This document shows, in pieces, positions 1 to 64,000 of a stretch of DNA of 64,000 bases. Where the stretch lies: the NCBI GenBank assembly GCA_907165065.1, contig OU015525.1, forward strand, positions 3,538,622-3,602,621, written 5' to 3'. Numbering within the stretch: the first letter of the stretch is position 1; each line of letters begins with the position of its first letter. Position numbers and translations under genes: made by a program. Under the pieces are notes generated by a model. It was not told the origin of the DNA. It made no database searches and saw only the letters and a list, made by a program, of their open reading frames with translations. The stretch comes from Caprimulgus europaeus (Eukaryota > Chordata > Aves > Caprimulgiformes > Caprimulgidae).

Positions 1-2699
1 ACTCTTAGGGTAGTAATCTAATAAAGTTTAGTGGTTGGGCCTTTTTTGTTGAGTTTTGTTGGGTATTTGCCCCTCCACTGTGAGCTGGAAGCAACCTCTA
101 TCCAGAATCTCTGCTTCATCTCACACCTTTTCTTTTACTATGTGGTGTTTCCGATCTTCTGGATGATGAAGATGCCAGCAGCTTTCTTGAATGCTGTTTC
201 TGATGCTGTCTGGGATGTCCCTGCTCCTTGTCAAGACTGTGTGTGCAATCTCTCCAGGTTTTTGGTCATGGTTTTGCCATTCAGTTACCAAATCTGCCTT
301 CAGAGAGCTGGAACAAATTTGAGCAGGGCTGCTATTGCTCACATCTGGCTCCATGGAATGATGTGGTGTGCACCAAGGAAGACCGCTCTCCACAGTGTGT
401 GGTGGGGGAAGAATGAGTGTGTGTCTCTTAGGGTTGGCCCTAGAGATGATGCAAACACCAGCTTCATCCCATTTGTTAAATGTTTGTCCCCTTTGTGCCC
501 CCTCTTTGTGCTGTGGTTGTGCTGAGGAGACCCAGCTCTTGTGTCCAAGTCACTGCACCAATCTGTAGCAAAATGCTCCAGAGCATTGCTACGTGAGGCA
601 GCATCATGTTTTCCAATGCTAATGAAAAACATGTTGCCTGATGAGTGTGATTTTTGTTTATATTTTCCTTTTGTCACTTATTTCACTCAAACTTCAACAG
701 GAAGAAATAAAAATGTCCTAAGCTTGCATGCCAGGAGCAACTTTGCAACATTAGACACGATGCTGCTTCTTTCATTCTCTTTCTATTTTAAGCTCTTTCC
801 CTTGAGGAAAGGAGCCTTGTCCAAACATGCTCTTGTCCAATTCTTTCTATGCTGGTATTTGTTGAAGCTTTTTTGACCAATTTCAACAGAAGAGCAGAGG
901 TTGTCAGGATAAATGAGCTTCCTGTGGTTTATATGAAATGGAAAGTCAGGTGAAGACCAAAATATTGTTCTTACTGTGGAAGAGATCGAAGGCTGGTATG
1001 AAGCATGGGATCGGACACCAGAAAGTCCACAGGGAGGAGGACTCTGAGAAACAGTTGAGTACTGATGGCCAGAGGACTTGTCTGGGGTGGATGTAGGTTT
1101 CTGTGCATCCACCAGTTCTTGCTTGTCTGTTTTCTTAGCATTTTACTTTTCCCACGACAAGCTGCTGCTTTGTTTTTACTCCTCCTTTTTCCCCCCTTTG
1201 CCTCCTTCATCTTCTTCCACCTCTTCATTTTCGTTTCAATTGTTGCAGAAAAGCTAACATAAAGACATGAATTTAGCATTTTGCTCCAGAGCAAATATCT
1301 TATTCTTGGGTCAGCAGCCAGAAATCAATCTTTTTCTCTCCCTTCCCAATGCCAGAGTCACATGAATCTCACTGTGGATCATAGTCTTCAATAAAGAGTT
1401 ATTTTCTTGGTTAACATAGATCAACGTTGTGAAAGCCTTCAAGGGGGAAATAAAACCTTGCAAAGGGTCCCTTGGTCCTAGAAATGGAGTAAAGTACTTG
1501 ATGGGTGACATGTATCTATTCAGCTGGGTTGTGAAGGAGTTAAGCCACGGGGCTTGGATGCAGGTGAAGCCCATTGTACTTAATCTTTATTGGAAGGGGT
1601 AAAGCAAGGATTTAGGGTGGATGGTTTGAAATAACAGTGAGCAGGTTACTCCTTAACCTGCACTTTACTTCTTGCAGGAGTTTCAGGATTAAAAAAAAAA
1701 AGGGAGTTTAGATACCAATTCACTTTCTGCTGGAATCTTTTTCAGCAAAGGATGATGTTATAACTTCAGTTAAAACTTTCTAATGAGCCAAAAGGCAGAT
1801 GCAAGAAATATATGACTGTCTTTTTCAGAGCACAGACACAGTTCTTGGTGGTGCACTAGGGATAAGTGCATTACTATTCTGAGGTGATGAGCTGCTTTAC
1901 TACAGCCACATTAAGTATTGTAAGTAGAAAGATTGAATGCTTGTCCTGTTTTCCCTCTTTTTCCTTTTTATTGGAGTTACTGTAATTATTACTTCTTTTC
2001 TGCAACTTTTGAGTTATTTTGGGTTTGCTACAAAATTGAGTTCAGGGAGGCAATTGACTTCACCTGGCTGCAGAAAAGCCATTAGGAGCTTCAAATTAGT
2101 GTGAAATAATTAATAGGCAAGGAAGATTAACGTGGAGGACACGAGCAGTTTTCATTAACATTAAGCAAAAGGATGTTCCTGTAGATACCTTCACTATGCG
2201 TGTTGTCCTGGACCTCTAGCTATTCCCCTTGGACATTAATTATATCCAGATCACTAGAGACAAGACCTTATAAGCCTGCTCAGGCTTCACATTTGGCTTG
2301 TCTTGAAGAGGAACTAAAAGACATTTCTCTTTGTCAGCTCACTTGGATTTCTCCTTCCCCTACCATAACTGCTGTCAGAGGTGGTTGGAGCTAGTGACTG
2401 ATTGTCACAGCACCTGAGAGCCCCAGGGATGTCCATGTGCATTGCCAGCATTTTGTCCCTCCTGAGCAGGGTGGAGGGAATCTGACCATGAGCTCTCAGG
2501 TTGTAATTTTCCTTCAAGCACTGACTCCACATCCCTCCACTGGCCAGTCCTCATCCCGAGTGTCTCCTGTAGCCAGAGCAGTGATGAATTAAAGATGATA
2601 ATTGCACTGAAACATGGAAAGCAATGCACTCTGAGTCTCCACTGGAATAATGGTTGCAAAAATCATGTGTAAGGCTTGTATGGATTTGTGAGGTTCTCA
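1..2699. other. unrecognised intronic sequence
   Basis: No repeat or gene is recognised here. A 164-codon open frame on the + strand (31-525) and overlapping frames on the minus strand have no familiar motif. A short A-run sits near 1691. The sequence may contain decayed repeats that I cannot identify. Confidence 0.5.
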
Positions 2700-2984
2700 A
2701 CCACCCTCTACAACTACCTGAAAGGAGGTTGTAACAAGGTGGGGGTCAGTCTCTTCTCCTAAGTAACAAGCGATAGGACAAGAGGAACCAGCCTCAAGTT
2801 GCACCAGAGGAGGTTTAGCTTGGATATTAGGAAAATTTTATTTACTGAGAAGATGTCAAGCATTGGAACAGGCTGCCCAGGGAAGTGGTTAAGTCACCAT
2901 CCCTGGAGGTAGTTAAAGATGTATAGATGTGGTGGTTGGACTGATGATCTTAAGGGACTTTTCCAACACAAGTGATTCTATGCT
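2700..2984 (+). mobile_element. CR1 LINE, 3' end fragment
   Basis: The segment matches the 3' part of a CR1 retrotransposon in sense orientation. It runs from the coding stretch reading 'LYNYLKGGC' through the gene-end region (GGCTGCCCAGGGAAGTGG) to the 3' block GGTTGGACTGATGATCTTAA and a single GATTCTATG tail unit. It is 5'-truncated, as is usual for CR1. A T/G-rich low-complexity stretch follows at about 2993-3050. Confidence 0.9.
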
Positions 2985-3329
2985 TCAGTTTCTGGTTTGT
3001 TTGGGTTTTTTTGTGATTTTGTTTTGGTTTGGGTTTTTTGTTTTCTTTAGCATTGGTCCAAAGTGCTAGGGGTAGCACAGAGGAAAAGGTGCCACCTCCA
3101 CATAGCAGATAGGTGTGAGATGATGTTGTATGTCTGGATTTAAGCCTGATACAATCTCACTGATTTTTGCCTACAGGAAGCAATTTCTGGGATAAACTAT
3201 CCCCAGGACAGCTCCTGGGTTTGTCTTTTCAATACAGAGCTGGGCAGCCAGCTAACACTAGAACATAGTTTGCTCCTTCTCTCTGTTTTATTTACTGGTG
3301 GACATATTGCCTTTGAGTTTTATTTTGAG

Positions 3330-3955
3330 GCGGTTTGCTGGGAAGCCCACGTTGCAGCAGGCTCCTGGCCTGTGGCCCCGTGGGGGACCCATGCCAGAGC
3401 AATTTTCTTCCTGATGTACTGCACCTGTACATGGACATGTGGAATATAATGCTGGAACAGTTAGTGAAGAACTGTAGGCCATGGGAAGGGTCTATGCGTG
3501 TAGGAGCTTGTGGAGGACTGTCTCCTGTGGGAGGGATCTCACACAGCAGCAGAGGAAGAATGTGGGGAGTCCTCCCACTGAGAAGGAAGGAGCAGCAGAG
3601 ACAATGTGTGATGAACTGATTGCAACCCCCATTCCTCATCCCTTGAGTCGCTGAGGGAAGGAGGTAGAGAAGTTGGGAAGTGAAGTTGAATCCAGAAAGA
3701 AGGCATGGATGGAGGGAAGGTGGTTTAAGGTTTAGGTTTTATTTCTCTTTGTCCTGCTCTGAGTTTTGACTGGCAATAAATTAAATTAATTTCCCCAAGT
3801 TGAATATATTTTTCCCCTGACAATAATTGATGAATGATCTCTTCCTGTCCTTATCTTGACCTGTGAGCCTTTCAGCGTATTTTCTCCTCCTGTCCAGCTG
3901 AGTGATAGAGCAGCTTGGTAGGCATCTGGTGTCCAGCCAGGGCCAACCCACCATA
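3330..3955 (+). mobile_element. avian ERV/LTR-derived segment
   Basis: I recognise this as a repeat common in bird genomes. The first half is a degenerate tandem series around a 'CCCACG-TGGAGCAG'-like core (near 3345, 3388 and 3448). A G/A-rich part with CTCCTGTGGGAGGGA follows near 3523. After that come an AATAAA at 3775, ATTTCCCCAAGTTGA near 3788, and a terminus at about 3953 (CCAACCCACCA). The layout resembles the 3' untranslated region plus LTR end of an avian endogenous retrovirus, read on the + strand. The repeat identity is fairly sure; the ERV class is from memory. The open frames inside it are not genes. Confidence 0.62.
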
Positions 3956-4202
3956 CCCAAGCTGCATAGTTTCTTAAGATCACATTTGCACCTGAGGTTT
4001 CCCGTTGTGTGTGAACACACTTTGCTTTGGTAAAGCATGTATTGAAAAGCTCATCCTTCCCATTTGTTGTACCTGTCTGGGTGTCTGTGTAGCTTTTCAG
4101 GCAAAAGAAAGAAGAATTAAGTAGGAAAATATCAGAAATGCCATTGTTAGCTGCTGCTGCTTTAGCAATTGCAATAAATATAACAGCTCATCACTATGTG
4201 GT

Positions 4203-4858
4203 GGAAGAGAAGTTCAACATGAGCCAGCAATGTGCGCTGGCAACACAGAGGTCAATAATCGTGTCCTGGGCTGCACCCAGAGCAGCGTGGGCAGCAGGTC
4301 GAGGGAGAGGATTCTCCCCATCTACTCTGCACTCGTGAGGCCCCACCTGGAGTACTGTGTCCTATTTCTGGAGCCCCCACACAAGAAAGACATGGACCTT
4401 TTAGAACTAGTCCAGAGGAGGCCACGAGGATGATGCGAAGGCTGGAGCACCTCTGCTGTGAGGACAGGCTGAGAGAGTTGGGGCTGTTCAGCCTGGAGAA
4501 GAGAAGGCTCCAGGGAAACCTTCTAGTGGCCTCCCAGTATCTGAAGGGGGTACAGGAAGGCTGGGGAGAGACTTTTGACAAAAGCAGAGAGTGACAGAAC
4601 AAGGAGTGATGGTTACAAACTGGAAGAGGGTAGGTTTAGATCTGACATTAGGAAGAAATTCTTTGCTCTGAGGGTGGTGAGACAGTGGCCAGGGTTGCCC
4701 AGAGAAGCTGTGGCTGCTCCTCCCTGGAAGTGTTCAAGGCCATGTTCTATGAGGCTTTGAGCAACCTGGTCTAGTGGAAGGTGTCCCTGCTGATGGCAGG
4801 GGGGTTGGAACTGGATGAACTTAAAGGTCCTTTCCAACCCAAACCGTTCTATGATTGT
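4203..4858 (+). mobile_element. CR1 LINE, 5'-truncated
   Basis: About 655 bp of CR1 in sense orientation. It begins in the region encoding 'NMSQQCALAT', passes through '[12 protein letters not shown]' and the '[14 protein letters not shown]'-like stretch, and ends with GGTCCTTTCCAACCCAAACC and a partial tail. Several frameshifts break the reading frame (frames change near 4340, 4430 and 4570), so it is a dead copy. Confidence 0.92.
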
Positions 4859-5660
4859 ATTTGCTAGGTAGGGAGAAGGTTGAGCTGATAGCAGAGGAGG
4901 TTAGGTTACCCTGTCTCCTGCCAAAGGGATTGGAAATAGGGAAAATAACTGCAAACTGTAAAAATATTTTTGGAAATACCCAGTTAAGGAAATGGAGGAG
5001 AAATGATTTGCATGTAGGATTCTGTAACATATCCACCACAAACTCCTCACAACTTTCAGGACCCATACCATAAGTAAAAGCCACCTTTTCCCAGTTGTGG
5101 CCCTGAACTCCTTTAGCGTTGGGGCATGAAAAGTATTTACTGGATGTCAGCAACCTCAAACTCCTTGGAGAATCGTAATATTTTAGCACTCGTTTTATGT
5201 CGTCAAAGACATTTAATTTTTTACTAGACACAAATGTACTTCACTTTTACTTTCTTTCGCAGTCTTGGTGTGTCTTCACTCAACTTGGCAGTACAGATGC
5301 ATTTTTACTTTGCTTTCTGCTGCTGTTTTTAAATTGTTTTCTTTGTCTGCTTGAACGACTGAATCCTCCATGAATAGTTACAACATCTCTGCTTGATGTG
5401 TGGAAGCTTGAAACTGGAGCAGTTAAAACAACCTCCTTGTTACTATTTTATTTTCTTTTCTAAAAACAAAACCAAAACCAAAATATAAAAGCACAACCAG
5501 CAGCATGTTGTAACATGAAATAAAAGTCCAGGGGCAGGAAACTGCAAGCCAGATTCAATGCAGTTTTCTCAGATAAGCCATTCTCCAAGAACTGGATTTT
5601 CAAAGTAATTGTTTGTAAATTCTGACTAAAGGTTGCATCTGTCTTTGTTTTTTTGCTTTT

Positions 5661-5680
5661 TTAAAAAAAAAAAAAAAAAA
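5661..5680. repeat. poly-A run
   Basis: A run of about 18 A bases follows a T-rich stretch. No retroposed gene body could be recognised next to it. Confidence 0.8.
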
Positions 5681-5768
5681 TCTCACTTTTTTGAGGTTTA
5701 GGGATGATATAGAGCTCTATATTAGATATTTATGGACTGAGATTTCAGGCCTTCGAGGGAGAGTTCAT

Positions 5769-6245
5769 CATAGAAACATAGAGTCTTAGAATCATAGAAT
5801 GCTGTGAGTTGGAAGGGACCCACAAGGATCTTTGAGTCAAACTCTTGTCCCTGCACAGGACAATCCCAACGTTCACACCATGTCCCTGAGGGTCTTGGCC
5901 AAATGCTGCTGGAATCTTGTCAGGCTTGGTGCCATGAGCACCTCCCTGGGGAGCCTGTGCCAGTGCTCCACCACCCTCTGCCTCAAGAACCTTTTCCTCA
6001 TGGCCAACCTCACCCTCCCCTGCCACATCTTCCTGCCATGTCCTCTGCTCCTGGTGTTGGTGGCCAGAGAGAAGAGATCATCACCTGCCCCTCCTCTTCC
6101 CCTTGGGAGGAAGTTCTAGACCATGATGAGATCTCCTCTCAGTCTCCTCTTCTCCAGACTGAACAAACCAGGTGCCCTCAGCTTCTCCTCATATAGCTTC
6201 CCCTCTAAACGCTTCAACGATTTTGTGGCCCATCTTCTAATCCTC
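5769..6245 (-). mobile_element. CR1 LINE, 3' part, antisense
   Basis: The segment starts with the reverse complement of a CR1 tail (CATAGAATCATAGAATG type) and continues backwards through the 3' end into the end of the coding region. It belongs to the same subfamily as the copies at 11484-11995 and 45961-46381, sharing a block like GGACAATCCCAAC and CTTGGCCAAATGCTGCTGG. Antisense relative to TSNARE1. No intact frame. Confidence 0.9.
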
Positions 6246-6941
6246 TTGCATTTGGTTAAAATAAATATACTGAGTCTGAAAAAGTTAAGTATTTGCATTA
6301 GTGTGATCCTGACACATTGTTCTGCTGTGTTTTATATTTTTTCCATTGGAGAAATACAGTACAGGGTGAGCAAATGGGTCTCCCTATGACCACACAGGAG
6401 TGGTTGGATAAATCCCACCCTCCCAAATTACCACCTGAATTTCTGAGTAGTTTTTGACTTTATGGACCAACTCTAGACACACAGTGTTGCTTGATATTTC
6501 TTTCTCATGGTGTTGTGGGACTCCAAAATGCAGGCACGCACTGAAATCTGCAATTACATTGCTGTTTCTCCTGCCTTTTGCAATATTTAAAATATTTCAC
6601 CTTTGCTTTTGTGGTGGTTTTGGCATTTTAAATGACTCCCCAGAGGTACCTACTGGATGCTGTGAATCTGCAGGAGTGTCCCCATGTGGAAGCACATTGA
6701 TGTCTTCAGTCCTTATTTTTTGAGGGGTTTAATGCAATACTGTTCCTCATTGGGTCTTTTGAGTCCAATTGAGGACTTGAATGTGTTTCTAACTCTTGGT
6801 TTGTTTGGATCCTGGTTCATCTGAGGCTTCATTCAGCGAAGTACCTTAGTGTATGTGGACTCAGGATCACTGGGTTTGGCTAAAAATCTGTTGAGGCAAA
6901 TTCAGTGTTTCAAAGAAAGGAATGTAAATAAATAAACAAAT

Positions 6942-7204
6942 AATCACAAAATTGCCTCAATTGGAAAAGATCTTTAAGATCATTCAGTCCAATCATTAAC
7001 CCAACACTGACAAGTCCCTGACTAACCCATGTCCCTCAGCACTATGCCTACATGACTCTTCCATCCCTCCAGGGATGAGGACTCCACCACTGCCCTGGGC
7101 AACCCCTTCCAATGCCTGAGAATCCTTTCAGGAAATAAATTCTTTCTCAGATCCAATCTCAACTGCCCTTGGTGCAACTTGAAGCCATTTCCTCTTCTTT
7201 CCCC
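6942..7204 (-). mobile_element. CR1 LINE, 3' fragment, antisense
   Basis: Short CR1 3' end in reverse orientation. It starts at AATCACAAAATTGCCTCAAT and contains the block GACAAGTCCCTGACTAACCC, which places it with the subfamily of the copies at 20555, 42375 and 48657. It ends where the sequence becomes A/C-rich near 7205. Confidence 0.88.
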
Positions 7205-8916
7205 TACAAAAAAACCCTACCCATCAAAAAAACCTCTATCACAAAATGTGTGGACTGGTCCTCTCAGCACATGCAATTGGAAAATTAGCCAAGCTGAAGC
7301 CATGTCCTGCCCACCCATCCTCCTGTATCATTAACCCAGAGCGTGTCAGCACACTGAAAATCCAAGAAAAACTTCCCAAAACTGGGGTCAGATCTAGAAA
7401 TCTTGTCCTGTGCTGCTGTTTTGGCAGTGATTTATTGAAAGCTGGATCTTGTTAGTAACAACTGAAATTCCTGGGGGATGGATAAGTCCAAGCTAATTTC
7501 TTGTATTACATTGCCTCATATTTAAAGCAAAGAAAAGGAGTGTCCAGGACAGTTGATTTAGGAGGAACTGCAGGAAAATAAGTGTGGGAAAATCTCTAGC
7601 AATGAGCCCCTGTGCGTTTGGATTAAACAACATTTAATGCCCTGGATTTGTGTTAACCTGACAAACTGATCCAGGACTTTATTTACAGCTGGTAGAGGGA
7701 TAAATCATCTCACGTGAATGCTGCTGTGGGTAAGATGTGTGAGAGGTAGTGGAAAATGCCCTGATCATACTGTTTGGATGTGGAGCTTGTCCTCAAGCAC
7801 TAGGAGATGCATCCTCAGCACCAATCTGAGCAGTGCATCAAGCAGGCTTCTCGTTTTATTCAAGATTCATAGGTTTCACCTTGTTCCATTGTTGACTTTC
7901 TGCTCTTCCAAAGGCAGAATGGGCACATGGTGTTTTAACTTAGGGAAATCTTGTTAAGGGATGCAGAATATGTCATCATTACAATTTGCTGACTTGAAAA
8001 TATGAATCATAGCTCCTGTTTGAGTTTCTGTAATGCTTCAGCTTGCTAATAGCAGTGGCTGATTGAATGTCCTGTAGCATGTTGAGTGAACAAGCCCTGC
8101 AGTGTTTTTGGACTTGACCAAAGTTTCAGATAAGAGAAGCTTCTGGGAAACCTGCAAAAGCTGATCCAGATGGGAAGCAGAATAGGGCTACACCATGGGA
8201 AAATCTGCTGTAAAGTTACTGCCAGAAAGCTGGTGCCAAAGACAGGTATAAATGAATGTTTTTCTGGTGACTATTACCATTCAAAAACCCAACAACTGTT
8301 TGCTTCATGTTGTTCCTTCTCTGGGGATGATGAAGCTGTGGAGAAGCTCAGGATAGTTTCAGGGTTTTTAAAGTTGGCAAATAAAGCCAACAAAAATAAC
8401 CTTCCCTACAAAACCCCAAAATGCCAAACATTCAAACCCTCACTTGAGTGTTCTCCTTGTAGGGCAGATTTGGGTGCCTTGGCCAAAGTGGGACCTTGGG
8501 AATGAAGCTGAGAGCAGTTGTCTGGGCAATGGCAATAGCAATTCCTGGCACTGACTCTTTGACCCTTGCAGTCGGGCCATCAGGAAGAAATAGCAGGAAG
8601 TGGAGCCTCTCTTGAGGGCTGGAAGATTTATGTGGTGGAGAACCCACTGGGGTCCCACCTCCTGCCCCAAAAACTTTGAGCCTACAGAGCAATTGCACTC
8701 TGCTCACTGCTCCCTCACCATTTCTGAAGGCAGGACCTGCTCATGTGACCTCCTGCTCTGGAAAGCAATGGTTAACCATGCTGGTGTGTTTGTGGTTTAT
8801 CATTCATTTATGGCTCTGACATTCCCAATTTATAAATGAGTAGAAGTAATTTATATTCCAATCGCTAATGATTCTTACAAATGCTGTCTCCATCCGTGTG
8901 GGTGGTATCTGCTGTG
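7205..8916. other. unrecognised intronic sequence
   Basis: I recognise no gene or repeat in this 1.7 kb. Open frames here (for example 8170-8505 on the + strand) are short and carry no family motif. Confidence 0.5.
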
Positions 8917-9114
8917 ATGCCTAGTGTCAGGACAAAAGGCAATGGGCAAAAACTGGACCACCAGAAGTTCCAGACAAACTTTAAGGGTGTTGAAGCACTG
9001 GAATAAGCTACCCGGAGAAGTTGTGGAGTCTCCATCTCTGGAGATGTTCAAAACCTGCCTGGATGCAGTCCTGTGCAACCTGCTGTAGGGAACCTGCTTT
9101 GGCAAGGGGGACTG

Positions 9115-9122
9115 GACTAGAT
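9115..9122. repeat. hAT target site duplication, left copy
   Basis: GACTAGAT immediately before the left terminal inverted repeat. It is identical to 10529-10536 and derives from the CR1 3' end consensus GGACTAGATGA. Confidence 0.93.
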
Positions 9123-9413
9123 CAGGGGTCCTCAAACTTTTTAAACAGGGGACTGGTTCACTGTCCCTCAGACACTGTTGGGGGCTGGACTATAGTTTGG
9201 AAAAAAATGAACGAATTCCTACGCACACTGCACATATTTTATTTGTGCACAAAAAACAGGAAAAAGAATGCAATATTTAAAATGAAGAACAACTGTAATC
9301 AACAAAAACAAATAATATTTCAATGTGAACTATGGGCCTGCTTTTGGCTAATGAGATGGTCAATGTTAGGTTCCATATTTGTCACTGCTAGTCGTAGCAA
9401 GTGGTGCAAGTGC

Positions 9414-9785
9414 TCATGTTCTGTTAATGAGCAGGTCTAATTTGAGTTGAAATGCTTTCACATGTGAATACATATCACAGATGAGCTTCCCCTTTCCTTG
9501 AAGTTGGACATTGAAATTGTTGAGTAGCTCTGTTACATCTGTCAGAAACGCAAGGTGCCATTTCCATTCTGCATCTTTGAGCTCTGGTACTTCTTTGTTT
9601 TCAGAAAGCATAAAATCATAAACCTGTGGAAGTCAGTCATAAAATCATTTCAAAACTCTCCTTTGACTCAGCCAATGGACTTCTGTGTGGTACAGAATAT
9701 CTTTATAGGCAACATTTGGCTCAGACAGAAATTCCTGAAACTGTCTGTGGTTTTGTGCATGAGCTTTAATGAAGTTAGAGAAATA
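9414..9785 (-). pseudogene. hAT transposase later fragment
   Basis: Directly after the BED piece the minus strand reads 'NFIKAHAQNHRQFQEFLSE', 'LYHTEVHWLSQRRVLK', then 'VPELKDAEWKWHLAFLTDVT' and 'LLNNFNVQLQGKGKLICDMY'. These are typical of the RNase-H-fold half of Charlie-type hAT transposases, the group related to the GTF2IRD2 transposase-derived part. The several hundred residues that normally separate them from the BED finger are absent, so an internal deletion joined the two. In-frame stops occur at 9645-9647, 9633-9635 and 9414. The C-terminal hAT dimerisation region is not seen. Confidence 0.8.
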
Positions 9786-9981
9786 TCATATGAAGGAATC
9801 ATATTTATCTTTATGATGAGTTTCGTAGTGTTGATGCAAATTGTATTCCTTGAACACAGACACTGAATTCTGGCATATCAGACAAACAGCTCTTTCTTTG
9901 TACGCTGTGAAAAAATAATCAGAAGTCCACTTTTCTTGGAATATCCTGCACTTGGAGTCGATTTGTCTTTTTTTTTGACAT
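9786..9981 (-). pseudogene. hAT transposase N-terminal BED zinc-finger fragment
   Basis: On the minus strand the frame reads about 60 residues starting with a Lys/Arg-rich stretch, then 'CRIFQEKWTSDYFF', 'AVCLICQNSVSVFKEYNLHQ' and 'HYETHHKDKYDSF'. The Cys-x2-Cys followed by His-rich 'HQHYETHH' is a BED-type zinc finger, used by hAT transposases to bind DNA. The natural ATG at 9979-9981 is out of frame with this finger because of the 9-base A-run (9968-9976 on the + strand). The frame stops at TGA, 9786-9788, exactly where the downstream piece begins. Confidence 0.85.
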
Positions 9982-9997
9982 GATGGTGCACGCTTTC

Positions 9998-10528
9998 CAC
10001 TGGTGCTAGCTTGCTTGTCCTGCCTGGGAGCTGGAGGGAGGGAGGGAGAGATGGGGGAATCGCCCACCTTGCTGATGCCACCACCCTCCTCCTCAGCCCA
10101 GCCACGCAGTCCGGAAAGGGTGGCCGAGGCTGTGGCGATTCGCCCAAGTTGGCTGGATCTTGCAGTCCAGAGGTTGCTGACTGAGATTGCCTGGCAGAGG
10201 AGATGCCCGCACCTCTCGTCCGCCGTGCATCGTGGAGGAGGAGGAGGAGGGCGGGGTGGCAGTGGTGCGGTTTGTTGCCAAGAGGCACCCCCTAGGGGGG
10301 ACAGGTTGAAGACGAGGTGCTGGTTGCAGCCCAGTCCCAGCAGGTGCTTGGGGGCTGCAGAGCCAGGAGCACGGATTAAGTGGCAGGACGTCATCTGTGG
10401 CTGCTTGGTTTCCACCCACAACCCCCGGCGGGGGGGGGTCTTCGGGGAGTTCTGTAAATACCGATGGGCCGGATTGAGGACCCTGGGGGGCCGTATCCGG
10501 TCTGCGGGCTGTAGTTTGAGAACCCCTG
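9998..10528 (-). promoter_or_regulatory. GC-rich 5' region of the hAT element
   Basis: This part of the transposon is markedly GC- and CpG-rich compared with the AT-rich intron around it, with G runs near 10228-10262 and 10427-10436. In transposon orientation it lies between the 5' terminal repeat and the transposase start, where a promoter is expected. Promoter activity is inference only. The long frames crossing it on both strands (+ 10003-10587, - up to 10664) run through the terminal repeat into CR1 and are not proteins. Confidence 0.45.
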
Positions 10529-10536
10529 GACTAGAT
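10529..10536. repeat. hAT target site duplication, right copy
   Basis: GACTAGAT immediately after the right terminal inverted repeat; a perfect match to the left copy. Confidence 0.93.
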
Positions 10537-10792
10537 GATCTCCTGAGGTCCCTTCCAACCCCTACAATTCTGTGTGATTCTGTGTGATGCATCAGCGTCT
10601 TTTCTGTCCTGACGGTGTTGTGATGGGTCTTTGCTTGTCCAGTGCAAATTATGTGATCAGACACTGTGTATGGCTACATCAGACCACCTACTTGGGCTAA
10701 ATTTCTGCAGTGAGGAGCAACCTGCATCCCAGTTCAAAAGATCACCTGGGAGGTGAGCACCTTTCAGAGTGATTGGTGGTCTTTGTTATTAA

Positions 10793-11002
<210 letters not shown>

Positions 11003-11483
11003 TAATGCAGTTTTTCTGCTGCTGCATCTCACGAACACTCGCACATGTCCAATACACAGTTCTTTATAAGATGTAAAAATATTCCACCATATGTTTAAAA
11101 CAGGCACAGATATATTCTAATCCTTGCTGAGACCACATCCTTTTCTATTTTTACTTGTGTCATCTGTTACAATAGAGTTAGAGCACAGCAAGGTGGAACA
11201 AGCCAGACTCATTTTCTGATGTATTTCAGCACAACAATTCAGAGCCTGTCATGTGAGCTTGCAAAATATCTTTCTCCCTCATAAAAACACCGACACCAAA
11301 ACTCTTCTATTATTGTTTACTCTGTAGGTTGAACAGAGATGATATTCCTGATCATGTGTCCTTGGACCCTGGAGATACAGAGTGCTTGCCTCCTTTGGAG
11401 ACGTGCTGTGGCTTCTCAGTTTTGTTGGTTTGGGCTGGAGGGATGTATTTTGTAGATATAAACTAACATTGTTGAGTGGTAGT

Positions 11484-11995
11484 TAGAATCATAGAATCAC
11501 AGAATGTTGTGGATTGGAAGGGACCCATAAGGATCATCAAGTCCAACTCCTTTCCCTGCACAGGACAATCCCAACATTCAGACCATGTCCCTGAGGGCCT
11601 TGGCCAAATGCTTCTGGAATCTTGTCAGGCTTGGTGCCATGACCATCTCCCTGGGGAGCCTGTTCCAGTGCTCCACCACCCTCTGGTTTAAGAACCTTTT
11701 CCTAATGTCCAGCCTAAACCTCTCCTGCCACATCTTCCTGCCATTTCCCCTGGTCCTATTGTTGGTGGCCAGAGAGAAGAGATCATCACCTGCCCCTCCT
11801 CTTGCCCTTGTGAGGAAGTTCTAGACCATGATGAGATCTCCTCTCAGTCTCCTCTTCTCCAGGCTGAACAAACCAGGTGACTTCAGGCCTCGTGTCTTAC
11901 GGTTTCCTCTCTAAACCCTTCACCAATTTAGTGGCTCTCCTCTGGACACTCTGTATTAGCTTTGTTTCCTTAGTGCCATGGTATCCCAGTTCTAA
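11484..11995 (-). mobile_element. CR1 LINE, 3' part, antisense
   Basis: Starts with two tail units in reverse (AGAATCATAGAATCACAGAA), then the 3' end and last part of the coding region, fading out near 11995. Very similar to 5769-6245 and, on the other strand, 45961-46381. The 5' boundary is blurred by divergence. Confidence 0.9.
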
Positions 11996-12285
11996 AATAC
12001 ACCGGTGCCTGACAAACATCTAAAATTGTCAGGTGTTGATATTACAGTGAACCTTGAATTTGCTTCTGAATCACCTGGCTGGTTTCTCTCTTGGGGCTTT
12101 TCTGTGTCTATGTAGATTAGGTGACAGAGAGGACTGGGCTAGGTGTAAAGAGAGGATCTTAGTGCCTCCTTGTTTCTGTAGTTGCCAGTGGTATCTGTCC
12201 ACTAGGATACTGAAAAATAATAATGGGATTGATTGTGCTTGGGGTGAAGTACAACCATGTTATGCAGAGGTGGGGAAATTAATAA

Positions 12286-12965
12286 AATCACAGAATGGTT
12301 GAAGCTGGAGGGGACCTCTGGAGGACATCTTGTCCAACCCCCTTGCCCTTGCAGGGCCACCTAGAGCTGGTTGCCCAAGGCCATGTACATGTAACTTTTA
12401 AATATCTTGATGGATGAGGACTCCACAATCTCTCTGGACAACCTGTGCCACTGCTTGATCACCCTCAGAGTAAAAAAGTGTTTCCTGTTGTTCACAGGGA
12501 ACTTCCTGTGTTTCAGTTTGTGCCCATTGCCTCTGGTCCTGGCACCAGGCACCACTAAAAAAAGCCTGGCTCTGTTGTCTATTCCCCTTCCCTTCAGATA
12601 TTTATAGACAAGAATAAGATCCTCCCTCAGCCTTTTCTTCTCAAGGCTGAACCAACCCAGGTGTCTCAGGCTTTTTTCACAGGAGAGATGCTTCAGTCCC
12701 TTCATCAGCTTTGTGGCCCTCACTGGACTCTCTCCAGTATGTGCCCGTCCGTCTTGTACAGAGGAGCCCAGAACCAGACGCAGGACTCCAGATGTGACCT
12801 CACCAGTGTTGAGTAGAGGAGAAGGATCATCTCCCTTGACCTGCTGGCAATGCTTTGCCTAGTGCAGCCCAGGATAACATTTTCCTTCTCTGTGACAAGG
12901 ACACATTGCTGTCTCATGTTCAAATTGGGGTCCACCACCATGACCCCCAGGGCCTTTTTTTGAGC
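12286..12965 (-). mobile_element. CR1 LINE with decayed RT C-terminal part, antisense
   Basis: Begins at a reverse tail (AATCACAGAATGGTTGAAGC). On the minus strand it reads through the end of ORF2 ('[18 protein letters not shown]', '[20 protein letters not shown]') and into '[18 protein letters not shown]'. At about 680 bp it reaches further 5' than most copies here. The frame is broken near 12720. The upstream boundary near 12965 is approximate. Confidence 0.9.
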
Positions 12966-13562
12966 TTCTCCTTGAGAAAACTCCAATGCTGTGACTTGGA
13001 CTTGTGGCCACTGTGGCAACTTGAACCTCCCAACTGTGACCACTGGTACTTGGCTTACAGAAGATTATATAATCATGTTATAACTCTCAGAAATACCTGT
13101 ATTGGCATCAATCTTGTTTGCTCCAGCACTAGTAGTTTTACTTTGACAATGGTAGTGATGAATGATAGTAACACTTCTGCTACCAAACCAAGGGCTCAGT
13201 GTGAAGTTTTACAACCTGCTCGCAAGTCTGTGTGTACTATTAATACTCAAACTAGCCAGGTTAGGGCTAACTTGGTGTGTCTCTGTGCTGTAATCACAAC
13301 TCCTTCTGTAGTAGAGTTTAATCCTGAGAAAACCTTAAGATGCATCTTTTTGTAAATGCTGCGATCAAGTTTCTATTTTTATTCTTTGTTAGAATTGCAT
13401 TAATCCATTCGATCAGATTTTGAGTAATTTCTGGTGGTTGTTGTTTCTCCTCTTGAGATGGTATAGAGTGTGTGATGGTGTGCTTTCTGGTAAGAGTTGT
13501 CTGTATTGAGTGCTCTGTGAAGCAGGTAATGACAGTGCCTGTACTTAAAACTATTTGGTGAA

Positions 13563-14018
13563 ATTGGAGAAGGTACAGAGAAGAGCTACGACAGCTCTTT
13601 GAAGTCTGCAAATCAGACTTTAAAATGCATGCTATCTGAACTTCTGTTTGAGACATCTAAGAGGACTTGATCGTGGTGTGTAAGTACATCTCTGGGAGGA
13701 AAGACATCAAATAGATAGCATAGAGCTCATTAATCTAACATTCTTGCACATAACGAGATCAGGAGATAGGAGTCAAAGCGAGACAAATTCAATCTTTCTG
13801 TGTAAGGATAACTAGCCATTAGAACTGTGTATTGAGGGCATGGATTTGGCATTGCTTCGAACCTTTAAATCAAGATTCAAATGTCTTCTTATAAGATATA
13901 CTTTAGTGCAGCTACAGTCTACAATCTTGATGTGATGGGGCTAAATTTTATGATAGGAAATCAGATTGGATAATCAGAATTGCTCTCTCTGGCCTTTAAA
14001 ATCTATGAATCTATGAAT
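13563..14018 (+). mobile_element. ancient CR1-type LINE 3' end
   Basis: A diverged LINE 3' end in sense orientation ending GGCCTTTAAAATCTATGAAT and then a CTATGAA repeat. The tail unit ATCTATGA differs from the ATTCTATGA tail of the younger copies. It resembles CR1 subfamilies shared across reptiles, turtles and birds, as do the stretches 'GAGGGCATGGATTTGG' and 'ATGGGGCTAAATTTTATGAT'. No frame is intact. Family is from memory; boundaries are approximate. Confidence 0.72.
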
Positions 14019-16804
14019 TTATAATGTTTTTTTAAAGTGCTTTTAGGTTGAAGAAATGCCCATGAGAGAGTCTACTGTTGTTGCTCTGTTCACCACCTAT
14101 ATTATATTTTTGTCTGCTAAAGTCAGTTTCATTCAGTTTGTGTGTGGCTTCTTCACAGCCTTTTCCCCAAAAGTGGGTAAAGCTTTTCAAGAGAGGGATG
14201 CTGAGTGCACTGCTAAGATTTGGCAGAGCTAATCCACATTAGTTGGAGAACTTTGCAGGGTTATAAAATGGGAAAGGATGCCCATGATCCCTTCTGCCCT
14301 GTGCAACTCTACCATATGGTCTCTTCAGGAAACCCAGCAAGCTCCATCTCAGAGCATGTAGCAAAAAGTCAGTGCTATTGTTTGTGTACCACTATGCAAG
14401 TGGCTGAGCATGGAACGAGCAGCTGCATTGCAGATGTTCACTAGATGATGGTTTGTACTCCTGTTGAGCGGGACATGGTATGTTGAATGTCCTTCAGGGT
14501 TGCATAAATCCAATCACAACTCCTCTTTTACTTTTTTTCCTGCCTTACCCTGGCCTCTTTGGGGTTTTCCAGGTTCCTTATTGCATTTGGAGGCCACACC
14601 ACACACCTGGAATGGAAGTCTTCCTCATGTGTTGAATACAAATCTTAGCCAGGACAGTTAGTTTATGTTTATGGGCTACTGGATCACTCTTCTGCCAGGT
14701 CATGACCATACAGACTATTTTTTATCCCATGTGTTACAGAAGTTTCAAGGGGCTAGAAGGGGCTTTTTCTTTACATCTGCTTTCTTTCTTTCTAATTCTT
14801 TGAAGGCTGTCCCTGTTGAGCATACAGAAGTTTGTCTGATAGTGCTATGACTTATGTGAGTTTTATGGGATTTTTTTTAGTTTATTTTTGCTTCAAGGGG
14901 AAAAAAAACAAACCAAAACAAAAAAATCCCAACCAAACAAACAAACAACACAAAAAGAAGCTCAAGTACTGGCTGAATTTGTCTTATTGATGGGGTTTTT
15001 TTCTACTTATTTTTATTAAGACTTTGCATTTCTTTCAAACTATAGCTTTTAGCTGCTTCTCAGTAAATTCCTTATAAATAAGTAAAATAAATAACACTCA
15101 TAAAAGGGGTTGGTTTGGTGCATCATGTCTAGAGGGCTGATCAGTGGAGAATATACTGGATGGATCAGACCTCTTCTGGCCAGATGGAGATCCTGAGTGC
15201 TCTATGGGGTCTCTTCCCTCTGTAATTTCTGTTACTGTCTCATTAATGACTCCCTGTGACAGGTTGGTGCCATACACAGTCCCATTACCTTGATCCGAGA
15301 GGCTGAGCAAAGGATTTTTCAGCATCCCCCAGGTGTGATAAAGTCTCCATTGCCATCTCAGGATGGTTTCTTATCCCCCATTGACTTTAAGAATTGCAAT
15401 GGCATAGACAACTGATGCCAAACTCTCAATTTATGTAAATCGGTGCAGATTCAACAGTGGTGATCTCTTTTGAATGTGCCTCATCCTGGAGGACTAGCAT
15501 ATGACTTTTAAAAATTAAGTGTACAAAGCTTCTAAAGTGAGACATATGTTTTAACACTGACTTCACAATATTTCTCCAGGACATCTTGATGTGTTGCTCC
15601 TTTGGTAGAGTTACTGCTTGCTTGGTCAGAACTGGTGAGTTTGGAGGGATTTTCCACATTCAGCTCAGGAATTGTGCAGATTTTGATAGAGCAATTCTTG
15701 GCCAAATCAAGTTAAATCTATTACAAAATAGCTCAGTCCCACTGAGATCCAGCAGACCCATGTTTGAGTCTCAGTTCTGCTATTTCCCAGGTAAGAGCCG
15801 TATCAAATGCCAACCTTTGGCTGTTCTGTCCTTTCCAGAGAACTGACCTTTATGTGAGGGTCTAACTATTATGCTCAACAAATTAAAATATTTGATAAAA
15901 TTTTAGGCTAGAGACTTAAACCTGAGTCATTTTCTCACCTGACTGATAAGCACTTTCCTCTTCACTTGCATTCCTGTCTTGGATTATTTTGCTTGTGTGT
16001 TTCCCAAAATATTTAACAAATGTGAAAGCTCTTGAATTTGCCTGTGTGAAACTGTGTATGTGAGGTCTTGAATAGCTTTGTGCAATAAGAAAACTGCTTT
16101 CTACTCTCTTCTTCTCCAAAACAGGCAGTAGTGAAGGTCTCTATTGTTATTGCAGAGAGATACTTGTGTATCAGATCTCTCTACCATTAACCTTCTCCTC
16201 ATTTGTAGGAAGATGCTGGCAGAGTAATTTTACTTTGAATTGTCCTGATTTTGTAGCTCAGGTTAGAAAGGTGCCTGGATGCTGTAGCTGCTGTTTTCCC
16301 TTCTGGAGTTTCAAACATGACATTAACATGTTCTTAGAAATTCAATGCTTTGATTTGCAGAGTTGATGGTCCCAGAAGTGTTTTTAGATTATGCCAAATT
16401 TTATCTTTGAAATGAATGGTTTATAGGCTGCACAGGAGATTGATTTGTGAGGATTGTGGAAGAGGGAAGAGAGGGAATTATAATATCTATGAGATTTCTG
16501 CAGGATCAATGCTGTTCTCCTAGAGAAGCAAATGGTTATTAGGGAAACCTCTCAGTGTATTCTTTAAAACATTGTATGTCTAGCAAAGGATAATAATTAT
16601 TAGCTCAGTTATAGACAATGGCTTGCAGCTTTATCTTCCTGAATCACCAAACTCTATGCTAAAATCTAATATTGAGATCTAGCAAGTGGAGTGAAGATAT
16701 ATGGTGGTATTCCAGCTTGTTTTGAATACTCATGCTGTCCAGGCACATCAGTTACTTTTTACACTATCTTTTTTATGCTGTGTTTTTACTTTTTATCTTC
16801 TATA
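14019..16804. other. unrecognised intronic sequence
   Basis: No gene is recognised. There is an A/C-rich simple stretch at 14899-14956. A weakly SINE-like 15750-15790 segment (TGTTTGAGTCTCAGTTCTGC) cannot be assigned. Confidence 0.5.
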
Positions 16805-17213
16805 AAGATAGGCTGAGAAAATTAAGGTTGTTCAGCCTGGAGAACAGAAGGCTTCGGGGGGACCTTATAGCGGCCTTCTAGTACCTGAAAGGTGCCTATG
16901 AGAAAGCTGGGGAAGAACTGTTCACGGGGGCATGTAGCAATAGGACGAGGGGTCATGGTTTTAAACTAGACAAGGGTAGATTTAGATTGGATATTAGGAA
17001 AAAGTTCTTCAATATGAGGGTGGTAGATCACTGGAACAGGTTGCTCAGAGAGGTAGTGGAGGTCCCATCCCTGGAGATATTCAAGGTCAGCCTTGATGGG
17101 GCTCTGAGCAACCTGCTCTAATAAATATGTCCCTGTTCACTGCAGGGGGTTGGACTAGATGACCTTTGAGGGACCCTTCCAACCCAATATATTTATGATT
17201 CTATGATTCTGTG
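16805..17213 (+). mobile_element. CR1 LINE, 3' part
   Basis: Sense CR1 from 'DRLRKLRLFSLENRRL'-like coding through TGAAAGGTGCCTATGAGAAA to GGTTGGACTAGATGACCTTT and a GATTCTATGATTCTGTG tail. Its subfamily is shared with the 3'-less copy at 53603-53728. Confidence 0.92.
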
Positions 17214-18483
17214 CTGTTTGGTGACTTTTGGTGTCAACCCAGAGAAGCCCAAAAGAGTAGAGGGAATTTTGTCTGTCAGTGGAAAAGTAATTACATGCCT
17301 TGTTCAAAGCTACAGGCCAAGCCCAAACCAGAGGATTTCTTAAATTTCTGCAGACATAATTGAGCCATGTTTCTAATCTGTTCTTTTTTCCTTCTTTAAA
17401 TACTGAAGTGTGACTGATAATGGGTTATGAATTTTTACAACTGGAAGCGTCCTGAGAAAATCCCATATGTAAATATTAAGAATGTAATTTATTTAGCATT
17501 TTTCATTGTGGAAGATCTTGAAGTACTTTGCATACTTGATATGCTAAGTCCAAAAGTAGTGACCTGCTGTTAATTTAAGCGTGAATTTGTGCCAGTGAAG
17601 ATTCAAGGGTGTAAAAAGGCAACAGTAGTCCTAGATTTCTGCCACTTTTTTATATACACATGCACACACACACACAGATATATTTCTTAAATCTGAAGTC
17701 ACTGTGTATTGCAAAATAAACCATGTTTCCAGCTTCCAGCTGCCCTCAGGGTAGAGTATTCTTCTCTCTTGATAGAAAAGCCCAAGAAGCTTTCTAGCTC
17801 AAACCCAGGAGAAGATCAGAGTGAAGCACCCATTTTATCTGAGCCAAAACATAGAAAAGATTTTGAGTGTTAGTCTTGAACAATGAGACAGAAGATATTA
17901 GAATGGACAATGGTGTTCAGCCTCTTAATTGCTATTTGGAGCAATAAATAGTTATTATGTAATTTCTTGCCTCTTCATTGAGGGCACATTTCCAAATGGA
18001 GAAGCTCCACGTGCAGCAGTGTGAGTCCTCAGGGCATGGAGCTCCTCAGGAGGATAAGCAGTGGTTTTCCACTCCCATGTGCTGCCTGGATCTCCTGGCA
18101 GAAAGCAGAAATGCCTCCAGCTGTGAGATTTTCATGCAGCTGCTGTGACATGAAGAGTTAGAAAGCTTGGGGCTGGCAAAGATCTGTGCAAAGTTCATGG
18201 GGTGGAGATTTTCTTGCTGTTACAATCAGTCATGTCCCATCATGTCTTGAACCATGACATGTGGATTCACCATTTCTGCATCCAAAGGACCCATTTTGGG
18301 TAACATGCATTGCAAGATGTTATTTCCTTGTGTCATGAGTTATCTACCCAAACACTGCTTCATTGTGTTGTTTTGAAAGAAAATAAATTAAAAGACAAAG
18401 AAATGAATTAAAAAACTTTTTTTTTTTTTTTTCTCTGGAAAAGTGTACTGTGTCTTAATCTTTTGTGTCTCTGCTGTTGACAG
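17214..18483. other. unrecognised intronic sequence with T-run
   Basis: A short CA repeat lies at 17665-17680 and a T-run at 18416-18433. Nothing else is recognised before the acceptor of the exon at 18484. Confidence 0.5.
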
Positions 18484-18553
18484 TGACCTCTCTGGAAAGA
18501 AGCCTTCGATCTCTGGGAACCTCAAATGATACTCAGGAGCTGCAGGATGGACT
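18484..18553 (+). CDS. TSNARE1: TSNARE1 exon (Habc first helix, continued)
   Basis: A 70-nt exon flanked by CTGTTGACAG and GTGAGT. Joined to the exon ending at 10898 it completes a valine codon and reads VTSLERSLRSLGT, then SNDTQELQDGL. It ends after two bases (CT) of a leucine codon. The 'LxxxLxxLGTxxD' spacing is typical of the first Habc helix in syntaxin 7/12-like proteins, and the exact words match TSNARE1. The following exon should supply one base and then continue the helix; I did not find it in the remaining 45 kb. Confidence 0.88.
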
Positions 18554-20554
18554 GTGAGTTTGTTTTGAATTACTGCATATTTCTCTTTATCCCAGCCTTT
18601 TCATTTTTTCCCCTCATCTATCCTCACTCTTTCTTCTGTCCTTTTTTTATAGTTGGACACTTTTTTGTCATCAGGCTTACTTCATTTTGTTTCTTTCTGT
18701 TGGTGATTAATGATGGTAGGACATGTATTGATTGTATAAAGCTTTGCTTGTGCTGGTTTCAGGTGGTAGAGTGGTAGGTAGATAACAGAAAATGATGGTC
18801 CACATTGAAAGAGGGTTTTCTGTGGTTTTGTATGTGTTGTTATTTTTTGTTGTGGGTTGTTTTTGTTGTTGGGTTGGGGTTTTTGTTGTTGTTGTTGATT
18901 TTTAATGTGAAACCAGAGTAGGATGCTTGTGTAGCTTTTTAATTTATTTTTTTCTCTCCTCACCCCTAACTTGTCAAAGACCATGAATCCAAGATAAAAA
19001 AAAAAAAAAAGGAATTAAAAAAAGGGGAAAAAAGGAGCAAAAGGTATTTTATAGGTGGAAAGTGTGTTGTGATGTTGAAACCTGCATCACACAGCACAAC
19101 ACTGAGAAAATGAAACTTCAGTTGCGCCTGCAATAGATACAGTTCGTTAAACTCCCTCTTCTAGAGATGTGTGTACACAAACACGCACAGTTAGTTTTCA
19201 TTGTGTGCATGCTAATTAGAGAATTAAAATGGCTCTTCCAAATGTAGCACAACTTATTAAAGCTGCTTCCCTTAATGCAGCTTGCATGCAAAAATCAAGT
19301 ACTTGGGATGTGGCTCTGATTTTGGGTATACAACTGCAGTTCCTGCTGAGATTTGGCTGTGAACAAAGGGGAGAATGTGATTTCTCTTTCTTTATATGGG
19401 CTTTATACACAGTAATTTGCCTGGTGGACTTGACTGACCTTCTCAATGCAATATAAACTCTCAGACTGGTTTTCAATCTCTCTCCTTCTCTCTCCTATCC
19501 ATTGCGTTCATCAGCGCATCAGATCTGCCCTAATTCACATATACTCTGTTTTGCAAACTGGAGGATTAAAAATAGTTATAGTAATAATAGTCAGAAGATT
19601 TGGAACTAAATTTAGGAGATTGGAGAGGATGTGAAAGAAAAAGAGTCAGTCTGTGGAGATTGGTGTAATCAGGAAAGATGTTTACATGAACAAAATTATT
19701 TGTAGCATAAACCACCCTATAACTGCTGGAGATCCTTAACCCAGGAAAGCCTTTCTACCACGCAGAGCAGCTATTGTGCTTGCACTCCTGAACTATTATT
19801 TTTTTTTTTAATTACAGAATAAATTCCTTGACTCCTCAGAGCACTTCAAAAACATGGCTAGATAATTTTCTTCTTTCCTGTGCAGTTACATAAATAGATG
19901 CATAACACACTAATTGCAATAATTATTTTTGATCTCTGAATTATCATTAATTGTCGAGATAGTTAAATGCAGCTTATTTTTATTGTAACTGTGCTTCCCT
20001 GCCCCTGTTGTGAGCCCCAGAATTTCTTCAGCTGTGTCCTTCCACCCTCCTGGTTCATCCTCTCACCCCATACTCTAGCAGGTCTCTCCTAATTTCTTCC
20101 ATTTGGCTTGTTGCATCTCCAGACTGAACAGTGCCAAGCCAAGAAGGATCAGCAGATATCTTCCCTTCAATCCTATCATTCTTTTGTCCTGTCCTAACAC
20201 TAGTGTGTCCTTCGCATTGCCCCCCAGTTTCATTACCAGATGTAGGCAAGCAGCTTTGAATACTCCACAAGCATCTCTGCCTGCCTCTCACGAGAGCTGC
20301 ACCAGCAAAAAGCAGTATGCCATGAATCACGAGAGCTGGCAGTGCTGCATATATCTCTATGTTCAGGAACAGCAGAGGGTCAGCTCTTCAGGTGAGACCT
20401 TTGAAGCAGCGCTTTCTGCTTCCCCGGCTGCAAATCATGGCTTAATCTTCCTCCTTTGCCACTTGACCCCTTTCCTTCAAAGGCTGATGCATGTTTCTCC
20501 TTGAACATCCTCTAACGTGGAAGATGGTTTAGGAGTGACGAGTGAACATTTGGT

Positions 20555-20948
20555 AGAGAGAACTAAGGTTGTTTGGCCTGGAGAAAAGGAGGCTCAGGGG
20601 AGACCTTCTCACTCTCTACATTTACCCAAAAGGAGGGTGTAGAGAGGTTGAGGACAGTCTGTTCAACCAAGGAACAAGTGACAGAACAAAAGGAAATGGC
20701 CTCAAGTTGCACAAAGGGTAGTTGAGATTGGATGTGAGGAAGAATTTATTTGCTGAAAGGGTTCTGAGGCATTGGAAGGGGTTGCCCAGGGCAGTGGTGG
20801 AGTCCCCATCCCTGGAGGGATTGAAGAGTCGTGTAGACACAGTGCTGAGGGACATGGGTTAGTCGGGGACTTGTCAGTATTGGGTTAATGATTGAACTCA
20901 ATGATCTTAAAGGTCTTTTCCAATCGAGGCAATTCTGTGATTCTGTGG
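20555..20948 (+). mobile_element. CR1 LINE, 3' part
   Basis: Sense CR1 from '[16 protein letters not shown]'-like coding to TCTTTTCCAATCGAGGC and an ATTCTGTGATTCTGTGG tail. It carries the marker GAAGAGTCGTGTAGACACAG also present in the copy at 48657-48996, to which it is very close. Confidence 0.92.
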
Positions 20949-23212
20949 TAGGTCTATAGCCTTGGCTATTAGAAAACTAATAGTGTCTGTAGATATCTAA
21001 ATAGTAAAATTGCCATATTTTTTATTTTCATACCAGCTAGGTGACTATCCCTCTGCCTAAAATGAGACTGTCAGGCAGGCGAGGGGAGAAGGAGTATTTT
21101 GAGATTAGGGATTCATGGTGAATTGTGGTCCTGCCATATAGGACACTTGGCTACTATAGTCCATATACTGCAAAAGTATTTGCTTATCTAGCTGCAGGGT
21201 CAGAAAACAAAAACAAAAACAAAAAAAGCCCAAAGTTGCCTGATTCCTTTTTAAATTCATGAAGACTTTCTGCCTCTTATGCACAAGACTTACAAGGGCA
21301 TCAGATGAAGTCAGGCTTCTTACTGTCAAATTGGACTATCTCCTTTTCCTAAATGGTATTTCTCCTTTTGATAGCTGAGTCGTTCAGAATAAGGACTGTA
21401 TCTGTGGCAAGTGAATTTGGAAGAGTTCATCCCAAATGGAGTGTCAACAAGACAGACTTGGCTGCTGATGTGTGAGTAGGGTACATATAAGACCCAGTAG
21501 TGAATAATCTTGGTTGAAGCTCTTCCCAGAGCCAGCACAAATACTTGTGTGCTATGTGCTTGGAGCTGGAAGTCCTGACAAGTGAAACATAAATGCCCAT
21601 AAGAAGCTCTAGATGGAGTTGGCTGAATGCAACTGGCCCTGCATTAATTGGGAAGGGAAAGGGAGCAAAAGGAAAGAAGGTGCATGGAGCTGGGATGAGG
21701 AACTAGGGCCAGTAGACAATGCTGAGTTTTCTCCAGTGATGCTTGACTACAAACGTCTTGTGAACTACTGAATGTTGCAGGAAATTTTTTGTTTGGTTGG
21801 TTTTTGTTGGTTTTTTTTTCTTGACCTTTGGTTTAATATTCCAAGCTCCCAAGGCATTTATCTGCCTCCTTAGCCAGAGGGTGTAGGATGAAGGGGTTCT
21901 CTGACATTAGGCACTGAAGGTAACTAGCTTTTAATTAAATTAAATGTACAGATAAAGCACTATCTCTAAGAGACAGTGAAAACCAGTCTCTATTATTGTG
22001 AGTGAGTATTTCTGGATAGTCTCCCAACACCCTCAAAGATTAGGGTGGAAGTTTAAGGAAAAAAAAAAAGTCTTGCATTTTTTCACAACTGGACCCAGTT
22101 TTATTGTGACCTCAGGAAAAGAAAGGTGATCATAGAAGTTTCAAGGAGCATTTGATGGCTACCTTGAAGCCATGAGACTGAGCTTTTAGTGGCATAAAGA
22201 ATCCTGATGCCTTTCTGTGGAGACTGGTTGACCATAGCAGCCATCCATGCTCTCCAAACCAGGCTTCACTGCATTGCTCACCTCAGTGAGGAGTATATCC
22301 TCTTATTGGATATTTGACCTTAGCTCATTGCATGTGCAAAGTGAAGAACAATATTGCACTGAGTTGTGGTCACAGCTTACTACTCTTTTTTTAAGTGTGT
22401 CTGGGATGTAGCCCATGAGTCATCATTCTGTGATTTTTAGTCCTTTACTAGTCACTTGCCAAAGAATTTGCCTGTTTAGGGAAGAGTTTTAAGAAGGATA
22501 TTTTGGGGGCTTTTAGCCTTGATGAGATTTTTGAGTGTGTCCATACTGAAAAGTTAGTTGATTTCTTCTGATTTGAGGAAAAATCCAAATTTTAGCTTCC
22601 ATCTCCCTTCTTCCATTGACATTATTATTTTTTTTAAATGTGCACATTATTAAAATATGTAGGATTTTTTCTGCAACTGAGAGAGGGCTCAGCTCCATAC
22701 CTGTACAGTGTGAGAAAATAAACCTGCTTCTTTGATTGAATTGACATGACAATCCTGGTGTATGGCAGAGAATTCCTATGGCCACAGCCTGAGTGTCCCA
22801 TGTCAGCAGTTTTAGTGAATATACACCCACAAAGTGTTCACTATCTGCAGAATATTGATGAAGTGCATGCTTTTTGATCTATAATACGTTAATGATTTTA
22901 TTAGGGCTAGACTGCAGAACTGATTATGGTGCAGAAATGTCAAAGTATTTCCCAAATAGAAAGCTCAGTTTGAGATCTGAGCTGCTTTGGGGTGAGACAA
23001 AGGCAATGGTCCTGGAAGAGGCTAAAAATGCAGCTTTTGGATTGCTGCTCATACCATTTTTTTGACCAAACATTAACCTCACAGGGCATCTGTGTTCCCT
23101 GGGCATGCAAGCTGTGCCAAAATGTATAATATAGTTTGCCATATTCTTTGCTGGGATTAGAGGGAACTCCATCTTCCTCACTCTTCCCCAGGGAATTTGC
23201 CACGTCACCAGA
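20949..23212. other. unrecognised intronic sequence
   Basis: Apart from T/G-rich and A-rich simple stretches (21787-21821, 22060-22071) I recognise nothing. There are no convincing splice-flanked frames. Confidence 0.5.
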
Positions 23213-23215
23213 ATT

Positions 23216-23365
23216 ATTTTATTTTATTTTATTTTATTTTATTTTATTTTATTTTATTTTATTTTATTTTATTTTATTTTATTTTATTTTATTTTATTTT
23301 ATTTTATTTTATTTTATTTTATTTTATTTTATTTTATTTTATTTTATTTTATTTTATTTTATTTT
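23216..23365. repeat. (ATTTT)30 pentanucleotide array
   Basis: Exactly 150 bp, 30 uninterrupted ATTTT units, ending in AATTTTTTGAGGGG. The 79-residue 'FILFY' frame over it is an artefact. Purity over 30 units implies recent expansion or ongoing length change. Confidence 0.98.
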
Positions 23366-24108
23366 AATTTTTTGAGGGGGGGATGAGTAAAATCACTTCA
23401 CTGGTTTATTTTGCCACAACACAACCCTGAAATCAAGTTATACCTATGGTGAAGCACTGACAACGTGACATATGCAGAGTGCCCCATTTGGGATGCTCAG
23501 GGGAAGAGAAGCATCCCTATCCAATCTTGAAGCATCTATAAAGAGCAGGAATCAACTAAAGAATGGCAATGAGCTCTTCAATGTGCTCAAGCTCAGTCAG
23601 AGGTGGTTTGCTGGATTTACAGAAGAACTTTTGAAACATGTTGACATTTAGGTCATAATCAATAAGTCTATGATGAATTGGACCAGCCATGGTGCTTGCT
23701 TGACACAGGTTGTTCACATCACTCTCATTATGGCTAAGACACCTTATGCATAGGTGTCTACGTGAGCTTGGTCTGTGGTGTCTGTCAAGCTTCAGCTTAT
23801 CCTGATAAGCTAGATGACTCTTGGAACTATTGACACTGCGACCTGAGATGTCCCAGGATGTCTGAGACATATATGTGGGGCTGCCAGCTTTGACACAGGA
23901 CTTGCTGTTCTTCCACCTCTGAAATAACAGCATTAGGCATGGTGGCACACTAGGACATCTCAAATGACAGTAGATGTCACCCTGAATCAAACGAGAGAAT
24001 TGCCACTGGTAGTGTACCTTCAGGGTGAGTGATTAAGACAACTCAATTTCTTCCCACCTAACTGATATTACACTAAGCAGCATAATAACCTTTGGCTTTT
24101 TTTTGTAG
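23366..24108. other. unrecognised stretch with a 144-codon minus-strand frame
   Basis: The minus strand is open from 23990 to 23556. Its translation has scattered Cys and His but no domain I can name, no start context and no splice support. The DNA is not clearly a known repeat. It is most likely chance or an old decayed element. Confidence 0.3.
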
Positions 24109-24380
24109 AGTCATGGAATCACAGTGGTTGGAAAAGACCTTTAAGATTATTGAGTCCAACCATAAATCCAACACTACCAATTCCACCTCTAAACCACATC
24201 CCTAAACACCTCTTCTACGCATCTTTTAAATACCACCAGGGAAGGTGACTCCACCACCTCTCTGGGCAGCCTGTTCCAGTGCTTGACTAGTCTTTCAGTG
24301 AAGAAGTTTTTTCCTCATAATTAATCTAAACCTCCCCTGGCACAGCTTGAGGCCATTTCCTCTTGTTCTATTAATTTGTG
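24109..24380 (-). mobile_element. CR1 LINE, 3' fragment, antisense
   Basis: Reverse CR1 3' end starting TCATGGAATCACAGTGGTTG and including CCTCTCTGGGCAGCCTGTTC and TTGAGGCCATTTCCTCTTGT. It ends at a subfamily-typical point near 24380. Confidence 0.9.
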
Positions 24381-27339
24381 AGCTGTGGGGTCATTTGTAC
24401 TTTAGCTGGACTGAAATGAACTTTGGATACCCACCTTCCTCCGTGTGTGCTCCAGGGAGGCTGAATAGTTGTCCTCATGGCTAGAAACCTCACCAACCTG
24501 CTGGGGAGGTGGATGAATACACTCCCCCCAGCTTTTCTGAATGGACATAAAGCAATGCTTTGTTCTTCAGTTCATTTTATCATTTATGTGTATTGTTTCC
24601 TTTTTCCTTTCCTATCCCTTATGTTTGATAAGTTGGAGGAATAGCTTAATTTTTTTTAATTTTTTTTTTTAAAGCTGTGAAAAATATTTTAATTCCTCTG
24701 GAATGCAGATTCATGTAGAGCAGAAAGATATTTTAAAGTCATAATTTAGTGAAAGAAGATTTTTTGAAGTAAATCAGACAGAAGCTTTTAAGTGTCAGCA
24801 CGTTTAATTAAGGGCAGGATTTAATAATATTTTATATGGTTTTGTTATACTGCTTGTATAAGCTTAAAAAAAAAAATAGATTTCCATAAATATTTTGAAA
24901 TGTCGTCTTGATTCTGTTAATATGTTAAACCCTTCAAAGTAATACTTTCCCTGTTCAACTCAAAGCAGTCGGATTAACTTTATCTATCCTGCATTTATCG
25001 CTGCTGGCATCAATTTCTGACATGAAAAACCTTCTAGATTTGGCAGTGAAAATGGGTTGCCAGATTGCAACATTTGCATTTAACTGTATAATATACTTGC
25101 TGCATTAATAACTGTATTTATGTGACAGATCTCACCCTTAAGAATCCCAGAGCTCCAGATATGTGACATCTCTGTGATAAATTGCAAAAGCTGGTGATGA
25201 ACTGCAGAACTCTCCAATTATGATAAATCCATCTACTTTTGACCACTTTCCCTGCTTAGAGAGGTCCTTGGAATATCCCTTCACATGCTTGAACAGTTTC
25301 TAATGGTCACTACAAATCAATCTGTCAGAGAAGTTTTTGTTTTCAGTATTTTCCTCCTAAATTGCCCTTGCCAGAGGTCTGAGGTGGCCAGAAACCTTGG
25401 CCAAGGCAATAGAGTATTCCCATGTCAAGATAGCCTTTGGAAGGAGGCTGTGAATTTTAAGCCATGAAGTGATGGAGCAATGATTAGTTATTTGTGGCAA
25501 GTGATGGATGGTCCAAGAGATGCAAGCATGAGGACGAGGAAAGATGGCATCTGGGGGGTAAACAACTATCTCCTCTTGAAGGTCTCTTACTGGTGCTGCT
25601 TCTGATGTCATTTTTTTTCATGCTTTCATGTCTCAGCTTGTGGTTTCTGATATCTTCTCGGTGACATAGTGAGTCAAGGAAATAAGATTATGGGAGCCCG
25701 CTCACTACTGGTGGCCTTGCAAGTGAAAACTGGGTTGTATGGGAGCAATGTATCCAGTTTCCATCTCCAGTTTGCAGATTTGCCCATCAGCTCTAGGTTC
25801 AGCTGGTTAAATACCATGGCTTAACATCTTCAGGGAAGGTGAGGAACAGAAGTTGATTACCGGAACATGAGCACAGGTCCTTGCACATTCACTCCAAAGA
25901 AAAGGAGTCTACAGTAAGGTCCCATGGTCTCTATGCCATTCAGGGCACAGTTCTGGGCAAACAGAGAGATGACTGTTGTTTTCAGTGACTAGATATTGTA
26001 AAAAGAAACCTTCTCCCTACCTCATGCACCCCTTTTGATTTGCTGCCTCAGGTGAAATGTGTACACTCCTATTTTGGAAGCCAGCTGCATCTTCCAGCAA
26101 GCATTCTATTTGTAGCAAGAAATTTTTACACTACCAGAAGTGTAACTGGATATTTCGATGTGTAAAAATACTGTCATGCTTGGTCTTTTCATAAATTTAT
26201 TCTGAGATGTTTATCTGGGAAATGCTGAACTCATGCTGATGTTATTTTATTTTTTGTTTGATGGGTGACAGCAGGAGGAATAAATAAATAGAACAAACCA
26301 CTCCCTCCCTTTTTGTCTCTTGGACCACCATGATAACAGCAACACTTGTGCTAATTTTTCAGAAGCCTTTCTTAGCTTAATCATTGACAACTATGCAGAC
26401 CTCCCCTCTTATTATTACCTAAAACACTAGCTTTTTAATTTTGAGTTTACTTCTTTTGGCATTCTCATGTGTTAGGAATGAAATGTTGTAGTTGGCTAGG
26501 TTAAAGGTTGGCATTTTGAGTCAACAGATCAAAATTCATCCTCCCTTGCAGTGAAAAACAAACCAACTTCAAACATTTTGCCTCTTTCCTCCTGCAGAGT
26601 TAGAGATAGTGAAAGATGAGTTCACATTCTGTTAGCATAGCCTGCAGAGGGCAAATATTTTATTATTATTATTATTATTTGGGTTGAAATATCCATGAGC
26701 AGGAAGTTTATCTAGTGACTTGAGATCCTGATTGGAGTGACTTGCCTCTGGATTTGTAAGTAGAAGTTTTGTGAACTTTTTTAGACCAAAAAAAAAAGAA
26801 AAGAAAAAAAATTTCTGGAGGCAGGAGAGGATGGCTGCGTGTTTATGGTGAGTTTTTATGCCCATAGTTACACATTCAGTGATGCAGTTTGTATTGATTG
26901 ACTGGAGGGACCTGTGGGATGAAGTTTGTTTAATAATTCATGTATGTGGGCATGAAGTGCGTGGTTGTCAGGGCTGAGCGTCCATTCTGCCGTGGAGTCC
27001 TTCAGGGCTCTGACACACTAATCCAAACATGCTAATATTTATTGGAATACTTGTATTGGCTTTGTGTAAGGTCTCCTTTATTCCCTGAGTCTTAGTCTGG
27101 CCATGAAGCCAGGAGCAGCAGTCCTGTCAACGAGAATGACGTCTGTTGTGATCTGTGGCTTCAGCTGATCCGTTCACTTGCTTTTCTGCAGGCTATCTGT
27201 GGAAGCAATTAGCATCCTCTGGAAGGTTTTCTGGCTTTGAGGGACAAAAAAAGAAAGGAAAAAAGTAGAGTCCAATCTCAGAGAAGAGTATGAGGATCTG
27301 CTGGGCTGTGGCTTGCTGGATAAGTCACTCTGGCTTGAT
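24381..27339. other. unrecognised intronic sequence
   Basis: Contains T/A-rich stretches (24647-24672), a short TTA repeat (26657-26680) and A/G simple sequence near 26788. No gene or transposon is recognised. Confidence 0.5.
26657..26680. repeat. (TTA)n microsatellite
   Basis: About seven tandem ATT units followed by TGGG. Confidence 0.85.
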
Positions 27340-27573
27340 AACCACAGAACGGTAGGGGTTGGGAGGGACCTCAGGAGATCATCTAGTCCAACCCCCCTGC
27401 CAAATCAGGTTCACCAAGAGCAAGTTGCACAGGACTGCACATCCAGGTGGGTTTGGAATATCTCCAGAGAAGGAGACTCCATAACTTCTCTGGGCAGCCT
27501 TTTCCAGTGCTCTGGCACCCTCATAGTAAAGTTTTTCCTCATTTTCAGATGAAACTTCCTGTGATTTTTTTTC
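27340..27573 (-). mobile_element. CR1 LINE, 3' fragment, antisense
   Basis: Reverse CR1 3' end with ACCTCAGGAGATCATCTAGT, the subfamily that also hosts the hAT element at 8917-10588. It covers the 3' end and last codons only ('TSRW' to 'REGDSIT' in the shadow strand). Confidence 0.9.
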
Positions 27574-29309
27574 ACTGCAGTGCTCTAGTAAATGATTCCT
27601 TTAGCACCATGTTCAATCAGGACCATAATAAGCCCTCTGTGAAGAGACACCCATCCATCTTCCCATTGCAGAAGGCACCACCAAGTGTTAATTAAATCTT
27701 TGGGCAATTAGCGTAGACATTGGACGTTTTAACTGAGTAAGGAGGTGTTTTTTGGCAATTAACACTTCCACAGAGCAGTAATGGGGGATCAGAAGGAATT
27801 CTCATAGGGGATTGGGTTAAAACCCCTTCCCCTACCTTGTTTGAAGTTGAACTAGATAAGCCAGATGAGGATGCTCTTTGGGAAAATGTCTTGGAGGAAG
27901 AGAAGTGAATAATGCCAGGTGAAAACTACAGAAAAAATAAAAGAGAAGCCAAGGCTGCTTTAAAGAAATTATAATTTTAATGCAGCATTGACTGGTTGTT
28001 AGTAATGTCACAGCTTTTGGAGTTTAACATGTGACTTACTTAGTAGATTTATTCCAGAAAATGTTTATGATCAGCCATGGGTCTGGGACCTCCTCTTGAA
28101 TAACAAAGCTGAAGGTCAAGTGTTTGACAAGCATGTGTGTTTTGTTTTGAAGAAAGTTAAACCTCAAGGGCTTTATACTCATTTACCAGGACATTTTATA
28201 TTGCTGTCTCCTTATATTCTCTGTTCACAAAACGCAGATGCAATTTGTGCATGGAGAGGTTGCCTGTTCACATCTTGTGATCTTCATGTGTTCACTCTTG
28301 CAGAATAATGAACAAGTAATGGCATGCTTCTTTCCTAGATTCCAATGTCAACAATTGGGAATTTTCTATCTAGATTTAAGATAATGAGAGGAAAAAAAAA
28401 AATCTTAGGTCCCCAGTACATGTCCTTAGGGATTAAGCTAGCTGAGGATGAATTCTCATCTTCCTTTAAAAGTTTTTTCATTAATATTAATATAGTAAAT
28501 AAATCCAGAAGGTTAAGACTGTACATGTGACCCCCTGCACTTTGCAACAGTAAACAGTTCAATAAAGTTTGAGAATTTGAGTACCACAAGTGCTGTGCCA
28601 CTTGGTCCCATGGCAACAACCATGTTACGAAAGGTGCAGACAAAGAAAGCAAACTTGTTAAAGCATTCAAAAGGCAGAGCATCGAATAAATGTTTAGTTT
28701 CAACTGTATTTCTCCTTTTCTTTCTCTTAAACTGCAAGAAACGGTAACCTTGTGTGCCAAAGTCTTGTCTAACACCCTTTTAGATGGTGTTAAAAAATGA
28801 TAATATCCTCCTTTTTGGATGAAAAATGGAGAAATCTGTTGCCTCGAGAGGAGGTGATTGTGACTGGAATCCAGTCTTGCTTCATGGAAGTGGAGCCTGG
28901 AGTGTGGGAGAAATACAAACAGAGCAGGAGAAGAAGAAGCAGCAGCTTTTGTTTCTGGTGCTGACTTGTGAGAGGTGCAAACAGAAAAATCCTAGGTGTG
29001 GCCAAAAGTAGCATGTAGCTGATCCATACTGTCTAGTAAGCTTGTACCACCTTTGAGACAAAAGTCTACTTCTAGATGCCTTTTTGAGCATGGCTTTATG
29101 CAGGACTTCAGAGGAAGCTAATTGAGATGACTAAACAAAGATGTAAAAGGAAAGGCAGGTTACAGGTTGCTCTAAATTTGGTGACACAAACGATGCTACC
29201 TGTGGGATAGGGTAAGGTAAATTAGTGTCACTCATTCAGGTGAAACTATCCCTGGTGGAAGGAAGGAGATGAGAGCAGAAAGACAGCAGTGCACTGCAGC
29301 TGCAGATTT
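27574..29309. other. unrecognised intronic sequence
   Basis: No gene or repeat is recognised. The 146-codon minus-strand frame at 28335-28775 lacks any motif I know and has no splice context. Confidence 0.45.
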
Positions 29310-29559
29310 CACACCTTGAATACTCAGTTCAGTTTTGGGCCCCTCACTACAAGAAAGATGTGGAGGTGCTTGAGCATGTCCAAAGAGCAATGGAACTGGT
29401 GAAGGGCCTGGAGCACAAGTGTAATGAGGAGCAGCTGAGGGAACTGGGGTGTTCAGCCTGGAGAAAAGGAGGCTGAGGGAAGACCTTCTTGCTCTCTACA
29501 ACTACCTGAAAGGAGGGTGTAGAGAAGTGGGGGTCAGTCTTTTGTCCCAAGTAACAAGC

Positions 29560-30218
29560 TGTGATAGTTTCACTGGGGTAGCCCTTGACTAGCAGCTAAC
29601 ACAGCCATTCACCTACTTCCCCCCCCCCCACCCCCAGGGGATAGGGGAGAGGATTGGGGGCAAGGATTAGGAGGCTTGTAGGTTGAGATAAGAGCAGTTT
29701 AATAATAGAAATAAAAGAAAACTTTTAAAATAAAAAAAAGTAGTGATAATGATAACAGTAATAAAATATACAAATAAAATATACAGTGCAACTGCTCACC
29801 ACCTGCTGAATAAGCCCAGCCCATTCCCAGATAATAATCCCAGAGGAGCAACAATCCAGAACTGAAACTGTAATCCTGGGAGAGTGAGAGCCTGGGCAAA
29901 AACCCACGTGCATTTCCCCCCACCCCACTTTCTGGTCAGCCCCAGATAATATACTAAACATGATGTGATGTGATCTAGAATATTTCATTGGCTCATCCAA
30001 ATGCCAGTTCTGGGTTTCTAGTCACTATGCTTCTCCCTCCCAGTCCTAATGCAGCTGTGAACCAGCCAAACACAATGGCCTGGAGCTCCAGCAGCAACTA
30101 ATAACATTAGTACTTTTATCAATGATGTTCTCATAGCAAGTCTTGCACTGAAAACAAAACATGGCTATTCTAACTACTGAGGAAAAAAAATTAACTCTAT
30201 CCTAGCAAAACCAGGACA
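29560..30218 (+). mobile_element. solo LTR of an avian ERV (ERVL-like)
   Basis: A 659-bp segment starting TGTGATAGTTTCACTGG and ending AAAACCAGGACA. Both the CTAGCAGCTAACACAGCCAT block near 29588 and the terminus AACTCTATCCTAGC before ACCAGGACA are familiar from a common bird LTR family. It begins TG and ends CA as LTRs do. The flanks CAAGC (29555-29559) and GAAGT (30219-30223) look like an eroded 5-bp duplication of CAAGT, matching ERVL-type integration. There is no internal retroviral sequence and no second LTR, so it is a solo LTR left by recombination. Confidence 0.85.
29607..29637. repeat. C-rich run inside the LTR
   Basis: A ten-C tract followed by ACCCCCAGGGGATAGGGG; part of the LTR rather than an independent array. 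Confidence 0.7.
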
Positions 30219-30440
30219 GAAGTGATAGGACAAGAGGAAATGGCCTCATGTTGCATCAAGGGAGGTTTAGATTGGATCTGAGTAAATATTTCTTCACCAA
30301 AAGGGTTGTCAAACATTGGAACAGGGAGATTGTAAAGTTGCTTTGCCTGGAGGAATTTAAATGATGTATAGATGTGGTGCTTAGGGTTGGACTTGATCTT
30401 AAGGGTCTTTTCCAACCTAAGTGATTCTATGGTTCTATGA

Positions 30441-33400
30441 CAGTGCAGACTCAGCTGAAGCAGGAGAAGTTGGGGCTGTATTGACAGAGAGTGGTGCTGA
30501 CATGGGTTGGGCACTATTAAAACTACTGTCTGTGGATGGACTCCCAGGAGCTGAAAGAAGTTAATGAAATTGATATTTTGAGGGCTTCCTGCTTCCCATG
30601 TGAAGCTCTCAGTGCACTTGTTTCTTTTCAGTATAATCACCCAGTAACAAAGTCTGATGCCTGGTATTTGTGGTTTGTGTTCATGGTACTGCACATGATT
30701 GCAGTTGTGTTATTACATGGCAAGGTTAGAGATGAAACCATCTCAGATGGTTCCACTGATTCTGATAGATCATTTCTGTACATAGACCATTGAACCGTCT
30801 GAGCTAGCAGATTGCAAATGGGATTAGTATTAGCTGCTGAGATGTTTGAGAAGGTGGACAAAGTAGATGAGTTATTTGCCAAAAACCAGGTTACAGCAGC
30901 AAGTTGACAGGAGATTTAGATTATAGGGTTGATAAAGCTACCCAACCTCTCCTGCTTGATTTGTGTCTGGAGTAGAGGGAAAATCAAGCTATGTCACATT
31001 GTCTGAAGAACATAAATGAAAAAAAGTCAGATTATTTAATTGCTGAGCATGGAAAATTCCCCCAAGTCCTGTAGAATAATGTATTTAAGTGATGCTGTAC
31101 AATTTATAAAGGTCAGTTTGCACTTCAATTACAACTCTAGGTTTAAAGATTGTAAAGGACACAAGAAAAAATAGTAATTTCTTTTTTTTTTTTTTTTTCT
31201 TTTGTAATTACCTCTTGGAATGCTGATAATATTTCAGACTCATTTGTAAAAAGATTTCACAGTACTATAGCAACAGACATTTTAAAAGCCTCAGTAGAAA
31301 TGCTGCAAATCTAAGTCCTAGTTTTACTTCTCCATTTTGCAGGTGGACAAAGTAAGCCTTGTGAATTTTTAAGGTTTTACAGTGAATTAATTACGAAGTT
31401 GGGAAGCAATGTCGTATGAAAGGTTCAGTCAAATAGCAAACCAAGTTTAATTAAAAAGAAGTAACTTTTTAAAATTATTATTATTTTTTCTTATCCTTTT
31501 TTTTTACCAACGTTCTGGTTGTTAATCTTCTTTATTGAATATGATTTCATACAGAACTGGGAGCGCAGGGTCTTTGCATCCTGGTTAAATCTAAATGAGA
31601 TGACAAGAGAAAAGGTTTCTGGCAATGAGGAAAAGACCAGAAAAAGGAATAACCTTTATCTTCTATATAGATATGATTGGAATAGGACAAGAAATGTTAG
31701 ATTTAAGTAGATGAGTAGATAGATGACTGTGCATTTTACCCAGGTGCTCCCTTACCATGGGTGGCAGCCGTTGAGTAGCTTTGTGTGCGTCTCTTCTTTT
31801 TCTTACTAATGCCTGAGCAACCACGCTGCTAACAAGCCATACAAAGAGAAGGCTGGGTCACAAGGTAAAGGTTACTACATTACAGGACCAGACCACACTA
31901 ATTATAGAATTGAAAAGTGAATTTGAGTGCATCCAGCTAAATTATTGCATTTCTCAGGCTGGTAGAGGGGGATTTTTTTTTTATTCTCACATCAGCTGAG
32001 GAAAGCTTCTTCCCTTGACACATGTGCTACAGTCTATTTTATGTGTGTCTTCATTCAACCAATTATGCCTGAGAGATGGACAATTAAAAAAGCATCTGTT
32101 TTTCCAGCAAGAGCACTGCTGCCTCTGGCTTTTTACGTGCCATAGTGGTTTTCTACATAGAGGAAGAAGATGAGGGAGGGAAAACAGAGTCAGAAGGAAA
32201 TTTAAAAAAAAAAAAAAAAAGGAAGAAAACTTAGAAGGTGCTCCTCTGAAAGCTGTCAGATGTGTGTGTGCCTCCTGAACTGCCTAACTTTGTTTAAACA
32301 GCAAAATGTTTGACAAATAAATTGACAACAGGATTGATCTGCCCAGTGGGAAGCTGGTCTCTGCAGTTTGCTGCTGGTGCTCTCGGGATAAGCGGTTTAG
32401 TCACAGCACTAGAAGTACTTTTGGGCATCAGACTGGGTATGTGTCATCCAAGGTGAATCCCACAAGAGGCATACAGCCTCTGAGAGGAGTCAGGATGCTT
32501 CTATCCGCTCTGCTTCTGGCAAAATTAAAGATGGATGGATACTTTGGGTGGAGGTGATGGGCTCCAGGACCTCTGTCTCACTGTGTTTTTCTCCACCTTA
32601 CCTTGTAGGAAACATCATGTGGCTCATGGTTGTGGGAGGAGAGAGAAACCAAGAGACATAGGGCAATATGTGCCAAATATTTTAATGTATCCAAGCTGCT
32701 TTGGTTGAGGGGATATGTGAGATAGCTTAATGCTAGGAACTGATCTCGATTTTGAGAAGTGACTCTAAGCAAGTCATGGCCAAAACCATCTAATTCCTAT
32801 AACACAACTCTTCCTGCTGTGGTTTCTCTGTGTAGACAGCTGTGGGCTTTTGAATCACATTTTTTCCCAGATCTAAGCTCACTTACACACCAAGCCAGGA
32901 GAATTTGGAGATGGAGTGTAATGTTGCCACCCAGCAATCCCAGTCATACCCATAGAGCTGTGACCATTGCTTTAGAGAGAAATGTTCCAGGTACACGTCA
33001 TATATGCTGTTTAGTGCTTATTAGTCACAGCCAAGGAAATGTCAGCTCTATTTCATCCTGATTTTATTAAGACACAGGGGATCAGTTTATTTCCACCAGC
33101 ATAACCAACTATCAGTTTGCTTTTCTATCAGTATAACCAACCAGCATTATTTTTGTATTTAACTGAATTCTTTTTCCAAGTATAACTCTAGATAGCCTAT
33201 GAAAGTGTGTATGTGTGTGTATATATATATATATATATTTATGTGTGTGTGTGTGTGTGTGTCTATGAACACTATGTAGGCACCCTTACATAAATATGTA
33301 AACCACTTTATTAGCTATATATAATAATCATTATGTGTTGTGCTTCTAAATGTCTTCTATGTCAGGGTGAGGAGTGGCCAGACAGACACATGATTTGAGG

Positions 33401-34578
33401 TATGGAAGGAGATGAAATAAAAAAAAAACCCAAAGTTATTTCGGATTTTAATTAACCTAAAACCCTATTAAGCAACTGTGGTTTAATGGTCACAGTTTCA
33501 TGGCTAGTGGAGCAGTTGCAGTGCCTGATCCTGCTGCAGTAGTTTTGCTGCCACTGAGAAGGCTTCCTCCTGCTCTGTCTTGCAACATACAGGTAACAAA
33601 TATAAGAATAAGAGATTACTTTATGTGGATATCCAGGATATACAGTTATAGGCTTATACACCTCTTTTTCCCTTTCCAATGTGTAAACTTAATTAAATAT
33701 TTAATATTTTAGTGTTGGGATCTTCTCTCATTTACAACTACTGATCCTCTTTTTTTTTTTTCCTTTGCTGTTTAGAAATTAAATGAGTATGTACAGTACT
33801 CTTCTCACACTTGTCAACTGGCAAGATGATGGAAAAAGAGGAGAATAGAGATGCTCGTGCTTGTCAGTGATGCTTATATCCTGCTAAAAGCAAAACACAT
33901 TACATTTCCTTCTGAAGATATTCCTTAATCCAGCTGCGAGATCACAGAGTGGTTGTGCAGCTCTTAGAAAGTCAGAGCATTTCTTCTTACAGTTGTCCAG
34001 ATTTCCTTTTCAGAGAAAGCACATTTTCCCTAGACTGGTCCAAGTAATTTTGCCAATCTACCCATCCAAATAATAGACGTAAACCTGTACATGCACCTGC
34101 TTCCCTCACTGCATTCAGCAGGGGCTGCAAGATAGAGAATCCTGGGAAGATCTGGTTTATGCATGAGCTGTCCCTGCTCCAAAAAAAAAGGAGATTATTC
34201 CTGTGCAGTTGGGTAGTGTTACTGAAAAGTGCCCCTTGGTGACCTGCCTCGCTGGTCTCTTCCCTCGGTATTTTGCAAGGCTCAAGGTGAACAACAAGTA
34301 GCCCCAAGCAAAATAATTTATAGCTGTGTAATTGCATGTGAGTGTAATTCTGTTATTTAAAGGTTTGCTGCTCACAGGGAATATGATCTCAGACTGGTCA
34401 AACTGATCTTTTTCCTAGATTTTGGAGGGAATGGTCAAGTTTAAGACATAAGTATTTTTGGCTCAGCCCAAACTTACATTTTCTGAAGCATTAAGAAATT
34501 GTTCAGTGCTGATAAGTATTAAAGAAAAACTAAATTAGAATAAAATCATGACCAAAAGAGCTGATTCCCCTGTTGTAT
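30441..34578. other. intronic sequence, repeats only
   Basis: This 4.1 kb holds T-runs and A-runs (31181-31199, 32203-32220), a GT/AT microsatellite (33205-33262) and otherwise unrecognised sequence. No CR1 was detected. Confidence 0.5.
33205..33262. repeat. (GT)n(AT)n(GT)n microsatellite
   Basis: GT units, then about ten AT units, then about ten GT units with one interruption. Confidence 0.95.
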
Positions 34579-35072
34579 AATCATAGAATCATAGAATTGT
34601 TTGGTTGGAAAAGACCTATGAGATTAAAGTCCAACTGTACCTGTCTACTACTAAACCACATCTCTAAGCACCCCATCTACCTGTCTTCTAAATACCTCCA
34701 TGGATGATCACTCAACCACTTCTCTAGGCAGCATGTTCCAGTGTCTGATAATCCTTTCAAGAAATAAATTTTTACTGATATCCCATCTAAACTGCCCTTG
34801 GCACAACTTCAGGCCTTTTCCTCTTGTCCTGTCACTTGTTACCTGGGAGAAGAAATCAACTCCCACCTCTCTACACCCTCCTTTCAGAGAGTTGTAGAGA
34901 GCCAGAAGGCCTCCCCTCAGCCTCCTTTTCTCCAGACTAAACAACCCCAGTTCTCTCAGCCATTCCTCATCACACTTGTGCTCCAGCCCCTTCCCCAGCT
35001 CCATTGCCCTTCTCTGGACACGCTCCAATGCCTCAATGTCTTTCTTGGAGTGAGGAAATGCAGGATGCTCTG
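34579..35072 (-). mobile_element. CR1 LINE, 3' part, antisense
   Basis: Reverse CR1 beginning AATCATAGAATCATAGAATT. On the minus strand the frame stays open for 131 codons over '[20 protein letters not shown]' to the ORF2 end, although other copies show the frame should extend further upstream. It is 5'-truncated near 35072. Confidence 0.92.
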
Positions 35073-37254
35073 AATTGTTCACCAGAAGCTGGGTTGTGGC
35101 CAAATCTGATGCATTGCATGTTGATTAACACCTGAGTAGGAGTATTATGGAGTCAGCTGGAGTTAAATGGGAGCCAGAATATACCCTAACACCGTTGGGG
35201 TATAGCAACTGGTTCTCCCCAAGCCCTGCAAAAAGAAAATGGGAAAAGGAGTATAAACAGGCAAGGTTACCAGCTTTGTGGTGCCTTATATGTGAATATT
35301 GCCCTAGAAAGCATCCTTCACTTGAGTCTCCCATGAGAGGCTCCACAGTTTCTGATGTGACATTCCTCTCTGAGGTTTCTCTGTACAGACAGTGTCTTAT
35401 TAACATTAGTATGAGCTGTTGGACCTATCAAGAAATTGTGGTAGCTTAATAAATGATGATGCAGGCAGCATTTTATTCATAAATGATGGTGCAGTTGAAG
35501 GCACAAAGAGGGGAGTAGGAGCTGAAGGAGGCATTAAATCTGGCATTTGTAGAGTGGGAAAATCATCAGCATGAGGGGGAGCTGGAACATGATGGACTGT
35601 TTATTGTGAGAGAGGAGAGATTTATGACAAGCATGTGAACGGCTCAGTGTTTTCCCCATCGCCTCCTGTTTTCATGGAGGAATAGAGTTTCTAGTTGAAA
35701 TCAAAGTTTGCCTAAGCAAGAAAAAAAAACACTGTTCAAAGCAACCAGGAAAAATAAATAACGTAAGTAAAGAACCTCATATTACATTTTAAACTACCCT
35801 TGGCACGGTGTGAGATGATTGTAAAATTGCAAAGATGCCTAGAAAACACAAACTCTGAATAATTCCTGGGTGAAATGAAGAACAGGATTGACTTCAAAAG
35901 AATGCTATACATAATAAAATTGAACAAAATGCAGAAAGCTGACTCTGTCCTTTCATATGTACCCAGAAGCATTCATGTTTACTTTTTTCATGCCTTTCTT
36001 CCCTCCCTCGTCAATTGGCTTAACAAAAATTGCTCACTTTCTTCATGAGCTTTCTTGCTTTGCACAGAGGTGACTTTTATAGCCCAATGCCTTCCACCTT
36101 GGTGGATGCAGTAGTACATCTGTGCTCTGATCTACAGGATTTGTACCCCATGCATCATTATTTATTATAGTTGTGAATTTGCTTTATTTTCTTGTGCCCC
36201 CTTTCTTGATGCTTTTCTGACCTAAAGACTTAATATAGTCACATATTACGACTTTCTTAAATGCCAATTTCATAGGTATTTTAGTTCCCTGTCCCCACTG
36301 ATGACGAGTTTTATAAATGATTCACTTGACTAAAGCTTTAAGATCTGATCAAAGCATATGCATATAGTTAGGTGTCTGCCCATCTGGGGTTTGTATAGAT
36401 TACTAAGGTGGTTCTGTATTTAAAGAGGGTGCTGCTCAGTATATAAATGTCAGAGAGCTTGGGAAAGGTGGGTACTATTTGTTATGAGCTGTTTGTTGGG
36501 TTTTTTTGTTTTGTTTTGAGTTGTTTTGGGGTTTTTTTTCCAGTTGTAGAAAAGAAAAAAGGTTGGGGTTTTTTTGTGGTTTGCTTTCTGGTTTGTTTTT
36601 TTTTTTAGGACTGAGGTAATTTTTAATCCAATTTACTTGTCACAGTTGTGATTACTCAGTCTGGGAAAAAACAACAAACAGATCCTTTTTAAACCTGTTT
36701 AAAATCATTTTCCTTTCTTTAGTTTTGTGCTCTTAACACATGACTACAGAACCTGAGCTCTGTGTATTGTAGAACATTTAACTCTGAGTTTTGAAATCTA
36801 GATTGGTGAAGATAAGGATAAACAAACAAAAAAATATACAGTCCTTGTTGTTTACCTATGAAGCCTGAAGACTGGCCTCAAGGCCATCTCAAACCCCATT
36901 TTATTCAGGGGAAAGGTGTTAAGAAAAAAGATGTTCTGTATCTCTGTGGCACTGAAGATACTAAAGCAATTCCACTCTGAAATATCTCTTTAGTGCATCT
37001 TTATGTATACCCCAAAATATTGTATTATTGAATAATTTGTAACAATGTCTTAAAAAGTGCAGTGCAGAATGACTACTTTGGTGTGTTACTCCATTCTTCT
37101 TGCTCTTGAGTTTTCAGAGAAAAAAAACGAGGAGCCCTGACCCCATGCCTCTAACAAAGCACGGGACACTGACACTGAGCAGGCTTCAAGCCTTTAGATG
37201 ATGTTGAAACCTTGCTCTTTAAAGATGTTGCTACAATAGTCCATGTTATTTTAG
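35073..37254. other. unrecognised intronic sequence, T/G-rich stretch
   Basis: A G/T-rich low-complexity region lies at 36490-36612. The rest is unrecognised. Confidence 0.5.
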
Positions 37255-37880
37255 CCATTCACTCTCCAAGCACCTTCATGAGCCAGATCCTGGGCTGAAT
37301 CAAAAACAGTGTCCAGCAAGTCAAGGGAGGTATTTCTGCCCCTCTGCTTCACTCTGGTGAGACCCCACCTGCAGTACTGCATCCAGCTCTGGAGTTCTCA
37401 GCCCAAGACCCATGGACCTGTTAGACTGGGTCCAGAGGAGGCCACAAAAATTATCACAGTGATGGAACAGCTCTGCTGTGAAGAAAAGCTGAGAGAGCTG
37501 GGGTTGTTCAGCCCAAAGAAGAGAAGACTCTGAGGACACCTTCTTGTGGCCATTCAATACTTAAAAGGGAACCTATGAGAAAGATGGAGACAGAATTTTT
37601 AGCAGAACCTTTAGCAATAGGACAAGGGAAAATTGTTTTAAACTAAAATAGGATTTAGACTGGATGTAAGGAATAAATTTTTTACAATGAAGATGGTGAA
37701 ACACTGTCTCAGGTTGCCCAGAGAGGTGGTAGATGCTCCATTTCTGGAAACATTCAAGGTCAGGTTGGATGGGGCTCTGAGCAACCTGATCTGGTTGAAG
37801 ATGTTCCTGCTCACTGCAGGGGATTGGATTAGATGACCTTTAAAGATCCCTTCCAGCCCAAACCATTCTATGATTCTGTA
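37255..37880 (+). mobile_element. CR1 LINE, 5'-truncated
   Basis: Sense CR1 from 'SREVFLPLCFTLVRPHLQYC' coding through '[17 protein letters not shown]' to GGGATTGGATTAGATGACCT and an ATTCTATGATTCTGTA tail. Frame broken. Immediately followed by a second, different CR1. Confidence 0.92.
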
Positions 37881-38538
37881 AGGGGAAAACCAGGAATGCA
37901 CGGGTAGAGAAAACATGTTGACAGCCAGCTCAATAGGAGTCAGCAATGTGCCCTGGCAGCCAAGAGGGCAAATTGCATCCTGGGGTTCATCAAACACAGC
38001 ATGACCAGCTGGTCAAAAGAGGTGATTATCCCACTGTATTCAGCATTGATGCAGCTTCTCCTTGAATACTGTGTGTAGTTTTGGACCCCATCGTTTATGA
38101 AGGATGTGAAGGTCCTTGAATATGTCCAGAGGAGGACAACAAAGCTGGTGAAAGGGCTGGCAGAATGTCCCATGAAGAACAGCTAAGGACTTTAGGTTTG
38201 TCTAGTTTGGAGAAAAGGAGGCTGAAGGGTGACTTCGTTGCTCTCTACAGCTTCCTGAGGAGGGGAAGTTGAGAGGGAGGTGCTGATCACTTCTCCCTGG
38301 TATCCAGGGTTAGAATATGTGGGAATGATTGAAAGATGCATCATGAGAGGTGTAAACTGGACATTAAGAAGCATTACTTTACTGAGAGGGTGGTCAAACA
38401 CAGAAACAGGCTTCCTAGGGAGATGGTTGATGACCAAGCCTGTCAGTCTTTAACAGGCTTTCGGACAATGCCCTTAATAATTTGCTTTAACTTTTGGTCA
38501 GCCCTGAATTAGGCAGTTGGACTAGATGATTGTTGTAG
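37881..38538 (+). mobile_element. CR1 LINE, older subfamily
   Basis: Begins right after the tail of the preceding copy. It reads 'SSMSVQQCALAAKRANCILG'-like coding (decayed), then GAGGGTGGTCAAACACAGAA, and ends GGACTAGATGATTGTTGTAG without a clear tail. It sits directly before the TTCTC array. It is more diverged than its neighbour, which probably inserted beside it later. Confidence 0.85.
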
Positions 38539-38567
38539 ATTGCTGCAAAGTGAAATATTATATTGTG

Positions 38568-38700
38568 TTCTTCTCTTCTCTTCTCTTCTCTTCTCTTCTC
38601 TTCTCTTCTCTTCTCTTCTCTTCTCTTCTCTTCTCTTCTCTTCTCTTCTCTTCTCTTCTCTTCTCTTCTCTTCTCTTCTCTTCTCTTCTCTTCTCTTCTC
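38568..38700. repeat. (TTCTC)26 array
   Basis: About 26 perfect TTCTC units, starting 30 bp after the end of a CR1. Long frames on both strands ('SSLLF', 'REEKR') are repeat artefacts. Confidence 0.98.
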
Positions 38701-38832
38701 TTCCTTCCCTTCCCTTCCCTTCCCTTCCCTTCCCTTCCCTTCCCTTCCCTTCCCTTCCCTTCCCTTCCCTTCCCTTCCCTTCCCTTCCCTTCCCTTCCCT
38801 TCCCTTCCCTTCCCTTCCCTTCCCTTCCCTTC
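38701..38832. repeat. (TTCCC)n array adjoining the TTCTC array
   Basis: After one TTCC the unit changes to TTCCC for about 25-26 copies, ending TTCTCTCTGTG. It forms one uninterrupted polypyrimidine strand of about 265 bp with the preceding array. Confidence 0.98.
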
Positions 38833-39598
38833 TCTCTGTGAAACCCATTGTCCCTCCCTCTGCTCATCCCACCTCCAGATTTGAGCTCTTTGTCTCTGAC
38901 CAGAAAACATCACTGTGCTTATTATTGTAAGTTCTCTAAGAAGAGCCTCTTTTGCTCTGTTCTGCCAGACTTTGCACAGGCAGAGATGCTGCAGAAGGGA
39001 GTTTGGTGTGTGTTCCTAAACACTCCAGCAGCGATGTGCATGGTGGGTGTGCAGCACTCCTTAATGTGGCAATTAGGATTTAAACACGCTAAAAAAAGGC
39101 CTGCTGTCCTTTATTTACTTGTTTATTTAGTTTATAAATAGTTTATAAATAATCTGACTAGTTTGAAAATGTGCACAGCAAAAAGTCCAGTCCCTCTGGA
39201 GTGTCCCTGCCCCATCATGGGTCTCTTCCTCAGGTAAAGCACTCTTGTTATTAATAAATAGTTTTCTGTGTAAATGCACATTAAAAAAGAAACCCAAAAA
39301 AACCAAAAACAAAACAAAAACAAGCCCAAACCAAGCCAAAAGCAAAGAACACTTAAATTGAGCTAAATTATATAATAACATGGCAACAAATATTCTATAA
39401 AAGTGGATTAGGTCTACCCTTCAGCCTGGTGAAGTAGTTAGGCTTAAATTTGGTCGTTGACTTGAGTCCTTGGCTAAAGCCGGTGTTTCTGGGTGAAATA
39501 TTGCAAGTGAAGTTCCAAGCCTAAAATAATTCATTGCAGTCTGAGCACTTGGTTTTGGGCACATACCTAAATTCATCTCTGTCCTGCCTTCATTGCAG

Positions 39599-39662
39599 TG
39601 ATGTCCAAGCTCCAGGTATTTATTACAGTTCTAGTCAGCAGTCCTTTGAATATCAAAATAAG
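39599..39662 (+). other. candidate cassette exon (weak)
   Basis: The segment is bounded by a strong acceptor (TCTGTCCTGCCTTCATTGCAG) and a good donor (AAG then GTATGT). Completing the leucine codon left open by the exon ending at 18553, it gives 21 open codons reading DVQAPGIYYSSSQQ, then SFEYQNK. It does not resemble known TSNARE1 sequence. Its 64-nt length would shift the frame of the canonical next exon. Chance splice-like segments are common in 45 kb. Confidence 0.18.
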
Positions 39663-41629
39663 GTATGTAAAACTCCTACAATGTTTACTTCACTGGGACA
39701 GCAGCTGTGCTAGAAGCAGTTGTAATAGTAATAAGAATGAGAAAGATTGCTGGGAGGTATTTTAGTCACTGTCAGAATCAGTATTTCACTTTCAAAACAG
39801 GGCTGTATCTCTCAGGTCAGCGCTATAGCAGTAGTCCAGGGACTGAAGGATATAGCAGAATACATCAAGCCCAACAATTTGCATGGAAATATGTCCCTAA
39901 CATCTTCCAGTGACCCCCACCTTGCAACATCACAACATTGTGCATTGTGCTACTCTCTCAAACCTTGTTGGGGCAAAAGGGAGTACACCATCTATATGGA
40001 GCCATAGTTTATTGTTAGTCCAGTTAATGTTTTAACTGTCTGATTGTCCAAGTTATCTAATTATTCCAGAAAAGTTCATTAATAATACACTTTTAAATGT
40101 TATTGCCAATACTATTGTCTTGTTGGTTCCCAGCTATTCAGGTTTTCTGTTATTTTCTCTCTCTGAAGTAGATTCTACCTGGTTCACAAGGTAGCACCTA
40201 CTGTCATGACTGCTGATGAACCATGATGAGTTGAGTTTATGGACTAGATGTCTGGTACCATCTCATGCTTGCACTCCTCCATACTCCATTTTACTGTAGA
40301 GTTATGGACAGAATAACTGCTTGTTATTACTATAAACTGACACTAAACTAACTCATATTTAGATGGTTGCATTTGTCCAGACAATTGTTATTGCAGCTAA
40401 AATAAGTCCAGGTGAGCTCAGGTCAAGATAAACTCAGATAAGTCTTTGAGACCCTGCAGTGTCAGGTCAGGCCAAAGCCTGTGGCTTTTTAGTAAATTAT
40501 GGCAAAATCATATTTACTGACTACCTTTCTTGTCAGACCAGCGAGCAGAAACAACAAATGTTGATGTGACTAATAAAAAAAAAAATAAAAATAGTGACCT
40601 GCTTGTTCATAGCTAGTGGGCAAATCACAATAACCAAGATTATCCTAGAAAAATGGGATTGAGGCTAATTTGGAGACTGTGTTAGGAGTTAAGGTCAATA
40701 TAATAAATGACACTGTGTTATGCCCAGTCCTTCCAGATTTGGGAACTGTTTTTCCCAATGAATGACTCTGAGTGACCTATGTGTCCCTAATTAGAAATGT
40801 TTTGTGAGAGCCAGGCATTATAGTTCTTCAAAGGTGTATTCCTCGTGACCCTTTTTCCAGGATTATTAATTAAATCTGAGGATAAGAAATAAATGGTACT
40901 TGCTGTTCAATATGGGGCACAAGCCACCAAAAAGTCTTTTATAGCTTCCTTTATTGTCAAAAACTCCTCTTCCTCAAGTGGATGTAAATTATATTGGCAC
41001 ATGTATGTGTCCCTGAATGAAAAGAAAGTTGTGCACTAGAGAAAAAGTGAAGATTTGAGTTGTTTAATTAAGGCTGGAAATGTTTTGGAATTTTGTTTTG
41101 TTTTTTTATTGGAGGTGAAAGCAATGCTCACCATTTTTAAAAACCTGTTAAATTACAAATTATTCCCACTAAAAATAAATATATCAAAGGGAAACAGAAA
41201 ATTTTAACTCTTTAGTTTTTCCATACTAGGATTCCCCTCCTCCTGCCTCTTGTCCTCTTTTCTCTAGATCAGCTGGATGTAGATATGGCCTCAGTTTGGT
41301 TTAGTGATGAAGGAAAGATGAGATATAAACCTCAGTGTATACTTGTGGTTACAAAGCCTAGCTTGAACTTGATTTAACTCTGTTCTGTTTATATTTAGGT
41401 TATTTAAACTAGGTGACTAGAAGGTAGTGTGAAAACAGAGGAGGGAAGGAAATGGAGAGGGAGAAGAGAGAGCAGGAGATGGGTGCTGTGTGGTTATTCT
41501 CTTGCATGAGACCCAGGTCTTCACAAATGCACCAAGATATCTGATAGTTGCTTGCAGTTTAGCAGTCAGACCCATCTGCTCTTGTGCATGATAGGATTGG
41601 TTGTAAAGCCCTGAAGAACCTTGTATGTG

Positions 41630-41704
41630 TTTGAAGCTGGATGAGAGCTTGACCAAATGACCACCAGTGGTCCTATCCAAGATGCAATGATTCCATGATT
41701 CTAA
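41630..41704 (+). mobile_element. possible old CR1 3' end
   Basis: GACCAAATGACCACCAGTGG, then CCTATCCAAG and ATTCCATGATTCTAAG, line up loosely with the CR1 3' block and tail. It is short and diverged. Confidence 0.4.
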
Positions 41705-42374
41705 GAGAAAATATCAGATCAATATTTTCCTATGAGGTCACATTTCTGTTGCCTGTACACATGGACAACTATGTTTCAGAGACTCTCTGTCACATGGGAT
41801 TTGATAAGGCCACCTTAATAAAACATTTTCTTGATCAAAGGCTTATAACAATCAATCATGCTCAAGGTATGCAAGTGACATTGCAGCCAGCATTTTGTGA
41901 GTGCTTAGAGATTATTGGGCACTTTTCACTTTAGTCTTTGCAAATCTATCCAGTCCTCCTGAATAAGTTTATATGCTTCATCAGTGTTAAAATACCCACA
42001 GTGTGTGAATGAGGATTGGGAAGGTTGCTGAAGCATCCTAATGAGGTACACAGGTTGTATTGGTTTCGATGACAAATTTTGCTCCAGATTTACCTAGATT
42101 ATGTGGATTGGATGGGTTTTAAAATGATTTGACCACTTTTCTTTTGCATAGATGGGGACAACGGTGGCAGTTAGAGGAATTTTGTAAAGTTTTAGTGATG
42201 CATATGGTGAGACTTGGGTACGGACTGCTTGAAAGTGGAGTAATTAAAGCATACTTGGAAAGGTTATCATGTGCAACTCACAGTAATACAGATTTAATCT
42301 GATTTATTCCCATCTTTTTGTTGTGGATGCAGCTGTGTGCTTTTGTGTGTTTTGTCCCACCTCCCCCCACTCAA

Positions 42375-42575
42375 AGAATCACAGAATTCCAGAATTGCCT
42401 CAGTTGGAGAAGACCTTTAAGATCATTGAGTCCAATCATTAACCCAACACTGACAAGTCCCCGACAAAACCATGTCCATCAGGACTATGTCTACACAACT
42501 CTTCAATTCCTTTCAAGGATGGGGACTCCACCACTACCCAGGGCAACCCCTTCCAATGCCTGAAAGCCTTTTTCT
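42375..42575 (-). mobile_element. CR1 LINE, 3' fragment, antisense
   Basis: Reverse CR1 3' end starting AAGAATCACAGAATTCCAG. It contains CACTGACAAGTCCCCGAC, placing it in the subfamily of the copies at 6942, 20555 and 48657. Only about 200 bp. Confidence 0.9.
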
Positions 42576-44324
42576 GGAAGCCTTTACTTTCAGAAATGGC
42601 AAGTAGACATAAGATGATGGAGATGATTTATGGGGAAGTTTGGAGCTTGGGCAATAGACTGCTTCTCACAACATTCATCCCTGTTCTAATTCAGTGTTTG
42701 ACTCCCTTGCTTCTCCAAATAGCCCTCCACCCAGAAGAAAGAGAACAGGCTTTCCTTGGCCTCTCTGCTGTCATCGCCAACTGAAGCTCATGGCCTGGAG
42801 ATTGATTTTCTCCTTAGGCTTCTAGAAAAAAGGCCACACCACTTTCTGTTAAAGTGGCCTTTCCACCATTATGCATGAGATCATGATAGTGTTTCCCAGG
42901 GCTGCTCACACACTGGTTTATGGAGTATTGAGTCCTACAACTGGTAAATGCTCTCTGAGGGTGAAGGTTGCTGGGGAGATAGAGTATAGGGGGGTCTGAT
43001 GTAAGGCATGGTGTGGTATCTACTAATGCTTCTTTGGAGAGTTTTGTTTCTTCTTTCCTTCTGGGAATCTTCTGGAGTTCCCTTCATTTTTTGATGCTTG
43101 TTCCAATTCCTCCTATGTACCTTGATTTACTCCAAAGTATCTCGCAGTGTTCTCCCCTGGGAATTTTGATTGCCCTGGCACTGAACTAAACTATTAGGAA
43201 GTTATTAAACTAATGGGAGTTAAAACATTTTGTCTTTCTCTGCCTGGCAGGGTGGTATTCAAACTCCAGATAATCATCTGCACACACTGAATCTTAAATT
43301 TCATATAAAAATATAATTTGTTAATTAGACTTTCTCTGTCACATACATTAGACTAATGGTTGCAGCTCATTACTTGTCTGAGGACAGTCTGGGTGGCAAT
43401 CAGTCACTTTGGGATGCAAACAGATTTGTGATGACTGACCTCCATAATCCAGTCTTTGAGGGATATGGGAGGAGAAGGCTTTTCCTCTCCAGGGGCTACT
43501 TGAAAGCAAAGTGTGAGCTAATGTGATACTGGACTGAAAGTCCTGGTATGTGTTCAGAAAAGAAAAGCAGGATGGCATTGATCTCTGAAGAGGAGGGAAG
43601 AAGGACACTTCTCCAACCCAAATAATCACTGTGGCTTTTTCTTTGAAGAAATTTCTCTTACTGAAATCACAGATTGATAAAAGCCAGCTCCAGCCGTAGG
43701 AATGATGAGTTGCACCTAAAACAAGACCTGTAGACTGGATGTAGCTCTTCATGGAGTAAAGCTTGTGTGATTTGAGAGGCAATGCTGAGGAATTAACATG
43801 TTCAGTGGTGAATGCAACGAAGAAAAATCAACACAACTAAAACAACCAACCATGCCTGCCTGAGCAAATAGACATTTCCATGCTCCTTCATCCACCATCT
43901 TTGACCATTTTCCACTTTCTCAAAGGTTGTGAGATGCCATGGGTGAGGCCATAAATTTTGTGGTTAATCTGAAATGCCAGGGCTTTATGACCTTGGCTGC
44001 CTTTCAGAGACCAAATTTGAGGTCCTTGGCATGCTGTGCCCCTCTCTCTGTGCAGATTAAAGAGAGGAGAAGGCAGTGAGGGGGACTCATCAGTTTTGCA
44101 AATGAGCTTCCTCTGCAGAACCTTAAATTAGGGGTAGCTTTTCTTTTTACATTAGTTTTCTTATATTAATGGGAAAAAAGAATAGTTGTAAACTTGTGCA
44201 TGTTAGCAGCCTTAATGCTGGATTTGCAAAGCTAGTCAGGGGAGTAGTACTTTGTGCTGATCATGTGGGTGTATCAAATGAGGAGGAGGAAGACTGTGGT
44301 AGAAGATAAAGTTTAGGCTTTGCC
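42576..44324. other. unrecognised intronic sequence
   Basis: No gene or repeat is recognised. The 144-codon minus-strand frame at 43348-43782 shows no motif. Confidence 0.45.
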
Positions 44325-44562
44325 TAAGAAGAAAAACTTCTTGACAATGCTAGGTTTATGGTTGGACTAGGTGATCGTAGTGGTCTTTTCCAACCAAACT
44401 GTTCTATGATTTTTCACTGAAGGGGTAGTCAGGCATTGGCACAGGCTGCCCAGGGAGGTGGTGGAGTCACCTTCCCTGGTGGTATTTAAAAGACAGGTAG
44501 ACGAGGTGCTTAGGAGCATGGTTTAGAGGTGGAATCTTTTCCAACCACTACAATTTTGTGAT
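44325..44562 (+). mobile_element. two CR1 remnants or a rearranged CR1
   Basis: The piece 44347-44410 is a CR1 3' end (GGTTTATGGTTGGACTAGGT to GTTCTATGAT). It is followed directly by 44412-44562, which starts earlier in the CR1 (TCACTGAAGGGGTAGTCAGG). That piece ends with a deleted 3' block (GAGGTGGAATCTTTTCCAAC). The order is therefore 3' end, then body. Confidence 0.8.
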
Positions 44563-45960
44563 AAAGATATTTATCAGATATTTCAGTACTATGCTGTTCA
44601 GCGAGACCTGGTCTAGCTCAGACTGGGTATTAAAGAGCTTGTGTTGCTTTTGCTGGGCTTGTAGGTAAAGTCAGTCTCTTTTATTACAGCAAGTGTTAGA
44701 GTTGGAAAATAGGTGAGCTTTCTTCATATGTGCAAGACCTGTCTTGTAAGCCTAAAGCTTCTTCCAGTTCTACACTAGTTTTGATTTAAAAAAATATTAC
44801 TTCTGCCTAAAAGTGTTGTCTTACATATGTTCTCAGACCACCACAACTATAGCAAATTACAGCTCGTTGCCTTGGGAAAATAGGAAGATTGTCCAGGGTA
44901 TTCTAGGAGGAAAAAATCTCCTTTTTCTGCAGGTTATTTGGGCTGTTGTGTTTCCTGGGTGGGACTGTATTGCAATACACTGGGGCTGCAGAAGATCGCT
45001 TTGGGAAACAAAGTGCTCTGCAAATTAAATTGGGAAATTTAAGGCAAATTTTAGATTTTAAGGCTGTCAACTGAAGGACTCTTCACCTCTATTCTCTGTG
45101 ACCAAGTATTTGAAGCCCCTTTCCCCCCTTCCCTCTTCCTCCTTCCCCTTCCTTCTTCCTCCTTCCCCTTCTCCCATTTTTTCCCATTTTTCCCATTTTT
45201 TCCTCCCTTTTCCTCCTCTCCTCTCCTCTCCTCTCCTCTCCTCTCCTCTCCTCTCCTCTCCTCTCCTCTCCTCTCCTCTCCTCTCCTCTCCTCTCCTCTC
45301 CTCTCCTCTCCTCTCCTCTCCTCTCCTCTCCTCTCCTCTCCTCTCCTCTCCTCTCCTCTCCTCTCCTCTCCTCTCCTCTCCTCTCCTCTCCTCTCCTCTC
45401 CTCTCCTCTCCTCTCCAACACTATAGAGCTGAAAACAAGCCCAAAGCCTGTGGTTTAGAACGTGCATATTGTCCTGATGCTTTCTATCTCATTTAAAAGC
45501 TAGCAGGAACATCTAAAAGCTGTCCTGTCTCTCCTTAAGCACCATCTGATGGGAGAAGCAAATTAGTAACCTTAACATTGTCCTCGAATTGAACAGCAAA
45601 TTGCTGGCTGAAGGCTCTCTCTGGGGATTAGCAGGTCAGTGACACTGGCACTAATGTGTATCTGCACATCCAGCCCCAGCAGCGAGCAGAGGTGGCACTT
45701 ACGTGGGTGGTGATTGCCAGCATAAAAGGAAAAGTAAAAGACAGAAGAGCTTGTTTTGCAGCTAGCAAAACTTGGAGTTTTAGGGGGGTGGTGAAAGAAG
45801 GAAAACAGCATTGGAGTTGTATTTGGAAACATGGAGGAACTGCAAGTTTTTGTTTTGGTAGCTTATATTTCCTTGTGTTCTTGAAAAGACTTCTTCCAAC
45901 AGAGGTTTCATGGGGTTGATTTGAGACAACTCAAAAGACATTCAGGGCTCTGTTTTGCAT
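44563..45960. other. intronic sequence around the CTCCT array
   Basis: Besides the pyrimidine-rich 45118-45416 region, listed separately, nothing is recognised. Confidence 0.5.
45212..45416. repeat. (CTCCT)n array, about 41 units
   Basis: A pure pentanucleotide array of about 205 bp, preceded from 45118 by an impure CCTTCC/CCCATTTT pyrimidine-rich lead-in. Long frames across it are artefacts. Confidence 0.98.
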
Positions 45961-46381
45961 TCAGATGAGGAGAGGCTGAAGGCACTTGGTTTGTTCAGCC
46001 TGGAGAAGAGGAAACTGAGAGGAGATTTCATCACAGTCTAGAACTTCCTCCCAAGGGGAAGGGGAGGGGCAGGTGCTGATCTCTTCTCCCTGGTGACCAA
46101 TGACAGGACCAGGGGAAATGGCAGGAAGATGTGCCAGGGCAAGTTTAGGTTGGCCATAAGGAAAAGATTCTTCACCCAGAGGGTGGTGGAGCACTGGAAC
46201 AGGCTCCCCAGGGAGGTGGTCATGTCACTAAGCCTGACAAGATTCCAGCAGCATTTGGCCAAGGCCCTCAGACACATGGTCTGAATGTTGGGATTGTCCT
46301 GTGCAGGGACAGGAGTTGGACTCGAAGATCCTTGTGGGTCCCTTCCAACACACAGCATTCTATGATTCTGTGATTCTATGA
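45961..46381 (+). mobile_element. CR1 LINE, 3' part
   Basis: Sense CR1 from '[20 protein letters not shown]'-like coding through '[20 protein letters not shown]' to a triple ATTCTATG/ATTCTGTG tail. Same subfamily as 5769-6245 and 11484-11995. Confidence 0.93.
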
Positions 46382-47241
46382 GTGTGCAGGGGTCAGGCAG
46401 GGTCATGAACAAGATGAACTTGGGGAGCTGGACAATGTAGTCATCTTCATCAAGCTCCTCCTGTTTTCTTCCATTATCATATATTGTATTCCATTAACCT
46501 GCTGCCATTTTAACCCCTTGGGAAATTCCATGGGTAGTATTTGCTTGGTTTGTTTAAGGATGTCAAAACATGAAGACTCTCTAAAATACTGTGTTTGTTT
46601 AAAAAAAGCAACCTTAAAAAAAAATCTATCATCAGAGATGTTCTTTATCTTCATTCTGTGGAGGATTGAGAAACCCAACTGATGTTGCCAAAGCTATTTT
46701 AAGCTATGAGAACACAATACATTTGAAAGTTTAATTGCTTGCTGAATAACGTAAGCTGTCAAAATAAATACTCAAGGTCTTGCATAAGGAAGAACATTAG
46801 TTGAAAAAAAAAAAAGAAAAAAGAAGACAACGCAGAAATGTGAAGTCAATGAGAAGTGGAATCACACTTTACCCCAGCGTTAGCAGCACCTTTATTTCTG
46901 CAGTCAGTAATTACAGAAACAAAGAGCCAGGAAAGGTTTCAGAGGTAATACTCTTTATTTTTTAAAGTGTTTAGAAATCTGCTGGCTGGCTCCTGTAAGT
47001 GTAACTACTCAGGGATAACCTCCCTTTCCCAGAGCTGACAGGTACACAGGCTGCCTTTTCTTCAGGCTAACCAGAAGGAACGGTTAAGCTCCATTATGCA
47101 GATGATAAAAGCTCTCACCCTACAGAATGCAAAAGAAAAGCAACTGGAGGGGTGGACATGGAAGCACTCGGATGGACAGGAGGCTTTGGGCCACAGAGCT
47201 TGCCAGAGAGGCAGCTTGAAAAGAAACTGATGTCTGATTGT

Positions 47242-47295
<54 letters not shown>

Positions 47296-48656
47296 GTTTG
47301 TTTGTTTATTTTCCATTTGTTTATTTATTTTCCCTCCTCCTCATTTTATTGCACTCAAGGAACAGGTCTCTGTGCATGTTCTTTCTAAAGAAACAGGATT
47401 GCATTAGAAGCATACCAGCTCTTAAAACAATTTATTTTCAGCAAGCAGAATGAGGAAAACCTCTCCCTATCCCTGAAAAATCTGGGGAAATGCACACATT
47501 GAAGTTTTTTGGGTTTTTTTTCTGTCAGGTCACTCTGATTTAGGCTGAGGTTGGTGAAGGAGCATAGCAAAGTTTGCAAGGATTGATGCTCTCAGCTGAT
47601 AGGAAGCTGAGCTCAGAGACATTTAGCAAGAAACACTGAATAAATAAAGAATTTTTATCCCTTGTTGTTCTTCAAGTGGATTTTTATACGTAAGGGTTTG
47701 AGTGATATTAATTAAGACTCTTAAATTCCTTTAATTAAGCTGTAGCTGTGGGTTGGACTGGTGCTCCACAATAGTAGCTTTTTTTAACAGTGTTGTGCAC
47801 AATGTGATGTGTTGTTTCCTCATGTCCCATTGCTGCCAATAGCAGACACTTCCACTTATCTCATTAGTACCAGGAGTGATACTCTGTGCTGAGGGGACAA
47901 AGTGCCATATGTTCCTCTCTGCCTGCTGAAGGTAAAGATGTGCCACCAAGGTGTCAAGTCCCTGACACTGTTGGATGTAGAAGATTACTTCTGTGAAGCT
48001 GAGCACTCTTGGAGGATGTTCAACCACTCACACACTCAGGAAGAGTTATTTTGGGGCTGTGAGGTTATTTGGCCCTCATAGATGGTGCAAGGTCTGTGTG
48101 AGCATCCATCAGCAGTCCAGTATGGCTTGTACAACAAGCTCAGTGTCCCAGTGTAGTCGTCTCACATTCAGGGAGAATTATCTATTAACTGAATTTCATG
48201 GTACTTGTTCGTAAGTATAATTATAAGTAAGTAATTTGTAAATAATTGTATTATTCAGGACTGAAATTTAGGAAAGTTGTTGGGTTTTGGTTTGGGTTTT
48301 TTATTTGTTTGATTGGTTTTGGTTGGGTTTTTTTTGTTTGTTTTACTTTGTTTTGGGTTTTTTTTTAATCCAAATGAATTGAGGGTTTTCTCTTTCAGAG
48401 AAGGGTCTTATCAAGGGTCCATCTGGTTATATATAGACCACACAGGAGGCATTGCTGCCATACATTGCCTCATTGTCCAGGTTGGGATCTGCCTGGCATA
48501 TACTGTGTCTCCTCTGGCTTATACAGCCTGCTTCCTTTTTCATGGAAGAGGGAATTCAAGGGAGAATGATAAATGTCCAGGTCTCATTCTGGTGAAGAAC
48601 TAAATGCTCCCTTGTCACTTAAAAACAGCAAAAATATTTCCCAAATCTCTCTGCCT
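46382..48656. other. intronic sequence with simple repeats
   Basis: Contains an A-run near 46805, the TATC array, T/G-rich low complexity at 48280-48366, and no recognised gene. Confidence 0.5.
47243..47295. repeat. (TATC)13 microsatellite
   Basis: About 13 perfect TATC units followed by a short TGTT stretch. Confidence 0.97.
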
Positions 48657-48996
48657 CTTCTTGCTCTCTCCAACTCCCTGAAAGGAAGGTGTAGAGAGGT
48701 GGGGGTGGGTCTGTTCAACCAAGGAACAAGTGACAGGACAAGAGGAAATGGCCTCAAGTTGCACCAAGGGCAGTTGAGATTGGATGTGAGGAAGAATTTC
48801 TTTGCTGAAAGGGTTCTGAGGCATTGGCAGGGGTTGCCCAGGGCAGTGGTGGAGTCCCCATCCCTGGAGGGATTGAAGAGTCGTGTAGACACAGTGCTGA
48901 GGGACATGGGTTAGTCGGGGACTTCTTGGTGTGGGGTTAATGATTGGACACAATGATCTTAAAGGTCTTTTCAAATCTAGGAAATTCTGTGATTCC
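48657..48996 (+). mobile_element. CR1 LINE, 3' part
   Basis: Sense CR1 from '[20 protein letters not shown]' to AAATTCTGTGATTCC. It keeps an open frame of about 80 codons to the ORF2 stop. Very close to 20555-20948, including the marker GAAGAGTCGTGTAGACACAG. Confidence 0.93.
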
Positions 48997-51515
48997 CCAC
49001 TATACATGCAGACACACACCCACGAGGGGTTGTCCTCCTTGGTCTACTGACTTTGAAAGGCAGGATAAGGATTGTGACAGCTTTCTCCAAAGTTAACAGG
49101 AGTCAAAACTGAACCTTTCTAATGGGTTTTCTCTGTGTTTTCCATCAGACCTGATCCTCATAAGTGATTTCAGTAGTCAGCACCCAGTGCTTGTAAAAAT
49201 ATTTCTACTAAAACTCAGAGCTGGCACAAAGATCAGTGAAGCTACTGAGGGAACTGAAGGAGATGGACATGGTGTTAGGCTGAGCTCTTTCTAGCAGCAT
49301 ATTTCCAGATAGCCAAACATAAAGTTATTGATAAGAGAAAGCAATATGAACCATGCTTATAAAACAGGGATACCTGTTGCAAAGCAGTGACCTAAAGTGG
49401 ATCAAGGAACTCATCAGGAATTTCCAGGATTGGCATTCATGGGTGTATGAATGCTGAAATAGTGAGTTTGGAGCAGGAAGATTATTTGTTTTAATTTTCT
49501 GTATAAAATTCAGAATTGTGTGCTGGGACACAGTCGAATGTTTTCAGTGTTTGCAGTTTTAAAGGATTGTGGCAAAACTAAATAAAAAAAGTTTCTGAAG
49601 GAAACACAAGAAAAAATTGAGATCTAGGGGAAAAAAAAAAGGTGTTTCTCTGTGAGCCTTGTAGCACAGTCTGTTTTGTTTATCACAAATGAGGCTGAGA
49701 AGTGACTTAATTACAGACTAGAAGCACCTTTAAGGAGAAAAGTAGTGACATCTAAAGAGTTCTTAAATCTAGCAGAAAGAGAAGTGATAAGAAGAGATAA
49801 TAAGAAGTCAACACCAGAAATATTAAAAGAAAATAAATGAAATGAAAAATTAGCCTTGAGTGTGCTTAACCAGGGCAACTACCCACTGAGGCTTTGGTAA
49901 GCTACATTTGACCCCCACTTGTGAAATAAAAGAGAGGTTGAGTAGGTATCTGAAGGGGGTTTTAACTGCTTTTTCCAAGATGTTCACAGAACAGAAGGAA
50001 ATGCTCCAACCTTGCCAAGATGGGCAGATGCTGGAGGTGAACAGGTCTCCCCTCCCACCGTGAAGGATTCTCACATTTCAGCAGAGGTGTTTTCACTGAG
50101 CTGGTCACACATAAATACTCTTTAGTCAACCAAGAGAAACAGACACTTCCATGACATGTAGTCACCTGTATTTGATTGGATTATTCCCAATTGGTGACTG
50201 TATCCAAGCATGTTCAGTTCTTTATTTTATCCTTCCCCTTTCTTTTTAATTTACAAACCTAATCCACCACTATATTTCCAAGAAGTAAATCATTTAGTAT
50301 TATTTACAGAGTGTGGGTTAGATAATTGTTTGCATTAGTGGACTGAACTGGAAGCCCATCTCCCACCTCTTGCTTTCTAATTACCCACCAGATCACCAGT
50401 TATGGTTTCATAACCTGGACTGAACTAATCTGGATGATGTAAAATGGCTTTTTATGTTTCTACTAAGCCACAAATTTTCTATGGTGCCTCTTTGAATCTT
50501 CCTTTTAATAGCCACAAGGTGGGTCATGGGAAGCTATAATTAAAACATCTAACACAAATTTCAGGAGGTTAAAGGAGAGTCTATATGCAGAAAGCACCTG
50601 GAAATGAATAAGAAAATCTGTAACAAGGCCAGAAAGGCATATACTGGAGAACCCTGTCCCCTTTTGTTCTCAGACATCTTAGATTATAAATAGAAGATAA
50701 TGGAATGCAATGTCCTGCAGGAACTGTGAATAATTAGATGGCTGATGGCAAGTGGAGGTCACACAGATAAACTAAAATAATGCTTGAATTTCTTGGGGAG
50801 GGTGGGGGGGAAGACTTGGAAATTATTTTGGCTGGCTTCTTGTTTTAATGGTAGGAAAACAAAATATATAAATCCTGAAAAGCAAAAGCTCAATTCAAGA
50901 CACCAGTGCAAATTGAGAGTAATTCCATTAAAGCTAATGGAATTATGTTAGTGCAAGACCAGAGGTAAGTTCAGACCCAATTACATCTTGGTCCTGAAAT
51001 AAGATTTGAATATTGTTTGCTAGTATTTGTATTGCAGTGAGAGCCTAAATGAGAGCATCATTTTGCTCTGCTGGCTGATGCTCCCAAGAACCTCCAGTCT
51101 TGATAAACAAGGGACACAAAAGAAGAGAAAAGAAGGAGAAATTAGTTCTGTGTATTACAGAAGGGGGAACTGAGGTGGAGAAGAAGCCAAAAATATAATA
51201 CAGAAGCAACCTGGTTCATTAATGTATTTTTTTAAATAGTTGTTGAAAAGGAAAAATAAATGGCAGTACCCTCTGTGGGAGCAGTGTGCACCAGTGCTAT
51301 CAGAGTGGAGGAAAACTTGTCCTTGGAGTCAATTATGAAACAGAAAACAAAAAGAGTGTCAGAAAGGATATCTGATGTGAAACAGTTGGATGTGTGCCTG
51401 GAAGGTAGCAGGTTTTGGTGACCTGAGTTTTTTAATTTTTCTATAAAGAAGAGACTGGTAGAAAATGCAGGGTATGAAAACATCTCCTCTTTAAGGTTTT
51501 TTTCCTCATGCTTTT
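48997..51515. other. unrecognised intronic sequence
   Basis: Only A-runs and AT-rich sequence; no gene or repeat is recognised. Confidence 0.5.
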
Positions 51516-52969
51516 TCACAGAATCACAGAATCACAGAATAGTAGGGATTGGAAGGGACCTCGAAAGATCATCTAGTCCAATCCCCCTGCTGGAGCAGGA
51601 ACACCTAGATGAGTTCGCACAGGAAGGCGTCCAGGCGGGTCTTGAATGTCTCCAGAGAAGGAGACTCCACAACCTCCCTGGGCAGCCTGTTCCAGTGCTC
51701 TGTCACCCTTACTGTAAAGAAGTTCTTCCTCAAATTTAAGCGGAACCTCCTGTGTTCCAGCTTACACCCATTGCCCCTTGTCCTATCATTGGTCATCACT
51801 GCAAAGAGCCTGGCCCCATCCTCCTGACACTCACCATTCAAATATTTATAAACATTAATCAGGTCCCCCCTCAGCCTCCTCTTCTCCAAGCTAAAGAGCC
51901 CCAGCTCCCTCAGCCTTTCCTCATAAGGGAGATGTTCCACTCCCTTAATCATTTTGGTGGCTCTGTGCTGGACTCTCTCCAGCAGCTCCCTGTCCTTCTT
52001 GAACTGTGGGGCCCAGAACTGGACACAATATTCCAGATGTGGCCTCACCAGGGCAGAGTAAAGGGGAAGAAGAACCTCTCTTGACCTACTGACTACACCC
52101 CTTCTAATGCACCCCAGGATGCCATTGGCCTTCCTGGCCACAAGGGCACAGTGCTGGCTCATGGTCATCCTGCTGTCCACCAGGACTCCCAGATCCCTTT
52201 CCCCTTCACTGCTCTCTAGGAGATCATTTCCTAACCTATACTGGAACCTGGGATTGTTCCTGCCCAGGTGCAACACCCTACACTTGCCCTTATTATATTT
52301 CATCAAGTTTTTCCCTGCCCAGCTCTCCAGCCTGTCCAGGTCTCTCTGGATGGCAGCACAGCCTTCTGGAGTGTCAGCCACTCCTCCCAGCTTGGTATCA
52401 TCAGCAAACTTGCTGACAGTGCACTCAATTCCCTCATCCAGGTCATTTATGAATATATTGAATAATACTGGTCCTAGTACTGACCCCTGAGGGACTCCAC
52501 TAGACACAGGTCTCCAACTCGACTCCGCCCCATTGACCACTACTCTCTGGCTTCTTCCCACCAGCCAGTTAATAATCCATCTCACTACCTGCTCATCTAA
52601 TCCGCACTTCCTCAATTTATCAGCGAGGATGCTGTGGGAGACCGTGTCAAATGCTTTGCTGAAATCAAGATAGACCACATCCACTGCTCTACCATCATCC
52701 AGCCACCTGGTCATGTTTTCATAGAAGTCTAGAAGGTTGGTCAAGCACGACTTCCCCTTGATGAAGCCGTGCTGACTGCCCCTAATGACCCTCTTATCCT
52801 TGATATGCCTAGAGATGGCACCTAGGATAAGTCGTTCCATCACCTTTCCAGGGATGGAGGTGAGGCTGACCGGTCTGTAGTTACCCGGGTCCTCCTTCTT
52901 GCCCCTTTTGAAGATTGGAGTGACATTTGCCTTCCTCCAGTCCTCAGGCACCTCACCCGTTCCCCGTTT
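51516..52969 (-). mobile_element. CR1 LINE, longest copy, RT open
   Basis: About 1.45 kb of CR1 on the minus strand. The + strand begins with three reverse tail units (TCACAGAATCACAGAATCAC). The 3' untranslated part is about 90 bp, then comes the open ORF2 end. The 5' truncation lies near 52969, just upstream of the RT start, so the endonuclease domain is gone. It has no frame-breaking change and is probably the youngest CR1 here. Confidence 0.96.
51605..52960 (-). CDS. CR1 ORF2 fragment: reverse transcriptase to C-terminus
   Basis: 452 uninterrupted codons including the TAG stop. There is no true start: upstream the frame reads 'TGEVPEDW' and is cut by the 5' truncation. Counting from the V of 'VPEDW', motifs in order are 'VTPIFKRG' (10-17), 'NYRPVSL' (24-30), 'YLDFSKAFD' (94-102, catalytic Asp 96), '[11 protein letters not shown]' (151-161) and 'KFADDTK' (181-187, catalytic Asp 184 and 185). 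After these come the conserved CR1 stretch '[19 protein letters not shown]' and the C-terminal '[20 protein letters not shown]'. Full CR1 ORF2 also has an N-terminal endonuclease, absent here. This is transposon protein, not a host gene, and lies antisense in a TSNARE1 intron. Confidence 0.93.
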
Positions 52970-53602
52970 TTTAAAAAGCTTATTGTTCCTTCAATCAACA
53001 TCTGAAGAAATACTTTTACCAACTAGTAGTGTTAAATTTCATTGTGTCCTGTAGATAAGAAAAAAGTTATTTGAACAGAAGAAATTGATTTTGTTTCACA
53101 GGGAACATAGAAAAAGCCAACATCTATGAAAGAGGTTTTGTTATGGTCAGTGCTTTCTCCCAAATCCACAATTTTATTACTTTTTTATTATTACTTCACA
53201 TCTGTTTGGTTTCAGATGGACACTAAGATTCTCTGCGTTTTTAATAATGAACTGAAATACTTTGAATTTCCTCTAACCATCCCATCTGCAAACAGATTTT
53301 CTCAGGAGTTCACAACAGCTGTTAATGAGCTATTGGGTTCTCCTTAACAGAGTGTTGTCTCAATTCTAGTAAACTTTTTATAATGTCTAATTTACTGTCC
53401 TGGACAGTACCAGGCTGATTGGAGAATAGTAAAGGAGTTGTTTGGACTTTAAAAGGCTATCAGAACTTTCAGTGGGACACAGGAAACATAACATGATATT
53501 TCAGACTGATTTAAAATAAAATTATGGACTTCCCTTAGCACTGTGTGACTGTTTCTTGATGGCTAATCCCCAGCTACGTAGACATAGTGACTCTTGGACT
53601 AA

Positions 53603-53728
53603 AGGCTGAAAGGTGCCCATAAGAAAGCTGGGGAAGAACTGTTCACAAGGGCATGTGGCAATAGGACGAGAGGTAATGGTTTTAAACTAGAAAAGGAGCA
53701 ATTTAGGTTGGATATTAGGAAAAAGTTT
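53603..53728 (+). mobile_element. CR1 LINE internal piece lacking the 3' end
   Basis: 126 bp of sense CR1 matching the middle of the copy at 16805-17213 (TGAAAGGTGCCCATAAGAAA, ATAGGACGAGAGGTAATGG, TTGGATATTAGGAAAAAG). It stops where the other copy continues, with unrelated sequence after 53728. Confidence 0.85.
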
Positions 53729-54007
53729 TATTTAGAAAACTATAGAATTATTAATTTCAATTGCTCAAAAGCAGTCCAGGAGTTTGGAGTTGGCATGTGC
53801 CTCCTGATGCTACACCAGGAGCAGCTAACACCACCTGTGTTAGCTGCCAAACAAATAGGAGGGAAAAATCCCTTTCTGCTCCTTATGAGCTAAGCCATCA
53901 TCATTTACCCAAGATCTCATATCCTTGAAGTTCTCCAAATTTTCAGTATACTCCAGAAGTTACTTTTCAGCTGAACAAACTCTTCTGTCCATTTGTGAAA
54001 GAAAGGG

Positions 54008-54058
<51 letters not shown>

Positions 54059-57000
54059 GAATCTCTCCCCTTAGTTTCTTGCATTTCAGTATGACCTTGT
54101 TTTGATGAAAGATCTCTTTATTTGTCCATCATGTGCTTCAGTAACACCTCTTCTGTGGTGCATTAGGCCTTTAATTGATGTTGCTGCTTTATTCCTTTCA
54201 GTAACTTGTCAGATGGATCCATGTGCCCAACTTTTTGGCAGCTGTTGCATAATCCTAGCATCCTTAAAATTTTCTATGAAAGTCTGATTTAAAGCACCAA
54301 GAATGCAAGGAAATATTTTTTTTTGAGCTGATTTGTCTGCTTTTACAGTGCACTGAGTGTGACTTTCCCTGTTTTCTTTGTGTGTCCATACATGCACAAA
54401 TACAATGTGATTTTCAGGATATGGTCGTAAATACATAATTTCCTAGCTTAGTTACATTTACAGTAGCTGATGTTGAAGCAAGGCAACAGAGAATCAGTCC
54501 CTGGAATATTTTATTCTGCACATAACCTCAATTCAGGGAAAGGAGAAATATTATTGATCTTTTATCAGGTAATTTTCTTCTTTCAAGTACCTGCATTGGA
54601 CTCTTAACAGTGGTTCTTAAGCTGAATCCATTTTCTCCTTGGAGAAGAAATTTGCTATCAGCAGCAGAGGCTTCTGATAACAGGACTTGGAGTTTTCACA
54701 TTTGAATGGGTTGGAACAATTGGATATTTCCATTGTCCCTCACTGTAAACAAAGAATTGTTGTATCTGAGTTCATTATATGCTTGGTCCATTGCCTTCTG
54801 CCAGCAGAAAAAAATATAATCTTGCCTTTACCTGAAATAAACCTGTTGATTTATAATGAACTTCCTCAGATCTTTACTTTTGTTTGTGTATCTATTATAT
54901 ATTTGTGTCCCATTCTTATTAGGGAAGTATCTCTTTGAAGTTTAATTTTTTGGACCACTGGCAGTGCATTTTAATTGTTGCTCACCCTCTGGAAGTACAA
55001 GTCCTTCTGGCCACAACCTAAGATGTTTTGTCATGGACCATGGATGGTGATTTGCACAATTCCTGTAATAGCAATGCCTTTTGGGTGCTAGTACAAAATT
55101 TATTGCCCCACAAAATAGGGTCTTCATTCACATGGTTGCTCTTGCGGGTGTTTATCCACTAATAAAGTGCCTTGTGTTTTTGTAATCTAACTGTTAGGCT
55201 GCTTTATGATCTGGTGTCAGCTGGAGGGTGGTGGGAAAGAGTGACTTGCAGGAATTAACACATTATTGTCACCTGAGAGTCTGCAGGATCTTTAAATTGA
55301 TGAAATGTGGGGCTGGTGAACAGAGAAGTCTCACCAGTAGCATCTCTTTTTAAGATTTTGATTCTTCTTTGGAAACTCCATCATTCCTAAAAAGAAACAA
55401 AGACATTTTTCTGCCTGCTAAATTAAAGTGTTGCTAGAAAGGCGATGCGAGGCAGAGTGAAACATAAGTTGAATAGAAAGGACAATGAAGGAGATAGGAA
55501 GAAAAATATTTAAAGATCAAGAACTCTGTATTTTGAGTGTATTGCTCTCTGTGCAGGATAAATATATTAATTTCCCTTGTACTTCATAGCTTGCCCTTAT
55601 GTTCTGAAAGTTGCAGAGATGTCAGATTTAAAGAGGCATATGAAGTATATGGGATAGAGCAATAGGTGGTAAACAGGCTGCCGAGATCCATTTCTCTTCC
55701 CAGCACAATTCCTTTTAGTCATCTCCATGCTTTTTGAGAACCAAGTGCAATATGAAAACAAATAAAGCTGCAACAAAAAAAATCCTGCTTTCAAGCAAAC
55801 ATTTTTTAAAGCTGTTTTCTGTCATATATTATTTTCACTTTTTCCTTTTCTCCTGTCTCTTGCTCAAAAAAAATCAGAAAAAAAATAAAATAGATCTTGG
55901 CACAAGCGCCTCAAGGGCGTGTGTTCAGAAAGCACCAGCACAATTATCAACTTCAACTTCTACGCTTCACTTTGTACTTTTAAACAGTTCTGTCGTCCAG
56001 CTGGCTTCCCTATCTGTGTATCACTGTACTCCAAAATCCCTTCTAGGAGAGGAAGAGGAGAATGAGAGAGAGAAAACATGACCCAGTTGGGTAGCAGTTA
56101 ACACCTCTGTGTTTGCTCTTCCCAGGGAGTTAATGGAGCTGGTCACAAAGGTAAAGCATACCCAGTGTCAACAGAAATCCCATTAGTTAGAGCAGATGTT
56201 CCCTCATACTCAGCAGTAGTGGAAGCAACCACCTTTGGAAGGAGCTGTGAAGGTAACATTTTTTCTGACTGGTGCTGCAGCAGTTTGCAGCTTCCCAGTC
56301 TGGTCCCAGTATCATTGTACCAGAGGGGCTGAGAGCTACACTTCTGGCTTAGGATATAGGAGTGGGTATAAACATCAGATGAAATTTAGGTGATGAGATG
56401 ATTTTAAGTGAGGAGATGCTTTGAGCATCCCATATCAGAGAAATGTGATCAGAGGACCAGAGTGACAAGTCTTAATAGCTTAGTCTCGTTTGCTGGAGTT
56501 GTGCAGGTGAAGGGAGTGAAAGCATGGAGTTGTAGTAGGGCAGGAGATCATGTCCTAGCTCAGGGGATGTGTCTGGGGTCATGTTGTGGGAATATATGGA
56601 TTTTCAATGGGGCATAGGACTTTAGGGAGATGATATAGAGTAGAAGTATAGTAGTAAACTGGTGTTTTATTTTGGTGCAGTATTGTTAGGTGTGTGGAAA
56701 TGGTAGGGACAGAAAATTTAGTTGCTTCCTTGAAGCACATGTAGGAGTGATGGTTGAGACCAGGGAGGTGAGATGTGGGACAGTGGGGCAGGTGTTATAG
56801 GGTCTGGTTTGGGAACATGAGCATGTTTGAGCACATAAAAGAATTGTGTTAAGATCATGTTTTCTGTGGACAGAAAGGTGTGTGTCTGTGTACTGTGTGA
56901 CACATGAGAGCTCCAGCAAATGCTTATCTATTTAGAAGGATATGGTCTCACTGAACATGGACTCTACAGATTAGTCATGTTTGAAGCAGAATTGTCTGGG

Positions 57001-57504
57001 AAGATGTATTTAAATCCTGGGTGGCTAAACCCAAAATCATCATGTGCTCATAAATGGAATTTCCAGGTGAAAAAGAAAGAGATGTAAAAAGAACCTTAGG
57101 CTGTGGGATCCATACACACCTGTCTTGGAAGCCAAAAGCTATGCCACTGCCTCTGCCAGTGGTGGTACTGAAGCAAATTGAATAGATCAGGTGTTTGCTA
57201 AATGCTTGGTTCCTTTGCATGATACTTCACCATTAGTGGATTTTGCATCCATCTTCAATATCTGTTGTAAAGGCCAGTCCATTGCATTTTCCAGACAGCT
57301 TAAACAATTTATATTTACAGTGCAACACTTATTAACTTCAATATGAAGGCTTATGAAGGCTTTCTTCAGTGCCTAAAAGGTGGATTTCTAAGAAACTTCA
57401 CATCTAACTAGCTTTTGGTGGTGTTTTTAAGAAAGTGTCTTCACATTAAGTGTTAAGGAAATCAGCATGTATCAAACCTTCCTCCAAGCTGTCTCTGAGC
57501 TTTA
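53729..57504. other. intronic sequence without recognised gene
   Basis: Holds a poly-A/TA microsatellite (54008-54055) and otherwise unrecognised AT-rich DNA. A 25-nt splice-flanked segment at 56126-56150 was considered and rejected as an exon. Confidence 0.5.
54008..54055. repeat. A17 followed by (TA)n
   Basis: A run of 17 A bases followed by about 16 TA units. Confidence 0.95.
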
Positions 57505-58127
57505 TGAATCATAGAATAGAATCATTTAAAGAGCCTTTAGATCATTGAGTCCAACATTAACTTAGCACTGCCAAGTCCACTTCTATACCATGTTCCTAAG
57601 CACCACATCTACACATCTTTTAAATACTTCCAAGGATGGTGACTCAACCACTTCCTTGGGCAGCCTGTTCCAGTGCCTGAGAACCCTTTTGATGAACAAA
57701 TTTTTCCTAACACCCAATCTAAACCTCCCCTGGTGCAACATGAGACCATTTTCTCTTGTCCTATTGCTTGTCACCTGGGAGAAGATGACCCACCTCTCTA
57801 CACCCTCCTTTCAGGGAGTTGGAGAGAGCCAGAAGGTCTCCCCTCAGCCTCCTTTTCTCCAGGCTCAACAACCCCAGTTCCCTCAGCTGTGAACTCATCA
57901 TACCTGTGCTCCAGACTCTTCCCCAGCTCCGTTGCCCTTCTCTGGACACACTCCAGCACCTCCATGTCCTTCTTGGAGTGAGTGGCCCAAAACTGAACCC
58001 AGCACTTGAGGTGCAGCCTCACCAGTGCCCAGTACAGGGGGATGATCTGCTGGCCACACTATTTTTGATACAAGCCAGGGTGCTATTGTCCTTCAGGGCC
58101 AGCTGGGCACACTTGCTGGCTCACGTT
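57505..58127 (-). mobile_element. CR1 LINE, 5'-truncated, antisense
   Basis: Reverse CR1 starting ATGAATCATAGAATAGAATC. The minus strand reads '[20 protein letters not shown]' and, further 5', '[19 protein letters not shown]'. Frames are broken near 57760 and 57900. 5' truncation near the region for 'MSQQVCPAGPEG', about 58127. Confidence 0.92.
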
Positions 58128-59281
58128 TATGGTTACATTTCCTTCATTTGTCATCTAGGGTGGAGTGGGAGAGTCAGTGTAACTTCATCAGATGTGTTTC
58201 TTTTGCTGACCTGCTTCCTTCTGCCATGGTTGAAGAAGAAGAAACCTTCATGTTTGTATAGTGCTGCAGCGCTTCTTGGATTTTTGCCTGTTGATTCTTA
58301 AAGCTGAACTTCTCAGAGAAGATAAATCACCTATTTTTGCACTTTACACTATGGAAGAGTTGCTTGGTCATTGCCTTTCTTTTTAGATTTCTTTTTAGTT
58401 AAAGGGTGGACATTTTTCATAGGTTTATAAGACAGTGTGTTTGCTACACATTGACAATTTCAGTCATACAATCACTGCTAATGCCTTTTCTTTCTCACTT
58501 AAATCCTGATCAAGGAACTGGGTTTAGGCACATCGCTTAATTTAAGTATACACATAGGAGCAGTTGTGCTTTAATACCCCTAACTAGAAATACACAAATA
58601 ATAACAGCAAGCTGAAAAGTGTCTCAAGCTCTTTGTTTGCCTTTGATTTCTTGCTCACTTCACAAAATAACAAAACACCTTTCAGTCATTTGAGTGGAAA
58701 GGATTCATTTTTCAATTAAAATTGCCTTGTTTTAAGCTAAGTTGGCTTTTTGAAAAAAAATGAAACATATTTTCTGGGGTAAAAGTGCCTACATGTCAGA
58801 AATTTGTGTGATTGATTCTTTTTTTGTGTATATTTGCTCTGAAAATTCTTGCCACCAAATTTTTTGGTGGCAAGAAAGTACATGAAACAGCAAAAGCATC
58901 TTTTAAAATCAGAGTAAAGCCTCAGAAGATCTACATCTCTGTTCACTAAAACATTTCATGCTCCAAGGTACAAAGTGCTGGCTCTTTTATTAATGATGGT
59001 TTCAGTGAAGTTTCTCAAGGAGAGCTAAAGCAATCGATCACTCATTCACATCACTAAAGTGCCCTTCATCTTTACTTTTCACAGTGCCATACTGAGTATT
59101 AACCCATGTTAAAGGCTAAAACCAAGAGAGCAAGTGTGGGAAGGATAATAGGCTAAATTAATCTGCGGTGCAGTTTATCTCCTGTCCATTTGTCCCCGTC
59201 TTTGCTACATACATGTGTGTAGGACACGTTCTTGCACACTTATACACCCATGCTCACTCCATCCAGTCTATCTAAATTGCT
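58128..59281. other. intronic sequence with hairpin
   Basis: Unrecognised apart from the short perfect inverted repeat at 58846-58876. Confidence 0.5.
58846..58876. repeat. perfect 14-bp inverted repeat, 3-nt loop
   Basis: TTCTTGCCACCAAA (58846-58859) and its exact reverse complement TTTGGTGGCAAGAA (58863-58876) are separated by TTT. It could form a stem-loop in RNA or a small cruciform in DNA. No terminator or gene context supports a function. Confidence 0.9.
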
Positions 59282-59838
59282 TTCCCCCTGTACTGGGCAC
59301 TGGTGAGGCTGCACCTTGAGTGCTGGGTTCAGTTTTAGGCCACTCACTCCAAAAAGGACATGGAGGTGCTGGAGCGTGTCCAGAGAAGGGCAACGAAGCT
59401 GGGGAAGGGGCTGGAGCACAAGTGTGATGAAGAGCGGCTAAGGGAACTGAGTTTAGCCTGGAGAAAAGGAGGCTGAGGGGAGATCTTCTGGCTCTGTCCA
59501 ACTCCCTGAAAGGAGGGTGGAGAGAGGTGAGTGTTGGTCTCTTCTCCCAAGTAACAAATGATAGAATGAGAAGAAATGGCCTCAAGTTGCACCAGGGGAG
59601 GTTTAGATTGGATATTAGGAAAAATTTATTCATTGAAAGGGTTGTCAAGCACTGGAAGAGGCTGCCCAGGGAGGTGGTGGAGTCACCTTCCCTGGTAGTA
59701 TTTAAAAGATGGGTAGATGAGGTGCTGAGGGACATGGTTTAGAGGTGGAATTGGTAATGTTAGGTTTATGGTTGGACTCAGTGATCTTAAAGGTCTTTCT
59801 AAAGGTTGGACTCAGTGATCTTAAAGGTGATTCTATGA
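59282..59838 (+). mobile_element. CR1 LINE, 5'-truncated
   Basis: Sense CR1 from the stretch '[16 protein letters not shown]'-like to GTGATTCTATGATC. The last 71 codons of ORF2 are open ('[20 protein letters not shown]'). The 3' block contains a 25-bp duplication (59770-59794 and 59804-59828). Confidence 0.93.
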
Positions 59839-60394
59839 TCAGTTATGGTGCATACAGTCAGGGGAGGTGTATTACCATATTGTTGATAACATAGCAGCAT
59901 GACATATTATTGTAAAAGAAAACATCCATCAATGACAGAAAACTTGACATAGTGTGAAGTGGTGCTTTTAACACCAACCGTGACCCTAAAACTGTATGGG
60001 ACCGCTAGCTAGACATGGGAATATAGCCACTGGGGTGAATGTTAAAATACAATAAAATACAATATGTATGACTGACATCTCCTGCAGTGACATGCAGAGC
60101 CTGTGCATGTCCCTGGCTCAGCCCCTCACTTAGTAAGTTCTTGCCATAGAAGGTTTTATGGCTGGGCAATTCCTAAATAGGGAGATAAAGGCTTCTTTTG
60201 TTTCTGATTCTTCTCTGAAATGCAGGAGTTGATTTCCACAGGAGTATAAATTATGAGAAAACACATTTTAGTGGGTACATTAGTCATCCTTTTTATCTGC
60301 ATGAAGTCCTTGGAATTCGATATATTGCTCATTGCATTTTGTGTCTGTAGCTTCCAGCTTGTGTTCTGAAAGATGCAAGTTATAAGAAGTTTGT
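59839..60394. other. unrecognised intronic sequence
   Basis: AT-rich, nothing recognised. Confidence 0.5.
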
Positions 60395-61070
60395 CTAAGG
60401 ACCTGGGAGTGTTGGTCGACAGCCACCTGAATGCGAGCAAGCGGTGTGCCCAGGTGGCCAAGAAGGCAAACAGCATCCTGGCTTGTATCAGAAACAGTGT
60501 GGCCAGCAGGACCAGGGAGGTCATCTTTCCCCTGTACTCAGCACTGGTGAGGCCGTACCTTAAATACTGTGTCCAGTTTTGGGCCCATCACTCCAAGAAG
60601 GACATGGAGGTGCTGCAGCGTGTCCAGAGAAAGGCAACGTAGCTGGGGAAGGGTCTGGAGCACAAGTGTGATGAGTTCCCGGCTGAGGGAACTGGGGTTG
60701 TTGAGCCTGGAGAAAAGAAGGCTGAGGAGAGACCTTCTGGCTTTCTCCAACTGCCTGAAAGGAGGGTGGAGAGAGGTGGATGTTTGCCTCTTCTCCCAAG
60801 TAATCAGTGATTGAACAAAAGGAAATGGACTCAAGTTGCATCAAGGGAGGTTCAGATCAGATGTCAGGAAAAATTTCTTCACTGAAAGGGTCATCAGGCA
60901 CTGGAACAGGCTACCTAGGGACATGATTGGGTCACCATCCCTGGAGGTGTTTAAAAGATGAGTAGATGAGGTGCTCAGAGATATGGTTTAGTAGTGGACA
61001 GGAACAGTTGGACTCCATAATCTCAAAGGTCTTTTCCAACCAAACAATTCTGTGATTCTGTGATTCTATA
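60395..61070 (+). mobile_element. CR1 LINE, 5'-truncated
   Basis: Sense CR1 starting in RT-end coding '[20 protein letters not shown]', through '[20 protein letters not shown]', to ATTCTGTGATTCTGTGATTC. Frame open for about 85 codons, then shifted near 60642. About 675 bp, among the longer copies. Confidence 0.94.
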
Positions 61071-62994
61071 TTGGAGTCCACATACATAGTGTTTCCAAAA
61101 AGATTTAGAGGTTAAAACCCTAAGACAACATCCAGGTCTCTGAAAATTTTAGGCAAGGGGGACAGTTTCTGACACTTTTATAGTATAGAAAAGGTTTTCT
61201 CTATTTGTGGACTACATGCATGACTGAAAAAGTGTGTATCTCTCCCTGTCTCTCCTTACAAATTGACTGGCTCCATTATCTCCTGCTACAGAGTCCTAAA
61301 TGAGCCTTAATGCATCTGGAAAAACCTGGAAAGGGCTCTGGTCCAAGCTTTAGCAAAGAGCTGCAGTAAAATGATGGGAAGAAAAACGTGGTAACAACTA
61401 TATGTAGATTTGATGTCGCTTAGTTGCTTTCTGGTGTTGTTACAGGCACCTTTGACTACGCCGCTGAGAATTGCTGCGGGGATACATCCCAGTAACCTTT
61501 TCCGTGACAGATGTTAAACCTTGGTCCGTTCGTTAATGCAAAAATGAGAAAGGCACAGTGGAATTAAAAAGCAGAGGCAAAGCAATCAGAATAGTCACAG
61601 TTTGATGCCATTTATCTTAGGGCGCTAAAAGGATTATCGGGGCAAGAGCGGGAACGCTGGTGAATGTTAAGAGCTCACGGAGGGCAGCTGAGGTCCTTGG
61701 GCTGGAAAGGGAGGGAGTTGCTTGTTTTTTACAGAAATGTGATGCAGGAAGGTGGTCTACTTCTGTACAAACTAAGCTGCAAGAACAGTTAAAAAGAAGT
61801 TAGCACCTGGAGGAGGGGAAAAAAAAAATACTATCATGAACAGTAGGCACCAGGGTTCATCAAAATGAAATTATGTCAAATTAAATTAATTTCTGTCTCT
61901 GATAAGCTAAGAGGCTTATTGGATAATGAGAGAGGGAGGTGTAATATAGCTCAGTGCTAGTAAGGCATTTACAAAGGATCCAAGGGGCTCTTTGATTAGG
62001 AAATAAAGTAAAACTTGTAAAATTAAAACTTACTTGGGAATAGGATGGGTGGGAGAAGGAAAAATAATGTGAGAAGTGACTAACGGCTGTGACATTGTTA
62101 AGCTGCTTCCCGTGGGGTCCTGTTTTGAGTGCTCTCTGAGCTGTCAGTAATGATTTGACAGATGGAGTTTGAAGCGATGCTGAACTAATCTGTAGGTGAT
62201 GCAGGGTTAAGAGGGGGTCTTAGATACTGTCCTGGAGATAATTTAGTTGAAAAACACAAACCTGAATTTCTGGTAGCGGGTTAATGAGTAACTAGCTGCT
62301 TACAAAGACTGGTCAAATTCTCTAAGGGAGTAAATTCTCCTTATTTTAGTAATAACAGCTTCTTCATTTTTTATTACTTATTTTTAAGAAGCAATGCAAA
62401 ACAAAAGGTGAAAAATTTTGCTGGGTTTGCGTTGTTCTATATTGCCCTGGTTGCATTTTTTGTGATGAAATCTATCAGGATTGCTATCTGACTACAATTC
62501 ATATACTTGAATCCAGAACTGCTGAACAATGTAGCTGCTCACCTAAAGCCATGTTCATCCCTAGAGATGACATAGCACCCGTGCCAGGTGGATTTGAAAT
62601 ACCTCCCTTTCTGTTTCCTCAAAACCACAGACCATCCCCTAAGCTCCCTAAAGAAAAATAGTGTCACATCTCCTAATACTTTCAAGTGACAGGCAAATTG
62701 GAAATCTATGATGCTTTTATCATAGAATATTGTGTGGCTTGAAACTTGGAAGTAGCAGTCTGTTTTTTCTCCTGACTTTCACTCTGCTGAATGATTTACA
62801 CCCATGCAAAGGGGTTTGCTGACAGACCAGAATTAGAGCTCTTATTTTACTCTGTTGGAAATGATTTCTCAACATCTTCAACCAGGTCCTAAAGGAGAAA
62901 GGGGATTAAAAAACAAAAAAGAGTTGAGAATGTTAATTTGGAGCCAGAACAAGTAGATTTAGCCTTTCTTCTTTTGGTGACTGTAATGATACAA
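61071..62994. other. intronic sequence with CpG-bearing segment
   Basis: Includes 61440-61690, which has more CpG than the rest of the intron, and otherwise unrecognised sequence. Confidence 0.5.
61440..61690. promoter_or_regulatory. possible regulatory element (unproven)
   Basis: About ten CpG sites within 250 bp (for example TACGCCGCTGAG, GGTCCGTTCGTTAATGC, GGGCGCTAAAAG, ATTATCGGGGCAAGAGCGGG) in an otherwise CpG-poor intron, and no similarity to the transposons here. Such islands of retained CpG in long introns are often conserved non-coding elements. No conservation data are available, so this is only a pointer. Confidence 0.25.
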
Positions 62995-63430
62995 ACTGGG
63001 GAAGGGTTTGGAGGACAAGTCCTACGAGGAGCAGCTGAGGGAACTGGGTTTGTTTAGCCTGGAAAAAAGGAGGCTAAGGGGAGACCTTCTTTCTCTCCAC
63101 AACTACGTGAAAGGAGGGTGTAGGGAGGTGGGTGTTGGTCTCTTCTCCCAGGTAACAAGCGATAGAATGAGAGGAAATTGCCTCAAGTTGTGCCAGGAGA
63201 GTTTTAGATTGGATCTGAGGAAAAACTTCTGCATCAAAAGGATAGTCAGGCTTTGGAACAGGCTGCCCAGGGTGGTGGTGGAGTCACCTTCCCTGGTGGT
63301 ATTTAAAAGACAGGTAGATGAGGTGCTTAGGGACATGGTTTAGAGGTGGAATTGGTAGTGATCAGTTAATGGTTGGACTTGATGATCTTAAAGGTGTTTT
63401 CCAACCACTCTAATTCTGTGATTCTGTGAT
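62995..63430 (+). mobile_element. CR1 LINE, 3' part
   Basis: Sense CR1 with 111 open codons ending the ORF2 ('[20 protein letters not shown]' to '[13 protein letters not shown]'), then GGTTGGACTTGATGATCTTA and an ATTCTGTGATTCTGTGATA tail. Subfamily as in 59282-59838. Confidence 0.94.
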
Positions 63431-64000
63431 ACAGTGAAGGTACTTCAGAGCTTGATGAAACAACCTGTCCTCCTAGCTCATCTTCCTGCTTTTTTTACTT
63501 CTGCAAGAAATACTTGTAGATGAGAGATGCCCACTGTGTTCATCTCTCTCTGTATGTGGAATAAGAGCCAGCAGCCCTTGAGGAAAGGGTGCAGGGCTGT
63601 CTATGAGCAGTAGGTTATAGTGGTCTAATGCAGCACAAGTTTCCACCCTATAGATAAGTGTTTGCTAACAGAACTGTTGAACACATCAGTTTGGATCACC
63701 CATTTCTGGAAGTGTCCTTAGCTCTGCTTTAGTATCATCCTGGCTGTGTAGGAAACACTCAACAGGGGTGGGTTACAGCTGAAGGGTGGACTTCTCTGCA
63801 GTGCCTTTGGAGGTATCCCTCTCTACAGACCACAAAAGACCTCTGTTGGCTTTGATCTGAAGTCAAACACCTTGATTAGGTGGAGAAAGGGGAAGAGAAG
63901 CCTCAGTGTCTAAGTATCCTTTGCTACTCCATGGATGTGTCTATGGCCAATGCATAAAGTTTTAGATACATCTATTTATAGTTTGCTGAGGCCTGTCATC
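63431..64000. other. unrecognised intronic sequence
   Basis: Nothing recognised up to the window end. Confidence 0.5.

Follow-up and report, generated by a model that had tools for sequence, protein, structure and literature searches.

Our analysis indicates that the insertion at 9115-10536 is an inactive copy, shortened by internal deletions, of a hAT transposon of the Charlie type (GTF2IRD2-like). Its family was most likely acquired horizontally, expanded in a burst and is now decaying; we give this reading as a whole a probability of about 85%. The copy has both of its ends and a perfect target-site duplication (TSD), it interrupts a CR1 repeat in an intron of TSNARE1, it carries remnants of a transposase, and it has many relatives in the same genome. 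From these features and from its relatives we infer the following history. A full-length member of about 2.5 kb would have reached an ancestor of this bird by horizontal transfer. The transposase encoded by this member would have bound its ends, excised it and reinserted it at 8-bp targets centred on TA. The resulting burst, which we date very roughly to 10-15 My ago, would have produced probably hundreds of copies. If the deletions in the copy studied here arose before its insertion, it could have moved only by means of a transposase acting in trans; if not, they postdate the insertion. The copy would now be decaying, with no sign of host function.

Young DNA-transposon bursts are rare in birds. 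Excerpts of two surveys report 0-11 full-length DNA transposons in each of six bird genomes (PMC8310711), and place mammals and birds together in less than 3% of 975 vertebrate transfer events (PMC7070016). A recent hAT burst that is sister to kestrel copies, as our trees suggest, would offer a datable case for how such elements enter birds. None of the literature matches listed describes a young hAT family from falcons or from any other bird, the letters of the element's terminal inverted repeats (TIRs) were not found in the literature text, and the passages of PMC13320880 (a VGP preprint) and PMC3942097 contained nothing on this family.

The insertion and its site

The window, by which we mean the whole 64,000-base stretch that was analysed (1-64000, corresponding to G000:C3:3538622-3602621), belongs to an assembly of 1,177,730,439 bases (1.18 Gb) in 121 contigs. 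The features discussed below are, with strand (a point where none applies) and basis:

8914..9122, +, host CR1, portion 5' of the insert (CR1 paralog alignment)
9115..9122,., left TSD GACTAGAT (sequence reading, empty-site alignment; family preference nnnTAnnn)
9123..9138, +, left 16-bp TIR, 3' end of the transposase gene (TIR comparison)
9323..9406, -, transposase C-terminal tail (in a different frame from the middle; 96% to kestrel P0049 over 25 aa)
9416..9417,., deletion junction, 434 bases missing relative to the family majority sequence (alignment)
9420..9782, -, transposase middle (interrupted by two in-frame TGA codons; 89% identity to kestrel P0001)
9783..9784,., deletion junction, 708 bases missing relative to the family majority sequence (alignment)
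9789..9981, -, transposase N-terminus, SPIN-DOC-type zinc finger, PF18658 (ATG at 9981)
9982..10512, -, G+C-rich 5' leader of the element (common to family copies, partly to a kestrel gene model)
10513..10528, -, right 16-bp TIR, 5' end of the transposase gene (TIR comparison)
10529..10536,., right TSD GACTAGAT (sequence reading, empty-site alignment)
10529..10584, +, host CR1, 3' end beyond the insert (CR1 paralog alignment)
10821..10898, +, TSNARE1 exon downstream (protein matches)
18484..18553, +, next TSNARE1 exon (protein matches)

The element proper spans 9123-10528 (1,406 bp) and is complete-ended, with TIRs identical at 15 of 16 positions (9123-9138 and 10513-10528) and an 8-bp TSD that matches at 8/8 (9115-9122 and 10529-10536). 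If a pair is defined as an 8-bp direct repeat combined with inverted ends that agree at 15/16 or better, spaced 100-5000 bp apart, there is no second pair in the 64-kb window, and none arose in any of 30 block shuffles. We rebuilt the empty site by removing the insert together with one TSD and compared it with the two best CR1 paralogs in the window; the CR1 3' end is thereby restored, and both paralogs (27343-27527 at 84% and 51525-51711 at 80%) align gapless across the junction. The empty site is also visible as overlapping CR1 matches. The earlier note on this DNA had proposed a complete-ended insert that is nested in a CR1 and younger than its host; its coordinates prove exact, and the empty-site alignment, which places the element within the CR1, upholds both the nesting and the order of events. 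We also considered CR1 as a preferred target, for which CR1-like flanks in just 4 of 35 copies make no strong case. Self-similar sequence, mostly CR1-like repeats, makes up 16.7% of the window, in which the CpG observed/expected ratio is 0.12.

The insert lies antisense in the TSNARE1 intron, and 292 bp separate its end from the downstream exon. The TSNARE1 exons were first found with the human protein and then confirmed by protein search, in which 33 of 107 exon matches were at 100% over the whole query. All 33 are from birds, confirming that the genome is avian, as the earlier note had supposed. Among the remaining birds exon identity is 94-98%, with chicken at 98% and some at 94-96%; it is 96% in a crocodile, falling to 90-92% in turtles, 88% in a caecilian and 73-78% in frogs.

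Transposase remnant, class and family

The coding strand of the window copy is the minus strand, on which a hAT transposase remnant can be read: the N-terminal zinc finger and the transposase middle share one frame, while the C-terminal tail lies in another. The 434-base gap takes out most of the dimerisation region together with the catalytic Glu, and the 708-base gap both catalytic Asp candidates, these being the positions that we take them to have from alignment to P0001 and from general knowledge of hAT transposases. A one-base frameshift follows the start codon at 9981, within an A-run, and a third gap relative to the majority sequence, of 29 bases, falls at 10125/10126. With its stops, its frameshift and its two large deletions the window copy is non-autonomous. 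The leader at 9982-10512 is part of the element, because other copies have it and because a kestrel gene model, P0049, includes a translated segment that resembles it (68% over 37 aa). The G+C content of the leader is 71% and its CpG observed/expected ratio 0.75, the corresponding values for the ORF being 40% and 0.41; it may be the element's own promoter or host sequence that was captured.

Several properties identify the element as a hAT. Apart from the perfect TSD of the window copy, 23 of the 35 copies with two located ends have identical repeats (8/8), and 28 have at most one mismatch, a count that includes one copy (L014) whose right end was misplaced. The TIRs are short and begin with CAG, matching at 15/16 in the window copy and at 16/16 in the majority sequence. 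Family targets follow the pattern nnnTAnnn (of 29 targets, 25 have T at position 4 and all 29 have A at position 5), which is the preference that Arensburger reportedly described in 2011 for Buster/Charlie hATs. The fold was assessed through P0001, the window copy holding parts only: the best fold matches are to Hermes, which is alike over residues 143-586 of P0001 at an identity of only 14-16%, and a search of the PDB by sequence gave no match. The hATC dimerisation domain (PF05699) scores 19.1 bits in P0001, below the cut-off of 21.4, and its region is deleted in the window copy. The hAT identity that had been proposed is thus sustained by the 8-bp TSD, the CAG-type TIRs and the transposase remnants.

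The closest described systems, as far as the excerpted articles go, are GTF2IRD2-like hATs. Non-mammalian GTF2IRD2 entries are often hAT transposons (PMC10641963, an analysis that covers groups other than birds), and the misannotated elements of fish, reptiles and amphibians resemble ours in annotation style and in encoding a hAT transposase. Together with hAT-6_XT (PMC10641963, PMC11008031) they also share 8-bp TSDs, ends of about 15 bp and a patchy host distribution that was read as horizontal transfer. Birds were screened for hAT-6_XT, with membership requiring at least 75% identity over at least 90% of the element, and it was reported absent from them (PMC11008031); we liken it to our element by description only. 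The same kind of likeness holds for Charlie8 (PMC10641963), a Charlie-kind hAT too but an ancient one that is domesticated in mammalian GTF2IRD2, and for Charlie/Charlie-Galluhop of chicken (PMC4992247), a Charlie-type cut-and-paste element in a bird.

When the genome was searched with the window element, 424 candidates emerged at first look; 40 of them were scored, leaving 384, and 148 matches were listed. The family probably has hundreds of copies. Besides the window copy we read 39, a sample that favours long copies and those scoring well against the window. From the 40 rows we derived a majority sequence of 2,512 bp with an open frame of 600 codons, which matches kestrel P0001 at 96.6% identity over 591 aa; no single row stays clear of stops and frameshifts for 595 codons or more. 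The earlier note had expected a multi-copy family with many internally deleted siblings. The first part is borne out by the 424 candidates, a single-copy outcome not having arisen. On the second, shorter copies do exist, with internal deletions other than those of the window copy, but most two-ended copies are near full length, at 2,370 bp or more (23 of 35, or 22 of 34 if L014 is set aside). Neither the 434- nor the 708-base deletion occurs in any of the 39 copies read, and this sample, which favours long copies, gives no support to the window copy being a member of an amplified deletion derivative.

Relatives and probable horizontal transfer

The top protein match of the window remnant is P0001 of Falco tinnunculus, with P0049, also from the kestrel, ranking lower, being partial; both are UniRef gene models and sister to the family described here. 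We built two transposase trees, the first of 32 sequences (the window and 31 proteins chosen from 148) and the second of 27, omitting Engystomops, Uroleucon, Cyprinus, Zootoca and Sceloporus. The window and kestrel sequences form a clade with support of 100/99 and 100/100 respectively, which the long-branched lizard Zootoca joins at 98/98 in the first tree. Around the bird rows stand frogs, a salamander, a turtle, a snake, a gecko, bats, marsupials and a freshwater mussel, in a branching order that departs from host relationships in both trees. This conflict between element order and host phylogeny makes horizontal transfer, which the earlier note had favoured, the best explanation of the trees, on the evidence of 31 proteins selected from 148 and of a database in which bird annotation is uneven. 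Among the best 120 of 638 matches to P0001, proteins of a frog, a turtle, axolotl and a gecko reach 84-86% at best over 95% of its length, and those of a bat and a marsupial 81% at best, the best values in the clade as a whole running from 81 to 88%; Falco is the only named bird among the same 120, again subject to the uneven annotation of birds. As for a viral vehicle, one scan of viral contigs with P0001 gave 2 pattern matches, neither of them a relative.

The mussel protein, P0003 of Sinanodonta woodiana, sits on a short branch (0.031) inside the tetrapod transposase clade, sister to P0004, an environmental sequence from an ENA contig (branch 0.0034). A transfer between a vertebrate and a mollusc is a possible reading of this placement.

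How did the family come to be present in both this bird and the kestrel? Among the 14 matches listed for the 39 copies, P0001 reaches 93% at best, over part of the protein. Residue 312 is Q in 37 of 39 rows of this genome, the other two having stop codons, and residue 542 is V in 33 of 37, with I in 2 and L in 2. At both positions the two kestrel proteins have the same residue as all 11 outgroup rows, thus lacking Q312 and V542, and the pair has C279R and V360 in common. Over 520 positions the two kestrel proteins jointly depart from the majority sequence at 6, of which two are also variable within this genome. The bird studied here is therefore probably not the common kestrel, and the masters of the two birds are sisters separated by a small number of sites.

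These differences suggest one history that must be weighed against descent from a shared ancestor, namely that a nearly identical master entered the kestrel lineage and the lineage of this bird separately. Both entries would then be recent, and their common source would be one from which frogs, salamanders, turtles, geckos, bats, marsupials and the mussel were colonised too; a burst of probably hundreds of copies, including copies on the W, would have followed here. We regard this as possible but doubtful. It is favoured by Q312 and V542 on one side and C279R and V360 on the other, and by the contig order of the assembly. Contigs C1-C35 come in falling size, followed by C36 (22.5 Mb) and C37 (82.6 Mb), which would be the W and the Z respectively, and then by small ones (C38-C121 were covered by sampling). 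Falco karyotypes have 2n 50-52, fewer chromosomes than this order of 35 contigs ahead of the W- and Z-like ones. Against separate entries, the comparison draws on two kestrel proteins only, the bird studied here may itself be related to falcons, and the bird sequences are each other's nearest kin in the tree.

The excerpted text of PMC9214253 reports zero DNA-transposon ORFs in eight falcon genomes, the common kestrel included, after families of fewer than 20 copies had been filtered out. This speaks against an intact kestrel ORF, so the gene model P0001 may have been fitted to skip defects. Position 279 is also of interest here: at least 90% of the 32 rows have C, as do 35 of the 36 rows from this genome that can be read there, while both kestrel proteins have R. 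The kestrel copies may stem from a defective master that was moved in trans.

Age and decay of the copies

The 36 well-aligned other copies lie 1.4-3.8% from the majority sequence outside CpG, and the copy tree is star-like, which agrees with the young age proposed earlier. Mean non-CpG distances are 2.7% on autosomes, 1.6% on the W-like contig and 3.5% on the Z-like contig; the copies decay about neutrally, and the three means fit a single neutral burst, for which assumed mutation rates give a very rough age of 10-15 My. These means leave out L011, L030 and L043, and the copy tree leaves out the latter two. L030 stands at 5.5% through its leader, and L043, whose right end was not found, at 32%. 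The 8.7% of L011 was rejected as an artefact, its 5' end being absent and flank having been aligned, with a coding part that is typical. An age taken from protein only, from 19 window-private residues of 202, is likewise superseded, at least Q312 being family-wide. The window copy itself is 4.7% diverged, about 1.8 times the autosomal mean, and may predate the main burst or occupy a fast-mutating region.

This higher divergence could also be taken to mean that the element is an old relic of a Charlie-type hAT inherited vertically since the amniote ancestor, a reading that finds a second point in its favour in the chicken, whose DNA transposons are of two kinds only, Charlie and mariner, according to the excerpt of PMC4992247. 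We consider it improbable, in view of the small distances and the star-like tree of the other 36 copies. Moreover, under neutral decay a protein identity of 85-88% to frogs would not survive hundreds of My of descent. The copies decay about neutrally, yet protein identity to frogs is high and exceeds the identity of the TSNARE1 exons (73-78%), which argues against vertical descent and for horizontal transfer. The excess is clear against frogs only, because the turtle transposase, at 87%, is no higher than the turtle TSNARE1 exons at 90-92%, and the caecilian exons stand at 88%. That the host has co-opted the element or a remnant of it as a TSNARE1 exon, an enhancer or a trap is very improbable, as the insert does lie antisense only 292 bp ahead of an exon but has two large deletions, stops, a frameshift and a divergence above that of its siblings.

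On our preferred reading, a horizontally acquired family that burst and is now decaying, the copies on W-like, autosomal and Z-like contigs would provide a natural clock for sex-biased mutation. C36, about 2% of the genome, holds 6 of the 39 copies (L009, L010, L014, L032, L033 and L034), and these are among the least diverged, at 1.4-1.8%, together with L039 on C5 at 1.7%. The W thus seems to be enriched in the family and the slowest to mutate. Two of its copies, L009 and L010, lie 0.22 Mb apart and have their left flank and an internal deletion in common; L009 differs from L010 in its right flank, and its TSDs are unlike. The pair may be the product of a segmental duplication followed by rearrangement or by recombination between elements.
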